Shown here one piece after another: positions 1 to 64,000 of a DNA stretch of 64,000 bases (the first letter of the stretch is position 1; each line of letters starts with the position of its first letter). The notes under the pieces were generated by a model. That model made no database searches. It was not told where the DNA came from and worked only from the letters and a program-made list of their open reading frames with translations. The position numbers were made by a program, and so were the translations under genes. The stretch is taken from positions 62,001 to 126,000 of the forward strand of contig SHZF01000001.1 in NCBI GenBank assembly GCA_009692425.1. The letters are read 5' to 3'. The DNA is from Myxococcales bacterium (GTDB lineage Bacteria > Myxococcota_A > UBA9042).

Positions 1-595
1 CGATTTCACGGCGATCGTGGCGCTCAAGGACGCCCTCGCCCGCCACGGCCTGCTGTTGACCTACCTGCCGTTCGTGATGAAGGCCGTCGTTCTCTCCCTG
101 CGCAAGCCAGAGTTCTCCTATCTTAACGCGCAGTTGGATGATGCGGCCGGCGAAATCGTGGTCAAGAAGCGCTACCACATCGGAGTCGCTGCAGCGACCG
201 ACCCCGGCCTCCTCGTGCCCGTGGTGCGCGACGTCGACCGACTCAATCTGCGCGAACTCGCGGCCGAGGTGAAGCGGCTTGCCGAAGGTGCCCGTGCCGG
301 CACCCTGCCGAGCGAGGACCTGCAGGGTTCGACGTTCACGATCACGTCGCTGGGCAAGCTCGGCGGCATGTTCGCCACGCCGATCATCAACCACCCGGAG
401 TCCGCCATCTTGGGCCTGCACAAAGTCGAAAAGCGGCCCGTCGTCGTGGACGGCGCCATCGTCATCCGCGACCGCATGTACATGTCGTGTTCCTTCGACC
501 ATCGGTTGATCGATGGTCACGTGGGCGCCGCGTTCGTCCAGGACGTGAAGGCCTTTCTCGAAGAGCCCGCCTTGCTCATGGCGGCGCTGGCATGA
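1..595 (+). CDS. 2-oxo acid dehydrogenase E2 acyltransferase, C-terminal part
   Basis: This is the catalytic domain of a dihydrolipoamide acyltransferase, which moves the acyl group from lipoyl-lysine to CoA in the pyruvate or 2-oxoglutarate type complexes. The reading frame is open to the window edge, so the lipoyl and E1/E3-binding domains lie upstream and the GTG at 17 is internal. The active-site motif is seen near the end as SFDHRLIDG, giving the His and Asp of the family's HRxxDG signature. The conserved 'SLGKLGGMFATPIINHPES' strand precedes it. The sequence alone does not say which 2-oxo acid is used. It is separated by 104 bp from the next gene, which appears unrelated. Confidence 0.93.
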   Translation, partial: DFTAIVALKDALARHGLLLTYLPFVMKAVVLSLRKPEFSYLNAQLDDAAGEIVVKKRYHIGVAAATDPGLLVPVVRDVDRLNLRELAAEVKRLAEGARAGTLPSEDLQGSTFTITSLGKLGGMFATPIINHPESAILGLHKVEKRPVVVDGAIVIRDRMYMSCSFDHRLIDGHVGAAFVQDVKAFLEEPALLMAALA

Positions 596-699
596 GACCG
601 CGGCCGTCTTCCATTCCTGAGCGCTCGGCAGACACGGCTGTGGCCACTGAATCTTCGCGGGCGGTCGCGCGTTGACCGCCGAGACCGGGGTGTTCCGTC

Positions 700-1299
700 A
701 TGGCTGATGACCGCGAACAGCAACTGGTCTCTGCCGCCTTGCGCGGCGACAAGTCGGCGTTCGGGGACTTGGTGGACCTGCTCAAGCGGCCGGTCTTCAC
801 CCTGTGCATGTCCCACGTGCGCGACGAGGCGGACGCGATGGACCTCGTGCAAGACACCTTCTTCAAGGCTTGGACGCACCGGGAGGGCTTCAAGGACGGC
901 ACGAACTTTCGCGCCTGGGTCTACCGCATTGCGGCCAACGCCTGCATCGACCGTCTGCGCCGCCGCAAGACGCGGCGAGCCTCTGAACTCGACGACACGA
1001 TGTCTACGGAGCAACTCGACGAGGGGGATTTGCCGGCGGTCGGCACCTTCGGGCGCGCCTCGCCGTTCACGGAGCAGGCCCGCAGCCAACTCGGCGTCCG
1101 CCTGCACGCAGCACTCGACACGTTGCCGGATTCCATGCGCCAGTGCGTGCTGTTGTGCGACGTGCACGGCTACTCGTACCAGGAGATTGCGGACGAACTG
1201 AAGATTCCGAAAGGCACGGTGATGAGCCGCCTTTTCTATGCCCGCCGCCGCCTGCAAGAACAACTGCAGGACTACCGCGAGGAGGCCCGTCATGGGTGA
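700..1299 (+). CDS. ECF-type RNA polymerase sigma factor
   Basis: A 199-residue group IV sigma factor that directs RNA polymerase to a small stress or envelope regulon. Region 2 is seen at about residues 25-95, with DAMDLVQDTFFKAW and the FRAWVYRIAANACIDRLRR helix. Region 4 is at about 135-185, with LPDSMRQCVLLCDVHGYSYQEIA followed by the helix-turn-helix IPKGTVMSRLFYARRRL. The linker between them is acidic. The gene overlaps the following anti-sigma gene by 8 bp, the usual arrangement for translational coupling of a sigma and its antagonist. No clear ECF-type promoter was found upstream. Confidence 0.93.
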   Translation: MADDREQQLVSAALRGDKSAFGDLVDLLKRPVFTLCMSHVRDEADAMDLVQDTFFKAWTHREGFKDGTNFRAWVYRIAANACIDRLRRRKTRRASELDDTMSTEQLDEGDLPAVGTFGRASPFTEQARSQLGVRLHAALDTLPDSMRQCVLLCDVHGYSYQEIADELKIPKGTVMSRLFYARRRLQEQLQDYREEARHG

Positions 1300-1924
1300 T
1301 CCGATGACCTTGCTTGAGCCAACCGACAGCGCTCCTGTGCCGCACGAAGCGGACCCGGCGCCGAGCCCCAACGGTCTCACCGACCCTGAGTTCGAACTCG
1401 TCATGCTGCATGTCGATGGCGAACTCAGCGACGACTCGGTCCGTGCGGCGGCGGCGGTGGCCCTGCTGGAACAGAGTGCGGTCGCCCGCGCCGTGGCCGC
1501 CGATTGGGTGTCTGCCAAGGTCGCGCTGCGCGAAGCCGTGCTCGACCCGGCGCACGAGGTCGATCTGTCGCGGGTGCGCGGGCGTGTGATGACGAAACTG
1601 CCGGCCGACGTGCGGTCGGCCGCGGTCGATCCGCAGCCTGCGGCGGGATTCGGTGCCTGGCTGCGCAGCCTCGGCCTGGGCAAGGTCACGCTGGCGGTCG
1701 GTGCGGCGGTGGCGGTGGCCGCATGGCTGGTTGCGACGGCGGCAGGCCCCGGGACAGGTCCGGGTGGCGCCGCTCCACCTGCCGTGGCGGAGGTGCCTGG
1801 GGAAGCACCGGCTGTCATCATCGAAGAGATCGAGATCGAGGGCGGCAGCGTCGTAGTCGACCCCGGCAAGGGCCCGGGCACGTCGACCATCATCTGGCAC
1901 TTTGAGGCGCAGGGGGCAGGATGA
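1292..1924 (+). CDS. probable transmembrane anti-sigma factor
   Basis: A 210-residue protein starting at ATG 1292 inside the end of the sigma gene. A longer frame from 1238 exists, but it would run deep into the sigma gene. An acidic N-terminal cytoplasmic domain ('LVMLHVDGELSDDSV') resembles the zinc-free anti-sigma domain that grips ECF sigma factors. One hydrophobic segment lies at about residues 130-152 (VTLAVGAAVAVAAWLVATAAG), and a Pro/Gly-rich extracytoplasmic tail follows. No HxxxCxxC zinc motif is visible. Position and topology support an anti-sigma role, but sequence similarity alone would be weak. It overlaps the next gene by 4 bp (ATGA). Confidence 0.72.
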   Translation: MGDPMTLLEPTDSAPVPHEADPAPSPNGLTDPEFELVMLHVDGELSDDSVRAAAAVALLEQSAVARAVAADWVSAKVALREAVLDPAHEVDLSRVRGRVMTKLPADVRSAAVDPQPAAGFGAWLRSLGLGKVTLAVGAAVAVAAWLVATAAGPGTGPGGAAPPAVAEVPGEAPAVIIEEIEIEGGSVVVDPGKGPGTSTIIWHFEAQGAG

Positions 1925-2385
1925 AGTGCGACACGTTCCTCGTCGGTGCAGCCGCCCTGCTTGCGACCCTCGCCGTCGGCTGGGCGCCCATGGCCGTGTG
2001 GGCACAGACCGCGCCGCAGCGCGCGGTGCTGGCGGTGCGCGTCATCGGGGCGTCGAAGGCCCCAGCGGCGCGCGTCGATCCGCGGCTGCGCGACATCGAG
2101 CGCGAACTGAAGGCATTCCAGAGTGACTTCAACGAGTTCACTCTCGTCCGCGAGCAGCAGCTATCCCTCGATGTCGGCATGCGCGGCGTCGTGAAGCTGA
2201 CGGACGGCGCGGACTTCGTGGTGACGTTCCTAGGCCTTACCCCGGGTCCCGCCGCGCGCGCGCGCTGCAAGGTCGAGACGCCGCGCAACGTGCAGACGCT
2301 GACCATGGCGATCGGCGGCCGCACGCTCGACATCCTGCCGGCGGGTGACCGTGCGACGATCGTGTCCACCTCCTACGAGCGCTGA
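1921..2385 (+). CDS. small exported protein of the sigma/anti-sigma operon
   Basis: A 154-residue protein with a signal peptide at about residues 1-29, probably cut after AVWA or AQT. The mature part starts as 'VLAVRVIGASKAP', then has a charged helix (LRDIERELKAFQSDF), and ends in a beta-rich region. I do not recognise the family. The start overlaps the anti-sigma stop by 4 bp, so the three genes are very likely one operon. That makes it a candidate envelope sensor or target of the sigma system, but this is inferred from position only. Confidence 0.7.
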   Translation: MKCDTFLVGAAALLATLAVGWAPMAVWAQTAPQRAVLAVRVIGASKAPAARVDPRLRDIERELKAFQSDFNEFTLVREQQLSLDVGMRGVVKLTDGADFVVTFLGLTPGPAARARCKVETPRNVQTLTMAIGGRTLDILPAGDRATIVSTSYER

Positions 2386-2543
2386 CGGATTTGCTGCGAG
2401 CCGTGGTTTGCACCCCGGATCCCGGCATGTTATCGTCGCTGCGCCGTAGCCAATGGCGGTCACCGTTCGCGATTGCCGTCGACACGTTGGCACTTCCTGA
2501 CTCCTGCACCTTGTGACCCCCTGCGCAGGCGCGACCCGGACCG

Positions 2544-3779
2544 ATGACCGTTTGCACGCATCGCCACGCCGCCGCACCGCCTGAGCCCGCCCGCCGGGGT
2601 GGTCGATTCCGCGCAGCGCTGCTGGTTGCGGGGACTTGTCTCAGTGCTCTGGCCATCTCGCCCGCCGCCGCGCAGGTGGCGCCGCCGCCGCCGCCCCCGC
2701 CTGCGCCCGCGTCCGGCGACCCTGCGCCGCCCCCGCCTCCGCCGCCCGTCACGCAATCCGAAGCAGACCGCCTCGCCGACCTCGGCCGCGAGGCCTACAA
2801 GGCGCAGCAGTACGTCGAAGCCTACCGGCACTTCGAGAAGGCGTTCGTGCTCGAGGAGAAGCCGAAGTTCCTCTACAACATGGGACGCTCCAAAGAGAAG
2901 CTCGCAGACTACAAGGAAGCCATCCGCCTGCTCGACCGCTACTTCGACCTCTACCACCGCCAGAACGCCGGCCAGGACCCGCCCGACCACAACGACGTGG
3001 TGCGGTTGCAGCGCGAGTTGAAGCAGCGGGCCTTCGAGGCGCTGCCCGAGGTGTCCATCACGTCGAACCCGCCGGGCGCCCAAATCCTGCTCGGCGACGG
3101 CGCCACGACAATCGGCTCGACGCCGCTCACCACGCACTTGGAATCGGGGCGCTACAAGGTCATCGGCCGTCTGGCGAACCACGCCGATGCCGAGGCGGAA
3201 TTGACGGTGCCGGTCGCCGGCAAGGTGAGCCTGGTCTTGTCGCTCAAGACTCGCCAGCGGCGCGCCGGTCTGGGCGTCTGGGTCAACGTGCGCGGTGTGC
3301 AGATCGCGATCGACGGCAAGGTGATGGCCGTGTCGCCGTTTTCGGGCAAGCTCGACGTCGAACCGGGCAACCACCAGATTTCGCTGACGCGCCAGGGCTA
3401 CCGCCCAGTCGAAGAAAACGTCACCGTTCCCGAAGACAAAGCCCTGCTGTGCAGCTACACGTTGCAGCCGCTGGTCGCCCCGTCGTCGTGGAAGCCGTGG
3501 GTCGGTTGGCCGCTCTTCGTGCTCGGTGCCGGCGGTCTCGGTGGCGGGTACGTGTCGTCGCGCTATGCCAACGATTACTACGCCGGCGGCGCCCAGTTCA
3601 AGAACTGGGAGCGGTTGCAGAATGCCGGCTACGCGGGCGGCGGGTCGGCGCTCGGCCTCGGACTGCTGCTGCTGACGCTGCAGGTGTTCGACAGCGACAT
3701 CCCCGAAGAGCACCGAGTGCAGGGCAAGCAGCAAGATGCGGGCAAGGTCGCCGTGCCGCTCACGAAGGAGTCGCCGTGA
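2544..3779 (+). CDS. TPR and PEGA-domain envelope protein
   Basis: A 411-residue protein. After a signal sequence ('LLVAGTCLSALAISPAAA') comes a proline-rich stretch. A TPR-like helical pair follows at about 75-150 (EAYKAQQYVEAYRHFEKAF, then a second helix pair). Next are two PEGA-type beta domains. The first is at about 170-235 (SITSNPPGAQILLGD...GSTPLTTHLESGRYKV). The second is at about 245-315 (VNVRGVQIAIDGKVMAVSPFSG). Two hydrophobic segments near 325-345 and 365-385 end the protein. PEGA domains are common in surface proteins and kinase sensor tails of Myxococcota. The stop codon shares one base with the next start (TGATG), so it is translated together with the FGE-like lipoprotein. Confidence 0.8.
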   Translation: MTVCTHRHAAAPPEPARRGGRFRAALLVAGTCLSALAISPAAAQVAPPPPPPPAPASGDPAPPPPPPPVTQSEADRLADLGREAYKAQQYVEAYRHFEKAFVLEEKPKFLYNMGRSKEKLADYKEAIRLLDRYFDLYHRQNAGQDPPDHNDVVRLQRELKQRAFEALPEVSITSNPPGAQILLGDGATTIGSTPLTTHLESGRYKVIGRLANHADAEAELTVPVAGKVSLVLSLKTRQRRAGLGVWVNVRGVQIAIDGKVMAVSPFSGKLDVEPGNHQISLTRQGYRPVEENVTVPEDKALLCSYTLQPLVAPSSWKPWVGWPLFVLGAGGLGGGYVSSRYANDYYAGGAQFKNWERLQNAGYAGGGSALGLGLLLLTLQVFDSDIPEEHRVQGKQQDAGKVAVPLTKESP

Positions 3780-4843
3780 TGCGCGCGTTGGCTCTTTTCG
3801 GCGCAGGATTCGCGATTGCCGCGGCGGGCTGTGCGACCGGCAGGGCACCGCCCGCAGCGACCGAGATGGCCAACGTCGAAAAGGACCTGACGTTCCTGTT
3901 TGGGTTCGGCGCCAGGGGCTGCGGCATCCCGCAGGGCAACTGCAAGGACGACAAGAACTTTCCGACTGGCCAGCCTGAAGCACTGGTCAAGCTGCCGCCG
4001 TTCGCGTTCGACATTCATGAGGTCACCATCGAGCAATACGAGTACTGCGTGCAGCTCGACATGTGTTCAGAGCCGAGCGGCTTTAACGGCGCGGGTGACG
4101 AAAACTACTATTTGAACCCGAAGTACCAGCAGCACCCGGTGGTCCAACTGACGCAACTGCAGGCGGGCGAGTACTGCGCGTTCGTCGGCAAGCGGCTGCC
4201 CAGCGAATTCGAGTGGGAGCGCGTGGCGGGCGGACCGGCCCAGACGATCGAGACGAAGCGGCTGTATCCAGTGGCGTTCGGCGCCGGCCCGGACGGCACT
4301 GTGCCGCTCGACTGCAAAAACGAGCTCGTCAACGCGCTGCCGTGCAATGGCGGCTCGAAACGCACAACGAAGGTCACGACGATGACCGGCGATGTCGTCA
4401 CGGAGGCCGGCGTCAAGGTCTACGACCTGATGGGCAACGTCAGCGAGTGGACCGCCAGCGACGCCGACGCCACCGTGACGTGCGACAAGGCACAGCCCTA
4501 CACCTGCGAGAAGTGCGTGGTGTGTCGCCTGACAAAAACCGACGCGGTGTGCGAGAAAGACTGCCTCGGCTGCGTGTGCGGTGCCGGCAGCAAGTGGCCG
4601 CTGGCCCCGAACTGCTACAAACCCTGCAACGCGCCCGTGTGTCCCCTGCGCAAGGCTGGCGAGACCCTCGACGGGACCTACACGGGCAAGAACTCGAACG
4701 AGCGTCGTATCGTGCGAGGTGGCAACTACGAGGCGAGCCCGACGTGCGGCACGCGCTTCGACTACCGCAGCTTGGCAATTGCGCCGAACCACAACCAATC
4801 CGCCCAGTTCTACTTGGGCTTTCGCTGCGCGAAGTCGCTCTAG
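3779..4843 (+). CDS. FGE/SUMF1-like lipoprotein with Cys-rich insert
   Basis: A 354-residue lipoprotein with a lipobox at AAAGC (about residue 17). The mature part has the formylglycine-generating-enzyme fold signature: 'IHEVTIEQYEYCVQ' early, 'YCAFVGKRLPSEFEWERVAGG' in the middle, 'VYDLMGNVSEWTASD', then 'RIVRGGNYEAS' and a C-terminal 'FYLGFRCAKSL'. Between the NVSEW motif and RGGNY lies an unusual insert at about residues 235-290 that is packed with cysteines. Most bacterial lipoproteins of this family are thought to be binding or structural versions and not true sulfatase-modifying enzymes. I cannot place the paired catalytic cysteines with confidence. It shares an operon with the PEGA protein. 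Confidence 0.83.
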   Translation: MRALALFGAGFAIAAAGCATGRAPPAATEMANVEKDLTFLFGFGARGCGIPQGNCKDDKNFPTGQPEALVKLPPFAFDIHEVTIEQYEYCVQLDMCSEPSGFNGAGDENYYLNPKYQQHPVVQLTQLQAGEYCAFVGKRLPSEFEWERVAGGPAQTIETKRLYPVAFGAGPDGTVPLDCKNELVNALPCNGGSKRTTKVTTMTGDVVTEAGVKVYDLMGNVSEWTASDADATVTCDKAQPYTCEKCVVCRLTKTDAVCEKDCLGCVCGAGSKWPLAPNCYKPCNAPVCPLRKAGETLDGTYTGKNSNERRIVRGGNYEASPTCGTRFDYRSLAIAPNHNQSAQFYLGFRCAKSL

Positions 4844-4931
4844 ACCCGTTGCTGGTTGGGTCGCCCAGTTCGCGACAGATGCCGACTCGGCTGCCGCTGC
4901 GGGGGCGATCGGCGGCTCTCAGAACGCGTCC

Positions 4932-6791
4932 CTACTGCAGTTCGTCGACGCTGTCGTCTTTCGGCTTCGGTGGCTCAAGCTTTGGCCTGGGCGGCTCCAG
5001 CTTGGCCTCGACTGGCACCGGCTCTTGTCGCGCCGCCGGCTCCCCCAGCCTCGGCTCGGCGCGTGGCCTTGGCCGCAGCGCAGGCTTCGTTTCTGCGACC
5101 GGCACCGGCACCGGCGCGGGCGTGGGCGCGGGGGCGCCGGCCAGCTTGATGAGCTTGACCTCGAGCGCGCGCGAGTCGCCGAACGCGACCTGCACCTGGG
5201 CCGTCGCGAAGCCGTCACGCTTGAGCTCCCAGATCTCCGGCGGCGCGTCCTTCTTGTGTTGCAGGCGCGCATTCGTGGTCGCAATGTTGAGGCCCTGGTG
5301 GATGACGAAGGCGCCGGCCGGCACTGTGCTGATCGTGATTTCTACCATGTCTGCAGGCAGTTGCACCGTGCGCTCGACGATGACCTGTTTTTCGACGATG
5401 AGCGGCTCAGTCGAACGCTGCGACGACAGCATCGCATAGAGCAGGGCGACCACACCGATGATGCCCACGCCCAGCAGCGGCGCGACCAGCCGGCGCTGAT
5501 CGCGCGGCACAGACGGCATGACCAGTTCGGGACCCAGCAGCGTCGGCGCCATCTCGCCATTGGGCACCCGCAGCGTCCGCGCAGTCGGAAAGTGCAGGGT
5601 CGTCGACTGGGCGAGCTTGACTCCCAGCGTCGCCGCCTCTTCGGAGCCCACGCAGGTGTCGAACGCGGTCGGCAGCGCGGCCTCGATTTGGTGGCACTGG
5701 TGGGCCAGTTCGGTGGCGTGCTGCACGCGATCGTCGGCGTTCTTGGCGAGCAACCGCAGTACCAGGTGCTCGACCTCCTCAGGGATGACTTGCTTGTCCG
5801 TCGCGACAGATGGCGGCGTCGGCGCGTCGTTCACGTGCGCCAGCAAAAGCGACAGCGCCTGATCGTGGATGAACGGCGCGCGGCCGGTGATCATCTCGTA
5901 CAGGATCACCCCCATCGTGTAGATGTCGCTGCGGGCATCGACCGGCTGCGCGGCGCACTGCTCGGGGCTCATGTAGCGCGGCGTGCCGAAAATCGAGCCG
6001 GCCTGCGTCAGGGTTCCCTTGCCGTCGGAGTCGGCGTCGCGCAGCTTTGCCACGCCGAAATCGAGCACCTTGCAGTAGTCGGGGTCGTCGCCGACCGTGA
6101 CCAGGAACACGTTTTCCGGCTTGAGGTCGCGGTGGACGATCCCCTTGCTGTGCGCTTCGGCGAGCGATTCGGCGACCTGGGCGATGATGCGCAGCGCGCG
6201 CCGGATCGGCAGCGGCCGCTCCGCGCGCAGCAGTTCGTGGACCGTCTGGCCTTCAAGCAGTTCCATCGCGATGTAGGGCTGGCCGAGCGGAGTCTGGCCG
6301 AAGTCGAAAATCTGGATGGTGTGCGGGTGGCGCAGGCGCGAAACTGCCAAGGCTTCCAGCGTAAAACGCCGCAGGATCGTGTCGTTCTCGGCCATCTCGC
6401 CAAGCAGCACCTTGATCGCAACGTCGCGGTCCATGCCCTCCTGGCGCGCGCGGTACACGGCGCCCATGCCGCCGGCACCGATTTTGCGCAACACTTGGAA
6501 GCGGCCGCCGACCAACGTACCGATCAGCGCGTCGGGCTTCTTGCGATCGGGAGTGCCGAGGTGGGCGCGGATCTTCGCATCCAGTTCGCCGTCGGGCGCG
6601 TCGCGCCGGGTGTGTGGTTCGTCGCTCGGCGCCGTACGTGCGGACTTGCGGATGTCGTCGAGCGTTGGATCGGCTGTGTGATCGTCGACCAGTTCGCCGG
6701 GAATTTCGTCGATCGTCAAATCGCTGGCGATGGCCTCCCGCTGGGCGGTCGGGAAGCCCGTGGGCGATTCTGCCGACGCCGGACCACTCAC
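4932..6791 (-). CDS. transmembrane Ser/Thr protein kinase (Hanks type)
   Basis: A 619-residue kinase. The catalytic domain spans about 93-370 and has all key parts. These are the Gly loop IGAGGMGAVY, the ATP lysine at K127 in VAIKVL, HRDLKPEN with D222, DFG at 244-246, and GTPRYMSPEQ. An acidic N-terminal extension of about 90 residues comes first. One transmembrane helix lies at about 436-456. The exported part begins with a PEGA-like beta domain (TISTVPAGAFVIHQG) and ends in a Pro/Lys/Glu-rich tail. It is therefore a complete sensor-type kinase. Its start overlaps the tmk stop by 4 bp, making it the last gene of the grx-lysC-tmk operon. Confidence 0.95.
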   Translation of the reverse strand: MSGPASAESPTGFPTAQREAIASDLTIDEIPGELVDDHTADPTLDDIRKSARTAPSDEPHTRRDAPDGELDAKIRAHLGTPDRKKPDALIGTLVGGRFQVLRKIGAGGMGAVYRARQEGMDRDVAIKVLLGEMAENDTILRRFTLEALAVSRLRHPHTIQIFDFGQTPLGQPYIAMELLEGQTVHELLRAERPLPIRRALRIIAQVAESLAEAHSKGIVHRDLKPENVFLVTVGDDPDYCKVLDFGVAKLRDADSDGKGTLTQAGSIFGTPRYMSPEQCAAQPVDARSDIYTMGVILYEMITGRAPFIHDQALSLLLAHVNDAPTPPSVATDKQVIPEEVEHLVLRLLAKNADDRVQHATELAHQCHQIEAALPTAFDTCVGSEEAATLGVKLAQSTTLHFPTARTLRVPNGEMAPTLLGPELVMPSVPRDQRRLVAPLLGVGIIGVVALLYAMLSSQRSTEPLIVEKQVIVERTVQLPADMVEITISTVPAGAFVIHQGLNIATTNARLQHKKDAPPEIWELKRDGFATAQVQVAFGDSRALEVKLIKLAGAPAPTPAPVPVPVAETKPALRPRPRAEPRLGEPAARQEPVPVEAKLEPPRPKLEPPKPKDDSVDELQ

Positions 6792-7450
6792 GGTGGCCCC
6801 GCGACGTCGACCGGAGTTCGCAACTGGGGCGTGACGTCAGCCAAGGCCGCCCAGACGTCTGCGGCCACGTCGTCTGCGGGTCGGTCGCCGGCGATGACCC
6901 GCGTGCACCCGAGCGCCGCCGGTGGCACGGTGAACACGGCCCGATAGCGGCGGCGCACCCGGTTCAGCGCGTCGCGGTGTTCGAAGCGCTCCAGCGGCTT
7001 GCCGCGCAGGCGGATGCGCGCCTCGGCTGTGGCCTCGGGCACGTCGAGAAAGACGGTCAGGTCCGGCACCAGCACCGCGCGATTCAGCGACAGAACCCAC
7101 TTTTCATCGATGCCGCCTTGGCCATCGACGACCTGGAACACGAGCGACGAGCCGAGGTACCGGTCGCACACCACGGCGTCACCTCGCGCCAGCGCAGGAC
7201 CGATCAGGCGAGCGCAGTGGTCGGCGCGGTCCGCCGCAAACAGCAACGCAACGGCCACTGGGTCCATGCGCGCGGCGCCGGTGTCCCGCAACACGCCGCG
7301 CAGGACCTGGCCGATCGGCCCTTCGGACGGCTCGCACGTGCGCACCACCGTGCGGCCGCGCGAGCGCAAGGTCTCCGTCAGGCGGTCGCCCTGGGTCGTT
7401 GTGCCCGAGCCATCGGTGCCTTCCAATACCACGAAAAGAGGCGCACTCAT
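6788..7450 (-). CDS. tmk: thymidylate kinase with altered P-loop
   Basis: A 220-residue dTMP kinase, which makes dTDP for DNA synthesis. The fold signatures are present: an N-terminal LEGTDGSGTTTQ loop, the DRY motif in CDRYLGSSLVFQ, 'FLDVPEATAEARI', and a basic LID segment (RIRLRGKPLERFEHRDALNRVRRRY). The Walker A lysine of GxxxxGK[ST] is replaced by threonine, encoded ACA. This is odd for a P-loop kinase. The stop overlaps the downstream kinase gene by 4 bp, and the upstream lipoprotein gene ends 7 bp before the start. Family assignment is firm; activity with this P-loop is uncertain. Confidence 0.9.
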   Translation of the reverse strand: MSAPLFVVLEGTDGSGTTTQGDRLTETLRSRGRTVVRTCEPSEGPIGQVLRGVLRDTGAARMDPVAVALLFAADRADHCARLIGPALARGDAVVCDRYLGSSLVFQVVDGQGGIDEKWVLSLNRAVLVPDLTVFLDVPEATAEARIRLRGKPLERFEHRDALNRVRRRYRAVFTVPPAALGCTRVIAGDRPADDVAADVWAALADVTPQLRTPVDVAGPP

Positions 7451-7457
7451 CGTGTTC

Positions 7458-8282
7458 CTACTGTAGCCGCACTGGGGCCGCGCGCAATCCGGGCGGAGCG
7501 CCGTCGACGGTTTCGGACGCGTCGCACGGCAGTTCGATCACTGCCATGCCGGTCGGGCACGCGATCTGGAACCGCCCAGGCTCGATCGCCACGCCGGCTT
7601 CGACGTCGCGCAACTCGACGGTGACGTCTACCTTGTCGCCCGGAGCCTGCCAACGCAAGCGGGCCGGTACGCCGGCCTTCTCTCCCTCGTAGGCGAGCGA
7701 AGCGACACGTGCGCCATCGCGCAGCAGCACGCTGCCGGCAAATGCGAACGTGTCGGGCCGCACGAAAACTTGTTGGAGCCGTGCCGCGTGCTCGATGTCG
7801 ATCCGGTACAGGCTGCGTTCGGCGTCCCAGTGCAGCGTGCGCGTGCCGTCGAACAGCGGCGGGCGACCCAGCCATGCTCCGACGAGTTGCTCTGGCGGCA
7901 GCGGGATCGGCAGGAGACGCCCCAACGACGCGGCGCACGCAACGCCCGTCTGGCACTGCCGGCCGCCGCGCTGGAACGAGGTGAAACGCTTGCCGTCCGT
8001 GGCAACGAGCGCGAGCAGGTCCAGGGTCGGGCTCAGCACCTGGACCTGGAGACTGTGCGGCGCCGCCAGCGCGATCAGCAGGGTCCCGCTGCGGCGCTCG
8101 CCGTCGATGAAGGCGTCGAGCCGCGCGGTGCCCTGGAGCGTATTCGGCGTCGGTCGGGCAAGTGCGCGCGCCAGCACGGCGTCCGCAGTCTGGGGGCCCT
8201 CGCGCGGCCAGCCGCCGAGTTGGGGGCCGCTGCACGCGATGGCAAGCACCGCGGCGCCGCACAGCCGGCTCGCGCCCGTCAC
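7458..8282 (-). CDS. LolB/DUF4292-like outer-membrane lipoprotein
   Basis: A 274-residue lipoprotein starting at GTG 8282, which overlaps the lysC stop by 4 bp (GTGA). A longer frame to 8558 runs antiparallel through lysC and is rejected. The lipobox is LAIAC at about residue 16. The mature part resembles the LolA/LolB half-barrel fold used for lipoprotein or lipid carriage: an early '[24 protein letters not shown]', '[22 protein letters not shown]' and a long run of beta strands to the end. The fold call rests on pattern, not alignment. A place in an operon with lysC and tmk does not explain its role. Confidence 0.65.
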
Positions 8283-9571
8283 GCGGCCTGCCCTTGCACG
8301 AGGACGCTGTCCACGACGAACCGGGTGTGCAGGGCGCTCGCCAGCGCACCGGCGCAAGCGGGGTCGACCAGGGCCGAAAGCGTCATGCCGTGCGCGATCA
8401 CGTGTCCGGCGGGCAGCGCTCCGACACGTGCGGCTTCGGCGCGGAACGCGGCGAGCAGCCCCGGCTCCCTCCCCACGGCAGGTCCCACGACACTGACGAG
8501 CGTACCCGTGGTTGCCTTGCGCACCGCCGTTCCCGCCCGCGCGAGCGCCGCCGCGCACGCCCGATCGAATGCCGGGTCGACCGAATCGGCCGGGTCGCGC
8601 GCGAACAACAACGTGGCACTGCCGTCACCCGAATCGATCGCCACGAGCGGCGCGACGTGTACCGCCGTCAACTCTGCCTCCACGGTCGCCACCGCCGCCG
8701 TATCGACGTGCAAAAGCAGGGCGTGCGGCCGTGTCGCCACCCCGACACACCACGGCCGAGCCAGCGGGAGGTTCTTGCGCACGACAGTCTCGCCTGTGCC
8801 GAGCGTGGCGCGAGCATAGAGCGCGATGCCGTGCATGCGGGCATAGGCGACAGCGTCAGCCGCGAGCACCTTGGCACCGGCCCGGGCCAGTTCGAGCACT
8901 TCGTCGTGCGTCAGCGCAGCGAGTTGACGGGCGTCGACCACGATCTTGGGGTCACCCGTGTAGATGCCGGCCACGTCGGAGTAGATTTCACAGGCTTCCG
9001 CATCGAGGGCCGCAGCCAGGGCGACCGCGGTCGTATCGCTGCCGCCGCGGCCAAGTGTCGTCACCTCGCGGCGCCAACTGACGCCCTGGAAGCCCGCAAC
9101 GATCACGACGTGGCCCGCGTCGAGCGCATCCTGCACCCGAAAGGGCCGCACTTCGACGATGCGCGCGCCGCCCGGACTGTCGTTCGTCAGGATGCCACAT
9201 TGCGACCCCGTCAGCGAAGTCGCCGGCAGCCCGCGGGCCCGCACTGCCATGGCGACCAGCGCCATCGCGATCCGTTCGCCCGCGGTGAGCAACATGTCGA
9301 GTTCGCGCCGATCGGGCTCGGCCGTGACTTCGTGCGCCAGCCGCATCAGCTGGTCCGTCGTCTTGCCCATCGCCGAAACGACGGCGACCACCCGTCGGCC
9401 CGCCTGCGCAGTGGCGACGATGCGGTCGGCCACGGTATGGATGCGCGCGACGTCGGCGACGGACGAGCCGCCGAATTTCATGACAACCGTGGGTCGCAAG
9501 GGGCCTCGACCATCGGCCGGGTTGTTCGGTGTCGATGCGCGGCGTCCGTCTGCTTCGTCGGTCGACGTCAA
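8279..9571 (-). CDS. lysC: aspartate kinase
   Basis: Aspartokinase of up to 430 residues, which phosphorylates L-aspartate at the head of the lysine, diaminopimelate, threonine and methionine pathways. Motifs seen are MKFGGSSV, 'MGKTTDQLM', 'GFQGVS', '[39 protein letters not shown]', and two C-terminal ACT-like regulatory regions after about residue 290. The start given is a TTG that overlaps the upstream stop (TTGA). It adds a poorly conserved leader of 30 residues, so ATG 9481, immediately before KFGG, is a real alternative. Feedback control through the ACT domains is expected from the family. Confidence 0.93.
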
Positions 9572-9996
9572 AAAGCCTCCTCAGGCTTCGGTGTTGCGTC
9601 GGCGCGTTCGGCGGGCTGCGAGTGGAACAGGACCCAATGGTCTTCTTCCCAGCGCCACAACTGCTCGAGCACTTCCTGGCGGATGGAGGGGTCGGTCGGT
9701 CGGCTCCACGCCGCCGCGACGATGACCCTCGCCTTGCCGGCCCCGGCGGCGTGATCGACGCCGCGCACCTCGAAGTCGTGCACCTGCATGCCTGCCAGTG
9801 CCGCGCGGCGCACCCGGATGAACGTCGCGCGCTGCGCATCGGGTACGTGGAGTGCGGCCTGCTCGACGCGGCCCCAACGCATGCAGTTCGCGTAGTCGGT
9901 GACGGCTTCGGACAGCGCCTTGGTCTGGTTGACCGTGGAGCCGCAGGCGGCGAGCGCGAGGAGCAGGGAGGCGCGCACGCAATCGGATCGCGTCAT
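9568..9996 (-). CDS. small lipoprotein of unknown function
   Basis: A 142-residue lipoprotein with a lipobox at ALAAC (about residue 18). The rest is a compact alpha/beta domain: a helix '[25 protein letters not shown]', then strands ('[26 protein letters not shown]') and a closing '[17 protein letters not shown]'. The layout of one long helix followed by a curved sheet is like the NTF2-like superfamily, but this is only a visual judgement. It overlaps the genes on both sides by 4 bp and is clearly part of the operon. Confidence 0.72.
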
Positions 9997-10256
9997 GCGC
10001 CCTCCGCGACCAGGCGCTGCAACTCGCCGGTGACATCCAGGCGGGCCAGATCCGTGTAGCCGCCGATGAACCGGCTGCCGACGAAAACCTGTGGGACGGT
10101 CATGAATTGGGTGCGGGCCTGCAATGCCGCGCGTTCGGCCGGCTTGCCGTCGAGGAATACCTCGGTGTATGCGATGCGCCGCCGGTCGAGCAGGTGCCCG
10201 GCCAGCACGCAGTACGGGCAGGTTCGGGTACGGTAGACGACGACGGGCGCGGGCAT
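9993..10256 (-). CDS. glutaredoxin
   Basis: An 87-residue glutaredoxin of the GrxC type, a glutathione-dependent disulfide reductase of the cytoplasm. The active-site CPYC lies at about residues 14-17 (TRTCPYCVLAG). The cis-proline loop is TVPQVFVG, and the glutathione-binding 'GGYTDL' follows. The start chosen, ATG 10256, gives a normal family length; the longer open frame has no homology. It is the first gene of the six-gene minus-strand operon and is divergent from ruvX, with 76 bp between them. Confidence 0.92.
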   Translation of the reverse strand: MPAPVVVYRTRTCPYCVLAGHLLDRRRIAYTEVFLDGKPAERAALQARTQFMTVPQVFVGSRFIGGYTDLARLDVTGELQRLVAEGA

Positions 10257-10332
10257 GGCATCAGGCGCGCGGCAACGGCCGGTTGGCGCGGGGCCGCATC
10301 CTAGCGCACGCGATCGCAGGAGCAAGACGCAG

Positions 10333-10845
10333 ATGCCAAACACCTCGCCGCATTCACCGTCCGCACCGTCCGCACCGTCCGACGCCGCGACCCGTCGCCA
10401 GCGCACGGCGCTCGCCCTCGACGTGGGTACGGTGCGAATTGGCGTCGCATTGGCCCGCGCCGGCGACGATGTGGCGCTCGACCTTGCCGTCATCCTGCGC
10501 AAGGGCACCCGCACGGATGTGCGCACCGTTGCAGAACTGGCCCGCCGCCACCACGTCGATCTGTGCGTGGTGGGAATGCCCCCCGGGCGCGACGAAGGGG
10601 GTCGGTCGGCGCGGATTGCCGCCGATTTTGGCGCTGCCGTCGCCGGAATCACCGGTCTGCTCACGGTGCTTGTCGACGAAGCCGACACCACGGCGGAGGC
10701 CGATCGCGAACTGCGCGCCCTGGGCCAACGGGCGGCGCGCCGCAAGCGCACCATCGACCAGCACGCCGCCCGCATCCTGCTCGGGCGTTGGCTGTCGGGT
10801 GCGGCCGCCGAAGTCGTCGTGCCTGCCGGCCCGCAACCGCCGTGA
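10333..10845 (+). CDS. ruvX: RuvX/YqgF-type RNase H-fold nuclease
   Basis: A 170-residue protein of the YqgF family (Holliday junction resolvase-like, also linked to 16S rRNA 5' end processing). Conserved blocks are LALDVGTVRIGVA with the first acidic residue, 'VVGMPPGRDEG', 'VLVDEADTTAEA' and the C-terminal RKRTIDQHAARILLGRWL. The usual DERxT block reads DEADT here, so the arginine is missing. A short tandem run (SAPSAPSAP) near the N-terminus reflects a repeated 9-bp unit, and the true start may lie after it. It is divergent from the glutaredoxin gene. Confidence 0.88.
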   Translation: MPNTSPHSPSAPSAPSDAATRRQRTALALDVGTVRIGVALARAGDDVALDLAVILRKGTRTDVRTVAELARRHHVDLCVVGMPPGRDEGGRSARIAADFGAAVAGITGLLTVLVDEADTTAEADRELRALGQRAARRKRTIDQHAARILLGRWLSGAAAEVVVPAGPQPP

Positions 10846-10911
10846 CTCCTTTCGCAGCAGCCGCCGCACGATTATGCTGAGCGCGCCGCCCGCAGCGGCA
10901 GCGGATGTGAG

Positions 10912-11763
10912 ATGGTCGGCACGCTCGGACAGGTCGGAGGGCGCCGCCGTCGCATGATGGGGGAACTCTTCAAGGCAGACCTCGGCGGCTCTGCCAGGTC
11001 GATGATGAAGTCGCTGAGCTACGGCGCTTCCCGTGCGGTCGTGGCGCCCGACGCGAATCGTCCGGCGCAGGACGACCGCCACCTCGTCATGGAGAAGTGG
11101 GTGCAGGCCGCACTAAACGTGGTGCTGGGCATGAACCTCAAGCTCGACGGGGTGCTGCGGGGCGAGTCGCGCGCTGCGCTGCAGCGGTTCCAACGGTCGC
11201 GCGGACTGAACACGCACGGCTTTGTCGATGAGGAGACTTTGCTTGCGCTGGAACTCGAAGTCGGCGTGCGTGCGCCGCGCGACGGGACCTACCAGCCGAC
11301 CGTGCCACCGGTCTGGATGGAGGACCGCCGCAAGCCGGCACCGCCGCCCGCGCAGCCGCCGGCCAAGAACGCGCCGGACGCAAAGGAACGTCTTGCCGAT
11401 GGCGCAGCCGCCGGCAGCCCCGCACATCGCCCCGCGCCGGCAAGAACGCCCGACGAGCAGCGCGCCGAGGCTGCGGCCGACATGCTGCGGCGCGAGGCGG
11501 AACAGGCTGCCGTCGCGCGCGCCTTCGGGCGGTCGTTCGTCGACGACGAACTCGATCGGCTCGGGCAGCACGGCGACGCCGCGCTCCACCTCACGATGCA
11601 GCGCTGGTTCGAAGCGCTCCGAGCGACCGGCGACCTCGCACCGCGCTGGCTGACCGATGCGCTGGGCATGGCCCGCGAGCGCCCGGTCGAGGCCGTGGCC
11701 AAGATTCAGGCCGCGTGGACCGCCGCACACCCCCGCGCTGCGAAAGCCGAGCGGGACGTATGA
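10912..11763 (+). CDS. peptidoglycan-binding domain protein
   Basis: A 283-residue protein with no clear signal peptide. Residues about 55-105 match the PG-binding-1 three-helix domain ('KWVQAALNVVLGMNLKLDGVLRGESRAALQRFQRSRGLNTHGFVDEETLLAL'). A Pro/Ala-rich linker follows, then a helical C-terminal region of about 110 residues that I do not recognise. An ATG at 10954 could also be the start. The stop overlaps the next start by 4 bp. Proteins with this domain often act on or attach to peptidoglycan, but no catalytic domain is visible. Confidence 0.72.
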   Translation: MVGTLGQVGGRRRRMMGELFKADLGGSARSMMKSLSYGASRAVVAPDANRPAQDDRHLVMEKWVQAALNVVLGMNLKLDGVLRGESRAALQRFQRSRGLNTHGFVDEETLLALELEVGVRAPRDGTYQPTVPPVWMEDRRKPAPPPAQPPAKNAPDAKERLADGAAAGSPAHRPAPARTPDEQRAEAAADMLRREAEQAAVARAFGRSFVDDELDRLGQHGDAALHLTMQRWFEALRATGDLAPRWLTDALGMARERPVEAVAKIQAAWTAAHPRAAKAERDV

Positions 11764-12497
11764 TGGGAGGCCGGCCCGCCTCGCGCTGGCTTGTGCGCGG
11801 GACCTGCGCACTGGCGGCCCTGGGCGCGTGCACGCGTGTTGCACCGGGCGAGGCGCTCGAACCGGTCACAGTCGATGTAGGCGCCCCTGATGTGCTGGCG
11901 CCCGGCCCCGCCGATGCGACGCCAGGCACGACGCTCGACACTGCGGGGTCCGGGCCAGACGGCACCGACGCCAGCCCGGACGCAGCGCTCGCCCCGAACC
12001 GCGCCGCGCCTGCAGTCGGCGGACTCTGGGTCGTCGATGCGAACGGCATCCCGATCGGCGTACTCGTGCAGCGCGGCCACCCCGGCTTGACCCAGGGAGG
12101 CGGCATCGACCTGTTGCGCGACGGCGTTCTCGTCTACTCCCCGAAGGCTGCCCTCTTCTTCGGACTGCAGATGTCGAGCGGCCGCGTGCTGTCGCCGCGC
12201 CTGGGCGTTGCGGACACCTCGTGCGAGGAGCCTGTCGTGGCAGGCTATTACACCGAGGGCGACGTGATCAGCGGGCAAGGCTACGCCTTTGTCTACGCCA
12301 GCAAGTGGTACCGCATCGCCGACTTCAAGGCGACGCAGCTCGTGACGTGTGGCGGGACGGTACCCGATGGCCCCGCGCCAAAATGCGCGCCGCACAACGG
12401 TTCCTGCCGCGGCTTTCCCATCAAGTCCATCGCGCCCGGCCTGCCGGTCGAGTTTGCCCCGCCCTTGGCGTTTTCATGGCTCTCCACCGCTCCGTAG
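11760..12497 (+). CDS. lipoprotein of unknown function
   Basis: A 245-residue lipoprotein, lipobox ALGAC at about residue 22, starting at an ATG that overlaps the preceding stop. After an acidic, low-complexity linker comes a domain beginning 'GGLWVVDANGIPIGVLVQRGHP', rich in short beta strands. It contains four cysteines near the C-terminus that could form two disulfides. I do not recognise a named family. It lies in a run of co-oriented envelope genes (10912-13060) with overlapping ends. Confidence 0.68.
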   Translation: MMGGRPASRWLVRGTCALAALGACTRVAPGEALEPVTVDVGAPDVLAPGPADATPGTTLDTAGSGPDGTDASPDAALAPNRAAPAVGGLWVVDANGIPIGVLVQRGHPGLTQGGGIDLLRDGVLVYSPKAALFFGLQMSSGRVLSPRLGVADTSCEEPVVAGYYTEGDVISGQGYAFVYASKWYRIADFKATQLVTCGGTVPDGPAPKCAPHNGSCRGFPIKSIAPGLPVEFAPPLAFSWLSTAP

Positions 12498-13060
12498 CCC
12501 GCGCAGCCTTCGGGGTCGTGCTGGCGCTGCCGGCATGTGCCCGCGGCTGCAACGAAGCGGTCCCTCCGCCGGTGCCCGTTGCGCGGTCTGCAGTCAGCGC
12601 AGCGGGCCTACGCAAGCCGAGCCACCCCGCCGACCCCGTCGAGGCTGCCATCAGGGTGCGCCTGCCCGAACGCGCGACGTCGGGACTGGTTCCGGCAATG
12701 CGCAGCCTGCCCTGGCGCAAGTTGCCATCGCTCGACCCTGGCGCGGTCCTGATCGTGGTCGTGCGCGCTGATCGGGTGGACTGTCCCGTGCTCGGCCTGT
12801 CGACGACGGCAGTCGATGACGACGTCAAGTTGACGGCCCTGCTGCGGCTTGCGCGCGCCGCCTGGGAAAAACGATCGGGCGTCGCGGCCCAACGCGCGCT
12901 GCTGGTAGGGGCGCCGGATGCGTCGTCGGCCGCCGTCGGCAGGGTGCGCCGCTTGCTGCACACGGCAGGCGCATGGCGCGTGGTTGCCTTGGCGCGCGAT
13001 GGCGCTGCGCTGGTCGAAATCTTGCTGGACCCGCCGCCGGCCGCCCGGCCGCAACCCTGA
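12476..13060 (+). CDS. putative lipoprotein with ExbD-like periplasmic domain
   Basis: A 194-residue protein overlapping the end of the previous gene by 22 bp. The N-terminus has a signal sequence with a cysteine at LPACARGC. The C-terminal part ('LLVGAPDASSAAVGRVRRLLHTAGAWRVVALAR') resembles the periplasmic domain of ExbD/TolR, where a short strand and helix carry 'v.Aga....vv.vmd.l..aG...v.l.t'. There is no ExbD transmembrane Asp helix. The similarity is modest and the function is open. It converges on the Asp-repeat lipoprotein gene, with 30 bp between them. Confidence 0.6.
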   Translation: MALHRSVARAAFGVVLALPACARGCNEAVPPPVPVARSAVSAAGLRKPSHPADPVEAAIRVRLPERATSGLVPAMRSLPWRKLPSLDPGAVLIVVVRADRVDCPVLGLSTTAVDDDVKLTALLRLARAAWEKRSGVAAQRALLVGAPDASSAAVGRVRRLLHTAGAWRVVALARDGAALVEILLDPPPAARPQP

Positions 13061-13090
13061 CAAGTCACACGAACTCTGTCGACGGGGCGA

Positions 13091-13786
13091 TCAGCGCTTC
13101 TCGTCGACCCGCGTGTATTGGTCCGGCTGACCGTCGCCGTTCGTGTCGGAGCCGACCTTCGTCAGGTTGCCCTTGACGTAGTATTCCCAGACGTCGACGT
13201 TGCCGTCACCGGTATTGTCCTTGCGGCGCTCAACGAGGCGGTTGATCGGCTTACCGTCGTCGCTCGTCGTCATCTGGTAGTAGCTCCACGAATCGACCTT
13301 GCCGTCAAAGCCGAGATCGAGTTCCACGAGCGTCACGTTGCCGTCGGCGTAGTGGCGCGTCGAATCGACCCGACCGTCGAAATCGAGGTCGAGCTCTTCG
13401 CGCACCATGATCTCTTTCGAGGGCTCGCCGGTGTAGTACTGGACGATGTCGATACGCTGGTCGAAGTTGACGTCCATCTCCTTGCGGATCAGTGCTTTCT
13501 TTGCATTCTTGACGGCAGCCTTTTCTGCGCCGGCCGCCGCGGCATCCTCGATCAGGCGATAGTACTTGAACACATCGGGCTTCTGGTCGTTGTTGACGTC
13601 GATGCGCTCGATGGCTGTGTTGCCGTCGATTTCCTGCTGGACGGGATCGGTCGCTCCACCCGACGCGGGCTGGCCTTCCGATTTTGGCGCCTCGGCGCGT
13701 GTCTGATCCTTGGAGGCACCGCACCCGCTCGCCAATGCGAAAGACGCGAACACCATCATCAGCGAAGCGACTCGAACGGGGGACAT
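13091..13786 (-). CDS. lipoprotein with EF-hand-like Asp repeats
   Basis: A 231-residue lipoprotein with a lipobox at ASGC (about residue 22). The mature part carries five or six repeats of about 25-35 residues built on D-x-[ND]-x-D-x-x-x-D, each followed by aromatic pairs: 'DVNNDQKPDVFKYY', 'DVNFDQRIDIVQYY', 'DLDFDGRVDSTRHY', 'DLGFDGKVDSWSYY', 'NTGDGNVDVWEYY' and 'DTNGDGQPDQYTR'. This is the calcium-loop pattern of surface proteins related to dockerin and thrombospondin-3 repeats, and such lipoproteins are frequent in Myxococcota. Calcium binding is inferred from the motif. Confidence 0.82.
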   Translation of the reverse strand: MSPVRVASLMMVFASFALASGCGASKDQTRAEAPKSEGQPASGGATDPVQQEIDGNTAIERIDVNNDQKPDVFKYYRLIEDAAAAGAEKAAVKNAKKALIRKEMDVNFDQRIDIVQYYTGEPSKEIMVREELDLDFDGRVDSTRHYADGNVTLVELDLGFDGKVDSWSYYQMTTSDDGKPINRLVERRKDNTGDGNVDVWEYYVKGNLTKVGSDTNGDGQPDQYTRVDEKR

Positions 13787-14020
13787 GGGTGCCTCGAGCG
13801 CAACGCGGGCACAGCAGCGTGCAAAAGCGGCGCCGCAGGATTGTGCGTCCGCGTGCTGGCGGGGTCAAGCGCGGGAATGTCTAGCTGCGACGTTGCGTTG
13901 ACAGCGTGCCCCGCAGACGTGACAGTACCGCGCCTTGCGGCCTCGCGCCCAGGCATCGCCCCGCCGGAGGCACTCGTGACCGATCGACTTCCTCGTCTGC
14001 CCGCTGCCGTGGTCGTTGCT

Positions 14021-15031
14021 ATGGGCCAGACGTCGCTTGCCTCTCGCGTGGCGCGCGTTCTCAGTGTGCTCGCCTTGGCGTCCGTTGCAAGCGTGAGCAC
14101 GCACGGGTGTCGCAAGCAGACCGACGCGGTGGAGTCCGTCCCCGCCGCACGCAAGCCGCCAGCCGTCAAGCGCAAGCCCCGAGAAGGTGCGGCAGCCGTC
14201 AATGGGCCAGACAGCAATGCAAAGCCTGCAACTGCAGTCGTCGCAGGGACTGCGCCCGCTGTCGCGCCGGCTCAGACCGGGAGCGCGGGTGGGGCCTCAG
14301 TGCCAGCGCCGCCCGCCGCAGCGGACATCATCGCCACCGGGGGCCCGGCGCCTGATGCGGGCGGCGCGCCCGCGCCCGTTGCCGTCGCACCCGCTGCCGC
14401 CGTTGCCGTCGCCCCGACTCCCGTCCCACCAGCGGAACCTGCGGCCATCGCAGACCCAGTTCCCGGTACCGTGCCGGCCCGCGCGCCTGTCGAAGTCGCG
14501 GTGGCCGCGCTGGCGCCCCCGGCCGAGGCACCCGCCGCCGCCGTTCCCGAACTCGTGCGCCCGCCCGACCCGGAGCCAGCGGCCCCTGTGGTCGAACCCG
14601 TGCCGCCTGGCGAGCCGCCGCTCGACGTGACCGGATACATCTGGGCCGCGGATCTCGAGCAGGTCCTGGGATCAAAACAGAAGTTTCGCCGTGCCGACCT
14701 GGCGGGCATCGCACCGTCGCCCCGCTACAATGCGTTGTACTTTGCGCCGCAAAAAGGCGACTTGTTCGGCGTCGGCGTGCAAGTCTGGCGCGACGAGAAC
14801 CTCGCCGAGAGCCGCACGCGCTTCAACACGATGCGCAACACGTGGAGCAATGTCGCGCCGACCAACAAGGTGACCGAGCAGGGGTTTCGGTCGTATTTCG
14901 GCAGCGTCGTCTCGCTCGTGTTCGCAGACCCGCGCCGGCCCCTGATCGCGGCGGTCACGTGCTCGCAGAAGGCGTGCAATGCAGACGCGCTGATCGCACT
15001 CAGCCAGCGTGTGGCCGAACGTCTGCGGTGA
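14021..15031 (+). CDS. lipoprotein with Pro/Ala-rich stalk and conserved C-terminal domain
   Basis: A 336-residue lipoprotein. I prefer ATG 14021, which puts a good signal peptide ending in a lipobox cysteine (STHGC); a GTG at 13976 would add 15 residues. Residues about 45-200 are almost all Pro, Ala, Val and Glu and look like a stalk. The last 130 residues form a domain starting 'VTGYIWAADLEQVLGSKQKF', containing 'GVGVQVWRDENLAESRTRF' and 'VTCSQKACNADALIALSQRV', with two cysteines. I do not recognise a named family. It converges on grpE, with 3 bp between stops. Confidence 0.7.
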   Translation: MGQTSLASRVARVLSVLALASVASVSTHGCRKQTDAVESVPAARKPPAVKRKPREGAAAVNGPDSNAKPATAVVAGTAPAVAPAQTGSAGGASVPAPPAAADIIATGGPAPDAGGAPAPVAVAPAAAVAVAPTPVPPAEPAAIADPVPGTVPARAPVEVAVAALAPPAEAPAAAVPELVRPPDPEPAAPVVEPVPPGEPPLDVTGYIWAADLEQVLGSKQKFRRADLAGIAPSPRYNALYFAPQKGDLFGVGVQVWRDENLAESRTRFNTMRNTWSNVAPTNKVTEQGFRSYFGSVVSLVFADPRRPLIAAVTCSQKACNADALIALSQRVAERLR

Positions 15032-15034
15032 GGC

Positions 15035-15886
15035 TCAGCGCGCCCCGGTGTCCCCAGAACCCGCCGCATCGTTCGGGGCCTGCGCCTGCACGACGACCCG
15101 CGCCGACTTGAGCATGCGACCCTCGAACAGGTAGCCGCGGGACGACTGGCGCACGACCTGGCCGGCGGGCGTGCCGGGCTCGTTGGTCTGCGCCACCACC
15201 TCGTGCACCATCGGGTCGAAGCGTTGGCCGACGGCGTCAAACGGTTGCACGGAGGCCGATGCGAGCGCACGCTGCCACGTTGCGACCACCATGTCGATTG
15301 CGGTGGCGCCGTGGGCGGTCAGGCTCTCCTGCTGCCGGATGTGGCGCAGCACCGCATCGATGTCGTCGAGCGCCGGCAGCAGCAACAGCAGTACGTTGCG
15401 GGCGCCAGTCGAAGGGGCGTCCATTTCGGACTTCTGCAGACGCCTGCGCAGTTCCTCGTGATCCTGCTCCAGCCGTTGCAACCTGCGTCGCACAGCGCCG
15501 AGGTCGGCGACCGCCTGGGTGACCTCTTCCTCCTTGCGCTTGAGGTGGAAGCGAAGTTCGCCCGTGGCCAAGCGGGCGGCGTGCAACTCTTCGAGAAGCG
15601 CGCCGCGCCCTGCGGGTGAGGCCGTAGATGCTACCGTCGGTGCGGCAGGTGGTTCCTCCGCGCCGTGTGCCGGCCCTTCGGCAGCCGTGCGGGGAGCGGC
15701 GGGTACGACACGCTGCGGGGCACTGGAAGGGGTCGGGGCCACGGGGCGCAGTGGCGACGCGGCCCCAGCCGGCTCGAAGGACTCCACCGACTTCAGCGCG
15801 GCTTCGAGCGCGAAAGACAAGTCGAGCGGCCCGCCGGGCACGGGTCTGGGGCGAGACGGAGGGTCGGCAGTGTCGTGGTCACTCAT
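15035..15886 (-). CDS. grpE: GrpE nucleotide exchange factor
   Basis: A 283-residue GrpE, the nucleotide exchange factor of DnaK. The long N-terminal half is low-complexity (Pro/Ala-rich) and then becomes a coiled coil of about 55 residues (EELHAARLATGELRFHLKRKEEEV...). The C-terminal beta domain has the family marks 'LLLLPALDDIDAVLRHI', 'FDPMVHEVV' and 'GYLFEGRMLKSARVVV'. ATG 15886 was chosen over an ATG 54 bp upstream because the longer leader is not conserved in kind. No dnaK or dnaJ gene lies next to it. It is longer than the usual 190 to 220 residues because of the N-terminal extension. Confidence 0.9.
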   Translation of the reverse strand: MSDHDTADPPSRPRPVPGGPLDLSFALEAALKSVESFEPAGAASPLRPVAPTPSSAPQRVVPAAPRTAAEGPAHGAEEPPAAPTVASTASPAGRGALLEELHAARLATGELRFHLKRKEEEVTQAVADLGAVRRRLQRLEQDHEELRRRLQKSEMDAPSTGARNVLLLLLPALDDIDAVLRHIRQQESLTAHGATAIDMVVATWQRALASASVQPFDAVGQRFDPMVHEVVAQTNEPGTPAGQVVRQSSRGYLFEGRMLKSARVVVQAQAPNDAAGSGDTGAR

Positions 15887-15989
15887 GCGCACCCGCAGGC
15901 GTGCCGCCGATTCCCGGTCTGCGGCGGCCACCTTCAGCATGACACATACTCCCGATCGCCGTGTCGCTCAACTTCTTCATCGGCGACCG

Positions 15990-17879
15990 CTATTCTCCGG
16001 CCCACACGACGTCGCGCAGGTCCACCCGCGGCCGGATGCGGCCATCGACATCGGCGACGATGCGCGTGGCCACCACGATCCACGCCTTGGCGCCGGCAGG
16101 GAGTACCTGCGTCGAGAACCCGTGAGCGCCCTCGTCGGCCAGCAAGGCGCGCACGGGCTCGGCCGCCGGCTTGGCAATGCGTGCGGTCCAGAGGTCGCCG
16201 CGGCGGGCATCCTGGTAGGCCAGCAGCAGAGCCCCGGAGGTATGGCGCGCAAACCCCACATCGGCGCCGACCCGGTGGCGCCCGTCGGCGCGCAGGCCAT
16301 CATCGACCACAGTCACCGAAACGCCCGCGGCCGTGTCGCGCACCAGCAAGAGGCGTCCGTGTGTCGTATCCTCGCACGCAAGTGTCCACTTTCCAGGAGG
16401 ATTCTCCATGATGTGGACGAACCGGCCAAAGTCTGCCGGCGTGTCCGGCACGGACGCTCGTGAGATGACCGTCGCCTGGAACGGCGCACCCGGCTTGCCC
16501 GTCCACACGGCGACATCGCCGCTGCCGGCACGGTAGGCGGCGACTGCGACGCGCCCGTCGGCCAGCGCGGTCACGTCAAGCCAACTGCCGCGTCCCTCAG
16601 GGACCGCATCGACCGGCGCCGGCCCGACAGCGGGCGTCCGGCACACTCCGCCTGCACAGACTTGGGTGGGCAGGCAGCCCGCGCACCCCTGCGTCCGCGC
16701 AACACACGCTGCCGTTCCACCGGCGACGACGCACGCCTGCAGGCTGGTGCACGTGGCCCCGCATGGCAGGTGCACTGGGCTCGCCAGGTCGCTTGCCAAT
16801 GGCACCTCGCTCCAATCGGTCGCCGCCTGTGCAGTGGCGGTCTTCGCGACGTGCAGCGTCAGGCGGCTCGGCCGCCCAGGAGGCGCGGCTCGACCGTTCG
16901 CGAACGACGCCACAACCGGGCGACCATCAGGCAGAACGGCGATCGCCAAGGCCGCGCCGGCGCCGATTCCGCTGCCCAACAGATGCCGCATCCGCGTGCC
17001 GTCGGCCTCGATGCGTGCCACGCCGATCGCGTCTGCGGTGTCGTCACGCCACGTCGCCCAGAGGCCGCCCTTGGCGCCCGCCGCAATGTCGAGCACGCGT
17101 CCGACGTCGGCGCCAACCTCAGCAACGCCGCCACGGGGCCCGGTCGGGTCCCCCACGACAACGGCATTCGTCGGCACGCCCGCCAACGCGACGGCGTCGA
17201 TCGGGGCAAACGGCGGACCCGCTGCATAGCGCGTCAGGATGACATCGCCGTACGTCGCGTCGTAGGCCAAGACGTGCACCTTGCCTCCAGCGATTGCGGC
17301 GGCGGCGGGCAGTCCGACATCGCCTGCGGGCAAGGGCGGCAGCGCTGCGCACACGGTGCTGGCGTCGCGTTCGCGGCAGCCTTCGCGCAGCAGGCCCTCC
17401 TCAGCCGAGAACACGGCGAGTTCACCGGGTTTGCAAGCCGGCGTCGCGCTCGCGGCCACGCACCGATCGACGAGTCGCGCGCAAGCGTGGCCTGGTGCGC
17501 AGTGGCCGCCGCAAGGTCGATGGAGCGAACAGCGCCCCAGCACGCACGCGCGCCCCCTTGGGCACGGGGTTTCGATGCCGCACGGTCGCGGGACACACAG
17601 GTTCGCGGTGCACACGCTGCCGGGTTCGGCGCACGGCACGCTGGACGCGCACTGCTGGCGCGGACGGCAGCGCTGGTCGAGGCACCGCTCGGCCAGGCAG
17701 CAGTGCGCGTCCGTTGCACATGCGATGTCGCCGCGGCACTTGCCGTCTGGCGCGCAGTGGTACCCTGACGCGCACTCCGCGGTTTGTGCACATACCTGTC
17801 GCGCCAGCGGGATCGGGTCTGCGCAAGCCGTTGCGCCGACAACGCACGCGACCAGCCACGCCGCCTCTCGGATGCTCAC
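15990..17879 (-). CDS. large Cys-rich lipoprotein, propeller-like
   Basis: A 629-residue lipoprotein starting at GTG 17879, overlapping the previous stop (GTGA). The lipobox is GATAC at about residue 18. Residues about 25-155 contain a dense set of cysteine modules ('CASGYHCAPDGKCRG', 'CCLAERCLDQRCRPRQQC', 'CGGHCAPGHAC') like the short disulfide knots seen in many myxobacterial surface proteins. A second cysteine patch lies around residues 395-435. The remaining sequence repeats beta blades ('GDVILTRYAAGPPF', 'GGLWATWRDD', 'GDVAVWTGKPGAPF', 'GRLLLVRDTAAGVSVTVVDDG', 'GDLWTARIAKPA'), which fits a beta-propeller. Enzyme function is not evident. Confidence 0.75.
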   Translation of the reverse strand: MSIREAAWLVACVVGATACADPIPLARQVCAQTAECASGYHCAPDGKCRGDIACATDAHCCLAERCLDQRCRPRQQCASSVPCAEPGSVCTANLCVPRPCGIETPCPRGRACVLGRCSLHRPCGGHCAPGHACARLVDRCVAASATPACKPGELAVFSAEEGLLREGCRERDASTVCAALPPLPAGDVGLPAAAAIAGGKVHVLAYDATYGDVILTRYAAGPPFAPIDAVALAGVPTNAVVVGDPTGPRGGVAEVGADVGRVLDIAAGAKGGLWATWRDDTADAIGVARIEADGTRMRHLLGSGIGAGAALAIAVLPDGRPVVASFANGRAAPPGRPSRLTLHVAKTATAQAATDWSEVPLASDLASPVHLPCGATCTSLQACVVAGGTAACVARTQGCAGCLPTQVCAGGVCRTPAVGPAPVDAVPEGRGSWLDVTALADGRVAVAAYRAGSGDVAVWTGKPGAPFQATVISRASVPDTPADFGRFVHIMENPPGKWTLACEDTTHGRLLLVRDTAAGVSVTVVDDGLRADGRHRVGADVGFARHTSGALLLAYQDARRGDLWTARIAKPAAEPVRALLADEGAHGFSTQVLPAGAKAWIVVATRIVADVDGRIRPRVDLRDVVWAGE

Positions 17880-19717
17880 GGCGCGCTCCCTTTGGCCTTC
17901 AACGCCAGCCCCACGACGAGCCACCCGCCGGGCGCTGCCTCGATGCCTGCCAGGTCCACCGCGATCGGCAGCGCGAGCACCTGGCCGAGCGCACCATTGG
18001 CATCGACGTCAAACTTCAGCGGCTGCGCGAACAGCAGGCCAACGCCGACCGTCGCCGCTGCGGGCACGAGGAGTTCCGGATGCGCGTTGGCAAAGGGGCT
18101 GCCGCCGACCACCTCGATCGGACCCGGCTTGACGCTGCGCACCGTCACTGCCACCTGCGCGCCCACCACGCCGATGCCAAGCGTCGCCTCCACCGACGTT
18201 CGCAACTCCAGCGCGGTCAACCAGCGGCCCCGCACGAGCACGGCCACTTGGACGGTGAGCCTGTCAAAGCGCAGCGTCGCGAGAATCTGGCCGGCGGCAT
18301 CCGGGTGGAGTTGCACGCGGGGGGCGTCGTCGGGCCGAGCGGACGGCGCAACCTCGATGCGGATTGGTGCCTGCGCCCCGGCAAGAGGCTGGATGCCCGG
18401 CAGCGCAAGGTCGAGCAGCCCAGCCGACAGCAACAGCTTGCCGCCCGACAGTTGCCACAACTGCGCCGAATCCACTTCCAGGCACAGCGCACCGGAACGC
18501 GCCAGCGCCCACACAGCCTCTTCGAGCAGGGCGGGCCCGACGAGGGCCGCGATATCGACGGGCCGTGTCAGCGGCTTGCCCGCCGCGTCCAGACTCGCCA
18601 TCTGCCCCGGCAGGACCGGGGGAGGCGCGACGGGCAGGGCGCCAAAGATCCCGGTTGTATCGGCACCGGCGTCAGACACGCAAGAACTCGCCGCAGCGAA
18701 CGATCCTGCGTCGAAACGTGACTCCAACCCGCCCTGGATCACACGAAACGCCTGAGACGCCGGCCGCGCGCGTATCCACAACGGAGACCCTGCGCCGAGC
18801 AGTCCGGCGAGTTCCGGGGCAGCCCCCGCTACGACCGCGCCGACATCGACCGGCACTTCCACGTCGAGCGCCTTGCCGTTGAGCGCCTGCGCCAGCACCT
18901 GTTTGACCGCCAGGTTGCCCGCCACCTCGAGCACCTGCTGCAGCACAGGTTCGAGCACCATCTGGATGGCCTGCAGTGCGTCGCTGGCCAACTTGCCCGT
19001 GGCGCACAGGTCGCATTCGAGACACGGAGGCTCCGCCAGGGCCTGATCCGAGCACTCGGCCAGACCGCAGTCCTTGGCGAGTTGAAAGCCGAAATCGTGC
19101 AGCACGGGCTTGCTGACCGTGACCTTGATGTCGAGTTCGCCCTGCGCGCCGACCCCCAAGATCACGTCGATGGTCGCCGACATCGTGCCGAGCCGCGCTG
19201 CTGGCGTGCCGGGCTGGACGCCGTTCTGCAACTGGCAACCGACATCGGAACTCAGCCCCAGTACGCTGGTCTCGCCGACCACGACGCCCTTGACCACGGC
19301 GATTTTCGCGTGGTCGATTCCGACCCGCAGCCGCGCAGGACTCGACCCATCGACGAGCGTTACTTGGAGGCCGGCGAGATCCAAGGCCAGCACGAGGTCA
19401 CGGACGGTCGCCTTGCCCTGGAAGATGCCGAGCCCGCCCTGTACCGATAGCGCCTGGCCGCCCAGCAGCTTGTTCGCATCGACCAGCACGCCACCGTTGC
19501 CAGCCGCACCGAGCACGGCCTTCAGCACGCCGACCACGTCCTTGGCGATGACATCAAAGCCGTGTTGGGTCAGCCGGACCTGCAGCGCGACAGGCAGCAC
19601 CAGAGCGGTCGGCACCTGCTTTTTGGCAAGGGGCGCGCTACACCCGGTGCACCCTTGGCCGCCGCACGCGGACAGCGCAAAGACGAGCAGCCAGCGCGCC
19701 AGCCGAACGGCGACCAC
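17876..19717 (-). CDS. large lipoprotein, possibly with a lipid-binding BPI-like fold
   Basis: A 613-residue lipoprotein with cysteine at LSACGGQGC. The mature sequence is dominated by long alternating hydrophobic strands and amphipathic helices: 'LVLPVALQVRLTQHGFDVIAKDVVGVLKAVLG', 'ALDLAGLQVTLVDG' and 'LQAIQMVLEPVLQQVLEVAGNLAVKQVL'. This pattern recalls BPI/SMP-type tubular lipid carriers. A short cysteine patch (CLECDLCATG) lies at about residue 243. Fold assignment is only a guess. It is 3 bp downstream of the FHA-GGDEF gene and overlaps the next lipoprotein gene by 4 bp, so all three probably share one message. Confidence 0.7.
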   Translation of the reverse strand: MVAVRLARWLLVFALSACGGQGCTGCSAPLAKKQVPTALVLPVALQVRLTQHGFDVIAKDVVGVLKAVLGAAGNGGVLVDANKLLGGQALSVQGGLGIFQGKATVRDLVLALDLAGLQVTLVDGSSPARLRVGIDHAKIAVVKGVVVGETSVLGLSSDVGCQLQNGVQPGTPAARLGTMSATIDVILGVGAQGELDIKVTVSKPVLHDFGFQLAKDCGLAECSDQALAEPPCLECDLCATGKLASDALQAIQMVLEPVLQQVLEVAGNLAVKQVLAQALNGKALDVEVPVDVGAVVAGAAPELAGLLGAGSPLWIRARPASQAFRVIQGGLESRFDAGSFAAASSCVSDAGADTTGIFGALPVAPPPVLPGQMASLDAAGKPLTRPVDIAALVGPALLEEAVWALARSGALCLEVDSAQLWQLSGGKLLLSAGLLDLALPGIQPLAGAQAPIRIEVAPSARPDDAPRVQLHPDAAGQILATLRFDRLTVQVAVLVRGRWLTALELRTSVEATLGIGVVGAQVAVTVRSVKPGPIEVVGGSPFANAHPELLVPAAATVGVGLLFAQPLKFDVDANGALGQVLALPIAVDLAGIEAAPGGWLVVGLALKAKGSAP

Positions 19718-19720
19718 ACT

Positions 19721-20617
19721 TCACCCGACGACGCGGTTGCGCCCGTCGTGTTTGGCCGCGTACAGGTTTTCGTCGGCCGCGAGCACCACTTCGTCAGGCT
19801 TCGCCATCGAATCGAGCACCTGCGCCACGCCGAAACTCGCCGTCACGCGCACGGTGTTTGTTTCGAACGTGAACGTGTGTTCCTCCACGAGCGCGCGAAT
19901 CGTCTCCGCGAACTTCATCGCATTCTCGCGTCCCATTTCTGGCAGCACGATGCAGAACTCCTCGCCGCCGTAGCGTGCAAAGAGTTCTTCTTTGCGCACG
20001 CGGCCGCCGATCAAGCGCGCGCAGTCCCGCAACACGAAATCGCCCATGAGGTGGCCGTAGGTGTCGTTGATGCGCTTGAAATGGTCGAGGTCCAGCATGA
20101 TCACGGAAAGCTCGCGCTGGTAACGCTTGGCACGCGCGAACTCGCGCTCCAGAAAGTCGAGCAGGGCGCGCTTGTTGGCGATCTGCGTCAGGCTGTCCTC
20201 GATGGTCAGGCGGTAGATCTCTTCGTGGTACGCGAGTTCGATGTTGTCGCCGGCCAGGTATTTGAAGATGGCGTCGCCGACCTGGATGTAGTCGCCCGAT
20301 ATCAGTTGCACGGTCCCGTTGACCTGGGTCTGGTTGCGGTAGGTGCCGTTGGTCGACATGTTGTCGATCAGCCGGTGACCACCCTCTCCGGTCGGCTCGA
20401 TGCGGGCGTGGTAGCGCGAGACGCTGTCGGATTTCAGGGGAATCGTGCTTTCTGGATCGCGCCCGATCGCGACGACCCGGTCCGTCAAGAGCAGGCGCCG
20501 CCCGAGTTCGGGGCCACGCACCTGCACGAGAAACGCGTCGCGCGTGGGCTGTAGGTGAGTCACTTCCCGCACGGTCGTGATGCGGGTCTGCGCGTCGAGG
20601 TGGCTCGATTTGCTCAT
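19721..20617 (-). CDS. FHA-GGDEF diguanylate cyclase
   Basis: A 298-residue protein joining a phosphopeptide-binding FHA domain to a diguanylate cyclase, which makes cyclic di-GMP. The FHA domain (about 35-120) keeps GRDPESTI, SRYH and NGT. The GGDEF domain (about 140-298) has DSLTQIANKR, 'MLDLDHFKRINDTYGHLMGD' and the active GGEEF at 217-221. The inhibitory I-site RxxD reads RKEE (208-211), so product feedback may be weakened. No transmembrane segment is present. An FHA input suggests control by a Ser/Thr kinase. It leads an operon with two large lipoproteins. Confidence 0.95.
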   Translation of the reverse strand: MSKSSHLDAQTRITTVREVTHLQPTRDAFLVQVRGPELGRRLLLTDRVVAIGRDPESTIPLKSDSVSRYHARIEPTGEGGHRLIDNMSTNGTYRNQTQVNGTVQLISGDYIQVGDAIFKYLAGDNIELAYHEEIYRLTIEDSLTQIANKRALLDFLEREFARAKRYQRELSVIMLDLDHFKRINDTYGHLMGDFVLRDCARLIGGRVRKEELFARYGGEEFCIVLPEMGRENAMKFAETIRALVEEHTFTFETNTVRVTASFGVAQVLDSMAKPDEVVLAADENLYAAKHDGRNRVVG

Positions 20618-20729
20618 CGGTGGCGTGCGTTCCGTTGGGCGAAATACCGGCCGCGCAACGTACCATGCATGCGGGCGCATCGCAACGACCACTCGGGTGC
20701 GCAATCCACTTCCCTCGCTCGATCGGCGT

Positions 20730-21782
20730 TCAGCCGCGTTCGCGCACGTGGCGCACCAAGGCGTCCACGTAGGTCGGCACGGCCGGGCACGCAATGCCGT
20801 CGGGTTGCAGCAGCGCGCGGGCTCCCCGGTTATCGAAACGGACGTCCGTGTCGAACCACTCGATGAACGTGCGCTCGCCCCGCACGCGCGAGCGCAACAG
20901 CGGCAGGTTGAGCACCGCGCGGGCCAGTCGGGCCGGCAGCAGGCCGTGCGGGCGGGGCCGACCGGCCGCATCGGCCACCGCGCCGAAAAACGCCCGCGCC
21001 GCCAGGGGTCGGTCATCGACCAGGTGGAACGTGCCTCCGACGGCGGCGGGATGGCGCGCCAGATGAATCGCTGCGCGCACGGCAAAATCGATCGGGACGA
21101 GGTGCAAGGCGAAGTCGCCGCGCCCGGGCAACGGGATCGCGCGCCCTGGCGGCGAGCGGACGATGGCCTTGACCAGGAGGTAGGGTCCATCGAGGCGGCC
21201 GAGTTCGCCGGTCGTCGAGTCGCCGATCACGATAGAAGGTCGCACGATCGTGATCGGCAGGTGTCGCATGGCGGCGCGCGCAAGTTGCTCCGCCTGGGCC
21301 TTGGTCGCCTCGTAGTCGTTGCGAAAGTGCTGGCCGACGAGCAGTTCGTCTTCGCGCACCACGCCGCTGCGGTCGCCCGCGACGAACACCGTCGACCACA
21401 GGCACAGGCGCCGCAGGTGGCGGGCGCCGAGCGCGAATTCGAGCACCTCGCGCACCCCTTCCACGTTGACCTGCCGCATGCGCGCTCCCGCGATGCCGAG
21501 GTACGTGATCGCCGCGATGTGGTGCACTTCGTCCAGGTCGGCGTGCAGGCGTCGCACCTGGCTGCCCGTCAACCCCAGGTCGAGGGAGACGATGTCGCCC
21601 TCGAGCACCTCGATCTTGCCGCCGCTGTTTGCATCTGTGGCTGCGCGCCGGCCAAGCTCTGCGGCGTCGCCGGCGAACTTCGCGCGCGCCAGCAGGTACA
21701 CGTGGTCACCGCCCGCGGCGAGGTCGAGCGCCGTGCGACGGGCGACATCGAGCGGAAAGCCGGTGACGAGCGCGACGGCCAT
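20730..21782 (-). CDS. extended SDR / thioester-reductase-like NAD(P)-binding protein
   Basis: A 350-residue extended short-chain dehydrogenase of the Male-sterility/NAD_binding_4 type. The catalytic YxxxK is seen as YEATK (about residue 150). Before it is 'LCLWSTVFVAG', and after it 'LPITIVRPSIVIGDSTTGELGRLDGPYLLV', typical of this family. The N-terminal nucleotide loop is unusual: TGFPLDVARR in place of TGxxGxxG, losing both later glycines. ATG 21782 is chosen because it begins directly at the first beta strand; a longer frame is open upstream. The substrate is unknown. It lies between coaE and the GGDEF gene, with 112 bp on either side. Confidence 0.8.
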   Translation of the reverse strand: MAVALVTGFPLDVARRTALDLAAGGDHVYLLARAKFAGDAAELGRRAATDANSGGKIEVLEGDIVSLDLGLTGSQVRRLHADLDEVHHIAAITYLGIAGARMRQVNVEGVREVLEFALGARHLRRLCLWSTVFVAGDRSGVVREDELLVGQHFRNDYEATKAQAEQLARAAMRHLPITIVRPSIVIGDSTTGELGRLDGPYLLVKAIVRSPPGRAIPLPGRGDFALHLVPIDFAVRAAIHLARHPAAVGGTFHLVDDRPLAARAFFGAVADAAGRPRPHGLLPARLARAVLNLPLLRSRVRGERTFIEWFDTDVRFDNRGARALLQPDGIACPAVPTYVDALVRHVRERG

Positions 21783-21894
21783 GTTTGCCCCAAGTTGCCG
21801 GTGTCGTTCCCGGTCGACCCGCACCGCAGCGTCGTGCCTTGCCCTGAACGAAACCGTCTCTCGAATTCCCAGATCGAACTTCGGGTCGCAGGTA

Positions 21895-22521
21895 CTAGCC
21901 CTCGATTGCCACCGTCGCAAAAGGGTGACGTCGTCTCACTTCGCGCCACACCCGGGCGATCTCGCTGGCAAGCTTGTCCAGCGACCCCCGGTTGTCAATG
22001 ACCCAGTCGGCCCGTGCCCGGCGCTCCGTCGGGGCGGCTTGCGCGCGCACACGCGCCCACGCGGCGGCTTCGTCCAGGCCATTGCGGTGGCGCAGGCGGG
22101 CCACCTGCTCCTCAAGCTCGCAGTCGACGAGCACGATGCCGTCGCACGCGTCTGCCAGCCCCAGTTCAAAGAGCAGCGCCGCATCGACGACGGCAAGCGC
22201 CACGCGCGCATCGGCGGCCCTGTGCAGGTCGTCGCGAACCTGCTGGGCGATGGCTGGATGCAGGATCGCGTTCAGGGCACTTCGCTGCGCCGAATCCTGA
22301 AAAACCCGGGCGCCCAACTTCCCCCGATCCAGGCGGCCGTCTGGCTGCAGCACGCCCGCACCAAACCGCGCCACCACCGCACCCAGACCGGGCGTCCCCG
22401 GCTCGACGAGTTCGCGCGCAATGCCGTCGGCGTCGATGAGATGGGCACCTTGACCGGTGAGCCACGCGGCCACTGTCGACTTGCCGCAGGCGATTCCGCC
22501 GGTCAGGCCAAGGGTGACCAT
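21895..22521 (-). CDS. coaE: dephospho-CoA kinase
   Basis: A 208-residue CoaE, the last step of coenzyme A synthesis, which phosphorylates dephospho-CoA. The P-loop is complete (GLTGGIACGKST at 5-16). Other marks are 'LIDADGIARELVEPG', 'LHPAI' and 'VVDAALLFELGL', and a C-terminal helix region contains 'RADWVIDNRGS'. Length is normal. It lies 16 bp after the stop of the AgmX-tail gene and is probably cotranscribed with it. Confidence 0.95.
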   Translation of the reverse strand: MVTLGLTGGIACGKSTVAAWLTGQGAHLIDADGIARELVEPGTPGLGAVVARFGAGVLQPDGRLDRGKLGARVFQDSAQRSALNAILHPAIAQQVRDDLHRAADARVALAVVDAALLFELGLADACDGIVLVDCELEEQVARLRHRNGLDEAAAWARVRAQAAPTERRARADWVIDNRGSLDKLASEIARVWREVRRRHPFATVAIEG

Positions 22522-22537
22522 GCACGTCCGCCGCCGG

Positions 22538-24313
22538 TCAGCCTTTCGTGAAGACGTACGACTGGCTGAAGGATTGCGGGCTGGGAAGGATCGGCAGGCC
22601 GCGAATCGCCGAGAACTTCGACTTGATGCAGTCCTCGAAGCTGCCGGTTGCGCCGCCGACGCTGACTTCGGTGATGGTGCCCGCCGTGCCGACTATGAAC
22701 ATGACCTTGACCTTGCCCGACAGGTCCGGGCTGTCCTTCAACGCCATTTCGTAGCAGCGCTGCACGGCCGAGTTCTTGCGCGAGATGACCTTGGCGACGT
22801 CGGCCTTGCCCTCGCCGCTGCCCTCCATGCCGAAGTTCTGCATGTCGATCTTGACGAGCTGCTCCTGCTTTTTCGCCTCGACTTTCGTGGCGTCGGCATC
22901 GCGCTCGCCAAAGCCCTTGGCGCCGCCGCCCGCGACCTTTTCCATTGTGCCGCCGCCGCCTCCGCCGCCCTCGAGCTTGAGCGCGCCGCCTGGTCCATTC
23001 AAGTCGTCGCCGCCGCTGTCGCCACCAAACGTCTTGGCCACCACGGTGCCTTCTTCGCCGTCGCCTGCTGCTCCGAACAGTTTCGTCGCCGCACCCGCTG
23101 ACCCGACGAGCGCTCCGGCGATCGACCGTTTCACCACGGCTTCGCGCGCCTGGCGCTTGAGTTCCTCCGGGTCGATCTGCTTGCCGACAGACTGGGGCTT
23201 CTCCTTGGGCGGGACCTTCTTCTTTTCTTCGTCCTTCTCCTTTTCCTGTTCCTTCTTGGCCTGTGCCGAAAGGATGTCGATCTTGGGCTTGTCCTCTTTT
23301 TCTGGCTCCTTCTCTTCGACGAGGACCTCGTAGGTCGAGTTCGCCAATTCTTCCTCGATCGCGCTCTTTTTCAAGAACTTGCCTGTCGTTCGATGGAACA
23401 GGATGGCCTGACCGACGATCGATCCGACCAGCAGGAATGCGATTGCGACAGACACCGTCCAAGCGGAATCCGCGACGAACGGCGACGCCAGTTGACCCAG
23501 CAGCGACTTGCGCGGCACCGCAGGCACCGTGATCGTCTGCTTGAGTATCTGGAACAGCAAAGTATAGGGGCCCAGCGACGCCCGGCCACGCGCCTTCAGC
23601 GGCAGTGACAACTGCAGGGTGTCGCCTTCCAGGCGCGCCAGACCTTTCTGGATGGCCTCCTTTTCGTCAATTGGCAGTGCGCCATCCAACGCGAGCCGCA
23701 CGCCGCAGCCCCTTGGCAGGGCGACGGTGTAATTCGACGTGCCGCGCGGCGGTGTGAACACAGCCGGCGACCCCTTGTACTCGACGTCGGGCAACGCGAT
23801 GGTCGAACGGCCCGACGTCCCAATCGTCACGAAGTCCTTGCCGCGGAACACCTGGTCCGACAGCAGTCGGTCGTCGTGGACGAGGCCGATGCGCAGGACG
23901 GTCTCTTCGCGCGTGACGGTGGGCACCGAATCGCCGCGCACGAACTGGAACATCAGGATGATGTCTTGCCGGGCCACGCTGCCGCCGGTAAAGGCGTCGA
24001 TCGGCACGGCCCTGGTGCCCTTGATGGTCACCGCCCGGGCCTTGGCCGACTCTGCCGCTCCCGGTGCTCCGCCCCGCAACGTCAGGTCCGCGTCGCGCTC
24101 CGCCGGGACGACCGCGTGGTAGGCACCGCCGTGCAGCAGCGCGAGCGCCACGTGCACGGGGAAGTCTGGATAATCCTTTGCATTCACCTGTACCGTGCAA
24201 TCCGGCCGGGAACCGACGGTGATATCGACGCGCCGGTCCAACACCCGCTCTGCAACGATCTGCCCGCGGAAGACCACGCCGATGCGGAGCACGCGGGTCG
24301 TATCCAAGGCCAT
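22538..24313 (-). CDS. FHA-like/transmembrane protein with AgmX/PglI (TonB-like) tail, paralogue 1
   Basis: A 591-residue protein. Two related beta-rich modules, at about 8-125 and 133-245, each begin 'LRIGVVFRGQ' or 'LRIGLVHDDR' and look like degenerate FHA domains. A transmembrane helix follows at about 275-298 (AWTVSVAIAFLLVGSIVGQAIL). Then come a Lys/Glu-rich linker (about 315-390), a Gly-rich part (about 420-470), and a C-terminal AgmX/PglI domain from about 508 with RCYE and DCI cysteines. This is the layout of M. xanthus GltG/GltJ-type proteins that reach across the periplasm. Its last 249 bp are nearly identical to those of the neighbouring paralogue. Confidence 0.87.
   Translation of the reverse strand: MALDTTRVLRIGVVFRGQIVAERVLDRRVDITVGSRPDCTVQVNAKDYPDFPVHVALALLHGGAYHAVVPAERDADLTLRGGAPGAAESAKARAVTIKGTRAVPIDAFTGGSVARQDIILMFQFVRGDSVPTVTREETVLRIGLVHDDRLLSDQVFRGKDFVTIGTSGRSTIALPDVEYKGSPAVFTPPRGTSNYTVALPRGCGVRLALDGALPIDEKEAIQKGLARLEGDTLQLSLPLKARGRASLGPYTLLFQILKQTITVPAVPRKSLLGQLASPFVADSAWTVSVAIAFLLVGSIVGQAILFHRTTGKFLKKSAIEEELANSTYEVLVEEKEPEKEDKPKIDILSAQAKKEQEKEKDEEKKKVPPKEKPQSVGKQIDPEELKRQAREAVVKRSIAGALVGSAGAATKLFGAAGDGEEGTVVAKTFGGDSGGDDLNGPGGALKLEGGGGGGGTMEKVAGGGAKGFGERDADATKVEAKKQEQLVKIDMQNFGMEGSGEGKADVAKVISRKNSAVQRCYEMALKDSPDLSGKVKVMFIVGTAGTITEVSVGGATGSFEDCIKSKFSAIRGLPILPSPQSFSQSYVFTKG
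22550..22798 (-). repeat. 249-bp tract shared with 24778-25026 (copy 1)
   Basis: This end of paralogue 1 matches 24778-25026 at 246 of 249 positions. The three differences are one ATA/ACG codon change (two bases) and one TCG/GCG change. It encodes the AgmX/PglI tail. Outside the tract the two genes quickly become hard to align at the DNA level. Confidence 0.95.
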
Positions 24314-24765
24314 CCCAGAAGCTCCCGGGCCGAAGCCCACCGATTCCAAGCGAGACACACAGTTGCGGGTACTGACGGGCGGCCGCCCCTGCCGATGCCG
24401 CAGAACGCCATGCTACTTACGCGTGACGCGCGGTGTCAAACAACAAACGCAAGCAGTGGGCAGACTCGCGCGGCCTCTCGAGCAGCGTGATCGCGTTGCT
24501 CGTTCCACCACTTCGACGCCCCACGAGTCGTTTCGATCCCGGAAGCTTGCCGCGCCTTCACATTCTCACACGCGGGCGGGACACTCTCACAGGGGCGGGC
24601 GCGCGGCTGCGGCAAGTTGTGGAACTGGCGCGGTGCATCCGGAATCGCCCGCGGCCCGCAACCGACCGCTCAGCCGGGCTGGCGGCCGTGCTACTCGACC
24701 AACCGGACCCTGTAGGCAGAGATTCAGCCCATTCGAGCCGGGATTCAGGCCGCTTGAGCGGGGAT
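24314..24765. other. gap between the two AgmX-tail genes
   Basis: 452 bp without a gene. Near the paralogue 1 start lies a minus-strand promoter (24410-24439). Directly behind the paralogue 2 stop lies a 21-bp imperfect tandem repeat (24721-24769). The middle part is GC-rich with no recognised signal. Confidence 0.6.
24410..24439 (-). promoter_or_regulatory. probable sigma-70 promoter of AgmX-tail paralogue 1
   Basis: On the minus strand, a perfect TTGACA (24439-24434), an 18-bp spacer and TAGCAT (24415-24410). The start codon lies about 97 bp downstream. Confidence 0.55.
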
Positions 24766-24769
24766 TCAG
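24721..24769. repeat. 21-bp imperfect tandem repeat behind AgmX-tail paralogue 2
   Basis: Two 21-bp units beginning GATTCAG (24721 and 24742) and a third GATTCAG at 24763, which covers the stop codon of the minus-strand gene. The units share about 15 of 21 positions. One unit contains the small palindrome CCGCTTGAGCGG. Confidence 0.8.
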
Positions 24770-26544
24770 TTCTTCGAGAAGACGTACGACTGGCTGAAGG
24801 ATTGCGGGCTGGGAAGGATCGGCAGGCCGCGAATCGCCGAGAACTTCGACTTGATGCAGTCCTCGAAGCTGCCGGTTGCGCCGCCGACGCTGACTTCGGT
24901 GATGGTGCCCGCCGTGCCGACCGTGAACATGACCTTGACCTTGCCCGACAGGTCCGGGCTGTCCTTCAACGCCATTTCGTAGCAGCGCTGCACGGCCGAG
25001 TTCTTGCGCGCGATGACCTTGGCGACCTCGCCCTTGCCTTCGCCCTCGCCGCCCGACATTTCGCCGGCAGACAGGTTGACCTTGACCGCCGCCTCTTCCT
25101 TCTTGGCCTCGACCTTCACGTCGTCGGCCTTGCGCTCGCCAAAGCCCTTGGCGCCGCCGGTCTTGACCTTCTCCATCGTGCCGCCGCCGCCGCCGCCGCC
25201 CGCCAGCTTGAGGCCACCGCCCGGGCCCTCGCCCTTGTCGCCGCCAGCGGCGCCTCCGAACGTCTTGGCGACCACCGTGCCGTCTTCGCCGTCGCCTGCG
25301 TCGCCGAACAGCTTTGTTGACGCGCCACCGGCCGCCAACAGGGCTCCAGCAATCGAGTTTTTCGTGATGGCAGCGCGAGCCTGGCGCTTGTTCTCTTCCG
25401 GATCGATAGCCTTGCCCGTGGAGATGGGCTTGTCGGGAGCCTTGTCTGGCGCCTTGTCCGCTGCCTTCTCCTTCTCCTTGGCCTTCTCCTTGGCCTTGAC
25501 TTCGACCGGCACGATTTCCTGCGATTCCTTTTCCGGCTCCTTGTCTTCTTCCTCCGGCTTGATCTCTTCTTTCTGCTCGACCTGTACCTCGTACGTCGAG
25601 TGCGCCAGTTCCTCGTCGCTCTTCGCCTTGCCGAGGTACTTGCCGGTGGAACTCTGGAACAGGATCGCCTGACCGACCACGCCGCCGACCAGCAGCAGCG
25701 ACGTCAGGAACGACACGGTCCACGTCGGTTCCCCGAGGAACGGGCTGGTGATGCGCGCCAAGGTCGAGCGCGCCGCGAACGCAGGCACGATCACGGTCTG
25801 CTTGACGACCTGGAACAAGATCGTGTGCTGGCCCATCTGGGCACGGCCGCGCGTCCCGAGGCCAAAGTGCGCGATGATGTCGTTGCCTTCCTGGCGGGCC
25901 TTGCCCTTGCCCATCAGGTCCTTCAGCTCCATCGGGGAGCCGTCGACCGCCATCTTCACCTTCATGTTGGCGGCGCAACGCATCGTCACCGAACCATCCT
26001 TGTGGTTCGTGAACGAGATCGGCGGACCCTGATAGTCCTCTTCCGGCAACACGATCGAGTTCACCTTTTCGGTGCCGATCGACACTCCCTTCACATCGGG
26101 AAAGATGCGGTCGCTGATAAGCCGCTCGTCGTATACGAGGCCGATGCGCAACACGACGCGTTCGTGCGTCATCGTCGGCTGCGAATCGGCGCGAACGAAC
26201 TGGAACATGATCGATACATCGCCGATCGACACCGAGCCGCCGGCAGCGGTCTCGATGGGAATCGCGCGCTTGCCCTTGATGGTCTTCGTCTCGGTCGTGC
26301 CGGCGCCGCGCAAGCCGATGCGCGCGGCCGGGTCGGCGGGAACCACCAAGTGGAACTGGTTGTTTTCAATGGCCAGCAAGTCGATGCTGTCCGGAAAATC
26401 CGGGTACTGCTTGACCGGAATCTGGATCGTCGATCCGGCCCGCAGGCCGATCGTCACGTCGATGCGGCGATCGAGCACTTCTTCATGTACGATGCTGCCG
26501 TGATACACCACGCCGATGCGGACGTTGCGGTTGGCGCTGCTCAT
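24766..26544 (-). CDS. FHA-like/transmembrane protein with AgmX/PglI (TonB-like) tail, paralogue 2
   Basis: A 592-residue paralogue of the protein at 22538-24313, with the same order of parts: two FHA-like beta modules (VRIGVVYHGS... and VLRIGLVYDER...), a transmembrane helix at about 275-298 (WTVSFLTSLLLVGGVVGQAIL), a Lys/Glu linker, a Gly-rich segment and the AgmX/PglI tail. ATG 26544 fits the first beta strand. A TTGACA-type promoter lies 95 bp upstream. In M. xanthus, proteins with this tail work with the AglRQS motor, and a similar motor set lies at 54493-56925 in this window. That partnership is inferred. Confidence 0.87.
   Translation of the reverse strand: MSSANRNVRIGVVYHGSIVHEEVLDRRIDVTIGLRAGSTIQIPVKQYPDFPDSIDLLAIENNQFHLVVPADPAARIGLRGAGTTETKTIKGKRAIPIETAAGGSVSIGDVSIMFQFVRADSQPTMTHERVVLRIGLVYDERLISDRIFPDVKGVSIGTEKVNSIVLPEEDYQGPPISFTNHKDGSVTMRCAANMKVKMAVDGSPMELKDLMGKGKARQEGNDIIAHFGLGTRGRAQMGQHTILFQVVKQTVIVPAFAARSTLARITSPFLGEPTWTVSFLTSLLLVGGVVGQAILFQSSTGKYLGKAKSDEELAHSTYEVQVEQKEEIKPEEEDKEPEKESQEIVPVEVKAKEKAKEKEKAADKAPDKAPDKPISTGKAIDPEENKRQARAAITKNSIAGALLAAGGASTKLFGDAGDGEDGTVVAKTFGGAAGGDKGEGPGGGLKLAGGGGGGGTMEKVKTGGAKGFGERKADDVKVEAKKEEAAVKVNLSAGEMSGGEGEGKGEVAKVIARKNSAVQRCYEMALKDSPDLSGKVKVMFTVGTAGTITEVSVGGATGSFEDCIKSKFSAIRGLPILPSPQSFSQSYVFSKN
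24778..25026 (-). repeat. 249-bp tract shared with 22550-22798 (copy 2)
   Basis: Direct repeat of the tract at 22550-22798, offset 2228 bp and in the same orientation. The near identity includes third codon positions, which implies recent gene conversion or recombination between the paralogues. Confidence 0.95.
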
Positions 26545-26645
26545 GGGTCCCTCGCTGTCGGTGGAGCGCACGCGGTCTGTCGAGCACGCGGCGTCTTTCG
26601 GAGGCTCTGCGGCGGGTCGGCGGTTGGACGAGGCTCAGCGCGGCG

Positions 26646-26675
26646 ACACTATTCCATCGCGCGGAGCACTGTCAA
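26646..26675 (-). promoter_or_regulatory. probable sigma-70 promoter of AgmX-tail paralogue 2
   Basis: On the minus strand, a perfect TTGACA (26675-26670), an 18-bp spacer and TAGTGT (26651-26646), about 100 bp before the start codon at 26544. Confidence 0.55.
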
Positions 26676-26774
26676 TCGAACCGCCGTCGGGTGCGACTGC
26701 CGTGTCGTCTGGGGGACTTCGACGCGCGGCAGTCGGATCCGATCTGTGCCGGGCTGGCGCAAGGTGCGACCTGC

Positions 26775-26803
26775 TTGTGCGCCTTGGGGCTGCCGTCTAC
26801 ACT
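26775..26803 (+). promoter_or_regulatory. possible promoter of the CHAT-like lipoprotein gene
   Basis: TTGTGC at 26775-26780 and TACACT at 26798-26803, with 17 bp between, 35 bp before ATG 26839. The -10 is the same hexamer as before rpmE. The -35 is weak. Confidence 0.4.
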
Positions 26804-26838
26804 GCGCGGCCCGGCTCCGCTGCCGTGTCGAGACATGG

Positions 26839-28572
26839 ATGACTCCGACAAGCCCCACGATTGCGCGCGCCTGGGCGCGGCTGCGGTCGATCGTGCTGGC
26901 AACGGCAATTGCCGCTTGCGGTGCGGAGCCTCCCGCAGCGGCTGGATCAGCAGCGACGACACCAGCTGCCGCCGCCCCTTCCGCAACCCGCACGAAGCAA
27001 CAGCCGATCACGGCAGACGACTGGGGCAAGGAAGTGGCGGCCGACACATCCGTCGCGGCCGCGGTGCAGGCGGCGGGCGGCACGTGGCAGGCGGCCGGGC
27101 GCATTGAAGACAGCGACGGCGTTGCGCTGCTGTGGGCGGAATATGCGCCGGACCCTGGCGCAGGGCGTACCCACGCGGTGGCCGTCTTCAAGCATTGCAA
27201 GGCCGGCGCCTGCACTGCCGGGACGGCGCGCTACACCGACAGCGGCGCGAACTTTTTCGACTCCAAGGGCGGGGCACTTCCTGGCCTCTTGCTGGGCGAA
27301 CCGGTGCTGTCGAAGACGTTGAAGGGCCACAGCCTCGATCAGGACCCCACCGTGCTGGCTCCGCTGACGCGCAGTTGGATCGTCGATACCGTGGTCGCAA
27401 AGGGGCTTTTCGCCGGCATCTCGTTCAAGAAGCGGCGCTGTGTCGTGCTCAACGCCTTCGGTGCAGCCATCGGGGCGGGCGCGAACCCGGTCCTCGCCGC
27501 GGCGACGAAGACCGGCCTTTTCGACGCGGTCGAGGTGATCGAGTACGCCCGGCGTCAGGACCTTGAGCGCATGCTGCAAACCCTGACGCCGCTCGATGTC
27601 CTGGTCGTGCTCGCGCCGGGCGTGATGGAGCCGGTGACGGCGACGGGAGGTGGCACGAAGCCGATCGGCGTCATGCTCTCGCGTGGCGTCGTGGGCGACG
27701 AGATCGTCCACTACAAGCACATCAAGGACCTCCTGCCGGCTCCGCCGCTCGGTGGTGCGGGCCTCATCATCCTGGCCGGGTCAAACACGCTGACTGAGTC
27801 GACCCAAGCGGCCACTTCGTCGTTCGCCACCGTGCTGGCTGCTGCACCGACCCGCGTCGTGGTTGCCGTCCACGGCAAGATCGGCTGGGCCCAGGCGAAC
27901 AAACTCGCGGGCGGCCTGCTGACGGAACTCGCGGCAGGCAAGGAACTCGAAGTCGCGCTGGGGACGGCCGCGCTCGGTGTCGATGGCGTCAAGCTGCTCG
28001 CGCCCATGGAAAAAACGATTCGGCAGACCTGGAAGATCGCCGCCAGTTCGGCCACCTTCTGGGCCAAGCCGCCGTCGAAGGCCGACCTGACGGTGTACGT
28101 GAAGGTCGACCCGCCCAAGTGCGTGACGGGCGTCGCCGTGTGCCATCGCGCGGGCTTCAACGCGGGTTGGAGCGATGCCAGCAAGCGAGCGGCCGCGACC
28201 GACCTGACCGCTGGCGCCATACGCTTCGACTGTAGCCCGAGTTTCGACGGTCCGTGGTTCGCGTGCGGCAGCGATGACCCCGCCACCGGCGCCAAGTTCG
28301 CGCTCAAGGGCGTCATGCGTGGCCGCGGCATTGGCGACCGTTTTTGGTTCTGGCTGGAGGGCTCGGCTTCGAAGGCCTACCGCGACCTTGCCGTGGTGGG
28401 TGAGGGCGCAATCGAGAAGGCGGACGTCGGCGGCGGGACGACCCTGCTGCAATTCCGCGGTCTCGCCGCAGCAGCGCCCTACCTCGATGGGGACGATCGC
28501 TGTTGCGTGGCGAGTTCGCCACTGCTGCAGGGGTACAAGAACGAGCCCGGCACATTCAAGCTGCTGCATTAG
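26839..28572 (+). CDS. lipoprotein with CHAT/caspase-like domain lacking the catalytic pair
   Basis: A 577-residue lipoprotein (lipobox AIAAC, about residue 25). Residues about 200-375 follow the order of a CHAT protease domain: a strand ([10 protein letters not shown]), a helix, '[10 protein letters not shown]' where the His-Gly would sit, '[12 protein letters not shown]' where the Cys strand would sit, then '[40 protein letters not shown]', which parallels the closing CHAT strand-helix block. Neither the His nor the Cys is present at the expected places. The last 170 residues form a Cys-containing beta domain. The CHAT link is by eye and moderate. It is divergent from paralogue 2, with promoters on both sides of the gap. 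Confidence 0.6.
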
Positions 28573-28658
28573 GCGCCGGTCGGAGGAACCGACTGGCTCC
28601 CGAGGTCGCTGACCGGGCACGGACTCGTCTTCGCGATGGGTCCGCTACGGAGGTCGTC

Positions 28659-29138
28659 ATGGCCCGATTCGATGGACAACTGACGTTGGCGGGGGCGCGC
28701 ATCGCCATCGTCGTCGGCCGCTTCAACGCGTTCATCAGCGAACGTCTGCTCGAAGGGGCACTCGACGCACTGCGGCGCTCCGGCGTCTCCGAAGCCGCGA
28801 TCGACGTGGCGCGGGTACCGGGAGCGTTCGAGATTCCGCTCGCGGCCCAGGCCATGGCCCGTTCGGGGCGCTATGATGCGGTGATCTGCCTGGGTTGCGT
28901 GATCCGCGGCGCGACTCCGCATTTCGACTACGTGGCAGGCGAGTGTGCGCGCGGCATCCAGCACGTGGGGCTGACCACGTCAGTGCCCGTGCTGTTCGGC
29001 GTGCTGACCACCGAAACACTGGAGCAGGCGATCGAGCGCGCCGGCGCCAAGGCCGGCAACAAGGGCGCAGATTGCGCGCTGGCTGCACTCGAGATGATCG
29101 ACGTGCTGCGGCGCATCGCGACCGGACCGGATCAATAG
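28659..29138 (+). CDS. ribH: 6,7-dimethyl-8-ribityllumazine synthase
   Basis: A 159-residue lumazine synthase, the penultimate enzyme of riboflavin synthesis. It joins the ribityl-pyrimidine with dihydroxybutanone phosphate and normally forms an icosahedral shell. Marks are '[18 protein letters not shown]', '[12 protein letters not shown]', '[25 protein letters not shown]', and '[21 protein letters not shown]' followed by '[13 protein letters not shown]'. An AGG-type ribosome site lies 6 bp before ATG. No FMN riboswitch is visible in the 86 bp before it. It is followed by nusB, the common ribH-nusB pairing. Confidence 0.97.
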
Positions 29139-29147
29139 GGGGAGCGC

Positions 29148-29654
29148 ATGGGCAGCCGCCGGCGGGCGCGGGAGACTGCGCTACAGATTCTTTTTGGCCT
29201 GGATTGGAGCCACGCCGAAGTGCCTGCGGCGCTTGAGGAGTTTTGGGACCGCTTCGCCGGCGAACGCCCGGCCAATTACGACGAAGTGCGCGATTTGTGC
29301 CGCGATCTCGTGACAGGCGTCGTACAGGCGCGGCCGGCGATCGATCAGAAGTTGCAGGCCGCCTCGCACCACTGGAAGTTGGAGCGCATGACTGCCGTCG
29401 ATCGCAACATCTTGCGGCTCGGCGCCTACGAACTGCTGTACCAGGCCGATACCGTGCCGCGCAAGGTCGCCATCAACGAGGCGATCGAGGTGGCCAAGAA
29501 ATTCGGCAATGAGGACAGCGGTTCGTTCATCAACGGCATTCTCGACCGCGTCGCCCACGACCTCGTGCGCTCCACGGAACGAGCAAAGGGCCGGGCCGCC
29601 GGGCCTGCGCCAGTGCGCGCGCCGACTCCACCCCCAGGTGGAGACGATGCATGA
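29148..29654 (+). CDS. nusB: transcription antitermination factor NusB
   Basis: A 168-residue NusB, which binds boxA RNA with S10 in rRNA antitermination. The all-helical family pattern is clear: 'SRRRARETALQILFGLDW', 'LVTGVVQARPAIDQKL', 'WKLERMTAVDRNILRLGAYELLY', 'VAINEAIEVAKKFGNEDSGSFINGILDRVA'. A Pro-rich tail of about 25 residues is added. It follows ribH by 9 bp with a GGGGGAG ribosome site, and its end overlaps the next gene by 4 bp. Confidence 0.96.
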   Translation: MGSRRRARETALQILFGLDWSHAEVPAALEEFWDRFAGERPANYDEVRDLCRDLVTGVVQARPAIDQKLQAASHHWKLERMTAVDRNILRLGAYELLYQADTVPRKVAINEAIEVAKKFGNEDSGSFINGILDRVAHDLVRSTERAKGRAAGPAPVRAPTPPPGGDDA

Positions 29655-30202
29655 AGGTCAGCCTCGCACCGCCGCGACTCGACGTACTGGACGAGATCGC
29701 CGCCGACCTCGTGGTGCTGACCGGGTTCGCTGACGACCGGCCCCTCGTCGGGCTCACGGGGCTCATCGATTGGCGGCTCAACGGGCGCCTGTCGCATCTG
29801 GTGTTGACCGGGTTCATCGACGGTCACTTTCGGGAGACGTTGTTGCTGCCGAGCGGCCACAGGCTGCCGTTCCCTCGCGCCGTTTACATCGGCATGGGGC
29901 GTCGTGCGGAATTCTCGCCGCAGCGCTTCGACGACACGTGCCGCCATTGCTTCGCGACGCTGCGGGGGCTGGGCGTCTCGACGTTCGCGATGGCCTTGCC
30001 TGGTCGCGTCGGTCTTGACGTGGGATTGCGGCAGGCGCTGGCCGGATGGCGTCGGGCACTGGCGGACTCGTTTTCGGCCGCAGAGCTTGCCGTGCTCGAC
30101 GTGACGTTGCTGGAACCCGCGGAAGTACAGCGAGAACTCGTGGAGCCGATGCGGACGCTAGAACGGGACTTGATCGATCTCCGCGAGCGCACGTTGCGGT
30201 GA
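29651..30202 (+). CDS. stand-alone M17 aminopeptidase N-terminal-type domain
   Basis: A 183-residue protein matching the N-terminal macro-like domain of leucyl aminopeptidases, without the metal-binding catalytic domain. Marks are 'LVVLTGFADDRPLVGLTGLIDWRLNGRLSHLV', 'GHFRETLLLPSGHRLPFPRAVYIGMG' and 'LGVSTFAMALPGR'. The family has no known activity on its own. The ATGA overlap with nusB shows it is cotranscribed with ribH-nusB. Its stop is 7 bp from the convergent mepA stop. Confidence 0.77.
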   Translation: MKVSLAPPRLDVLDEIAADLVVLTGFADDRPLVGLTGLIDWRLNGRLSHLVLTGFIDGHFRETLLLPSGHRLPFPRAVYIGMGRRAEFSPQRFDDTCRHCFATLRGLGVSTFAMALPGRVGLDVGLRQALAGWRRALADSFSAAELAVLDVTLLEPAEVQRELVEPMRTLERDLIDLRERTLR

Positions 30203-30209
30203 CTCACGT

Positions 30210-32099
30210 TCAGTCCGAGTCCGCTGCCCAGGCGGAGCCACCCGCACCCTGCTGTACCGGAATCGCAGTCGCCGGCAACAGGTGCCGCTTGGCGAGCCAC
30301 GCCGGCCAGAATACGTCGGGGTCCGAGTAGGCACCGCGGCCGTGCGGTGGCCGCCACCCCACGCTGCGGGCGATGAGCCGTCCCGCCGCAACGCCGACCG
30401 CGCCCGGGGTGGCCAGGGCCCGCACGAGTTCCGGCAGGGCCGCACGCGAAGCGGCCGCCACGCCAAAACCAGCGCGCTGCAAGCCCGCGACCATGAGGTC
30501 TTCTGCCGGCTGGTCCGGCCCGAGACTGGCAACCACTTGCAGCCACGCGCTGCGCTCCATCTCGGGCGCCACCGCATCGACATCCGTGACGAACGCGCCG
30601 GGCCCGGCAAGGCCGACCACTACGGCCGCGTCCCGGGTGAGCAGCGACTCGAGCCCGCGCCGCGCGGTGCGCCGCACTCTCGGATTGGCATCGGCCAGCA
30701 AGTCGACGAGGTGGTGCGCGAGTGCCGGCTTGCCACTGCCCGCGATCAGGTCGGCCGCGAGCGCACGCACGATGACGGCAGGCGATTCCGGTCGGTCGTC
30801 GCCCGGCTGCAGTTCGCGCCGATCGTGGAGGCACTGCACCAAGGCTGGCCACGCGCCCGCATCTGCCAAGCCTCGGAGCGCGCGGGCGAGCAAGCGTGGG
30901 TCGGTCTCTTTGTCGACCCGCTGCGCCAACGTGACATCGCTGCCTGTGGGCTGCCAGTCGAGCCATGCGTCCAATGCGGCGGCGCGCACCGTCAAATCGG
31001 GATCCCCGACTGCGCTCCGCATGGCATCCATGCTCGCGGAATCTCGATACAGGCCGAGCAGGTACAGCGCATCTGCCCGCTGCTCCGGACCCCCATCGCG
31101 CAGCGCCGCACGCAGCCGCGGCAGGCGAGCTTCGACGCGCGCAGCCCGGCCGAGGGCCCCAGGGTCGGCTCGCGCCACGTCGAGGCACCCCTCGTCTCGG
31201 TCGTCCGTTGCACACCCGATGCGGACATGGAGGTGATCGTCGTGGGGCATCGCATTGCGTGGCTGGTGCAGCAAGGCGGCGACGCGAGCGATGACCGCCT
31301 TCGGCTCGTCGGCGTCGTGGGCCCAGCGCAGCATCGGCGCCTTGAGCCAGTGGGCGACGAACAGGAACTGGATGTCGTCGCCGCCCGGGCACGTCGCCAA
31401 CGCTTTCGCCAGCGCCCAATTGGCCGCCACATCGAAGCGCAGCGCAACGGGCGCATCGACGGATTCGAGTTGGGCGTTGAAGCGGTAGAGGTGGTCCGGC
31501 GACGCCGGGCGTCCGTGCGGGGTCCGCGAATAGAATGCAAGGTCGGCGTCGCGGCCGTTGTGGTGTGAAACGCTCCAAGGCACCGTGCCGCCGTCGTGGC
31601 GCGCCAGGTTGCCGACATGCAGGCGCTGGCCGGGGTAGGTCTTGGCGACCCTGGCCGCGGCACACAGCAGCAGTCGCTTCATCTCGTCCGTCGTGAAGCG
31701 CGTGTTGCGCGGCTCCAACAGGGCCAACACGCGGTGGTGCTTGCCGTCCGGCTCGATTTCGGCCGCCTGAACCAGGTAGCCGCCCGTGACCGTGCCGACC
31801 GAGACGGACCCGTGCGCCCGCGTCTCGAGCAGCGGGTGGCGCCGAGCGGCGAGCGGCATCACCCACGGCTGCAGGTCGCCCTCGTCGGAGCGCCGCTGGC
31901 GCTGCAGCAGCGGCTCCGTCAAGCGGAGGTCGCCGTCAAAGCCGATGGCCCCCGTGGGCACATCGGAGTCCTCCGCGACCGCTGCGAGCCCGGGCGTCTC
32001 GGGCGGGCGGGAGGAGAGCGTGGGCACCCGTCCGCGGTCGCCGCCCGCGCAGGCCGCAGCAACACAAACCAGAAGCAATGCTGATACTTGGCCTCTCAT
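30210..32099 (-). CDS. MepA-type murein endopeptidase lipoprotein with HEAT repeats
   Basis: A 629-residue lipoprotein (AAAC lipobox, about residue 16). Residues about 80-310 match the M74 penicillin-insensitive murein endopeptidase, which cuts DAP-linked cross-bridges. The metal ligands are seen in HHNGRDADLAFY and in DDHLHVRIGC. After it, about 320-560, are helical pairs with the HEAT pattern ('RADALYLLGLYRDSASMDAMRSAVGDPDLTVRAAALDAWLDW', 'LARALRGLADAGAWPALVQCL', 'NPRVRRTARRGLESLLTRD'). E. coli MepA is about 270 residues and lacks the repeats. ATG 32099 gives a good signal; a longer frame upstream is not coding-like. Confidence 0.88.
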   Translation of the reverse strand: MRGQVSALLLVCVAAACAGGDRGRVPTLSSRPPETPGLAAVAEDSDVPTGAIGFDGDLRLTEPLLQRQRRSDEGDLQPWVMPLAARRHPLLETRAHGSVSVGTVTGGYLVQAAEIEPDGKHHRVLALLEPRNTRFTTDEMKRLLLCAAARVAKTYPGQRLHVGNLARHDGGTVPWSVSHHNGRDADLAFYSRTPHGRPASPDHLYRFNAQLESVDAPVALRFDVAANWALAKALATCPGGDDIQFLFVAHWLKAPMLRWAHDADEPKAVIARVAALLHQPRNAMPHDDHLHVRIGCATDDRDEGCLDVARADPGALGRAARVEARLPRLRAALRDGGPEQRADALYLLGLYRDSASMDAMRSAVGDPDLTVRAAALDAWLDWQPTGSDVTLAQRVDKETDPRLLARALRGLADAGAWPALVQCLHDRRELQPGDDRPESPAVIVRALAADLIAGSGKPALAHHLVDLLADANPRVRRTARRGLESLLTRDAAVVVGLAGPGAFVTDVDAVAPEMERSAWLQVVASLGPDQPAEDLMVAGLQRAGFGVAAASRAALPELVRALATPGAVGVAAGRLIARSVGWRPPHGRGAYSDPDVFWPAWLAKRHLLPATAIPVQQGAGGSAWAADSD

Positions 32100-32293
32100 C
32101 GTACCCCGCGTCTTTGCTGCCCTGTCCACGCTTCTGGTTCCTTCTCCTCGCCTCTGCCTTGTACTCCGCGCCTCACGTTCGACTCCAACACCGCGAGCCG
32201 AGGCGATCGCCAAGCCCAAGTCCCAAGTTTTTACGATACCAGCTTCCGTCCGAGCGTCCATCGAAACGCACCGATGCCGCAGCGTTGGTGCGG

Positions 32294-33016
32294 TCAGGTG
32301 GCGGCTGCATCGGGGCTCACTGGCTCTTCGCCCTTGGCCAGTGCAGTCACTCTTTGCCGGTACCGGCCCATCGCCGTCCGGATGAAGGCCGCAAAATACC
32401 CCAGTGCGCTCACAACGGAGAACACCATCGACAGCCCGAGCAGCACGAGGCCGGTCCGGTTGTAGTCGACGACGCCCCCGAACAGGACGAAGTCGGAGTG
32501 GATCGGAAAGTGCAGCAGCAATCCGACCAGGCCGACCATCTGGAGCGCGGTCTTCCACTTGCCCCAGCGGTCGCTCAGCACCTCGAAGCCTTCTTCCGCT
32601 GCGATCGCGCGCAATCCGGTGATGGCCACCTCGCGCGACAGCAGCAGGACCGTGAGCCAGACCGGCACCCGGTTCAATGCGACGAGTTGGACCAGGCAGG
32701 CCAGTACCAGCAGTTTGTCCGCAAGCGGGTCGAGAAAGCGGCCGAATGCGGAGTGCAGGTTCAGCGTGCGCGCGAGCCACCCGTCGAGGAAGTCCGTGAT
32801 CGAGGCGCCCGCGAACAGCACCGTCGCGAAGAACGCGGCCCGCCGTGCCTCCCACTCGCCATGCGCCAGTTCATCGGATTGGGCCAGCAGCCAGATCACG
32901 AAAGGAATCACCGCGACGCGACCCATCGTCAGCGCATTGGGCAGGTTGACGATCTCGCCTCGCAGCGGAGACGCGGGCGTGCGCTTCTTTTTCTTGCGTC
33001 GCACGGGATCGGCCAT
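32294..33016 (-). CDS. pgsA: CDP-diacylglycerol--glycerol-3-phosphate phosphatidyltransferase
   Basis: A 240-residue integral membrane enzyme that makes phosphatidylglycerol phosphate. The CDP-alcohol phosphotransferase signature DGxxAR(x8)Gx3Dx3D is intact (DGWLAR...FGRFLDPLADK, about residues 75-100). Further marks are NLPNALTMGRV near the start and 'LLSREVAITGLRAIA'. The N-terminus is a short Arg/Lys-rich stretch. Five or six hydrophobic helices can be counted. It is divergent from the DsbD-like gene, with 169 bp between them, and 194 bp before mepA. Confidence 0.95.
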   Translation of the reverse strand: MADPVRRKKKKRTPASPLRGEIVNLPNALTMGRVAVIPFVIWLLAQSDELAHGEWEARRAAFFATVLFAGASITDFLDGWLARTLNLHSAFGRFLDPLADKLLVLACLVQLVALNRVPVWLTVLLLSREVAITGLRAIAAEEGFEVLSDRWGKWKTALQMVGLVGLLLHFPIHSDFVLFGGVVDYNRTGLVLLGLSMVFSVVSALGYFAAFIRTAMGRYRQRVTALAKGEEPVSPDAAAT

Positions 33017-33185
33017 GCGCGCATGGTACGCCTCGGCGGCGGTCGCGCAAAGTTGCCAGGAATCCCCTGCGGTCCGCTCGGGTTGGGGTAGGAGCCGGGC
33101 AGATTTCGCGTCCTGCCGTGGCGCGGTTCGCCTTGCCTGCTACCATGAATGGTTCGGGCGCACGCCTTGCGCTCTGTTCGTGACA

Positions 33186-34514
33186 ATGGACCTCCTACTC
33201 TACCTCAGCTACGGCCTGCTCGGCGGGCTCATCCTCAACGTAATGCCGTGCGTGTTGCCGGTACTTACGATGAAGGTCTTTCACCTCGTCGAACAAGGGT
33301 CGGCATCGGCGCGTGAACGGCGACTGCACGGTGTGGCGTACACCGGCGGCATTCTCGCTTCGTTCTTGCTGTTGGCCGCGATCGTAATCGCCCTGCGTGC
33401 GTCCGGCGAGCGGGTCGGATGGGGGATGCAGTTCCAGCACCCGCCGTTCGTGGCCACGATGGTCGCGCTCATCTTCGCGTTTGGGCTCAATGCGCTCGGC
33501 GTGTTCGAGTGGAATGTGTCGATCACGGGCCGACCGGGTTCCCCCGGCTACGGCGCCTCGTTTGCCAACGGCGTTTTCGCTTCGGTCATGTCGACGCCGT
33601 GCTCGGCTCCGTTCCTGGGCACCGCTGCCGTGTTCGCGCTCGGCGCTGCCGTGCCGTGGTGGCAGACCGTCGTGCTCTTTCTCTCCATTGGCCTGGGGCT
33701 CGCATCTCCGTTCTTGCTGGTCAGCTTCGTACCTGCCGTCGGACGCGCGCTGCCGCGGCCCGGTGCATGGATGGACACGTTCAAGGCGCTGATGGGCTTT
33801 ACCCTGATGGCCGCCGCCGTCTGGTTGTTTGGCGCGTTGCAGGCGCAGGTGTCACGCGATTCGGCCACCTGGTTTCTCGCGTTCCTGCTGGTACTTGCGG
33901 CGGCATTGTGGGGCGTGCACCACTTCGGCAGCCTGATCGAATCGACCGCCCGCCGCCTCACCGTGCGTGCCATCGCGCTCGCCGTCGTCGTGGCGGCAGT
34001 CGTCGGATTCGTGCGCTTCGACAAGCCCGACGGCGGCGCGCAACCGGCGCGGCCCGGCACCATCGCATGGCACCCATTCAACGCCGCCGGGGTGCGCCTT
34101 GCACTGGCGAAAAACCGCCCCGTGTTCATGGACTACACCGCAGAGTGGTGTGCGAACTGCAAGACGAATGAAAAGCTCTTCCTCGAGACCGACGCCGTGC
34201 GGACCACGCTGGCCCGCACCGGCATCCTGCCGATGAAAGCCGACATGACGAACGAGAACGAGGAAATCGAACAGTGGCTCGAGGACCTCGGACGCAAGGG
34301 CATTCCCGCCTATGTCATCTACCTGCCGGGGGGCAAGCGCGACCTCCTGCCGGAGGCGATCACCGCAGAACTCGTGGTTGAACACTTGGACGCCGCCGCG
34401 CGCCAGGTTCGGCCGATTCCGCAGAGTGCGGTCCAACTGGAAGCGCAGAGTGCGGTCCAACTGGAAGCGCAGAGTGCGGTCCAACTGGAAGCGCAGAGTG
34501 CGCCGCAAGAGTAA
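33186..34514 (+). CDS. DsbD-like membrane thiol-disulfide transporter with thioredoxin domain
   Basis: A 442-residue protein. The DsbD transmembrane core (about 1-280, eight helices) carries the redox cysteine pair C22 (NVMPCVLPVLTMKV) and C139 (STPCSAPFLGTA). A C-terminal thioredoxin domain has WCANCK (C322, C325). The N-terminal periplasmic domain of E. coli DsbD is missing, so this is the short CcdA/ScsB-like form that passes electrons from cytoplasmic thioredoxin outward. The last 27 residues are a tandem repeat of QSAVQLEA encoded by an exact 24-bp repeat, which looks recently expanded. Confidence 0.92.
   Translation: MDLLLYLSYGLLGGLILNVMPCVLPVLTMKVFHLVEQGSASARERRLHGVAYTGGILASFLLLAAIVIALRASGERVGWGMQFQHPPFVATMVALIFAFGLNALGVFEWNVSITGRPGSPGYGASFANGVFASVMSTPCSAPFLGTAAVFALGAAVPWWQTVVLFLSIGLGLASPFLLVSFVPAVGRALPRPGAWMDTFKALMGFTLMAAAVWLFGALQAQVSRDSATWFLAFLLVLAAALWGVHHFGSLIESTARRLTVRAIALAVVVAAVVGFVRFDKPDGGAQPARPGTIAWHPFNAAGVRLALAKNRPVFMDYTAEWCANCKTNEKLFLETDAVRTTLARTGILPMKADMTNENEEIEQWLEDLGRKGIPAYVIYLPGGKRDLLPEAITAELVVEHLDAAARQVRPIPQSAVQLEAQSAVQLEAQSAVQLEAQSAPQE
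34421..34501 (+). repeat. 24-bp exact tandem repeat, 3.4 copies
   Basis: Three identical 24-bp units start at 34421, 34445 and 34469, with a 9-bp partial fourth. The unit begins GCAGAGTGCGG and is in frame, encoding QSAVQLEA three times just before the stop of the DsbD-like gene. Because the unit is a multiple of three, copy number can vary without frameshift. Confidence 0.97.
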
Positions 34515-34516
34515 GC

Positions 34517-34545
34517 TTGCCGGTTGGTTGGTGTTGCCCTACACT
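34517..34545 (+). promoter_or_regulatory. probable sigma-70 promoter for rpmE
   Basis: TTGCCG at 34517-34522 and TACACT at 34540-34545, separated by 17 bp, 45 bp before the rpmE start. The spacing and -10 are good; the -35 matches four of six positions. Confidence 0.5.
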
Positions 34546-34590
34546 TTCGCCCCCGCTTGCGGTCCGCTCGCCTGACCCGCTGAGGATGCC

Positions 34591-34806
34591 ATGAAGAAGG
34601 ATATCCACCCGAAGTACACGGCCGCGACCATCCATTGCGGCTGTGGCAATACGTTCACGACGCGCTCGACCGCCGGCAACATGAACATTGACATCTGTTC
34701 GAATTGCCACCCGTTCTACACGGGCAAGCAGCGCAATATCGACACAGGTGGGCGTGTCGATCGCTTCAACCGCCGCCTTGTGCTGAGCCAGCAGCCGAAA
34801 GCGTAG
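34591..34806 (+). CDS. rpmE: 50S ribosomal protein L31, zinc-binding type
   Basis: A 71-residue L31. The zinc-ribbon form is shown by C16 and C18 in HCGCG and the C37/C40 pair in [10 protein letters not shown]. 'MKKDIHPKY' at the start and 'GRVDRFNRR' near the end are standard. A GAGG ribosome site precedes ATG. This is the C+ paralogue normally used under zinc sufficiency. It converges on ftsZ; the 94 bp between them hold no clear terminator. Confidence 0.98.
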
Positions 34807-34900
34807 GCGCACGCGCAGTCCCAGGCGCGGGGCAGGCAGCAGAGTCCCGGCCGCCGGCAGCAGTCTCAGGCGCAGGAATAGGCGATGCGCGGCTTGCGGG

Positions 34901-36307
34901 CTACTTCCGCATGAACGCCGGCCGGTCGATGTCGCCATCGACCCCAGAGCGGAAAGGATTCTGCATCGCCGGTTCGCGGCGCCCGAAGGTTGGCGTCGGC
35001 GTCAACTGGGCGGCTGGACCCCCGACACCTTGGGCCGGCGTGTGCCGACGCTGGAACGCCGGTTCATCGAGATCGAAGTGCGCTTGCGCGTGCGGGGCCG
35101 GCGAATGCGGCTGCGTCGGCGTCGGAATGCGCGGCATGGGCGCTGCACCGAAATTCGGTGCGGGGGCGGCCTGTTCGCGGGCTGGCGACGGAGCGGCGTA
35201 CACGCGCACGGCATCGTGCGTGCCCGTCGGCAACGGAGGCGGTGCCAGCGGCGGGCGCCCGCTGCCCAACGGCTGGGTGGCGCGGGTGCGGGCGTCCAGC
35301 AGCAGCTTCTGGGCCGCACTCTCACGGGCGCGCGCCGAGGCCGCGCGATCGAATCCGGTCGCGACGACCGTCACCTTGATGTCGTTGCCCATCGACTCAT
35401 CGACGACCGCACCGAAGATCGTGTTCGTGTCCGCCGCCGCCGCTTCCTGCACGAGTTCCATCGCCTCGGCGACGTCGGCAAGCGACAGGCTGTCGCCGCC
35501 GCAGATCGTGACGAGCAGGCCGGTCGCCCCTTCGATGCGCGCGTCTTCGAGCAGCGGGCTGGAGATCGCCATGCGCGCCGCGGCCTTGGCACGATCGTCG
35601 CCCGATGCGCGGCCTGTGCCCATCAGCGCCATGCCGCGGCCGCGCATGATTGCAACCACGTCGGCGAAGTCCACGTTGATGAGGCCCGGTGTCAGGATCA
35701 TGTCCGAGATACCGCGCACGGCCTCGACCAGGACGGAGTCGACGTGCTTGAACGCCTCGCGAAACGGCGTCTTGCGATCGATCACCTGCAGGATGCGGTC
35801 GTTCGGGATTACGATCAGCGTATCCACGGCGGCCGCCAGTTCGCGCAGCCCCTCTTCGGCTTGGCGACCGCGCTGGGCACCTTCGAACGAAAAGGGACGC
35901 GTCACCACGGCCACGGTCAGCGCGCCGGCCTCGCGCGCAGCCTGGGCGATCACCGGCGCCGCACCCGTTCCGGTCCCGCCGCCCATGCCCGCCGTGATGA
36001 ACACCATGTCCGCGCCGGCGACCGCCTCGCGCAGGGCATCGAGGTCTTCGAGGGCGGCGCGGTGGCCTACGTCGGGGTTGGCCCCCGCACCGAGTCCGCG
36101 GGTCAACGCCGTGCCGAGCTGCACGCGCGCCGTCGCTGAACTCTTGCCGAGGGCCTGGGCGTCGGTGTTGGCCACGACGTACTCGATGTTGTTCAGGCCG
36201 GCAGCAATCATGTTGTTGACGGCATTGCCGCCGCCGCCGCCGACGCCCACGACCTTGATGCGAGCGCCATACGGGGTCGGCGCTTCCGGTGCGATGAATT
36301 CAAACAT
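34901..36307 (-). CDS. ftsZ: cell division GTPase FtsZ
   Basis: A 468-residue FtsZ, the tubulin-like Z-ring protein. The GTP-binding loop GGGTGTG is at 109-115, and NTDAQAL and 'PNDRIL' are present. A Pro/Ala/His-rich linker of about 130 residues leads to the conserved C-terminal peptide (DRPAFMRK) that binds FtsA. ATG 36307 was chosen over ATG 36319 because a GGAG ribosome site lies 6 bp upstream of it; the longer frame to 36505 is not conserved. It is the last gene of the dcw cluster. Confidence 0.98.
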
Positions 36308-36383
36308 GTCAGTCTCCATTGCCACTTGGGCGCGGCCGGCGTGTCGAGATGCGGGCGGCGCGCGGTTGCGAGGTCCTTGTCGG

Positions 36384-37691
36384 TCAGAATGCCTGGCGCA
36401 TCCAGTCGCGCATCTTGTCCACCCAACCGCCGGGAGCGCCCTTGCTGCCGTTGCGGCGAATTGCGGTGCGGCTGTTGCCGCCGGGCGTACCATTGTCGCC
36501 CACATCGTCCTCGGCGGCTTGCAGGACGAGCCCCAGCGCCGTTGAATAGATCGGTGAATTTACGAGGTCGCGCAGTCCGCCGACGATCATGCCGCCCCGG
36601 CCGCCGCTGCCGTTGCCGCCCGACCCACCCAGCCGCGGGTAGCCGACGCGAACCGGATGGCCGAGCACGTCCTCGCCCAGTTCCGCGCACCCGGGCAAGA
36701 GGGACGTTCCGCCTGTGATTACAACACCGGAGCCCAGCACGTCGGCGAAATTCGACGCCTGGATCTCGCGCTCGATCAGGTGGTAGACCTCTTCAATGCG
36801 CGGTTCGATGATGTCGCACAGCAGCTTGCGCTTGCGTTCGATCGCTTCGCGGCCGCCCACGCACGCCACCTCGATGACCTCGTCTTCGCCCACCAAGGTC
36901 GACAGCGCGCAGCCGTGCTGGATCTTGATGCGCTCCGCCTCGGCCTTCGGTGTGCGCAGGCCGACGGCAATGTCCTTTGTCACATGGTCGCCGCCGACGG
37001 GCAGCACCGCCGAATGCACGATGAAGCCGTTGTGGAAGATCGCCACATCCGTCGTGCCGCCGCCGATGTCGACGAGGACGACGCCGAGTTCCTTCTCGTC
37101 CTCTTCGAGCACCGCCTTGGCCGACGCGATCATCTCCGCCGACGTCTTGAGGACATGGAGCCCGGCGCGCTCGGCACACTGGATCACGTTCTGCACCCCC
37201 GAAACGAGCGCCGTCACGACATGGACGTTGACCTGCAGACGCGACCCGGCGATGCCCAAGGGCTGGCGGATGCCGTCGTTGTCGTCGACCACGAACTCCT
37301 GGGGCACGGTGTGGATGATCTGGCGATCCGCGGGAATCTGCGCCGCTTTCGCGTTTTCCAGTACACGCTCGACGTCCTGTTCGCCGACGACGCGGCTCTG
37401 GACGGCCACGACGCCCCGGTTGTTGAATGACTTCAGGTGCGCGCCTGACACGCTGACGTACACCGCGTTCACGGTGCAGCCTGCCATCAGTTCCGCCTCG
37501 TGGACGGCGCGTTGGATGGCTTCCATCGTCTGGTTCACGTTGACGACGACGCCTTTCATGATGCCGTTGGACGGGCTGGAGCCCACGCCGATGATCTCGA
37601 CTGTTCCGTCCGTCTTCACATCGCCCACGACCGCCACGACCTTGTGCGTGCCGACGTCGAGACCGACCACGATTTCGTCTTTCCTTCCCAT
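36384..37691 (-). CDS. ftsA: cell division protein FtsA
   Basis: A 435-residue actin-like FtsA that links FtsZ to the membrane. Phosphate loops are seen as [15 protein letters not shown] near the start and [15 protein letters not shown] at about 205-220. A C-terminal amphipathic helix ([15 protein letters not shown]) should bind the membrane. A Gly-rich insert ([13 protein letters not shown]) near 370 is unusual. ATG 37691 has a GAGGGGG site 8 bp upstream. It lies between ftsQ (96 bp away) and ftsZ (76 bp away). Confidence 0.98.
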
Positions 37692-37713
37692 CGCCAACCC
37701 CCTCAAGTTCCAA

Positions 37714-37781
37714 GACACAGGTGTTTTGACCGGTTGCCGTGCGGCCGCGTGATTCGTTCGATCGGTCGAAATCCCTGTGTC
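37714..37781. promoter_or_regulatory. imperfect inverted repeat in the ftsQ-ftsA gap
   Basis: Two 19-bp arms, 37714-37732 (starting GACACAGG) and 37763-37781 (ending CCTGTGTC), match at 16 of 19 positions when one is inverted, with a 30-bp spacer. In the ftsQ-ftsA message this would form a long stem just before the ftsA ribosome site. It could be a protein-binding operator or a translational control hairpin. No run of T follows, so it is not a standard terminator. Confidence 0.55.
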
Positions 37782-37787
37782 GGACAG

Positions 37788-38870
37788 CTAGTCCAATCCT
37801 GGCTCCGCGACAGCGCCACCCGCTGCCCGTTGCTTGTTCGTTTCCATGCCCGCGCGCCCCGATGTACGCGTCGCTGGTGCAGGCAGTTGCGCCGCCGCCG
37901 CCCCGCCGGGCTGGGCCACTTCGATGTGCGGCGGCCGTTGGAATGGCACCGCGCGAACGATCGCCCGATCCGGCCGCACGTCGTCGTCGAGCAGGGCGTA
38001 CCGCAACCACTCGCCGCGCGCATCCAGCCGATCGAGCAGACGCCCGAGTTGTTCGAGGGTGCGCGGGACATTCCGTTCTGGCGTGCGGCCCAACCGGACC
38101 TCCGCTCCGTCGAGCGCGGACACGAGCGTGACCCCCAGTGCCGCATCCCAGTGGAGTTCTGACAGCGGGAATCGCGTCGCCAGCGCCGAGCGCGCGTGGT
38201 GGTCGAGCAGTCGGAGCAGGTCAAGGAGGCGGCGCCGGACCTGCGACGGGGTCCCGCTCGCCAGCCCGGTCGTGTCGCGCTGCAGTGCCGCCGGCAAGCC
38301 GGTGATGATGGTGAGGTCACGGCCGTCGCCGGTGGCCGCTTCCTTGAAGGCGAACCCATTGCGATCCACCAGCAGCAACCGATCCGCCAGGACGAGCGCG
38401 AAGGGTTCGTACTCCAGAATCTTGATGTCGAGGGTCGATGGCAGGACCTGTTGGACGAGCGCCCGGCGCACCCACGGCAACTGCTCCAGGTTGCGCTGGA
38501 CCTGCAGCCGATCCACCGCCATCAGCGAACTGCCCGGCTTCACGCCGGTCGCGGCAATCACGGAGTCGCGGCCTGCGCGGTGCGTGCCCCGCACTTCGAA
38601 CCGCGCCACGTGGAACTGCTGCGTCCTCGCCGTGTACTGGTCGAGGTTGGCAACGGCCGTGCCGACGAGCCCCAGGCAGACGACCGCTGCGCCCAGAACG
38701 AGCACGCGCCCGAGCGTGAAGTGCGACCGGTCTTCGCCGTCTTCGGTTTCGCCCGTGCCGCCGCGCGTGCGCTGCTTCCACACGTCGATCACCCAGCCCC
38801 AAGCACCTCCGCGGCGCGCGTGGCGGACGTTGGTCGGGCGGCGGTGGTTGCCGAAACTCCGCGTGTTCAT
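37788..38870 (-). CDS. ftsQ: cell division protein FtsQ
   Basis: A 360-residue FtsQ (DivIB) of the divisome. It has a basic cytoplasmic N-terminus of about 50 residues, one transmembrane helix at about 53-75 (LGRVLVLGAAVVCLGLVGTAVA), and a POTRA domain starting 'FHVARFEVRGTHRAGRDSVIAATGVKPGSSLMAVD'. The FtsQ beta domain follows, with 'ALVQQVLPSTLDIKILEYEPFAL'. A Pro/Ala-rich tail ends the protein. Its start overlaps the murG stop by 4 bp. In most dcw clusters murC, murB and ddl would stand between murG and ftsQ; here they do not. Confidence 0.93.
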   Translation of the reverse strand: MNTRSFGNHRRPTNVRHARRGGAWGWVIDVWKQRTRGGTGETEDGEDRSHFTLGRVLVLGAAVVCLGLVGTAVANLDQYTARTQQFHVARFEVRGTHRAGRDSVIAATGVKPGSSLMAVDRLQVQRNLEQLPWVRRALVQQVLPSTLDIKILEYEPFALVLADRLLLVDRNGFAFKEAATGDGRDLTIITGLPAALQRDTTGLASGTPSQVRRRLLDLLRLLDHHARSALATRFPLSELHWDAALGVTLVSALDGAEVRLGRTPERNVPRTLEQLGRLLDRLDARGEWLRYALLDDDVRPDRAIVRAVPFQRPPHIEVAQPGGAAAAQLPAPATRTSGRAGMETNKQRAAGGAVAEPGLD

Positions 38871-39970
38871 GCGGCCTCCCTGAGCCAGTCCGCGCAGTCG
38901 GCCGCGACGAACCCGGCAGCGTCGGGGTAGCTGAGGCCGTGTGCGGCCCGGCTGGCGTCGGCCCAGCGCGCCGCGCTCGTCAGCACGGGCACCAGCGTGT
39001 CAGCGTGGCGCCCTGCATCCCAGTCAGCCTGCCGCACCCACCAGCCCGCACCCGCGGCGGCAAAGGCTTGTGCGTTGGCAGCCTGGTGGTCTCTGGCGGC
39101 AAACGGGAAGGGTACAAGCAGGGCGGGCAGCGCAGCGGCACACAGTTCGGCAATCGTACTGGCGCCGGCGCGCGTCACGGCCACGTCGGCCCACTCGTAT
39201 GCGGCGGCCATGTCGTCGATGAACGGCGTGACGCGTGCCGGCACGTGGATGCGCGCATAGGCTTGCACGACATCCGCCGCGTCGAGCCGGCCCACCTGGT
39301 GAAGTACCTCGATCTCCAGATCGCGCGACTGCAGCGTTGCGACCAACTCAGGCACGCGAGCGTTGAGGAACGCCGAGCCTTGCGAGCCGCCCACGACGAG
39401 CAACCGACGCAAGGACCCACCACGCTGCCGCCTTGCGTCTCCGACCCGCGCGATCGCCGCCCGTACCGGATTGCCCGACACCACCGTCGCATCGCGCGAG
39501 AATGCGGGTGTCGCCGCCTCAAAGCCGACGTAGACGCGGTCAACGAGCGCGCCCAGCACTTCGTTCGTCAGCCCCGGCACCGCATTGGACTCGTGGATCG
39601 CCGTCGGAATGCCCAGCCAGCGCGCCGCCAGCACGGCGGCCCCGGATGCGTATCCACCCACGCCGACGACAAGCGTGGGACGCTCTGCGCGCAGCAAGCT
39701 GATCGCCGCGCGAAGCCCCGCCAGCAATCGCCACGCGCCGCGCAACTTGCCGAACAGCCCGGTTCCCACGAGGCGCGCTCCAGGAACCAGTTCGAGGCGC
39801 CAGCCCCGCGCCGGAACGAGGGTCGCCTCCAATCCCGCCTGCGTGCCGACAAACACAACCTCCGTGTCCGGGTCGCGTGCCCGAAACGCGTCAGCCAACG
39901 CCAGCGCCGGCACCACGTGCCCGCCGGTGCCACCACCCGCGAAGATGACCTTGGCGATCGCGGCGACCAT
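38867..39970 (-). CDS. murG: lipid II synthase MurG
   Basis: A 367-residue N-acetylglucosaminyltransferase that turns lipid I into lipid II on the inner face of the membrane. Marks are FAGGGTGGHVVPALALA at the N-terminus, VGVGGYASGAAVLAA, 'HESNAVPGLTN', VVGGSQGSAFLN and VTRAGASTIAELCAAALPALLVPFPFAARDHQ. ATG 39970 shares one base with the ftsW stop (TGATG), so the two are translationally coupled. Confidence 0.97.
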   Translation of the reverse strand: MVAAIAKVIFAGGGTGGHVVPALALADAFRARDPDTEVVFVGTQAGLEATLVPARGWRLELVPGARLVGTGLFGKLRGAWRLLAGLRAAISLLRAERPTLVVGVGGYASGAAVLAARWLGIPTAIHESNAVPGLTNEVLGALVDRVYVGFEAATPAFSRDATVVSGNPVRAAIARVGDARRQRGGSLRRLLVVGGSQGSAFLNARVPELVATLQSRDLEIEVLHQVGRLDAADVVQAYARIHVPARVTPFIDDMAAAYEWADVAVTRAGASTIAELCAAALPALLVPFPFAARDHQAANAQAFAAAGAGWWVRQADWDAGRHADTLVPVLTSAARWADASRAAHGLSYPDAAGFVAADCADWLREAA

Positions 39971-41364
39971 CACGCGGCGCCTCCATCGGGGAGGTCGGCC
40001 GCAACCAGCGCCGGCGACGACGAAGAACGCGCACGGTGCCGGAGGTTCTTGGGCGATGTGCCGTCCGTCCGGTGGCCGAAGCCCGGCAGGCGCGGCCACG
40101 CGAAATCTGGATTGCCGCCACGCCCCACGTTCAGCAGCACACCAGCGGCGAGCGCCATCGCTGCCAGCGAAGAGCCTCCGTGCGACACGAACGGCAACGT
40201 GAGGCCCTTCGTCGGCAGGGTGCCCATCACGACGCTGAAGTTCACGGCCGCCTGGGTCCCGACCAGGATCGTGATGCCCGCCGCGAGCAGACGCCCGAAT
40301 TCGTCATGGGCGCGCAGTGCGATGCGCATGCCGCGCAGCAGCACGAACAGGAATCCGAGCGCGACGAGAGCAACGCCCACGAGGCCGAGTTCCTCGGCAA
40401 TGATCGAAAGCACGAAGTCGGTGTGCGCCTCGGGCACGAAGCCGAGCTTCTGCCGCGACAGGCCGAGCCCGTTGCCGAACAGCCCGCCGGTGGCCACCGC
40501 GAGCTTGCCATTGAACAACTGGAACCCGGTGGTGTCCCGATACTGCAGCGGTTCCAGGAACGCGACGAGGCGGCGCGATCGCATCGGGTCGTGGATGACG
40601 AACGCGACGAGCGCGCCCACCGCGCCGAACACGAGCAGGATGAGGTACGAAACCTTCGTGCCGGCCACGTACGTGAGCGTGAACAAGAGCACGGCGAGCA
40701 CGACGCCGGTGCCGAGGTCCGGCTGCTTCATGCAGAGCGCGAAAACGACCAGCCAGACGAATGCGTGCGGCAGGAAGCCCAACGTGAAAGAACCCACGAC
40801 CTCGCGCGAAATCTTCTTGGTCAGCGAGTGCGCCAGGTAAATCACGAAGGCGAATTTCGCGGCCTCCGCCGGCTGGAACGGCACGCCCGCGATCAGCAGC
40901 CAGCGCGTCGCACGGTTGCGCGTCTCGCCGAACATCAGCACCGCGGCCAACGCGATGACGGCTGCGACGAGCACGGCGTAGGCCAGCTTGCGCCACGCCT
41001 GGTAGGGCACGTGGGTGCCGAAAAACAGGGCAACGAGCGCAACGCCCAGGTGCGCGAAATGGCGTGTCAGAAAATGCGTGTCGTCGCCGCCATGTTGGTG
41101 CAGCGCAACGTAGATCGACGCGGAATAGGACATGACCAGGCCGAGCGTCATGAGCCCCATTACCGTCGCAAGCAGCGGCCAGTCCATGCCGGGCGGGATG
41201 GGCACGAGCGCCGCCGGCGATTTCGGCATCGGCGGCGGCGGCACCACGCGCGTCGGCGTCGCGAGCGCCAAGCTCTCGCCGTCGTCGTCGTCGGTGTCCG
41301 AGCCGAGGACGGGTGCCATCGGCGCGATGTCGTCGGCGTACTCGGACGCCGCGGTGCGAGACAT
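39970..41364 (-). CDS. ftsW: peptidoglycan glycosyltransferase FtsW
   Basis: A 464-residue SEDS-family glycan polymerase of the septum. After a 60-residue acidic and Pro-rich N-terminal extension there are ten hydrophobic helices. SEDS marks are 'RWLLIAGVPFQPAEAAKFAFVIYLAHSL', 'KQPDLGTGVVLAVL', 'GLSRQKLGFVPEAHTDFVLSIIAEELGLVG' and 'LPTKGLTLPFVSHGGSSL'. The open frame continues upstream through mraY to 43872, but ATG 41364, two bases after the mraY stop, is the clear start. No murD gene stands between mraY and ftsW. Confidence 0.96.
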   Translation of the reverse strand: MSRTAASEYADDIAPMAPVLGSDTDDDDGESLALATPTRVVPPPPMPKSPAALVPIPPGMDWPLLATVMGLMTLGLVMSYSASIYVALHQHGGDDTHFLTRHFAHLGVALVALFFGTHVPYQAWRKLAYAVLVAAVIALAAVLMFGETRNRATRWLLIAGVPFQPAEAAKFAFVIYLAHSLTKKISREVVGSFTLGFLPHAFVWLVVFALCMKQPDLGTGVVLAVLLFTLTYVAGTKVSYLILLVFGAVGALVAFVIHDPMRSRRLVAFLEPLQYRDTTGFQLFNGKLAVATGGLFGNGLGLSRQKLGFVPEAHTDFVLSIIAEELGLVGVALVALGFLFVLLRGMRIALRAHDEFGRLLAAGITILVGTQAAVNFSVVMGTLPTKGLTLPFVSHGGSSLAAMALAAGVLLNVGRGGNPDFAWPRLPGFGHRTDGTSPKNLRHRARSSSSPALVAADLPDGGAA

Positions 41365-41366
41365 GG

Positions 41367-42476
41367 CTACCTCAACTTCACGCTGGCGAGGGCAACCAGC
41401 GAGAGGATGACGGAGATGATCCAGAAACGAACCGTGACACGCGGTTCCGGCCAGCCCAGTTTTTCGAAGTGGTGGTGGATGGGCGCCATGCGCAGTACGC
41501 GCTTGCCGGTCGCCTTGAACACATAGCGCTGGACGACCACGCTGGCGCCCTCGAACACAAACAGGCCGTTCACGATGATCGACAGCAATTCGTTCTTCGA
41601 CAGGACCGCGACCATCCCGAGGGCGCCGCCCAGAGCGAGCGCGCCGACGTCGCCCATGAACACCAGTGCGGGGAACGTGTTGAACCACAAGAAGCCGACG
41701 CCTGCGCCGATCATGGCGGCGGCGAACACGGCAAGTTCCTGCGCGCCGGGGACTGCCGGGAGTAGCAGGTACTCCGCTACGTGGAAGCCGCGGAAGCTGG
41801 CGCCGCCGAGGTAGCACAGGAAGCCGAGGGTCGCTGCCGACACGACGATCGGGCCGATCGCGAGGCCGTCGAGGCCATCGGTGAAGTTGACCGTGGTGGA
41901 AGTCGCCACGACGACGAAGCTGGCAAAGACGGCGTAGATCCACGGGCCAATGTCGAATGAGAAGTGTCTCGCGCTGGCAAAGGGCAGGTACAGCCGGGTA
42001 TCCGCGTGTTCGGAGCCGAACCACCCGGCGTACAACAGGCCGAACAGCAACAGTGCAGCACCGAATTGGGTGGCGAGCTTCTGGTTCTCCGTCACGCCTT
42101 TCGAGTTGCGATCGCGCACCTTGAGGAAGTCGTCGATGAAGCCCACCACGCCGTAGACGAGCGTGACCACGAGCGTCAGCCACAAGAAGACGCTGCCGAA
42201 ATCGCCCCACAAGAGTGTCGACAGGGCCATCGCAAGCAACACGAGCGTGCCGCCCATCGTGGGCGTGCCGCGCTTGGAGAAATGAGACTGCGGGCCGTCG
42301 TCGCGCACGACCTGGCCGATCTGCTTGGCCTGCAGCAGTCGGATGAACCACGGAAACAGTGCGATCGTGATGACCAGCGCCGTGGCCATGGCGCCGAGCG
42401 AGCGAAATGTGACGTACCGGAACACGTTGAGCGGTCCGAATTCGGCGCGAAAGTTCTGGTAGAGCCACAAGAACAC
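41367..42476 (-). CDS. mraY: phospho-MurNAc-pentapeptide translocase MraY
   Basis: A 369-residue integral membrane enzyme that attaches phospho-MurNAc-pentapeptide to undecaprenyl phosphate, giving lipid I. Seen motifs are 'FSKRGTPTMGGTLVLL', GFIDDFLKVRDRN with the paired Asp, NFTDGLDGLAIGP, 'FMGDVGALALGGALG' and 'MAPIHHHFEKLGWPEPRVTVRFWI'. The start is GTG 42476, directly after the murEF stop with no gap (TAG-GTG), and mraY ends two bases before ftsW. Confidence 0.97.
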   Translation of the reverse strand: MFLWLYQNFRAEFGPLNVFRYVTFRSLGAMATALVITIALFPWFIRLLQAKQIGQVVRDDGPQSHFSKRGTPTMGGTLVLLAMALSTLLWGDFGSVFLWLTLVVTLVYGVVGFIDDFLKVRDRNSKGVTENQKLATQFGAALLLFGLLYAGWFGSEHADTRLYLPFASARHFSFDIGPWIYAVFASFVVVATSTTVNFTDGLDGLAIGPIVVSAATLGFLCYLGGASFRGFHVAEYLLLPAVPGAQELAVFAAAMIGAGVGFLWFNTFPALVFMGDVGALALGGALGMVAVLSKNELLSIIVNGLFVFEGASVVVQRYVFKATGKRVLRMAPIHHHFEKLGWPEPRVTVRFWIISVILSLVALASVKLR

Positions 42477-45400
42477 CTAGCACCTCCACCCGGCTGCCGT
42501 CGGACCAGGACTCGCCATCCTGGGGTCGGTCCCGCTCGCATCGGCACCGCGAGAGCCTTCCGCGTGTACCTGCAGGGCGGCCACCACACGCTCCATGCGT
42601 GCGCCCCGCGATCCCTTGACCAGCACCGTCCCTGCGCGTGGTGCTGCTGCGACGACACAAGCAACTGCCTCGGCCGCTTCTGTAACGACATGCACGCGCG
42701 AGGCATCGAGCCCGCCGGCGCAGGCCCCCGCCGCGTAGTCCTGTGCAAAGGGCCCCACCGCGATCAGCGAATCGACCGCACCAAGGGCAGCGTGACGTCC
42801 CACGCGGGCGTGCAGCGACCGTTCCGCCGCGCCCAGTTCGAGCATGGAGCCCAGCACGGCGATATGCGGCCGCGGCAAGCTCGCGAGCGTGTCGAGCGCG
42901 GTCTCGGTCGAGCGCGGGTTCGCGTTGTAGCAGTCCTCGAGCACCAACCACGCGCCGATTCGGGAGGGCAGCATGCGCTGGCCAATCGGACGATAGTGGG
43001 CAAGTTGCGCCGCAGCCGCAGCGAGATCGGCGCCAGCGGCATAGGCGACGGCCAGCGCACCCAGCGCATTGTCGCAAAGGTGCACGCCGAGGCCCGGCAA
43101 TTCGACGTCGACGCGGGTTCCGGCCACGTCGGCGCGGAAGCGCTGCGCGAGGCCCTCTACCTGCACGTCGCTGACGATGCGAACGTCGGCGCTTGGCGAC
43201 CGCCCGAAAGTGAGGACACTGCAAGCCACGGCACCCAGTTCGGGCTCCAGCGTCCTCTCGTTGGCGGGTACGATTGCGACGCCGTCCGTTGGCAGCGCGC
43301 GGAGCAGCGCAGCCTTCTCGTGGGCAATGGCCGCAAGCGAGCCGAGGCCCAGCAGGTGGGCTTCGCCGATGCTCGTGACGATGCCCAGGCGCGGCGCGGC
43401 CATGTGTGCCAACAGGCTGATCTCTCCCGGCTCGCTCATGCCCATCTCGACGACGGCCGCCGCATGGCGTGCATGGAGCCCCGCCAGCGTCAGCGGCACG
43501 CCGATCTGGTTGTTCAGGTTGCCGACCGTCGCCAGCACGGCGCCCAGCGGCCGCAGCGCCAGCGCCGCGAGTTCCTTGGTGGTCGTCTTCCCGTTGGAGC
43601 CCGTCACACCGACCAGCGTGACGTCGAAGCGGCGTCGGTGATCGGCGGCAAGGCGGCCGAGCGCGAGAAGCGTGTCGTCGGTTTCGATGACCCACGTGCC
43701 TGCTGGCACCTCGAGCGCGGCGCCACGCCCCGACGCACATACGATGCCAACCGCACCGGCGCGGACGACGTCGGGGAGGAAGTCGTTGGCATCGAACCGA
43801 TCGCCGCGCAGGGCGACGAACAGGCTGCCGCTCACAGCGGCGCGGGAGTCGGTGGTCAATGCGGAGGTCCAAGAACCGCCATCGCGCACGATTCGTCCCG
43901 ACGTGGCCAGAGCGGCGCGCTGCGCGTTGAATGCAAAGCCTGCAGGGCGCACGGGCGGCGCTGCGACCGAGCCAATCCGATCACCGGGCAAGCCCTTTCG
44001 ATCGTCCGCCGGGCCCATCCGGCCATGCGAGCGGTGGCGCGCCATCCATCGCGCTGCGACCTCGGCGTCGTCGAAGGGCAGCGTCGCGCCACCGATTGTC
44101 TGCGTCGTCTCATGGCCCTTGCCGGCGATGACGAGCGCGTCCCCGCTGCGCAACAAGCCGACAGCGCGACGGATGGCCTGCTCGCGGTCGGCTTCCAACA
44201 CGTAGCCGCACCGGGTTTGCAGCGCCGCTCGCTTGGACGGGACCAAGCTGTCGAGACGCACGGCCGCGCCAGCCAGCAGCCCCGTCTCGATGTCGGCGAG
44301 GATCGCAGCGGGTACTTCCGTGCGCGGATTATCCGACGTCGCCAGGACGAGGTCCGCAGCGCGGGCCGCGACCCGTCCCATTTCTGGGCGCTTGCCGCGA
44401 TCCCGGTCTCCACCGCAGCCGAATACACAAATCAACTGGCCAGCGCGGCCGACGAGCGGACGCACGGTCGCCAGCACCTTGGCCAACGCGTCCGGCGTGT
44501 GGGCATAGTCGACGAGCACCAGTGCGCCGATGTCGTTCGCGACAGGTTCGAGCCTTCCGCGCGGGGCGCGCAGGCTGCCAGCCGCACGTACCAGCACCGT
44601 GTCCGGCACGCCGACCGCGCGCGCGCACAGGACCGCAGCGGTCAGGTTTTCGGCGTTGTGGCGACCCAACAGGGGTGACTGCAGTCGAATCGTGCCGTGT
44701 CCGACGCTGTCGAGGTCAAATGAAAGACCTTCCGCGTTGGCGCGCACGTCGCCCAGTTGGTGTTCGGCTGCGCTGTGTTCGCCGGTGCTCCACGCTTGGG
44801 CCAGCCCCTGGTGCCAGACCGTCGCGGCGCGGTCGTCGTCCGCGTTGACGAAGGCCCGCGCCGGCTCTACTCCAAACTCGCGGAACAAGCGTTCTTTCGC
44901 GGTGGCGTACGCGTCGAACGTGCCGTGGTAGTCGAGGTGGTCCCGTGTCAGGTTCGTCCAGGCTGCGGCAGCAAACCGGACTCCCGCAACGCGCCCCTGG
45001 TCGAGCGCGTGCGAACTGACCTCGAGCACGACGACGTCAAAGCCCCGATCGCGCAGGCCCGCCAATGTGCGCTGCAGGTCTTCGGGGGCGGGCGTGGTCA
45101 ACGTGCCGGGCTCGATGCGGTCGCGCGTCCACGTCCCCAAAGTGCCGACGGCGGCGGCGCGAAACCCGGCGGCGTTGCACAACTGTGCGACGAGGACTGC
45201 CGTCGTGGTCTTGCCGTTCGTGCCCGTCACCCCGATCACCTTCATGGCGCGCGAGGGATGGTCGTACCAAGCGGCCGCCAGTCGGCCTGCAGCACCACCT
45301 GCATCTGCGACGCGCAAGCAGACGGCGCCGGCCGGCGGTTCGAATGGGTCAGCCGTTGCGTCCACCACGATGGCGGCGGCACCGGCTGCGACGGCTTGCT

Positions 45401-45572
45401 GGGCGTGACGAATGCCGTGGCTGCGCGTGCCCGGCACCGCAACGAACACCCAGCCGGCCTCCACGCGCCGCGAGTCCGTCGTGACACCCGCAACGTCGAT
45501 CACGAGCGCCGCACCGGTAGGACACGCCACCGGTAGTTCGCTCGACGCAAGCAAGGCGGACAACTTCATCAC
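42477..45572 (-). CDS. fused MurE-MurF Mur ligase
   Basis: A 1031-residue fusion of two peptidoglycan ligases. The MurE half (about 1-510) has the ATP loop GVTGTNGKTTT near residue 115, 'NLTRDHLDYHGTFDAYATAKERLF', and the specificity motif DNPR near 415, which marks meso-diaminopimelate addition. A linker of about 30 residues follows. The MurF half (about 530-1031) has GVTGSNGKTTTKE near 655, 'GNLNNQIGVPLTLAGL', and 'CYNANPRSTETALDTLASL'. It would add meso-DAP and then D-Ala-D-Ala to the stem. Such fusions are known in some other bacteria. It overlaps ftsI by 4 bp and abuts mraY. Confidence 0.96.
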   Translation of the reverse strand: MMKLSALLASSELPVACPTGAALVIDVAGVTTDSRRVEAGWVFVAVPGTRSHGIRHAQQAVAAGAAAIVVDATADPFEPPAGAVCLRVADAGGAAGRLAAAWYDHPSRAMKVIGVTGTNGKTTTAVLVAQLCNAAGFRAAAVGTLGTWTRDRIEPGTLTTPAPEDLQRTLAGLRDRGFDVVVLEVSSHALDQGRVAGVRFAAAAWTNLTRDHLDYHGTFDAYATAKERLFREFGVEPARAFVNADDDRAATVWHQGLAQAWSTGEHSAAEHQLGDVRANAEGLSFDLDSVGHGTIRLQSPLLGRHNAENLTAAVLCARAVGVPDTVLVRAAGSLRAPRGRLEPVANDIGALVLVDYAHTPDALAKVLATVRPLVGRAGQLICVFGCGGDRDRGKRPEMGRVAARAADLVLATSDNPRTEVPAAILADIETGLLAGAAVRLDSLVPSKRAALQTRCGYVLEADREQAIRRAVGLLRSGDALVIAGKGHETTQTIGGATLPFDDAEVAARWMARHRSHGRMGPADDRKGLPGDRIGSVAAPPVRPAGFAFNAQRAALATSGRIVRDGGSWTSALTTDSRAAVSGSLFVALRGDRFDANDFLPDVVRAGAVGIVCASGRGAALEVPAGTWVIETDDTLLALGRLAADHRRRFDVTLVGVTGSNGKTTTKELAALALRPLGAVLATVGNLNNQIGVPLTLAGLHARHAAAVVEMGMSEPGEISLLAHMAAPRLGIVTSIGEAHLLGLGSLAAIAHEKAALLRALPTDGVAIVPANERTLEPELGAVACSVLTFGRSPSADVRIVSDVQVEGLAQRFRADVAGTRVDVELPGLGVHLCDNALGALAVAYAAGADLAAAAAQLAHYRPIGQRMLPSRIGAWLVLEDCYNANPRSTETALDTLASLPRPHIAVLGSMLELGAAERSLHARVGRHAALGAVDSLIAVGPFAQDYAAGACAGGLDASRVHVVTEAAEAVACVVAAAPRAGTVLVKGSRGARMERVVAALQVHAEGSRGADASGTDPRMASPGPTAAGWRC

Positions 45573-47854
45573 GGTGGGCTCCCGGGCGCGGCCCCTGGGC
45601 CCGGTGTCGATGGCGCACCGACCGTGGTCGCAGCGGCTTGGACGGCCTCACTCAAGCGACGAAAGGTCGCGCTTACGGCCGCTCCCCGTGCAACGACGGC
45701 GCCCGGCGCCGGCTCTTGTGCCAACGCGACGCCGGAACCGGATGCGACGAGCGACAGGCCCACGTCGGCCAAGCGATCGCGTGCCGTCCGCATGGGCAAT
45801 CGGCGCACATCGGGGACCCGCACCTCGCCCGGGCCCGGTTCGCCCGCCATCGATGCGTCCGCCCCTGGCACCAGGGGACCGATCGCGTCGGGGAGTGCCG
45901 TTGCCGCTGCGAGCGCATCCGCCGCGTCACCACCGGCAGCGCGCCGCAAGTCGTCGGCAAGGCGAGCTTTTTCTGGGTCGTTGCGGTCGAGATACGGTGC
46001 GCCTGGGCTGGGGGCCACGCCCAGGTAGGGCAATGCGAAGCGCGCAACTTCCCGCACGACAGGTGCCGCGACAATGCCACCGTAGCGTGCAATCTTGCCG
46101 AGTTTGGCGTCGAATTTCGTCGGCGTGTCGATCGCCACGAGCAACACCAGGCGCGGGTTCTCGATCGGCGCCACGCCGACGAACGAGCCGACCCAGTGTG
46201 TGTCGGAGTAGCCACCGCGCGGGTCGGCCTGTTGCGCCGTCCCTGTCTTGCCCCCGATGGTGTAGTTCGGCATCCGCGCCAGAGTGCCCGTGCCGCCGAG
46301 GCTGTTGCCGTCCGGACTGCGCGGCTGGCACACGCTTGCCATCGCCTGGAGCATCATCCGGCTCACGGTCGGCGTCATGACCTTGCGGCCGGTCGGCACC
46401 AGGAATCGACGATCGCTGAGCCCGTCGGCCGACAGTTCGTCGCGGACGAGGGACGGTCGACGGTACGTGCCGCCATTGGCGAGCGCGGCATAGGCCGCCG
46501 CCATCTGCAACGGTGTTACTGCGATCCCTTGTCCGAACGCGATGTTGGCGTGCTGGATTCGGCTCCACCGGTCCGGGGCTGCAAGTTGACCGGCACCCTC
46601 GCCCGCAACGCCGAGGTCAAGGCGCCGGCCGAACCCGAAATTCGTCAGGTAACGATGGAAGACTGCGCGATCGACCCGCATCGCCATCTTCGCCATCGCG
46701 ATGTTTGAACTGACCTGAAGCGCTTGCAGTCCAGTGACCTGGGCATGGGGGTGGTCGTCCTTTACGACCTTGGCACCGATCACCAGCGGTGCGCCCGTCG
46801 GAATCACTTCGTCGAGCCGCACCGCCCCTTCGCTCAATGCGACAGCCAGCGTGAACACCTTGAACGTAGAGCCCGGCTCGTACTGGTTCTCGATCGCGAT
46901 GTTGTGCCAACCGTATTTCGGTTTCGAGCGCGCGTCGTTCGGGTTGATCGCCGGGCTGACGGCGAGCGCCAGCACTTCCGACGTCTGCACGTCGAGCACG
47001 ACGGCGATTCCGTGCTCGGCCTGGAATTCCGCCACTGCGGCATCGAGGTGGTGTTCTGTAACGCCTTGTATTTTCTCGTCTATTGTCAGAATCAAGGTGC
47101 GGCCACCGAATGCCGAATGCTCCGGCGCCCCATCAAAGTAGATCTGCGTTGCCGCCGAGTCCTTGTACGTCCACAAGTCGACCATCTGGCCCCGCAGCAC
47201 GGCATCGAAGCTCGCCTCGATCGATCCCGTCTGCGTCGGCCGCCCGACCAACGCTCCCGCCAGTTGGTTGTTCGGGTAGTAGCGCACGAATTCGGGTTCG
47301 AGGGTCAAGCCTGGCAAGGAGCCTGCGCGCATGAGGTCACCCACCGCGCGACTCGCGTTGGCGTCGATGTGCTTGGCAAGGTAGACAAAGCCGGTCGCCT
47401 TGCCGACACGCGCCACGATCTCTTCAGCAGGCAATCCCGTGGCCTTGGCGACCCTCTCGGCCAGCTTCTGGCGGTACGCGCGGGCCTCCGGGCTGGCGAA
47501 CGGCCACTTGGAGGGCCGGACGCCCGGTGGAAGCATCCAGCGCGGGTCCGCAGACACGGAGTCGGCGCGCAGGCTGGTCGCCAACGTGACGCCGTTGCGG
47601 TCAAGAATGTCGCCGCGCCGCGTCTCGATGCGCGTGCGCGACATGATGTTTCCCTCCGCATACTTGCGCACGTCGTCCACGTACACGACGGCCATGACCG
47701 CGGCGGCATAGGCGAACACGAGGCAGTACCCGATGACGAAGACCACCTGGTGGATGCGTCGGCTCGTGCGTTCCTGGCGCGCCGCCGGAGTGGACCCGGC
47801 CCGGTCCACCCACTGGAATACCTGCCGCAGCCGGTTAGGGGTGGAGAGCTGCAT
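45569..47854 (-). CDS. ftsI: septal transpeptidase FtsI/PBP3 with PASTA domain
   Basis: A 761-residue class B penicillin-binding protein. One membrane anchor lies at about 36-58. The dimerisation domain begins 'RRGDILDRNG'. The transpeptidase active site is S329-T-F-K332, the SSN is at 382-384, and KTGT at 536-539. A PASTA domain ends the protein (about 665-720: 'VRVPDVRRLPMRTARDRLADVGLSLVAS'), which is more typical of PBP2x/SpoVD than of E. coli FtsI. ATG 47854 overlaps the upstream TPR gene by 20 bp. The stop overlaps murEF (ATGA). Confidence 0.95.
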   Translation of the reverse strand: MQLSTPNRLRQVFQWVDRAGSTPAARQERTSRRIHQVVFVIGYCLVFAYAAAVMAVVYVDDVRKYAEGNIMSRTRIETRRGDILDRNGVTLATSLRADSVSADPRWMLPPGVRPSKWPFASPEARAYRQKLAERVAKATGLPAEEIVARVGKATGFVYLAKHIDANASRAVGDLMRAGSLPGLTLEPEFVRYYPNNQLAGALVGRPTQTGSIEASFDAVLRGQMVDLWTYKDSAATQIYFDGAPEHSAFGGRTLILTIDEKIQGVTEHHLDAAVAEFQAEHGIAVVLDVQTSEVLALAVSPAINPNDARSKPKYGWHNIAIENQYEPGSTFKVFTLAVALSEGAVRLDEVIPTGAPLVIGAKVVKDDHPHAQVTGLQALQVSSNIAMAKMAMRVDRAVFHRYLTNFGFGRRLDLGVAGEGAGQLAAPDRWSRIQHANIAFGQGIAVTPLQMAAAYAALANGGTYRRPSLVRDELSADGLSDRRFLVPTGRKVMTPTVSRMMLQAMASVCQPRSPDGNSLGGTGTLARMPNYTIGGKTGTAQQADPRGGYSDTHWVGSFVGVAPIENPRLVLLVAIDTPTKFDAKLGKIARYGGIVAAPVVREVARFALPYLGVAPSPGAPYLDRNDPEKARLADDLRRAAGGDAADALAAATALPDAIGPLVPGADASMAGEPGPGEVRVPDVRRLPMRTARDRLADVGLSLVASGSGVALAQEPAPGAVVARGAAVSATFRRLSEAVQAAATTVGAPSTPGPGAAPGSPP

Positions 47855-48680
47855 CGTTCCATCCCGAGGTGCCGGCACTCGAAGAGACCCGCGAGCGGCA
47901 ACGGCGACCGACCGCCGTGTCGCCCGCCAGTTCAGCACAGCGCCGAAACGCCGCGTCGGCATCGCTCTGGCGCCGGTCTGCATCGAGCGCTTCGCCGCGC
48001 TGCAGGTGCAGTTCTGCGTACGTAGGGCAGCGCCCCACTGCTTCGGTGAAGTGCTCCACAGCCCCGCGGGTGTCGCGCTGGGCCAGCGCGAGCAGGCCGA
48101 GGTTGCGCCATGCGTTGCAGAACTTCGGATTCAGGAACACTGCCATCCTCAGGTGCTTGTCCGCCTGGCGGAGATCGCCCTGCTTGAAGTAGGCCCAGCC
48201 GAGGTTGTTGTAGACGAGGTACTGTGTCGTGTACGTCGGCTCCTTGAGCAACGGCTCCAGCGTCACGATCGCGTCGTACCAGCGTTCGAGTTCCAGGTAG
48301 GTAACGCCCAGGTGATTGCGCGCCGCGAAAAAGAGCGGTCGCGCGACCAGCGCCCGGCGAAAGTGCTCCGAGGCCTCTTCGTAACGCTTGCGACCAAACA
48401 GGATGAATCCATACAGGTAGCGAGAGTCCGGGTGCGAGTCGCTGTAGCCCAACGCCGTGACGAGTTCCCGGATCGCCAGGTCGACGTTCGCGTTGTGGAA
48501 GTAGCCGTTGGCGAGCTTGTGGTGAAAGTCAGCCTTTTCCTCCCGCTGGGTGCGCTCGATCTCGGCCGCCGAGCAGGTGGTGCCCAGGCACGCGACGAGC
48601 AGGAGGCGGGCCCACACCCTACCCCTTGCGATTCCGTCCCGGTTGCGTTCAAGACCCACGTTGCCCTCTTCGGCTGCCAT
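47835..48680 (-). CDS. TPR lipoprotein, Tgl/PilF-like, inside the dcw cluster
   Basis: A 281-residue protein with a lipobox LVAC (about residue 30) and about five TPR units covering residues 50-250 ('HHKLANGYFHNANVDLAIRELVTALGYSD', 'RYLYGFILFGRKRYEEASEHFRRAL', 'LVYNNLGWAYFKQGDLRQADKHLRMAVFLNP', 'NAWRNLGLLALAQRDTRGAVEHFTEAV'). The layout equals that of PilF/PilW and of M. xanthus Tgl, outer-membrane lipoproteins needed for type IV pilus secretin assembly. It stands between ftsL and ftsI, which are normally adjacent. Its role may be in division or pili; sequence alone does not decide. Confidence 0.82.
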   Translation of the reverse strand: MAAEEGNVGLERNRDGIARGRVWARLLLVACLGTTCSAAEIERTQREEKADFHHKLANGYFHNANVDLAIRELVTALGYSDSHPDSRYLYGFILFGRKRYEEASEHFRRALVARPLFFAARNHLGVTYLELERWYDAIVTLEPLLKEPTYTTQYLVYNNLGWAYFKQGDLRQADKHLRMAVFLNPKFCNAWRNLGLLALAQRDTRGAVEHFTEAVGRCPTYAELHLQRGEALDADRRQSDADAAFRRCAELAGDTAVGRRCRSRVSSSAGTSGWNDAALHP

Positions 48681-48712
48681 CGCCCTCTTCGGCTGCCATC
48701 ACCCTGCCGCCG

Positions 48713-49066
48713 TCAATCGACTGCGACCTGTTCATCCGCGCCCGGGACTCGCATCTGGTAGACGTCGAGCGCCTCGCGCCGTAGCTCGCTCGGGTTCTTG
48801 AGGCCCGTCAGCTTCGCTTCGGCGTGGCGGTTGGCCTCGACCTGTTCCCGCAACGCTTCCGTCGCTCGCACCAGCTCGTATGCCGTACGAATGCCGCCCG
48901 ACTGCCTCCGCACCTGCATCACGCCGAGACTGCCGATTACCGCCCATGCCAGCAGCAGCCCGAACGCGCGCCACCAGAACCAGCGCTCGGTGCGCTGCGC
49001 GAGTTCTGCCTCGCTGATCCGGCGTGCCCGCCACTGCCCGAGCCGTCTCCTCAGTTCCGCAGGCAT
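48713..49066 (-). CDS. ftsL: cell division protein FtsL-like
   Basis: A 117-residue bitopic protein. It has a charged cytoplasmic N-terminus, one transmembrane helix at about 34-55 (AFGLLLAWAVIGSLGVMQV), then a coiled coil ('IRTAYELVRATEALREQVEANRHAEAKLTGL') and a short 'NPSELRREALDVYQMRVP' typical of FtsL tails. The sequence of this family is poorly conserved, so position after rsmH is the main support. ATG 49066 has AAGGGG 7 bp upstream; an ATG at 49165 would add 33 residues. The 142 bp between rsmH and ftsL hold no other convincing gene. Confidence 0.82.
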   Translation of the reverse strand: MPAELRRRLGQWRARRISEAELAQRTERWFWWRAFGLLLAWAVIGSLGVMQVRRQSGGIRTAYELVRATEALREQVEANRHAEAKLTGLKNPSELRREALDVYQMRVPGADEQVAVD

Positions 49067-49208
49067 GGTGCAACCCCTTGCGGCGTCGAAAAGATCGCCG
49101 CGCCATGCGGTCGTCGTGCCACCGCCGGACGATCTGTCAACTTTTCCGCGTTTCGGCCTTTGCATACGCCGATCGCCCCGCTCGCGCGGTTGGCCTGGGC
49201 CCTGACCG

Positions 49209-50213
49209 TCATGCGGCACCCCCGTCGCCATCTGGCGCGCTGCCCGGCGACCATCGCAGCGCCCTGAGCTTGGCGCTGCGCGACCGTGGATTGCTGGCCT
49301 GCTCTGCGGCCGACGCGACGAGAGCCTTGCGCGTCGCGCGCTCCCAGCGGCCGCGGCGTTCGCCCAGCCCGACTCGTTCCAGCTTGGCGAACGCTTGCTT
49401 GACCGCGCGGTCGTCGCCGCTGTGAAAGGTGATGCACGCCAGTGTTGTGCCATCGACGTCCGCGAGCCCAGGCGCGTCGCGCAGCCACGCGTCGAGTTCC
49501 GCTGCCTCGTCGTTCACCCACATGCGCAGAGCTTGGAAGACCTGCGTCGCGGCATGGATGCGCCCGACGCGACCCAGCCTGCGCTCCAGCAGCGCCGCCA
49601 GTGCCCCGGTGGTGGTCGCGCCGCCGCGGACACTCTCCAGCACGATCCGTGCGGTCCCGATGGAGCGCCGGATGTCTCCATAGTCGTACAGTACGTCGGC
49701 GAGTTCCTCGACGCGCACGTTCGCCAGGAGATCGGCCAGCGACTCTCCGCACGTGGCGTCCATGCGCATGTCAAGCGGTCCGTCGAGGCGCAGCGAAAAC
49801 CCGCGCCGTGCCGTGTCAAACTGGTGCGACGACACGCCGAGGTCCGCGACGACAAGCCGAATGGGGCGCACCGTGTGCTGCGCAGCGACAGCAGCGACCC
49901 CAGAAAACGTGCCATGCACGATGCGCGCGCGCTCGCCGTGCGGGGCCAGCCGAGTGCGAGCCGCCTGCACCGCTTCCGGGTCACGGTCCAGCGCCAGCAG
50001 CCGTGCTTGTGGCAGCGCGTGGAGCAGTGCATCCGCATGGCCACCGCCGCCGACCGTGCAGTCGACGATCCAGCCCAGCGGCGTCGCCGCAAATGCCGCT
50101 CGCGCGAGTTGCACAACCTCATCGGCGAGCACCGGCACGTGGCCGAAGCCACCGCCCGTGACGGTGCCATCCGCGGTCGCCTCCTGCGGCAATGTCGCAA
50201 CGTGCGCCGTCAT
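49209..50213 (-). CDS. rsmH: 16S rRNA m4C1402 methyltransferase RsmH
   Basis: A 334-residue S-adenosylmethionine-dependent N4-cytosine methyltransferase (MraW). Marks are 'GHVPVLADEVVQLA', the SAM loop DCTVGGGGHADALLHALP, 'LLALDRDPEAVQAA', DLGVSSHQFDTARRGFSLRLDGPLDMRMD, and a C-terminal 'ITFHSGDDRAVKQAF'. The usual YGEE block reads YDYGDIRRS. The gene starts 3 bp after mraZ, the standard mraZ-rsmH pair. Confidence 0.97.
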   Translation of the reverse strand: MTAHVATLPQEATADGTVTGGGFGHVPVLADEVVQLARAAFAATPLGWIVDCTVGGGGHADALLHALPQARLLALDRDPEAVQAARTRLAPHGERARIVHGTFSGVAAVAAQHTVRPIRLVVADLGVSSHQFDTARRGFSLRLDGPLDMRMDATCGESLADLLANVRVEELADVLYDYGDIRRSIGTARIVLESVRGGATTTGALAALLERRLGRVGRIHAATQVFQALRMWVNDEAAELDAWLRDAPGLADVDGTTLACITFHSGDDRAVKQAFAKLERVGLGERRGRWERATRKALVASAAEQASNPRSRSAKLRALRWSPGSAPDGDGGAA

Positions 50214-50216
50214 CGG

Positions 50217-50678
50217 TCACAGCCCATGGGCGGCGAGTTCGTCGCGCAATTGGGGCAATGCGGCCTCGACACGCGCGATCTCGATGCGCCAGCGGTCGGC
50301 AGCCCAAACCTCGAAGCGGGCGACCTGGCTGGCCATGACCACGGCGCCGGGCCCGCTCAGTCCGGCGTGTGCGCGCAAGGCCGGTGGCACGAGTACGCGC
50401 CCGTGGGTGTCCGGTTCGACGACGTGGCTGCCCGCGACCTGGAACCGCAGCAGGCTCTGCACGACCGGAAGGCTTTGGGGCAATGCCCGCAGCTTGTCCT
50501 CGAAAGCCTCCCACTCGGCCATCGTGTAGCCCGTCAGGCACGGCGCCGTGACGGACTTGGCCAGCACGAGCCGGCCGTCCCCGAAGGCATCGAGCGCACC
50601 TCGCCAAGCGGACGGAACGCTCAGACGCCCCTTGTCGTCGATGCGCTGCCAGTGCTCGCCTCGGAATCGGACGCTCAT
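50217..50678 (-). CDS. mraZ: transcriptional regulator MraZ
   Basis: A 153-residue MraZ, a DNA-binding protein built from two AbrB/SpoVT-like halves. The halves are seen as 'RIDDKGRLSVPSAWRGAL' and 'VEPDTHGRVLVPPALRAHAGL', each with the DxxGR(L/V)xxP core. MraZ of other bacteria binds repeated TGGG-type boxes before its own gene and represses the dcw operon. Such boxes are present at 50822-50856. ATG 50678 was chosen; a GTG 9 bp upstream is possible. It is the first gene of the dcw cluster. Confidence 0.97.
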   Translation of the reverse strand: MSVRFRGEHWQRIDDKGRLSVPSAWRGALDAFGDGRLVLAKSVTAPCLTGYTMAEWEAFEDKLRALPQSLPVVQSLLRFQVAGSHVVEPDTHGRVLVPPALRAHAGLSGPGAVVMASQVARFEVWAADRWRIEIARVEAALPQLRDELAAHGL

Positions 50679-50821
50679 TGCGCACACGGCCCCAGCAAGG
50701 CACGCAGCGACGCGCGGCCCGACAGTGGACCCAGGTCCACGTCCTCAAGCCAGCGCAAGCGCTGCAAGGTCTTTCCGATGGTGAGGTGCGCCGTGGGCGT
50801 TGGCAGTTGCCGCCACGCGAG

Positions 50822-50856
50822 CCCGCTCTGGCCCGCGATTTCCCACTTCGTCCCAC
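50822..50856 (-). promoter_or_regulatory. MraZ-box array: four GnGGG repeats at 10-bp period
   Basis: On the minus strand, reading toward mraZ, the pentamers GTGGG, GTGGG, GCGGG and GCGGG begin at 50856, 50846, 50836 and 50826. Each is separated by 5 bp, so all fall on the same helix face. This is the known layout of MraZ operators (usually three TGGG boxes). The array starts within a few bases of the predicted transcription start. Confidence 0.85.
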
Positions 50857-50864
50857 CTGAGCCG

Positions 50865-50894
50865 AGAATACGGAGAGGTTCGGCGCGGTGTCAA
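50865..50894 (-). promoter_or_regulatory. sigma-70 promoter of the dcw cluster (PmraZ)
   Basis: On the minus strand a perfect TTGACA (50894-50889) is followed after 18 bp by TATTCT (50870-50865). The predicted start is near 50858, about 180 bp before mraZ and directly before the MraZ boxes. A repressor on those boxes would block initiation or escape. Confidence 0.8.
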
Positions 50895-51217
50895 CCCACA
50901 ACCTGATCCCGGTCGCCGCCGCCAGCCCGATCGGCCAAGGGTCCATGGATCTTGCCTGCGTCGATCTAAGCCTTGCTGGTATCGATCGCGCCTGCCTGCG
51001 GCCCGGGCCCCCGAGCACCCGTTCAATGCCAAAACGGCGATCGGGCGGCGATCGGGCGGCGATCTCGCGGCGGGGCAGAATCCCCGGGAACTGACTCGAC
51101 AGTGAAAAAAATCCACGACATGTCAAGTTATTGCCCGTTTCGCTGGCGCCGCGCGCGATCGACGATCTGGCGGTGCGCCGCAGGCCCGCTACAATGTACG
51201 TCCCGCTGGAGGCCCGG

Positions 51218-52546
51218 ATGCAATCGAAGTGGCGTGCAGTTCGGCCGATCGGTCGCAGGCGTTTGGTCCCTCGGCTTCGGTGCCTTGGTGCCTTCCACGC
51301 GGTTTTTGTCTGTGTATTTCTGACCACTTGTGGCGGCGCTGATCCTTCGCCAGCCAACGCCCCCGCGGGCGTCAACCCCGGGACCGACGCCGCAGCGACC
51401 GACAGCGGCAGGGCGCCGGCTGCAGATGCCGAGCCTGGTGACGCCGATGCCATCGCCTCCGCAGTCGATGCGGGTCCCGGCACTGGCGCGGGGGTCGCGT
51501 CCGACCCCTTGAAGACAACGATCCAGGTGTTGGTCGCCGGCCAACAGCAGCAGGGTCAACTCGCGGGCGTCGTGCACACGCCGTCGGGCTGCACGTCGGT
51601 GGCGCCATGCCCGCTCGTGGTCGTGGTCGGTGACTACGATGCCGAAGCCCATCCGACCTACGACGCCGGCGCCAAGAAATTGGCCGGCGCGCTGCCAGCC
51701 ATCGTCGTCGTGTTCAACCTTCCCGGCCTCGGTACCGGCGCCCGCAAGTCCGAAGGCGACGACGACATCGGTGGCCCCTGGCAGGAGACCGCAGTGCAGC
51801 AGTTGATGCACCTGCTGTCGGCCCGCAAGGAAGTGGACAAGAAGCACACAGGCTACCTGACCATCGGCAGCGGCTTGATTCCCGTCGCCAGCGCGCTCAA
51901 GCGCTTCGCCACCAGCACGCTCAAGGAGGTCCAGTTCCTGCTCGACGTCGAAGGGCCGACCGACCGCTGCGCCGTCAGCCAGGCGCCGGCCGACGAAACC
52001 AAAGGGATCGGCCCGGCCGACGGCGAGGGTGCCAGCCCGACGGCGTGCAATTTCAACGGAGCGGCCACGCACGCTGCCGTCTATCCTCCGGCCCACGACG
52101 GCAGGCCCACGAGCATTGTGTGCTCCCTCAGCGCGTGGCCGATCACGAAGACGGGCGTTGCCTGCAAAGACACGGCGTGGTGGCAGGCGCGCGAACCGGC
52201 GCTGACGCTCAAGGGCATTTCCCAGCGCTACCAGCGACTTCAGTTCACCCACGACCACCGCCTGCCCAGCCACTGGTCGAGCCGCATCGCGATCAAGTCG
52301 GTCGTCGCGTCGACTTCGAAATGGGTCACGCTCAACAATTTCCAGCCGTGCTCCACCCTGCCGTCCGATGACGATTGTGCTGGCGTTGCCTGCTGGCTCG
52401 AGGGTCCTTGGGGCAACGGGCTGCCCCCGGCGCCGTACGCAGCCGGCGCACTCAAGCCTGTGTCGATCGACGACCTGTTCACGCAGGTGTTGCCCGGCTA
52501 CGTCAAGCGCCTCATGGACGACAAGGCCAACCCCAACTGCCGGTAG
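51218..52546 (+). CDS. lipoprotein with alpha/beta-hydrolase-like domain
   Basis: A 442-residue lipoprotein (lipobox LTTC, about residue 31). An acidic, Ala/Asp-rich linker leads to a domain with 'PLVVVVGDYDAEAHPTYDAGAKKLAGALPAIVVVFNLPGLGTG', which reads like the first strands and oxyanion loop of an alpha/beta hydrolase. 'GYLTIGSGLIPVASAL' sits at the nucleophile elbow position but is not a clean GxSxG. 'FLLDVEGPTDR' and several cysteines follow. ATG 51218 was chosen because a GGAGG site lies 5 bp before it and the likely transcription start falls after the earlier ATG at 51194. Activity is uncertain. Confidence 0.65.
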   Translation: MQSKWRAVRPIGRRRLVPRLRCLGAFHAVFVCVFLTTCGGADPSPANAPAGVNPGTDAAATDSGRAPAADAEPGDADAIASAVDAGPGTGAGVASDPLKTTIQVLVAGQQQQGQLAGVVHTPSGCTSVAPCPLVVVVGDYDAEAHPTYDAGAKKLAGALPAIVVVFNLPGLGTGARKSEGDDDIGGPWQETAVQQLMHLLSARKEVDKKHTGYLTIGSGLIPVASALKRFATSTLKEVQFLLDVEGPTDRCAVSQAPADETKGIGPADGEGASPTACNFNGAATHAAVYPPAHDGRPTSIVCSLSAWPITKTGVACKDTAWWQAREPALTLKGISQRYQRLQFTHDHRLPSHWSSRIAIKSVVASTSKWVTLNNFQPCSTLPSDDDCAGVACWLEGPWGNGLPPAPYAAGALKPVSIDDLFTQVLPGYVKRLMDDKANPNCR

Positions 52547-52549
52547 GCC

Positions 52550-53464
52550 ATGACGTCGCTCCTCGCCCCGACCCCGGCCGCAACGGTCATCCTGCTGCGC
52601 GACGCGCCGGCCGGCGTCGAGGTGTTCCTGATGCGCCGCCACGCTGCGAGCGGCTTCATGGCCGGCGCTACGGTGTTTCCCGGCGGCAAGGTCGATGCCG
52701 AAGATCGCGCAGCACCAGCGACTGGCCGGTCGGTCGCATCCTGCGCAGCGGCACTGGGCGCTGCCGACGATCGCGAGGCGTGGGCCCACTTCGTCGCCGC
52801 GGCGCGCGAACTTCACGAAGAATCGCACGTCCTGCTGGCGCTCCACGCCGACGGACGACCGGTTGGACCCGACGACGTCGCCGAACTCGACGCGGACATC
52901 GAAGCCGCGCGCACCGGCCACCGCCTCGCCTCGGCTGCCTGGCATGCTGCGGCTCTTCGTCGCAGACTCGTGCCGAATCTGGCCGCACTAATTCCATTCG
53001 CGCGCTGGGTCACGCCACGCGCCGAGCCACGCCGCTTCGACGCATTCTTTTTTCTTGCTGCACTGCCACGCGGTCAGGTCGCGCGCCTCGACCCTCATGA
53101 AGCGTCGTCGGCGCACTGGACCACACCGGCGGCCGCGTTGGCCGACCATGAAAGCGGTGGACCGATCTGGTTGCCGCCGCCAACCCTGCACACCCTGACG
53201 GTGTTGCGCCGCGCAGGTGACACCGCGGCAGCCATCGTCGCAGCGTTCGATACACCTGGGGACCTCGCGTTGTACCTGCCCGAGTTCCTGGCCGATACGC
53301 CGGACGGACCCGCGATCGTGCTGCCGGGAGACTCCCAGCACTCCGATCGCAACACGGCCGACTCCAGCCGCAGCGTCTACGCTCGCCTGGCCCGCGACGC
53401 CGCCACGCGCTATGTCCTGCGCGACGGCCGCTTTGCTCCGTCGGGTCCGCCGGCGCGGCCATGA
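52550..53464 (+). CDS. NUDT19-like Nudix hydrolase
   Basis: A 304-residue Nudix protein. The N-terminal part 'VILLRDAPAGVEVFLMRRHAASGFMAGATVFPGGKVDAED' and the box helix AAARELHEESHVLLA (RExxEE) match the NUDT19 group. In these proteins the Nudix box is split by an insert between the GG strand and the RExxEE helix, here about 35 residues, and many hydrolyse acyl-CoA or CoA esters. The middle part 'FARWVTPRAEPRRFDAFFFLAALP' is also typical. The gene begins 3 bp after the lipoprotein gene and converges on the TPR gene. Confidence 0.88.
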   Translation: MTSLLAPTPAATVILLRDAPAGVEVFLMRRHAASGFMAGATVFPGGKVDAEDRAAPATGRSVASCAAALGAADDREAWAHFVAAARELHEESHVLLALHADGRPVGPDDVAELDADIEAARTGHRLASAAWHAAALRRRLVPNLAALIPFARWVTPRAEPRRFDAFFFLAALPRGQVARLDPHEASSAHWTTPAAALADHESGGPIWLPPPTLHTLTVLRRAGDTAAAIVAAFDTPGDLALYLPEFLADTPDGPAIVLPGDSQHSDRNTADSSRSVYARLARDAATRYVLRDGRFAPSGPPARP

Positions 53465-53474
53465 TCACGCACGG

Positions 53475-54164
53475 TCAGTTCGCATCGACCAGCGCCGCCA
53501 GGCGGTCCTCGAACAGATCCGCGAGATCCTGCAGGGTCGACTCCGCATCCAGATCGCGCTCCAGGTTGCGGAAGTAGACAATGACTGTCGCCGCGTCGCG
53601 CAGTTCGACCGACCGCGACAGCAACCGGCGCGGGCTGGCCACTGCAGGCACTTCCTCAAAGACCGCCTTGAGTTTGAGTCCTTCCTTGGCGATGTCGCGC
53701 AGCACCCTCTCGATCGCCTGCCTGGCGCGCGCGCGATCAAACCGAACAGGTGGGTCGTTGCCGGGCTCCAACTCCGCGGCCCTCCGCCACAACTCGTCGG
53801 CGCCAGCGAAGTCGCCGCCCAACTCCTTGCAGATCGCCTCCGTCCGCAGCAGTTGGGGGTCCTCGCTGTCCATGGCGCGCGCCACGGCAATCTCGACAGC
53901 CGCCGCGTCAAAGCGGCCCAATTCCGCCAACAGTTCTGCCCGCATCGTGTACGCGACCAGCCAGTCCGGGTCCCGCTGAACGTACGCGGCCAGAGAAGCG
54001 AGTGCTCCCTCGGCCTCGCCAGCCTCCACCTGCGCTTCTGCCAACCAGCACCACGCGTCGGCGTCACCCGGGATCTCGCCCACCACCTTGCGGGCCAGAT
54101 CCACCGCAGCGGTCGGGTCCTCGTCCATCAACGCCTCAATCTCGTCCATGTCGCTTCGCTTCAC
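53475..54164 (-). CDS. TPR protein with possible degenerate zincin-like tail
   Basis: A 229-residue cytoplasmic protein. Three TPR-like helix pairs cover about 10-115 ('AWCWLAEAQVEAGEAEGALASLAAYVQRDPDW', 'AYTMRAELLAELGRFDAAAVEIAVARAMDSEDPQLL'). The last 90 residues end 'ATVIVYFRNLERDLDAESTLQDLADLFEDRL', which recalls the DUF1025 zincin family, where a similar block is followed by HExxH; here FEDRL stands instead. GTG 54164 is chosen for its GGAGG site 6 bp upstream; ATG 54149 has none. It is divergent from the exbB operon. Confidence 0.68.
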   Translation of the reverse strand: MKRSDMDEIEALMDEDPTAAVDLARKVVGEIPGDADAWCWLAEAQVEAGEAEGALASLAAYVQRDPDWLVAYTMRAELLAELGRFDAAAVEIAVARAMDSEDPQLLRTEAICKELGGDFAGADELWRRAAELEPGNDPPVRFDRARARQAIERVLRDIAKEGLKLKAVFEEVPAVASPRRLLSRSVELRDAATVIVYFRNLERDLDAESTLQDLADLFEDRLAALVDAN

Positions 54165-54492
54165 GCCGCACCTCCGCCCAGCGCAGAACCGCAAGGCCAC
54201 GGGGACGTACCCGACGCACCCGGGCACCGTCAACGGCCTGCGCGCCGAACCCGCCCGTCAGGATTGTCGGCATTCGCGGTGGCGCGCCCACTTGACCCCC
54301 GGGAATCACGGATGCTAAATACCCGACCGTTCGGCTCGTCCGTCTGGGCGCGCGGTGTCGAGAAGCACCGCCCACGCCCCCGACTCGAACCTCGGGGATG
54401 GTCCTTGAGCGAATCGGCGGACGAGCGGAATCTTCATCCCGACCGGGATGACGCTGACGTCCTTGCTAGGCACAACCAGGAGCAGAAGACCG
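54165..54492. other. divergent regulatory gap before the exbB operon
   Basis: 328 bp with no supported gene. It holds the ribosome site of the minus-strand TPR gene and a plus-strand promoter at 54292-54321. The leader after that promoter would be about 165 nt and contains several GC-rich inverted segments, but no known riboswitch was recognised. Confidence 0.55.
54292..54321 (+). promoter_or_regulatory. probable sigma-70 promoter of the exbB-exbD-exbD operon
   Basis: TTGACC at 54292-54297 and TAAATA at 54316-54321 with an 18-bp spacer, the same spacing as three other promoters in this window. The AT-rich -10 stands out in GC-rich DNA. Confidence 0.6.
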
Positions 54493-55158
54493 ATGTTTCA
54501 CAAGATTGCCGAGATCTTCGAAGAAGGCGGCTGGGGCATGTGGCCGATCCTTGGCCACCTCGTCTTCATTCTGGCCATCATGTTCGAGCGCATCTTCGTG
54601 CTCTACATTCGGTCGAGCGTGAAGAAGGAAGAGTTCATCAAGCTCCTCCAGGTGCCGATCCTCAAGGGTGACCTCAACCGCGTGCTCAAGGTCTGCTCGA
54701 CCTACCAGTACCCGCTGGCGCGCATCGTGCACGCCGGTGTCCTCAAGGTGAAGCGCTCCGACGATGAAGTGCAGGCCGCGATGGACGAGGCGTACTTGCG
54801 CGAGATGCCGCAGATTGAAAAGCGCGTCGACTACCTGAACTTGCTCGGCAACACGGCGACCCTCGCTGGTTTGCTCGGCACGATCACGGGTCTGATCAAC
54901 ACGTTCGCCGCGATCGGTCGCCCGGACGTCGACCCGTCCCAGCGCTCGACGCTGCTGTCGCAAGGCATCTCCGAGGCGATGAATTGCACCGCATTCGGCT
55001 TGGCCACCGGCATCATTGGCGTTCTCGCATTCGCCGTCCTCGCCTCGAAGGCGAAGGAGCTGAAGGCCGACATCGATGAAGGCACGGTTCGCGTGCTGAA
55101 TCTGATCGTGGCGAATCGGAACAAGATGGGCGACATCAAGGAAGAGAACGCCGCCTAG
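54493..55158 (+). CDS. ExbB/TolQ/AglR-type proton channel protein
   Basis: A 221-residue MotA/TolQ/ExbB-family membrane protein. Three helices are seen. The first is at about 15-38 (MWPILGHLVFILAIMFERIFVLY). The second and third lie at about 118-145 and 165-190, with the family block 'LLGNTATLAGLLGTITGLINTFAAIG' and 'GISEAMNCTAFGLATGIIGVLAF'. These proteins form the proton-conducting stator that drives TonB, Tol or gliding partners. ATG 54493 was chosen because upstream codons lie before the first helix and are not family-like. Two ExbD-type genes follow, as in aglRQS of M. xanthus. Confidence 0.93.
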   Translation: MFHKIAEIFEEGGWGMWPILGHLVFILAIMFERIFVLYIRSSVKKEEFIKLLQVPILKGDLNRVLKVCSTYQYPLARIVHAGVLKVKRSDDEVQAAMDEAYLREMPQIEKRVDYLNLLGNTATLAGLLGTITGLINTFAAIGRPDVDPSQRSTLLSQGISEAMNCTAFGLATGIIGVLAFAVLASKAKELKADIDEGTVRVLNLIVANRNKMGDIKEENAA

Positions 55159-55612
55159 CCGGTTCGCCGGGTAGTCGTCTCCGGTTCTCGAGAGCTCCAG
55201 CGCCGCGCGTGCCGGAGCGGAATCGCGTTGAGCGCATGACTTCGCTGCGTACCGCAGTCCCGGGGCCACCTCGTGCTCCCGGGGCTGCGGGCGCAGACTC
55301 GCTCGCAGCGCATGGTCAGGGCGAGTTGACGGCGTGGGCTCTGACGGCAAAGGTCCGTCGGTGCGGCAGTCGTCACGCATCGGCCCACCGGTCTGCGCGT
55401 TGGCTTACAAGCTCACGCGGTGGCTCACATAATGGTTAACGTACTCCGTTTGCTTCGCCAGACCACCGCAGTGCCGGCCACAGTGCCGGCCACAGTGCCG
55501 GCCACAGTGCCGGCCACAGTGCCGGCCACAGTGCCGGCCACAGTGCCGGGGGGTCGAGTGACGAGGAAGCGGTCAGTCCCGGGCCGGCAGCGGCTGTCGG
55601 CAGGAGAAGCTC
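55159..55612. other. gap between exbB and the first exbD gene, with tandem repeat
   Basis: 454 bp with no convincing gene. It contains the 12-bp tandem repeat at 55469-55552 and an AGGAG ribosome site just before 55613. A 69-codon frame (55420-55629) reads through the repeat as repeating Pro-Ala-Thr-Val; it overlaps the exbD start and lacks a ribosome site, so it is not called. The gap is long for genes whose products should act together. Confidence 0.6.
55469..55552 (+). repeat. 12-bp tandem repeat, six exact copies plus a partial
   Basis: The unit CAGTGCCGGCCA is repeated six times without change from 55469 to 55540, followed by a diverging seventh. Each unit contains the palindrome GCCGGC. 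It lies in the leader of the exbD genes, 61 bp before the first exbD start. Confidence 0.98.
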
Positions 55613-56236
55613 ATGGGTGGCGGAAGTAGCGGAAAGGGCGGTGTAGCGGACGCGACCCTGAACGTCGTTCCCTTCATCGACCTGCTGGCGTGCACCATCT
55701 GCTTCCTGCTGGTGTCCGCCGTGTGGTCGCAGATGTCGAAAATCGACGTCGATCAGGCGTTGCCGAAGGCGAGCAAGACTCCGCCCAAGGATCCGCCGAA
55801 GCCTGAGCCGAAGATCAACGTTGCGGTGACACCGACCGGCTATCTGGTCAACTTGTTCAATGCCGACAAGATGGCGACGCCGCGGGCCGAACTGGTCGCT
55901 CCGCTCAAGATCAATACGGTGGGCGAGTTCAAGCTGTGCCGCGGCAAGGGTAGCGTTGCCGATTGTCGGGGCTCGCTCGAAACGTTCAAGCGCTATGACA
56001 AGGCAAAGCTCAAGGAGACGCTGATCGGCTTCATGAAGGCCGCGGCTCTCGGCGGCGACAAGATCAAGGTCATGGTCGCGGCCGGCGACAAGGTGCAGTA
56101 CTTACACCTGATTGGAACGCTCGACGCGATCCTGGGCACCTGCGAAGTCGAAACTGACCGATCGACGTGCCTCAAGAGTCCGAGCGTCGGCGACATCAAC
56201 CTGCTGCGCGCGGAAGGCTTCACGACGTTCGACTAG
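55613..56236 (+). CDS. ExbD/TolR-type protein 1
   Basis: A 207-residue ExbD-like protein. A short cytoplasmic N-terminus is followed by one helix with the essential acidic residue (LNVVPFIDLLACTICFLLVSAVW; the Asp is at about residue 23). A Pro/Lys-rich periplasmic linker (KTPPKDPPKPEPK) and a periplasmic domain follow, the latter containing 'KIKVMVAAGDKVQYLHLIGTLDAI'. An unusual block carries Cys residues (LCRGKGSVADCRGS). It would pair with the ExbB-type protein to form the ion-conducting stator. An AGGAG site lies 6-7 bp before ATG. Confidence 0.9.
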   Translation: MGGGSSGKGGVADATLNVVPFIDLLACTICFLLVSAVWSQMSKIDVDQALPKASKTPPKDPPKPEPKINVAVTPTGYLVNLFNADKMATPRAELVAPLKINTVGEFKLCRGKGSVADCRGSLETFKRYDKAKLKETLIGFMKAAALGGDKIKVMVAAGDKVQYLHLIGTLDAILGTCEVETDRSTCLKSPSVGDINLLRAEGFTTFD

Positions 56237-56352
56237 TCCGGTCGGGGCTCAACCTCCGCCGGTCTCTTCGGCTTGGCATCCTAGGGAATCGGCGACTCGG
56301 TCGCCCAGGCAACTCTCAGCGACTCCGTCGCTCAGGTACTTGAGGTAATCAC

Positions 56353-56925
56353 ATGGCCGTTCACCACCCCGGCTCCCGCGCAGGAACAGGCGTCGCACTC
56401 AAGTCGATCCGCGAAGCCGTCATTCACGGCGGTCATGGCGGCACGTTCGCCTCGCTGAACGTCGTCCCGATGATCGATCTCTTCATGATGCTCGTGATCT
56501 TCCTGATTCAGCAGTTCAGCGCATCGGGCGAACTCATGCTGGTCAATCCGAACGTCGCGATGCCGAAGGCCGGAGCCAACGCGGAACTGCTGCGGGCACC
56601 GATGATTGCGTTGACACGAGGCGACGGGAACCAGCCCGGCGACCTCCTGTTTGAGAACAACCGCATCTTGAGCCTCGGCGATGTGAACGAGGTAAAGTTC
56701 CCGAGTTGGGACATCAAGCCGCTGGCCGACGTGCTCAAGAAGCAGTGGCAACTCCAGCAGCAGTCTTCGGACGTCAAGCAGAAGTCGATCCGCAAGGTCA
56801 TCATCCAAGCCGACCGCACCGTGCCGTTTCAGGTCATCAAGATGGTGATGGCGACGTGCGGCCGCAACGAGTTTCGCGAACCGAACTTCGCGATCATGGT
56901 GAACGCCAAGGGCGACGAGGGTTAG
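56353..56925 (+). CDS. ExbD/TolR-type protein 2
   Basis: A 190-residue ExbD-like protein distinct from the one before it. The helix carries Asp in LNVVPMIDLFMMLVIFLIQQF (about residue 42). The periplasmic domain has 'KSIRKVIIQADRTVPFQVIKMVMATCGRNEFREPNFAIMV', the standard ExbD sheet-helix-sheet. Two different ExbD proteins with one ExbB is the composition of the M. xanthus AglR-AglQ-AglS motor and differs from the single ExbD of TonB systems. The 116-bp gap before it contains two near-identical copies of a GCGACTC-GTCGC segment. Confidence 0.92.
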   Translation: MAVHHPGSRAGTGVALKSIREAVIHGGHGGTFASLNVVPMIDLFMMLVIFLIQQFSASGELMLVNPNVAMPKAGANAELLRAPMIALTRGDGNQPGDLLFENNRILSLGDVNEVKFPSWDIKPLADVLKKQWQLQQQSSDVKQKSIRKVIIQADRTVPFQVIKMVMATCGRNEFREPNFAIMVNAKGDEG

Positions 56926-56996
56926 ATCGCCTGCTGACGGGAACGAGTCCGACACGAGATCGACACGAGATCGACGCATTCGGGCAGGAGGCGGCC

Positions 56997-57749
56997 GTGG
57001 CAGGTCAGGCGGGCACGATCGGGTGGGCCCGCCGCATGGCCGGTCGCGCCCTCGCGCTGGTGGCGCTAGCCTCCATAATCGCGCTCGCCTACGCTACCGA
57101 AGCCCACGCCAAGCCGACGACGCGTGTGTACCTGAACGGCGTGCCGACCCCAGTGTTTTTCAGCGATGGCGACAGCTTCACCGTGATGGGCGGGCCCATG
57201 GCGGGGTCGCGGACGCGTCTGGCGGGCTACAACTCCCTGGAGAGCTTCGGACCGGCGCACCGGTGGGGTGCCTGGAACTCCCACGAACTCTACATCAACT
57301 CGAAGATGGCCACGCTGAACGCCCGCCGCGGTGTGTGGCGCTGCACCTCGGACCTGCGGCGGGACGGCTACGGCCGCACCTTGTGGGACTGCCCCGACCT
57401 CGCCTTGGATCAGGTGCGGGAGGGACTGGCGCACGCGATGACGGTCACGGACGATCCCGCGCCGGCGCACTTGCTTACCGCGCAGGTGGCTGCGATCGCC
57501 GAACGGCGCGGCATGTGGGCAAAGGGCGTTCCAACGCATGTCTTGACCTCGCTGCACTCGAACGACGAGGGCTACGAGGGAACCACCTACAATCGCCTCG
57601 TTTCGGTCCAAGACGGGCACTCCGTCAAGTGGCTCCACAAGGATAACTACCCGGAATGTTTTGAAGTGTGCCATGAGGGCGGTTCGTGCATGGTCTACGT
57701 CACGATGAACCGACGCTATGGAGGTTCTCGTGCCGCGTGCGTGCGGTGA
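56997..57749 (+). CDS. exported staphylococcal-nuclease-like protein
   Basis: A 250-residue protein with a signal peptide ending in 'ATEAHA'. The SNase-type fold is seen: FFSDGDSFTV (Ca-site Asp), 'SRTRLAGYNSLESFGP' carrying the Arg and Glu of the active site, and 'RRDGYGRTLW' carrying the second Arg. 'LLTAQVAAIAERRGMW' forms the last helix. The position of SNase Asp40 appears to be Asn. About 60 extra residues with three cysteines follow the domain. GTG 56997 is chosen for a GGAGG site 5 bp before it. It lies in the operon after exbD 2; nuclease activity is probable but not proven. Confidence 0.77.
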   Translation: MAGQAGTIGWARRMAGRALALVALASIIALAYATEAHAKPTTRVYLNGVPTPVFFSDGDSFTVMGGPMAGSRTRLAGYNSLESFGPAHRWGAWNSHELYINSKMATLNARRGVWRCTSDLRRDGYGRTLWDCPDLALDQVREGLAHAMTVTDDPAPAHLLTAQVAAIAERRGMWAKGVPTHVLTSLHSNDEGYEGTTYNRLVSVQDGHSVKWLHKDNYPECFEVCHEGGSCMVYVTMNRRYGGSRAACVR

Positions 57750-57759
57750 AGGCTTGGTG

Positions 57760-58962
57760 ATGGGGAGTTCGACGCTATCATCCGGTTCGTCATGGCCGCG
57801 CGCATGGGCAGCGGTCGTCGCGGGTGCGTCGGTTGTGTCCGCATGCCAAGTTCCGTCGGGTGACCCGCCCGCTGGCTACGAAGCGGACGATCAGGCTTGC
57901 GACGACGGCATCGACAACGACCAGGACGGCCTCATCGATTGCATGGATGTCGATTGCCGCGTGGCATCGACGCTGTGCGGAGAGCGGGTGCCGCTGTACC
58001 GGAACTTCCAGCCGGAGAACGCGCCGGACACGTGCCACGATCAGGTCGACAACGACGACGACGGACTGTTCGATTGCGGCGACCGCAGTTGTTCGGATGT
58101 GCCGGAGACCTGTTGTCGCGTCGAGTTTTCGGACCGGCTCTGCAGCGACGGCATCGACAACGACAGCAATGGCTACACAGATTGTGGCGAATTTACATGC
58201 AAATCCGGATTCGTCGCGGTGTGCATGGATGAGCGCTATTGCCACTTGAAGCCGGACGGCAGCATCGTGCCTGACGACGCTTGCTGCAGCGACGGCAAGG
58301 ACAGTGACGGCGACGGCAAGACGGACTGTCTCGATTCGAATTGCGTCAGCGCCTGTCCCAAGGACGAGGAACTGAGTGTCGCTGCGTGTTCGGACGGCAA
58401 GGACAACAACGGCAACGGCTACGTGGACTGCAAGGATTTCGATTGTCTCAAGAGCAAGGACCCTGCGGTGGCCGCCCTGTGCGCGGTGCCTGTGACGCCG
58501 AAGCCGCCCGAGGATACCGAGGCGGCCTGCATGAACGGCAAGGACGACGATGGCAATGGGTATACCGATTGCGGCGACTTTTCGTGCACCGGGCTGTCGA
58601 TCGAGTCGGTGCAGGCGTATTGCTTGGAAAAGCTCGAAAACACATTCGCGAAGTGCCAAGACGGCAAGGACAACGACGGCAACGGCTACACCGATTGCGA
58701 CGACCGCAGTTGCCGTGCAGGCTACGTGACGTGCACGGACGCCGGACTGTGCGGCTATTTCACGACCAAGGATGTCGCGACTGCGCGAGCCTGCGTGGAG
58801 AGTGTCGCGTCGAGCGTCAAGGAAATGAACGAGTTGTGCTCGAACGGCCTCGACGAAGACCATGACGGGTTTGTCGATTGTGCTGACTTCGACTGCGCAC
58901 GCGCGCCCGGTGTGACGGTGTGTGCGGACAAGCCGCGGATGTGCGGCACCCAATGGAAGTAG
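57760..58962 (+). CDS. exported protein with eight Cys/Asp metal-binding-type repeats
   Basis: A 400-residue protein with an N-terminal signal and likely lipobox (VVSAC, about residue 29). Eight repeats follow, each with the pattern C-x-[DN]-G-x-D-x-[DN]-x-[DN]-G-x-x-D-C-x-[DE]-x-x-C, such as 'CDDGIDNDQDGLIDCMDVDC' and 'CQDGKDNDGNGYTDCDDRSC'. The D-x-[DN]-x-[DN]-G core is an EF-hand-like calcium loop, while the three cysteines per repeat suggest disulfide or metal bridging. Similar stretches are common in Myxococcota surface proteins and recall MopE-type motifs. The next gene carries three copies of the same repeat. Confidence 0.85.
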   Translation: MGSSTLSSGSSWPRAWAAVVAGASVVSACQVPSGDPPAGYEADDQACDDGIDNDQDGLIDCMDVDCRVASTLCGERVPLYRNFQPENAPDTCHDQVDNDDDGLFDCGDRSCSDVPETCCRVEFSDRLCSDGIDNDSNGYTDCGEFTCKSGFVAVCMDERYCHLKPDGSIVPDDACCSDGKDSDGDGKTDCLDSNCVSACPKDEELSVAACSDGKDNNGNGYVDCKDFDCLKSKDPAVAALCAVPVTPKPPEDTEAACMNGKDDDGNGYTDCGDFSCTGLSIESVQAYCLEKLENTFAKCQDGKDNDGNGYTDCDDRSCRAGYVTCTDAGLCGYFTTKDVATARACVESVASSVKEMNELCSNGLDEDHDGFVDCADFDCARAPGVTVCADKPRMCGTQWK

Positions 58963-58986
58963 GCCGCTGCGTAGATCGCCGCATTT

Positions 58987-59034
58987 GGCGGCTGACGATG
59001 AAGGCGGCTGACGATGAAGGCGGTGCACGATGAA
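58987..59034 (+). repeat. 16-bp triplicate repeat over the start codon of the barrel gene
   Basis: Units at 58987-59002 and 59003-59018 are identical (GGCGGCTGACGATGAA). The third, 59019-59034, differs at three positions and contains the ATG of the next gene. Each unit carries an ACGATGAA, so the initiation region is present in three copies. Confidence 0.9.
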
Positions 59035-60616
59035 TAACTTGACGCTCATGCGTGCACTCGCGGGACTTACGGCTGCGGCGGCGGTATGGGCGCCGGCCGC
59101 CTTTGCCATCGACGGCCCTGGTGCGGCGACGCCGACCGGCGCAGGTGCGGGCGGGGAGCTACGCGAGACCGTGTGCAGCGACCGTCGCGACGACGACGGC
59201 GACGGCCTAACGGATTGTGCCGACCACGACTGCGCGGGCAACGTTGCGTGCAACGTGGGCGCCGGAAGCGAGAACTCCGATGCGCGCTGCAGCGACTGGT
59301 TCGACAATGATGGCGACGGCTTCATCGATTGCGACGACGCCGACTGCGAAGGCGGCGCCGTGACCGTGTGCAAGGGCTCGTGGCGCGGCCCGCTCGACGG
59401 AGGCGCGGCTGCAGTTGGACCTCCGGAGGACGACATGCCCGAACTGAAAGAGGGGATGTCGGTCGAAGACCTGCTCGGCAAGGGCGCAGACAAGGACGGC
59501 GAGCGCAGCGACGAGGTGTGTTCAGACGGCTTGGACAACGACCGTGACGGGCGCATCGACTGCGCTGACCTCGGCTGTCGCTTCGACCCCGACGTCAACG
59601 TGTGCCGGAGCAGTCCAGGAATGCGCTTCAGCATCAGTGGCGCGATCGAGGCGTCGCACGAACTGGTGAAGTCGCAGTCCGACGTTCGGTTTTCCCGACT
59701 CCAACTGCGCACGTTCGGGCAGATTCCGGGCGTCGACAGTTCGTTCTACTACGTCGGCATGCGCGGAGAGCGCACGCCGCGGGTCACCTTTGCAATGTTC
59801 CAGGTGCCGATCGGTGCCCGCGGACACTTCATCGGCGTGAACAGCGGCGGCGGCGGCTTGTCGATGCAGCCGGTGCTGTCGTCGACGAAACACATGTTGA
59901 TCGAGCCAGCCTACTACGTGTACAGCGCGTTCCAGCCGGGCAACGGGGCCGCCGTCGAGGCATCGGGTCCGCTTGCCGAGACGCTGCGACTGGAATACCG
60001 CACCTACGTTGCTGGCGGTTCCGGTCGCTCGACGGGCAGCGTTGGCGGGACGTACTTCGTCAACGACGCACGCATCTTCACCTGGTCGACCGGCGTGGCG
60101 CTGCGGATCCATCCGTTCGGGTACATCAGCCGCCTGGAGTCGCCGTTCCTGTACACCCCAGCTGCGACGGCCCTTTCCATCGACTTCGGGGCGAAGTTCG
60201 ACCAACGGCCCCAAGAACGGTTCCCGGCCGTGCACGCAGGCACGTTTTTCCGATCCGGCCGATTCGTCGCTCTGGCCGAAGTCTATGCCAAGCGGAATCT
60301 CGACATCGATTTCGACGGCATCGCGTACAACGTCCAGGCGGGCTTTCTTGCGTGGCCGAAGCGAGTCCTGATTGCAGCAGATTTTGGCGAGTTCCTTGCG
60401 CGCGGCACCATGGCCGGGTTGAAGGACAAGCCGGACTCCGAGGTGAAGAAGCAGCGCGACGAACGCCAGTGGCGCGCCGCCGCGCACTACTTCTTCTACC
60501 GCAGCGTCGGCGTCCTGTCGGCGGTCTATCGTGACCGCACGTTGGCGCCGGCGATCGGCGACAGCGTTCCCACCCGGGAGCGCGAGGCCAGCATGATCGT
60601 GCAGTTCCACTTCTAG
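59030..60616 (+). CDS. outer-membrane beta-barrel protein with three N-terminal Cys/Asp repeats
   Basis: A 528-residue protein with a signal peptide (to about 27, AAFA). Three repeats of the same type as in the preceding gene follow ('CSDRRDDDGDGLTDCADHDC', 'CSDWFDNDGDGFIDCDDADC', 'CSDGLDNDRDGRIDCADLGC'). The rest (about 205-528) alternates amphipathic strands and ends with phenylalanine ('SMIVQFHF'), the usual outer-membrane barrel signature. It resembles porin-like families of Myxococcota. It probably ends the exbB operon. The repeat region should face the periplasm or the surface near the barrel mouth. Confidence 0.83.
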   Translation: MNNLTLMRALAGLTAAAAVWAPAAFAIDGPGAATPTGAGAGGELRETVCSDRRDDDGDGLTDCADHDCAGNVACNVGAGSENSDARCSDWFDNDGDGFIDCDDADCEGGAVTVCKGSWRGPLDGGAAAVGPPEDDMPELKEGMSVEDLLGKGADKDGERSDEVCSDGLDNDRDGRIDCADLGCRFDPDVNVCRSSPGMRFSISGAIEASHELVKSQSDVRFSRLQLRTFGQIPGVDSSFYYVGMRGERTPRVTFAMFQVPIGARGHFIGVNSGGGGLSMQPVLSSTKHMLIEPAYYVYSAFQPGNGAAVEASGPLAETLRLEYRTYVAGGSGRSTGSVGGTYFVNDARIFTWSTGVALRIHPFGYISRLESPFLYTPAATALSIDFGAKFDQRPQERFPAVHAGTFFRSGRFVALAEVYAKRNLDIDFDGIAYNVQAGFLAWPKRVLIAADFGEFLARGTMAGLKDKPDSEVKKQRDERQWRAAAHYFFYRSVGVLSAVYRDRTLAPAIGDSVPTREREASMIVQFHF

Positions 60617-60765
60617 ATTGGACTGCGGCTGAGCGTGCCCTGGGGTCTGGAAACCCATTGATTTGACGACGAGCGTCGCGCTGCTGCCGACGCGACCGCG
60701 GAAAACCCTCTGCCAGAGCGAACCCTGATCCGTGCACCGCGAGCGCGGGCACGGCGGGGGCGGTC

Positions 60766-63267
60766 TTGCAACGGTGGGGATTCTTGGCGGGCAGGGTGTG
60801 GGCACCGGGCGCAGCGGCAGCGACCGTGGGCGCCGCTGCCGGCGTCGCCGTGCCGTTGTGGTGGCCGCTGCTCGTGGCGCTGACGGTGTGGTGTGCTGCG
60901 TTGGCGGGATTGGCGTGGCGGGCACGTCGGGTCGTGGTCTGCCGGGCGGCTGCGTGGACGGCAATGAGCGCAGGCATGGGTTGCCTTGCCGCCCTGCCGG
61001 TCGAGCCCCTGCCCGTCGTTGTCCTCGCCCAGCCGACCGCCATCCACACGTTGGTCGCAGTCGAAGAGTCCACCGCGACACGCTTCGGCAGCCAGGTCAC
61101 GGTCGCTTGGCTCCGATCTGACCGCAGCGTGCCGTTCGCCGGTTCGCGGGCCCTGGGAGCCGTACGACTCACGATGCGCGCACCAGGATTCGTCGGCGCA
61201 GTTCGGTGCGGCGAAACCGTGCGTGTCGTCGGCCGAATGGAGCCTCTGGCAGGCTATGCCAACCCGCGTGCGTGGGATCCCCGGCCCGACGCCCTGCGCG
61301 CCGGAATCGCCGGGGTGCTGGACGTGGACGGGTCCGGGAGCCTGGCAGTCGTCGACGCACGTTGGTGGCGGCATGGGCTGGTCACCACTGCTCACTGCAC
61401 GCTGGCAAGGCCCTTTGGCCACGCCCGCCGCTACCTCGCGGCCCGGGTTCGCGCCAGCCTGCCCGCGTGGGAGGCTGGGGTCGTCAATGCGTTCGCGCTC
61501 GGCGACACGAGTTCCCTCGACCCGGCGCTGTCCGCGGTGCTCCGCGCCAACGGGACGGCACACATCATCGCCGTGTCGGGCAGCCACTTGACGTTGGTTG
61601 TCGCAGTCCTCGCCTGGTTCCTGGTGCACGCCATCGGGGCCGCGATGCCTGGCGTGTTCCGCCGCTGTTCCCGCCGCATGTGCCTCGCACTCGTCTGCGT
61701 GAGCGCGAGTTGGAGCTATGCGGCCCTCACCGGCGCTCCGCCAAGCGCCGTGCGGGCAGCATTCATGGTCTCGGTCGTCGGCGTCGTGCGCGCGACGGCT
61801 CACGCCGCCGACGTCGTCGAAGCGCTCGGCTTTGCGGTGTGCGCGATGATCGCCCTCGACCCGGAAACCGTGTGCGACGAAGGCTGGCTGCTGTCGGTCG
61901 CAGGGGTGATCGGTCTCTTGCGTGCCGGAGAATTGTGGCAGGCAGACGTCCGCGCGACCGCAACCCGGACGCTGGCTGGGCGGGTGCGTGCAGGGGTTGC
62001 CGGGTGCGCGCAGGCCAGCCTGGCCGCATCGATGGCGACGGCCCCCGTCGTGACGCTCGCATTCGGGAGCCTCGCCCTCACCGGACCCGTCGCCAACTTT
62101 TTCGCCGCACCGTACGCCGGCGCGATCGCATTGCCGTGGAGCCTCTTCGCAACCGGGGTCGCGGCCATCTCCAACGGCGCAGTCGCCTCAGCCACGGCCG
62201 CCGTCACCCCATGGGTCCTGTGGCCTCTGCGAGCGCTCGCATCGACTTCGCCGGCGGACTGGGCCGTGTGGTGGCCCGTGTCTCCGGGCGGCTGGTGCGC
62301 CGTGTGCGCCCTGCCGGCGTTGTTGTGGATGGCCTCGTGGACGGCGAAGAAGTGCGTCGCCATCGGTTGCGTCGGTCTTGTCGGGTTGGCCGGCGAGGGA
62401 ATGGCCCGGCACGACACTGCGCGGCCGCTCGTCGAAGCCTGGTTCCTCGATGTCGGCCATGGTGACGCCACGCTGCTGCGCCTGGCCGACGGGCGCACGA
62501 TGCTGGTCGATGCCGGCGGCGTGGCCGGCGACGGTGGCCGGAGTGGGGATCTTGCCGTGGCACCTGTCCTGCACGGCCTCGGGATCGGCAGAATCGACGT
62601 GCTGGTGCTCTCGCACGCGCACCCTGACCACGGCAACGGCCTGGTCTCCATCGTGCGCGCGTTCGACATCGGAGAGTTCTGGTGGAATGGCCAGGGCCCG
62701 CTGACGCCCGAGATCACGGCGGCCGTCGCAGAAATGACACGGCGACGGGTGCCCGTGCGCCGATTCGCCGCACGAGACCCCCGCATGTTCGCATTCGGCG
62801 CTTCGACTGTGCGCGTGCTGTGGCCTCGCGGGGTCGGGGCGCCGTTCGAGTCCCACCTCGGCCAGAACGACAACTCGCTCGTGCTCGAGGTGTCGATGGG
62901 GCCGACGCGCTTGCTCCTGACCGGGGACATCGAGTTCGCCGCGGAGTCGGCCCTGGTCGCCCGCGGTGCCGCTCGCCACGCCGACATCGTCAAGGTGCCC
63001 CACCACGGCAGCTTGACGTCGAGTTCGCCGGAGTGGCTTGCAGCCGTGAGTCCGAAGCTTGCCATTGCCAGCGCCCGGCCTTGGGCGCGGTGGCCGCTGC
63101 CACATTCCGAAGTGCGGGCCAGGTACGTCGCGGCTGGCGCTCCTTTGTGGGAAACGTGGCGCGGAATGGTCCACGTCGAGTTCGGTCCGGACGGCGTCGC
63201 CGCGTCACAAGGGGGACGATCGTTCCATTTGGCGCGCACCGTCCGCGCCTGTAGCGAGGGAACATGA
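60766..63267 (+). CDS. comEC: ComEC/Rec2 DNA-uptake channel
   Basis: An 833-residue protein of the competence channel family that moves single-stranded DNA across the inner membrane. An N-terminal hydrophobic block and OB-like part (about 75-165) precede the ComEC channel ('AFALGDTSSLDPALSAVLRANGTAHIIAVSGSHLTLVVAVL' and about ten helices). A C-terminal metallo-beta-lactamase domain starts at about 560 with FLDVGHGDATLL and SHAHPDHGNG, then 'LLLTGDIEF' and 'KVPHHGSLTSS'. TTG 60766 is the first start in frame; a later GTG is possible. The HxHxDH motif is complete, so the domain may be an active nuclease. Confidence 0.95.
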   Translation: MQRWGFLAGRVWAPGAAAATVGAAAGVAVPLWWPLLVALTVWCAALAGLAWRARRVVVCRAAAWTAMSAGMGCLAALPVEPLPVVVLAQPTAIHTLVAVEESTATRFGSQVTVAWLRSDRSVPFAGSRALGAVRLTMRAPGFVGAVRCGETVRVVGRMEPLAGYANPRAWDPRPDALRAGIAGVLDVDGSGSLAVVDARWWRHGLVTTAHCTLARPFGHARRYLAARVRASLPAWEAGVVNAFALGDTSSLDPALSAVLRANGTAHIIAVSGSHLTLVVAVLAWFLVHAIGAAMPGVFRRCSRRMCLALVCVSASWSYAALTGAPPSAVRAAFMVSVVGVVRATAHAADVVEALGFAVCAMIALDPETVCDEGWLLSVAGVIGLLRAGELWQADVRATATRTLAGRVRAGVAGCAQASLAASMATAPVVTLAFGSLALTGPVANFFAAPYAGAIALPWSLFATGVAAISNGAVASATAAVTPWVLWPLRALASTSPADWAVWWPVSPGGWCAVCALPALLWMASWTAKKCVAIGCVGLVGLAGEGMARHDTARPLVEAWFLDVGHGDATLLRLADGRTMLVDAGGVAGDGGRSGDLAVAPVLHGLGIGRIDVLVLSHAHPDHGNGLVSIVRAFDIGEFWWNGQGPLTPEITAAVAEMTRRRVPVRRFAARDPRMFAFGASTVRVLWPRGVGAPFESHLGQNDNSLVLEVSMGPTRLLLTGDIEFAAESALVARGAARHADIVKVPHHGSLTSSSPEWLAAVSPKLAIASARPWARWPLPHSEVRARYVAAGAPLWETWRGMVHVEFGPDGVAASQGGRSFHLARTVRACSEGT

Positions 63268-63295
63268 TCACGCGTGCAGGACCGCGTTTGAGCGC

Positions 63296-63481
63296 TCAGA
63301 AAATCGGCAACGGCGGCCTCTTCCAAGCCTGGAATACCGGGCACGTCCGCGCATATGGGCAACTGTGCTGGCAGACGTTCACATCGACGGTCGCCCGGTT
63401 CTTGCGTTTGGGGCACGGCAAGAAGCGACCGCCGGCAACGGCGACGTTGGACAAGACTCTGGAGGGGACGCGAACGCGCAC
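63296..63481 (-). CDS. small Cys-containing protein
   Basis: A 61-residue frame from GTG 63481. It carries CPKRKNRATVDVNVC followed by QHSCPYARTC, i.e. C-x14-C-x3-C-x5-C, a spacing suited to zinc or an iron-sulfur cluster. Third codon positions are mostly G or C, like real genes here. No other gene covers the 245 bp between comEC and the YfhO-like gene. No promoter or strong ribosome site was found, so it remains tentative. Confidence 0.4.
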   Translation of the reverse strand: MRVRVPSRVLSNVAVAGGRFLPCPKRKNRATVDVNVCQHSCPYARTCPVFQAWKRPPLPIF

Positions 63482-63512
63482 AGTGCAGCGATACGCGAGG
63501 ATCCGCGGCGGG

Positions 63513-64000
63513 TCAATGGCGCAAGTTGCGCGCCGCGATCACGGCTCCGCCCATCAGGAGCACGGCACAAAACGAAATCGTTGCGCCGAGGGCGAGTCCC
63601 GGAGCGGAAAACCGCCAAGTCACAAGGTGATGGCCGGTGCTCACGACCACTCCCCGATACGCTCCATCGACCCGAACCGCCTCGGCCGGGGCACCGTCAA
63701 TGGTCGCGTGCCACCCCGCATGGTAGGCGTCGCGCAGGACGACCAACGCCGGTGTCGCCGTCGCCACATCCAACTCGACGTGGTGTGGCCCGATGTCGCG
63801 CAACTGAACCGAGCCGCCCATCGCGGAGACGGGTGCAGGACGGTCGGCAATGACCGTGTCTGGCGGCAGCCCCTCAAGCATCTCGATGGCGGTGCCGGTG
63901 TCGGGCTCCACGTGTACGTGTGCGGGGATGCCTGCCCGGGAATACGGCTGCGGGTGAGCGCGCAGCGTGCGCCCGCCGCTCAAGTGAGCAATCGTGGACC
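63513..64000 (-). CDS. C-terminal part of a YfhO-like membrane protein
   Basis: The frame is open to the window edge, so the gene starts outside. The visible 162 residues hold the conserved end of YfhO-family glycosyltransferase-like membrane proteins: 'DAYHAGWHATIDGAPAEAVRVDGAYRGVVVSTGHHLVTWRFSAPGLALGATISFCAVLLMGG', a beta domain followed by the last transmembrane helix. In Gram-positive bacteria, YfhO glycosylates lipoteichoic acid; in Gram-negatives the role is not known. The protein should be several hundred residues longer. Confidence 0.78.
   Translation of the reverse strand, partial: STIAHLSGGRTLRAHPQPYSRAGIPAHVHVEPDTGTAIEMLEGLPPDTVIADRPAPVSAMGGSVQLRDIGPHHVELDVATATPALVVLRDAYHAGWHATIDGAPAEAVRVDGAYRGVVVSTGHHLVTWRFSAPGLALGATISFCAVLLMGGAVIAARNLRH

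Follow-up and report, generated by a model that had tools for sequence, protein, structure and literature searches.

According to Ishikawa et al. (2015, PMC4530459), RF1 and RF2 are divergent bacterial paralogues in which gene conversion, detected by sliding-window phylogeny in two independent cases, is limited to domain 3, whose function both proteins share. Carson and Scherer (2009, PMC2720389) describe three mammalian gene pairs that have evolved in concert over 100 My, with intron similarity as the silent control, and speculate on shared binding domains. A third point of reference is the Agl-Glt gliding machinery of Myxococcus, in which GltG and the TolQ-like motor protein AglR are binding partners (PMC3169522 and PMC5349195). 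Our search of an open-access collection for gene conversion or concerted evolution tied to TonB or to shared domains returned no account matching the case reported here.

Architecture and family distribution of the gene pair

We analysed two neighbouring genes, A and B, in a 64-kb window (the whole stretch of DNA studied) from an uncultured relative of the gliding myxobacteria. The genes and the parts of protein A are as follows.

22538..24358, minus strand: gene A, 606 aa (open reading frame and predicted model)
24766..26571, minus strand: gene B, 601 aa, with the architecture of A and directly upstream of it (open reading frame)
23489..24358, minus strand: cytoplasmic part of A, residues 1-290, two beta-sandwich FHA-like domains, not homogenised (quartets, Foldseek)
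23339..23467, minus strand: predicted long helix of A, residues 298-340, containing the membrane segment, in the transition zone (model, of low confidence here)
22541..22849, minus strand: TonB/TolA-like C-terminal domain of A, residues 504-606 (model pLDDT 86 and fold comparison)

The layout of A comprises two FHA-like domains, one membrane helix, a charged linker, a periplasmic helix, a glycine-rich stretch and the TonB-like tail. An FHA-like cytoplasmic part and a TonB-like tail had been proposed in a sequence-only reading of the window, and fold comparison points towards both, although no Pfam cut-off was reached. For the cytoplasmic part of A, the best Foldseek match was 1wv3 (E 5.7e-4), which we take to be a tandem FHA structure, followed by FHA chains with high probability but E values of at least 0.006. 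The predicted fold of the tail resembles TonB/TolA C-terminal domains, which occupy 18 of the best 20 rows of the fold search, with Z scores of only 5.3-6.9, below 8. In Pfam, FHA had no match in A or B, and the gathering cut-off of TonB_C (PF03544; 24.6 bits) was not reached by B, with 13.2 bits, or by A, for which no match was listed. The NCBIfam model NF033768 (myxo_SS_tail, AgmX/PglI C-terminal domain) matches A with 46.7 bits and B with 49 bits, both above its curated cut-off of 40.

As described in PMC3169522 and PMC5349195, GltG and GltJ have a similar plan, with an FHA-type cytoplasmic part (GltG), one membrane helix, a periplasmic helical region and a TonB-like C-terminus. However, the GltG model (NF033760), whose curated cut-off is 650 bits, gives 88.6 bits for A and 77.6 bits for B, and for this reason they are not filed as GltG. 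Genes of the ExbB/TolQ and ExbD/TolR types are present in the genome, and one set lies inside the window.

54448..55158, plus strand: MotA/TolQ/ExbB-type proton channel subunit, TolQ-like, a candidate motor (PF01618, 87 bits)
55613..56236, plus strand: ExbD/TolR-type subunit adjoining the MotA/TolQ/ExbB-type gene (PF02472, 41 bits)

Among the matches listed, which leave room for further paralogues, orthologues of A occur in 20 and those of B in 21 of the 22 family genomes. Since 20 of the 22 carry both, again among the matches listed, the duplicate pair is an old one. Counts of the pair below refer to these 20 genomes, with G012 (A not found) and G019 (neither gene found) excluded, and open reading frames longer than 640 aa were trimmed to their last 640 residues before comparison. 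A lineage-specific duplication of the whole pair is ruled out because A and B each lie on one side of a branch in the body tree (support 100 in the tree of residues 1-290), and because the genes around the pair are conserved.

Homogenisation of the periplasmic half across the family

The regions of the two genes that evolve in concert are listed below.

22541..23200, minus strand: concertedly evolving region of A, about residues 387-606 (change point and quartets)
24769..25431, minus strand: matching region of B, with approximate limits taken from the alignment (same analyses, aligned columns)

Protein quartets within residues 1-290 group by gene in 164/164 and 160/164 cross-genus genome pairs, whereas those at residues 401-460 and 516-606 group by genome in 164/164 each; residues 291-330 are mixed, and the change point between the two signals falls at residue 387. 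When each genus is represented by one genome, grouping is by gene for residues 1-150 (36/36) and 151-290 (35/36, with one tie), and by genome for residues 401-515 and 516-606 (36/36 each). In the clade test on residues 401-606, monophyly of A is rejected (lnL 502 lower, p 5e-44), and the starred branches of the corresponding tree force at least 10 changes of label between A and B. The tails thus cluster by genome and not by gene, as the sequence-only reading had predicted. Similarity values behave in the same way: in the tail, A and B of one genome reach 0.861 versus 0.658 for A proteins of different genera, and in the cytoplasmic part the values are 0.419 versus 0.545.

Silent sites were compared at codons coding one same residue in all four sequences of a quartet. 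The ratio of genome to gene to cross groupings is 822:272:296 for residues 516-606, with the genome of the window excluded, and 626:565:562 for residues 1-290. The codon excess between A and B of the same genome is 0.050 in the cytoplasmic part and 0.126 in the tail, where it comes near the 0.143 of A orthologues within a genus. In six genomes (G003, G006, G008, G017, G018 and G021) the tail excess is weak (z of 1.3 or less), and it is lower than that of the cytoplasmic part in G005, G017 and G021 and equal to it in G008. The genomes with a weak silent signal may reflect parallel amino-acid change instead of conversion. Silent homogenisation is clear in the genome of the window and weaker in the others.

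As controls we used TonB-like tails of further proteins encoded in these genomes. Those of groups D and E always follow the gene (A-D 164/164, A-E 131/131, B-D 184/184, B-E 131/131, D-E 145/145; 22 of 23 members of group D and 19 of 32 of group E, with 30 of 32 in the other group E comparison), which rules out that the grouping comes from an influence shared by every tail in a genome, such as composition or one universal partner. Tandem duplicates of group E in G005, G016 and G020 were considered as a second case of conversion and rejected: protein identity is 67-73% in the tail and 42-45% in the body, identical same-residue tail codons number 47/65, 44/71 and 44/66, and there is no fresh homogenisation in these three genomes. 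The body tree likewise shows the copies to be lineage-specific, which makes them a poor control. Paralogue C, at a separate locus, groups by genome in its tail in 45/64 genome pairs with A and 53/64 with B; that C partly follows A and B in the tail alone is suggestive only, since its rows have long branches and some may be copies specific to single lineages. Three of the four stray tail loci were compared, L079 being left out.

By-genome grouping, the rejection of an A clade, the label changes, the silent sites and the group D and E controls together indicate that homogenisation of the periplasmic half, which begins near residue 387, has taken place repeatedly, many times in the family. The boundary between the by-gene and by-genome regions lies just outside the membrane helix predicted in the model. 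Conversion had been proposed to be confined to the TonB-like tail; this describes the fresh tract of the next section, but the family-wide span also takes in the periplasmic helix and the glycine-rich stretch, and the fresh tract is one layer of that wider pattern.

The recently converted tract

22550..22798 (strictest limits 22550-22782), minus strand: recently converted tract, A copy (246/249 identity, pS 0.025, codon test)
24778..25026, minus strand: recently converted tract, B copy (same evidence)

Located at the 3' ends of the genes, the two copies differ only at 22694, 22695 and 22783, so the near-identity noted in the sequence-only reading, silent sites included, is borne out. The repeat finder gives 96% for 22538-22816 against 24766-25044, and 74% for the adjoining 300 nt. 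Along the genes, the Nei-Gojobori pS between A and B is 0.025 in the last 85 codons versus 0.543 in the remaining 503. Where both proteins have the same residue, the codons are identical at 78/79 positions in the last 85 codons and at 154/261 elsewhere; for the degenerate codons among those in the tract the count is 78/78, when 42.5 would be expected from the codon usage of this genome (P ~3e-23). This silent identity supports a recent conversion between the two genes.

The accompanying statement of a great difference between the proteins across the first 500 residues was too coarse. Silent divergence is indeed high outside the tail, but pS drops to 0.3-0.4 over residues 454-513, and over residues 401-515 identical codons (55/78) exceed the expectation of 42 (z 3.1), from which it follows that the recent tract adjoins sequence homogenised at an earlier time. 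The longest exact run between A and B is 144 bp here; no comparably recent tract was found in the other family genomes, where the longest runs are 14-41 bp (between-genera maximum 37). At the threshold used, no column in residues 440-606 separates A from B consistently, and hence none indicates the donor or direction of the fresh event.

Explanations and comparison with known systems

The best explanation, to which we give a probability of roughly 85%, is recurrent ectopic gene conversion of the periplasmic halves of an old A/B pair. A and B would be inner-membrane, TonB/TolA-like energy transducers whose periplasmic halves are overwritten again and again by homologous recombination, presumably of the RecA type, between direct repeats that lie about 2.2 kb from each other in this genome. 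These halves would stay alike enough to recombine through purifying selection, while the cytoplasmic FHA-like halves would have diverged until recombination there ended. The latest event in this genome, which is nearly fresh, would have overwritten some 250 bp at the 3' end; older events, here and in the other lineages, would have left a mostly eroded silent signal.

The reason for the recurrence is a separate matter. Conversion may be a neutral consequence of how close the genes lie and how conserved their sequence is, the boundary marking the limit of similarity for recombination; this concerns the reason and not the conversion itself, and we rate it a little short of an even chance. It is compatible with nearly all observations. 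The tail is more conserved between genera (0.66 for A proteins versus 0.55 in the cytoplasmic part), and a mechanical cause, in which only the conserved half can recombine, accounts for the boundary as well as a docking reading does. The neutral reading fits less well with G010, where A is in its usual place and B in a locus without any detected common neighbours although protein identity between the tails is 95%, or with the partial following of the separate paralogue C in its tail alone.

If there is a selective reason, the likeliest is that one partner common to both proteins is offered an identical periplasmic module, while the cytoplasmic inputs sensed by A and B differ. It is plausible that they dock on one such putative partner, which the sequence-only reading placed in the outer membrane or the periplasm. 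A bolder reading, which we advance tentatively and consider rather unlikely, is that selected conversion would keep the tails of A, B and partly C matched within each cell, even once the genes are apart, so that different FHA-type cytoplasmic sensors could share one evolving partner in the periplasm or outer membrane and keep up with its changes.

Improbable, in our assessment, is parallel adaptation, in which both tails track the same co-evolving partner through selection on protein without exchange of DNA. Tail protein identity within each genome is 76-95% although tail silent divergence equals the body level in 19 of 20 genomes, and the affected region is the periplasmic one, both of which it would explain; against it, the silent sites of same-residue codons carry a by-genome signal in the tail that is slight in the cytoplasmic half, every such degenerate codon in the fresh tract is identical, and TonB-like tails outside the pair do not behave in this way in these genomes. 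That an assembler placed one tail sequence at both sites is very improbable: the fresh tract is known from one draft assembly of 137 contigs, but it carries three differences, has distinct flanks on either side within a 191-kb contig, and contains no exact run longer than 144 bp, and an older form of the same tendency is seen in 19 other assemblies.

The pair offers a natural experiment on the persistence of gene conversion, with halves of different histories, one nearly fresh event and many older ones. If the matching is selected, a shared partner is implied, which could be sought among proteins that change in step with the joint A/B tail. Full-length or tail-only trees of proteins with TonB-like tails, including gliding families, can mislead when relied on by themselves and call for caution.

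Compared with the systems described at the outset, A and B resemble the mammalian pairs (PMC2720389) in their age as duplicates and in having been homogenised segment by segment in many lineages, and RF1/RF2 in being functionally divergent bacterial paralogues with domain-limited conversion. Unlike RF1/RF2, with its two cases, the A/B pair consists of membrane proteins whose labels change 10 times or more within a single family, and it has one fresh, silent-identical tract and a boundary just outside a predicted membrane helix. Domain-limited conversion is thus already known from RF1/RF2; what is new here is its recurrence and its boundary.

Two tandem tail proteins and their predicted build

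The neighbouring myxo_SS_tail proteins A and B (606 and 601 residues) are encoded in a draft genome assembly (own genome, G000; 4.94 Mb, 137 contigs), where the window corresponds to G000:C132:62001-126000.

22538-24358, minus strand: gene A, in tandem with B, second in order
24766-26571, minus strand: gene B, in tandem with A, first in order

The downstream side of A carries coaE, an NAD-dependent epimerase/reductase-type gene and a GGDEF-FHA gene, while a gene that resembles CHAT only weakly, under the Pfam cut-off, is divergent from B and is followed by the lumazine synthase and NusB genes. This neighbourhood is widely kept among the 20 family loci compared. The model of A, built with six sequences (mean pLDDT 61), predicts the following parts.

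Residues 22-141 and 147-279: two beta-rich units
Residues 298-340: long helix, then disorder
Residues 397-420: helix, then a disordered glycine-rich stretch
Residues 504-605: folded tail

The best fold match for the model is 1wv3 (E 5.7e-4), which we take to be the tandem-FHA end of EssC, and the next are FHA chains with E of at least 0.006. Modelled alone, the tail reaches a pLDDT of 86, and 18 of the best 20 rows of its fold comparison are TonB or TolA C-terminal domains; as their Z values (5.3-6.9) are at a middling level, the TonB/TolA-like reading is drawn from this enrichment and not from Z. Relatives from the same class (L026-L033) are shorter (453-523 residues) and match mainly from profile position ~142-155 on, as if they had one FHA-like unit and not two, and a single-unit ancestor is possible.

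A fresh, probably converted tract in one genome

The sequence-only reading had proposed a recent gene conversion limited to the TonB-like tails of the two genes, and its main observation holds: the 3' ends (22550-22798 in A, 24778-25026 in B) match at 246 of 249 positions, and silent divergence is 0.025 over the last 85 codons versus 0.54 elsewhere in A and B. Within the tract, all 78 codons for the same residue are identical, versus 42.5 expected from the codon usage of this genome (P ~3e-23). Its strict limits are 22550-22782; identity drops off on the coding side, and the other end lies about 10 bases short of the stop codon. The longer part that is homogenised across the family, from about residue 387 on, starts just past the charged linker that follows the membrane helix and coincides with the conserved periplasmic part, a topology suggested by the parallel with GltG.

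All 22 family genomes matched the tail-protein searches and, among the matches listed, 20 contain both A and B. A fresh event is seen in G000 only, since in the other 19 the silent divergence of the tail (0.31-0.80) resembles that of the body and the longest exact run between A and B is 14-41 bp, versus 144 bp in G000.

Tails grouped by genome across the family

Pairing genomes across genera, we asked whether A groups with the A of the other genome or with the B of its own.

Grouping of genome pairs along the protein (residue numbers of A)
1-150: gene 164 of 164
151-290: gene 160, genome 1, ties 3
291-330: gene 68, genome 54, cross 9, ties 33
331-400: gene 47, genome 75, cross 5, ties 37
401-460: genome 164 of 164
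461-515: gene 2, genome 155, cross 2, ties 5
516-606: genome 164 of 164

The expected clustering of tails by genome and not by gene is thus found in every pair at 516-606, and a single change point is best placed at residue 387. When each genus is represented by one genome, grouping is by gene in 36/36 pairs at 1-150 and by genome in 36/36 at both 401-515 and 516-606. The protein trees of the body place A, B and the separately located paralogue C each on one side of a branch, and those of the tail do not; A occupies one side with support 100 at residues 1-290, and forcing it into one group over 401-606 costs 502 log-likelihood units (p-AU 5e-44). In the 401-606 tree, A and B of the same genome are sisters in seven genomes (G000, G001, G002, G003, G004, G006 and G018) and intermixed inside the clusters of genera g6, g8 and g9, with at least 10 label changes forced by starred branches.

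As far as they can, it is the silent sites that decide between conversion and parallel selection. Restricted to codons with one residue common to all four sequences, and with G000 excluded, the quartets grouped by genome, by gene and crossed number 822, 272 and 296 in the tail, and 626, 565 and 562 in the cytoplasmic half. Codon identity between A and B of the same genome exceeds expectation by 0.126 in the tail, compared with 0.050 in the cytoplasmic half. Within genera, the excess is 0.140 for A versus B and 0.143 for A versus A in the tail, and 0.064 and 0.137 in the cytoplasmic half, as would be left behind by earlier conversions that took place near the base of each genus. The tail signal varies from z 0.2 (G017) to 4.0 (G010), with G000 apart at 8.4, and is not greater than that of the cytoplasmic part in G005, G008, G017 and G021; for the genomes with the weakest signal, parallel protein change instead of conversion is possible. 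Base composition is not the cause, nor is a partner shared by all tails, since the TonB-like tails of control groups D and E, with the same NCBIfam domain and from the same genomes, follow the gene in every genome pair (A-D 164, A-E 131, B-D 184, B-E 131, D-E 145), none grouping by genome.

Paralogue C occurs at a separate locus in 14 genomes. At 1-150 it groups mostly by gene (57/64 pairs versus A, 46/64 versus B), at 151-290 less clearly so (35/64 and 31/64), and at 516-606 by genome (45/64 with A, 53/64 with B). That its tail partly follows A and B is only suggestive, since its rows sit on long branches. In G010 (L048 and L059), A keeps the conserved neighbourhood and the B locus has no detected neighbours in common with the window; as their tails are still 95% identical in protein, adjacency would not be strictly needed, unless the last exchange predates the move.

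Tandem group E duplicates with diverging tails occur in one genus (L119 in G016, L120 in G005, L121 in G020). A/B-type tail cassettes also occur elsewhere, on open frames that are short or unrelated: L076 (G008:C127), most similar to A/B tails from within its genus (0.67-0.75), L077 (G003:C73) and L078 (G016:C214, 1833-4205, plus strand), whose frame also carries a radical-SAM region, by fusion or frame overlap.

Possible function and known systems

GltG and GltJ of Myxococcus are reported to be TolA/TonB-like proteins powered by a TolQR-type motor, whose periplasmic TonB-like end may touch outer-membrane proteins, with a cytoplasmic FHA domain in GltG (PMC5349195, PMC3169522). A and B are of like build, but they are not GltG (88.6 and 77.6 bits versus a cut-off of 650). 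A and B may couple a proton motor to a partner in the periplasm or the outer membrane, relaying either force or signal, presumably under different cytoplasmic control. Two reasons for repeated conversion fit the data alike: selection for matching tails, or a mechanical loop that leaves the conserved half alone able to recombine.

There are four MotA/TolQ/ExbB-type matches in G000, one of them inside the window with an ExbD-type gene adjoining.

54448-56925, plus strand: TolQ/ExbB-type gene, ExbD/TolR-type gene, then a third frame (56353-56925)
57718-60616, plus strand: after the motor genes, two acidic double-disulfide repeat proteins (NF033662; 7 and 3 stretches)
60766-63267, plus strand: ComEC-type competence protein with a metallo-beta-lactamase domain

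The third frame looks ExbD-like by eye, and the motor possibly has two ExbD-like subunits. DNA uptake through the ComEC-type protein could be one source of recombining DNA.

In the open-access literature searched, we found no report of conversion or concerted evolution in TonB-like or gliding-type proteins. Among bacterial paralogues that differ in function, conversion limited to a domain is described for RF1 and RF2 (PMC4530459), and in mammals some gene pairs are described as evolving in concert, segment by segment, over long times (PMC2720389). To these, the present case adds the recurrence throughout a family, the place where the boundary of the homogenised part sits, a fresh event in which silent sites are identical too, and older events backed by silent sites.

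Follow-up and report, generated by a model that had tools for sequence, protein, structure and literature searches.

The 64-kb stretch of DNA analysed here (the window) contains six co-oriented genes that were proposed, in a preliminary description, to encode a single new proton-driven envelope machine. The question raised by this locus is thus whether the six genes belong to one machine or to two gene sets lying side by side. Our results favour the latter possibility. We consider, with a probability of about three in four, that two ancient, separately inherited sets became neighbours, the motor encoded by the first driving arms encoded elsewhere and the three-gene unit that forms the second being devoted to nucleic-acid scavenging.

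Gene content and conservation of the block

All six genes are present in the window at the positions first given, in the order ExbB, ExbD1, ExbD2, SNase-fold protein, eight-repeat lipoprotein and porin-like barrel with three repeats. The features of the block and of its flanks are as follows:

53475..54233, minus strand: TPR protein, divergent neighbour (Pfam TPR_19, E 2.5e-9)
54292..54321, plus strand: promoter candidate TTGACC-N18-TAAATA (literal match)
54493..55158, plus strand: ExbB/TolQ-like motor subunit (AglR-type), 221 aa (Pfam PF01618, MotA_ExbB, E 9.7e-25)
55469..55549, no strand: 12-bp tandem repeat, 6.8 copies, between ExbB and ExbD1 (repeat search)
55613..56236, plus strand: ExbD1, in the AglQ position of the trio, channel Asp D23 (Pfam PF02472, ExbD, E 1.8e-10)
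56353..56925, plus strand: ExbD2, in the AglS position of the trio, channel Asp D42 (Pfam PF02472, ExbD, E 1.4e-12)
57036..57749, plus strand: secreted SNase-fold protein, extended at the C-terminus by an additional Cys-rich part (Foldseek to 1syb, E 1.4e-4, prob 1.00)
57760..58962, plus strand: lipoprotein with eight acidic double-disulfide repeats (NF033662, eight times, E 2.6e-56)
59030..60616, plus strand: porin-like outer-membrane barrel; signal peptide, three repeats at the N-terminus, Phe at the C-terminus (NF033662, three times, E 1.2e-29)
60766..63267, plus strand: ComEC/Rec2 (TIGR00361, 207 bits, above the 190 cut-off)

The family carrying this block consists of uncultured freshwater myxobacteria (Myxococcota). 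The six genes are neighbours in all 18 family contigs long enough to span the block, which is retained in 20 of the 21 other family genomes when contig ends are allowed for; in genome G002, the three-gene unit is only apparently absent, as the contig stops just past ExbD2. Adjacency and order are strict across 10 genera, and this conservation is far above chance. In one genus the genes are even more closely arranged, ExbD2 and the SNase-fold gene overlapping and the lipoprotein and barrel genes being 9-10 bp apart. ComEC, already noticed beside the six genes, is the next gene downstream, and is so in every family contig reaching that far (with a gap of 36-75 bp in one genus), while the TPR gene lies beside ExbB in most family loci. 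The conserved block also extends to the TPR gene, to ComEC and to other genes around, so that its synteny is no peculiarity of the six genes.

The six genes had also been read as an operon transcribed from one promoter. The promoter candidate is unsupported: TAAATA matches the -10 consensus at 3 of 6 positions, the candidate is absent from the promoter-like sites found, and a scan of positions 54200-60900 yields 1 site for 0.7 expected, without any excess over chance. As ExbB and ExbD1 are moreover separated by a repeat-bearing gap of 454 bp, a single operon from a single promoter is not established.

An AglRQS-type motor and its candidate arms

ExbB is 87-92% identical over 10 genera, and the channel Asp announced for both ExbD proteins is invariant, as D23 in ExbD1 and D42 in ExbD2 (14 orthologues each). 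The association of one ExbB with two ExbD had been seen to match the makeup of Agl motors. This composition is not diagnostic, as one ExbB and two tandem ExbD are also found in Xanthomonas campestris, in the arrangement tonB-exbB-exbD1-exbD2 (PMC3551730), from which the window cluster differs by having no TonB gene and an ExbB outside the E. coli ExbB/TolQ group. The AglRQS type of the stator is nevertheless upheld by phylogeny: the window ExbB clusters with trios widespread in Myxococcota, apart from E. coli TolQ/ExbB and from the three other ExbB of its own genome (SH-aLRT 99), in a quick tree of 115 rows that has long outgroup branches and does not include M. xanthus AglR, AglQ and AglS themselves. 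It scores 61 bits with the tolQ model, for a cut-off of 221, and among the four ExbB of the genome only the one of the locus studied here is accompanied by two ExbD.

In M. xanthus, AglRQS runs both Agl-Glt gliding and the Agl-Nfs spore coat system. The window motor resembles it in (i) its one TolQ/ExbB-like and two TolR/ExbD-like subunits, in the order R-Q-S and with a membrane Asp in both ExbD, (ii) its separation from TolQR and ExbBD, and (iii) its GltG-like arms, whose genes, like those of M. xanthus, do not lie with the motor genes (PMC3169522, PMC3858216). The membrane Asp of AglQ is D28 (PMC3858216), and it is also D28 in ExbD1 of the Myxococcaceae trios found in the clade of the window motor. 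Unlike AglRQS, which stands apart, the window trio is followed by the SNase-fold, lipoprotein and barrel genes, and it has a longer ExbD1, whose four periplasmic Cys are conserved among the aligned family members. A PDB search returned no AglRQS structure. Trios lacking the three-gene set are found in Polyangium, Sorangium, Minicystis, Sandaracinaceae and Myxococcaceae (loci L133-L191), and in the loci examined the three genes never lie downstream of a trio outside this family. These sequence comparisons indicate that ExbB-ExbD1-ExbD2 is an AglRQS-type motor, of a kind common among Myxococcota. By analogy, this inner-membrane proton motor would have an ExbB pentamer surrounding an ExbD1/ExbD2 pair.

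The two proteins with AgmX tails previously pointed out elsewhere in the window both pass the NF033768 cut-off and are encoded in tandem:

24766..26571, minus strand: GltG-like TonB-type arm (NF033760, E 7.4e-22, under cut-off; NF033768, 49 bits, above cut-off)
22538..24358, minus strand: second GltG-like TonB-type arm (NF033760, E 3.7e-25, under cut-off; NF033768, 46.7 bits, above cut-off)

The first consists of a soluble N-terminal part, one membrane span, a charged spanner and the AgmX tail. It has counterparts in all 22 family genomes, most of which contain the tandem pair; GltG-like arms share a contig with the motor in three of them. The genome under study encodes four such arms, namely the tandem pair, about 30 kb from the motor, and two more. 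With the GltG model NF033760, the arms give E-values of 7e-22 to 2e-41 (78-143 bits), far under the equivalog cut-off of 650, and no GltG passes this cut-off in 237 phylum genomes; no GltE passes its own in 21 family genomes either (best 83 bits, for 225), which distinguishes the window system from AglRQS-Glt. As this genome encodes a single motor of the kind and four arms, the motor would most likely drive these GltG-like TonB-type arms, the tandem pair of the window as well as the two encoded elsewhere.

A nuclease-fold protein, a repeat lipoprotein and a porin-like barrel

The secreted SNase-like protein recognised earlier scores 16.5 bits with Pfam PF00565, under the 21-bit cut-off, but its predicted structure (AF2 model, pLDDT 88) agrees with staphylococcal nuclease and a PDB profile search matches it to thermonuclease (E 0.0035). 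The ATG at 57036 is the preferred start, with a signal peptide ending in AHA, a GTG at 56997 being also possible. In addition to the fold, the protein shares with staphylococcal nuclease the equivalents of catalytic R35, E43 and R87, which, like those of D19 and D21 and six Cys, are invariant in 16 sequences. It differs from it by its Cys-rich C-terminal extra part, its export signal, its fixed gene partners, and the replacement, in all 16 sequences, of P42 by Leu and of D40 by Asn. In staphylococcal nuclease, D21 and D40 are calcium ligands, and of these two D21 is kept. As D40 is always Asn, the predicted nuclease activity is uncertain; the retained residues argue for catalysis, or at least for nucleic-acid binding.

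The lipoprotein, for which a longer ORF starts at 57718, has a lipobox-type Cys that is kept among the aligned family members. It contains exactly eight NF033662 stretches and the barrel exactly three, in agreement with the counts first given (187 and 101.7 bits, for a cut-off of 41). That the last protein is a barrel is supported by its AF2 model, with C-terminal strands, and by Foldseek matches to OmpU, OmpC and OmpF porins (E down to 3e-11). Like general diffusion porins (OmpU, OmpC, OmpF, chitoporin), it has about 16 strands and a C-terminal Phe; it differs from them by the three acidic double-disulfide repeats in front and by a sequence identity of about 10%. A TonB-dependent receptor, with 22 strands and a plug domain, was considered and rejected on the strand number and on the best matches, which are general porins. 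A PDB sequence search with the barrel gave no match, and a literature search on the acidic double-disulfide repeat family gave nothing relevant.

The idea that these three genes are private to the family was abandoned when a barrel profile, run over the phylum, matched 54 of 331 Myxococcota genomes; of these, 33 belong to 14 other families. The SNase-lipoprotein-barrel order is kept in all 18 outside loci where the three genes are readable, with unrelated flanks, and no motor adjoins them in the outside loci; in genome G113 (locus L268), a different ExbB-ExbD pair lies 2.9 kb away, with an opposite-strand gene between. In 30 barrel-bearing outside genomes, ExbB relatives are on other contigs or, in two with very long contigs, at least 400 kb off, and in 14 of these 30 every ExbB is of a more distant type (<150 bits). 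A one-contig genome of 10.3 Mb has its barrel at 8.79 Mb and its motor at 0.58 Mb. The barrel tree mostly tracks taxonomic families, as in vertical descent. These results show that SNase-lipoprotein-barrel is a phylum-wide unit of its own. It is apparently undescribed so far, a literature search for a nuclease-porin unit having returned nothing relevant.

Most likely, this unit would be a surface nuclease with a porin, used for nucleic-acid scavenging. The exported SNase-fold protein would cut nucleic acid at or beyond the outer membrane, and the lipoprotein and the barrel head, which carry the same acidic, disulfide-bonded and probably calcium-binding repeats, might form a surface assembly retaining the nuclease or its substrate. 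Cleavage products could then enter by diffusion through the porin-type barrel. The unit could alternatively be structural or adhesive, with the SNase-fold protein acting as a non-catalytic binder and the lipoprotein and barrel forming a calcium-dependent surface layer. This would account for the Asn and Leu replacements, the six invariant Cys and the dominance of the repeats in the lipoprotein and at the head of the barrel protein, but hardly for the retention of all the R35, E43, R87, D19 and D21 equivalents, and we regard it as unlikely.

One machine or two neighbouring sets

Conserved synteny was thus found throughout one family, but elsewhere in Myxococcota the sets occur apart, and in both directions: the motor is found where the three genes are lacking, and these are found with no motor next to them. 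Separate occurrence in relatives had been named beforehand as an outcome that would refute the single new machine initially proposed, and this reading is not supported. One could still imagine that in this family the AglRQS-type motor has been recruited for the nuclease-lipoprotein-barrel unit, which it would move or energise at the cell surface, directly or via the GltG-like arms. The fixed order of the genes, always adjacent, across 10 genera, the tight spacing in one genus, the arms present in every family genome, on the motor's contig in three and in the window, and the second ExbB-ExbD pair of G113 would all be in keeping with it. Against it stand, beyond the separate occurrence in 14 other families, the extension of the conserved block to the TPR gene, ComEC and more neighbours, and the general-porin type of the barrel, a type not known to require energy. 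Furthermore, the barrel head is similar in sequence within and beyond the family, so that no family-specific motor-contact segment is seen. We therefore hold this recruitment to be improbable. The same applies to its product, in which coupling of the motor to the surface nuclease-lipoprotein-porin assembly would yield a surface nuclease, or an importer of nucleic acid, driven by force. Least credible of all is a motor-driven DNA-uptake system in which nuclease, barrel and ComEC jointly degrade and import DNA, as ComEC, although next to the unit in every family contig that reaches there, adjoins it in none of 20 outside loci, a link seen in this family only, and the pore of a 16-strand porin is too narrow to pass duplex DNA.

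We thus favour two separately inherited sets, which would have come together in the ancestor of this one family and stayed so. Some points do not fit easily: the complete adjacency in the family, the tight spacing in one genus, which would suit one function there, the G113 pair and, for the nuclease, the change of D40 to Asn.

Two things that had looked like one, the motor and the nuclease-lipoprotein-porin unit, are now separated. Interest now lies in the three-gene unit, apparently undescribed so far, and in the reason for its fixation beside a motor in this family. Strictly ordered and phylum-wide, the unit is a concrete target for the use of extracellular or prey nucleic acid by Myxococcota. 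Finally, one AglRQS-type motor with four GltG-like arms offers a simple setting for how a single motor serves several outputs, and the same genome suits the question of whether the two ExbD-like subunits pair with each other as a heterodimer.

The six-gene block and its conservation in the family

The window (positions 62001-126000 of contig C132) comes from a source genome of 4.94 Mb in 137 contigs, 96% complete, whose family comprises 22 genomes in 10 genera; its named relatives, many of apparent lake origin, are MAGs of uncultured Myxococcales. All six genes of the preliminary description are present:

54493-60616: ExbB, ExbD1, ExbD2 (the motor), then SNase-fold protein, eight-repeat lipoprotein and porin-like barrel (the three-gene unit)
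57036: ATG, most likely start of the SNase-fold protein
57760: ATG, most likely start of the repeat protein

This order is kept in all 18 family contigs spanning ExbB to barrel. In two genomes (G008 and G014) the set is divided by a contig break, at a position consistent with an intact set, and the G002 contig stops past ExbD2. A divergent TPR gene, ComEC and one gene past ComEC are likewise retained, and more upstream genes are also conserved between two genera. As the conserved block exceeds six genes, synteny alone does not single out these six. The ExbB-ExbD1 gap measures 134-598 bp in every family genome read; in the window it holds an error-free 12-bp unit repeated 6.8 times (55469-55549). 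The proposal of a promoter upstream of the six genes (TTGACC-N18-TAAATA) is not supported.

The motor and the three-gene unit outside the family

The best supported reading is that the motor and the three-gene unit are two sets, fixed adjacent in one family. A barrel-only profile run over 331 Myxococcota genomes finds the barrel in 54, always in single copy; 33 of these genomes lie outside the family and are distributed across 14 other families. Loci were read in 20 of these 33: the order SNase, lipoprotein, barrel holds at 18/18 loci where the contig permits, flanks vary by lineage, and no adjacent motor is seen. Reciprocally, none of 59 trio loci outside the family has the SNase, lipoprotein or barrel gene beside it. 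An ExbB relative of some kind exists in all 30 barrel-bearing genomes tested (only a distant type in 14), in no case close to the barrel. In G196, a single contig, the barrel lies at 8.79 Mb, whereas the ExbB of the closest type is at 0.58 Mb and one of a more distant type is 508 kb from the barrel; the distance is 403 kb in G093, and in the others ExbB and barrel are on separate contigs. The barrel tree groups mostly by taxonomic family, which suggests vertical descent; the window family itself is not resolved in this tree.

The single proton-driven machine initially proposed could exist only as a motor-unit coupling specific to this family, which we consider improbable, even though the strict adjacency within the family, the tight gene spacing in one genus and a near-exception in G113 speak for it. 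Upstream of the unit in G113, at a distance of 2.9 kb and past an opposite-strand gene, there is an ExbB-ExbD pair different from that of the motor. A DNA-uptake role linked to comEC finds little support, no ComEC being beside the unit in the 20 outside loci read.

The motor and its probable partners

The trio is widespread in a scan of named Myxococcota genomes (Polyangium, Sorangium, Minicystis, Sandaracinaceae, Myxococcaceae and many MAGs). Window ExbB falls within the trio clade and is separated, with an SH-aLRT of 99, from TolQ and ExbB of E. coli and from the three other ExbB of its own genome; the tree was a quick one, and its outgroup branches are long. Where Myxococcaceae trios belong to this clade, the channel Asp of their first ExbD is residue 28, the AglQ residue mutated experimentally in aglQ D28N (PMC3858216), and there is agreement with AglRQS in the order and size of the genes (PMC3169522). 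Judged from sequence, the window motor is likely of the AglRQS type; the combination of a single ExbB and two ExbD does not identify that type by itself, since X. campestris has tonB-exbB-exbD1-exbD2 (PMC3551730).

Several variants were observed. A second ExbD1-like gene (L254-L259, 216-320 bits), with neither ExbB nor ExbD2 adjoining it, is present in six family genomes. In several MAGs (L170, L172, L174-L178, L182, L185, L187), the cluster has two different ExbB, then two ExbD, an arrangement suggestive of an ExbB ring of mixed composition. At many Polyangiaceae, Myxococcaceae and Sandaracinaceae loci (L134-L161, L183-L184), the trio and a divergent second ExbB-ExbD set are arranged head to head. 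At L141 and L148 the trio adjoins the cell-division cluster at its ftsA-ftsZ end; the window trio is near the mraZ end of that cluster. Record CAMDBH010000001.1 (L117) is titled Klebsiella pneumoniae and looks mislabelled: it bears this same Myxococcota locus, and its ExbB shares 90% identity with that of the window.

Four source-genome proteins carry an AgmX/PglI tail above cut-off, one on C60, one on C80 and a tandem pair in the window:

22538-24358: GltG-like arm
24766-26571: GltG-like arm

All four match GltG across most of its length, with scores far under the equivalog threshold. Each tandem arm reads as a soluble N-terminal portion followed by a single membrane span, a charged spanner and a TonB-like tail; the two are 60% identical overall, their last ~80 residues being nearly identical and the rest divergent, a pattern like that left by gene conversion or by selection acting on a common tail. 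Arm relatives occur in 22/22 family genomes, the tandem pair in most. As the source genome has only one two-ExbD motor, it is parsimonious that the window motor would serve the four arms, just as in M. xanthus AglRQS serves both Glt and Nfs (PMC3858216). In seven contigs (G010:C26, G014:C199, G015:C88, G016:C81, G017:C276, G019:C307, G001:C51), a further GltG-like gene adjoins a TPR gene weakly matching GltE, which may be what is left of the Glt core.

The proteins of the three-gene unit and their probable role

The predicted SNase model (pLDDT 88) matches staphylococcal nuclease 1syb (E 1.4e-4). Among 16 SNase sequences from many families, equivalents of D19, D21, R35, E43, D83, Y85 and R87 are invariant, as are six Cys, whereas D40 is replaced by Asn and P42 by Leu in all 16. 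The main rival reading is that the unit is structural or adhesive and non-catalytic. The repeat protein is probably a lipoprotein, given its lipobox-type Cys. Most orthologues of the barrel protein carry an export signal, and its C-terminal residue is Phe; the repeats of the barrel protein are poorly modelled, and its strand-rich C-terminal domain best matches the general porins OmpU, OmpC, OmpF and chitoporin (target-normalised TM about 0.5-0.67). As general porins operate by diffusion, this fold gives no reason to expect a motor. The most likely role of the three-gene unit is nucleic-acid scavenging by a surface nuclease with a porin, in which the acidic repeats may form a common assembly or calcium-binding element.
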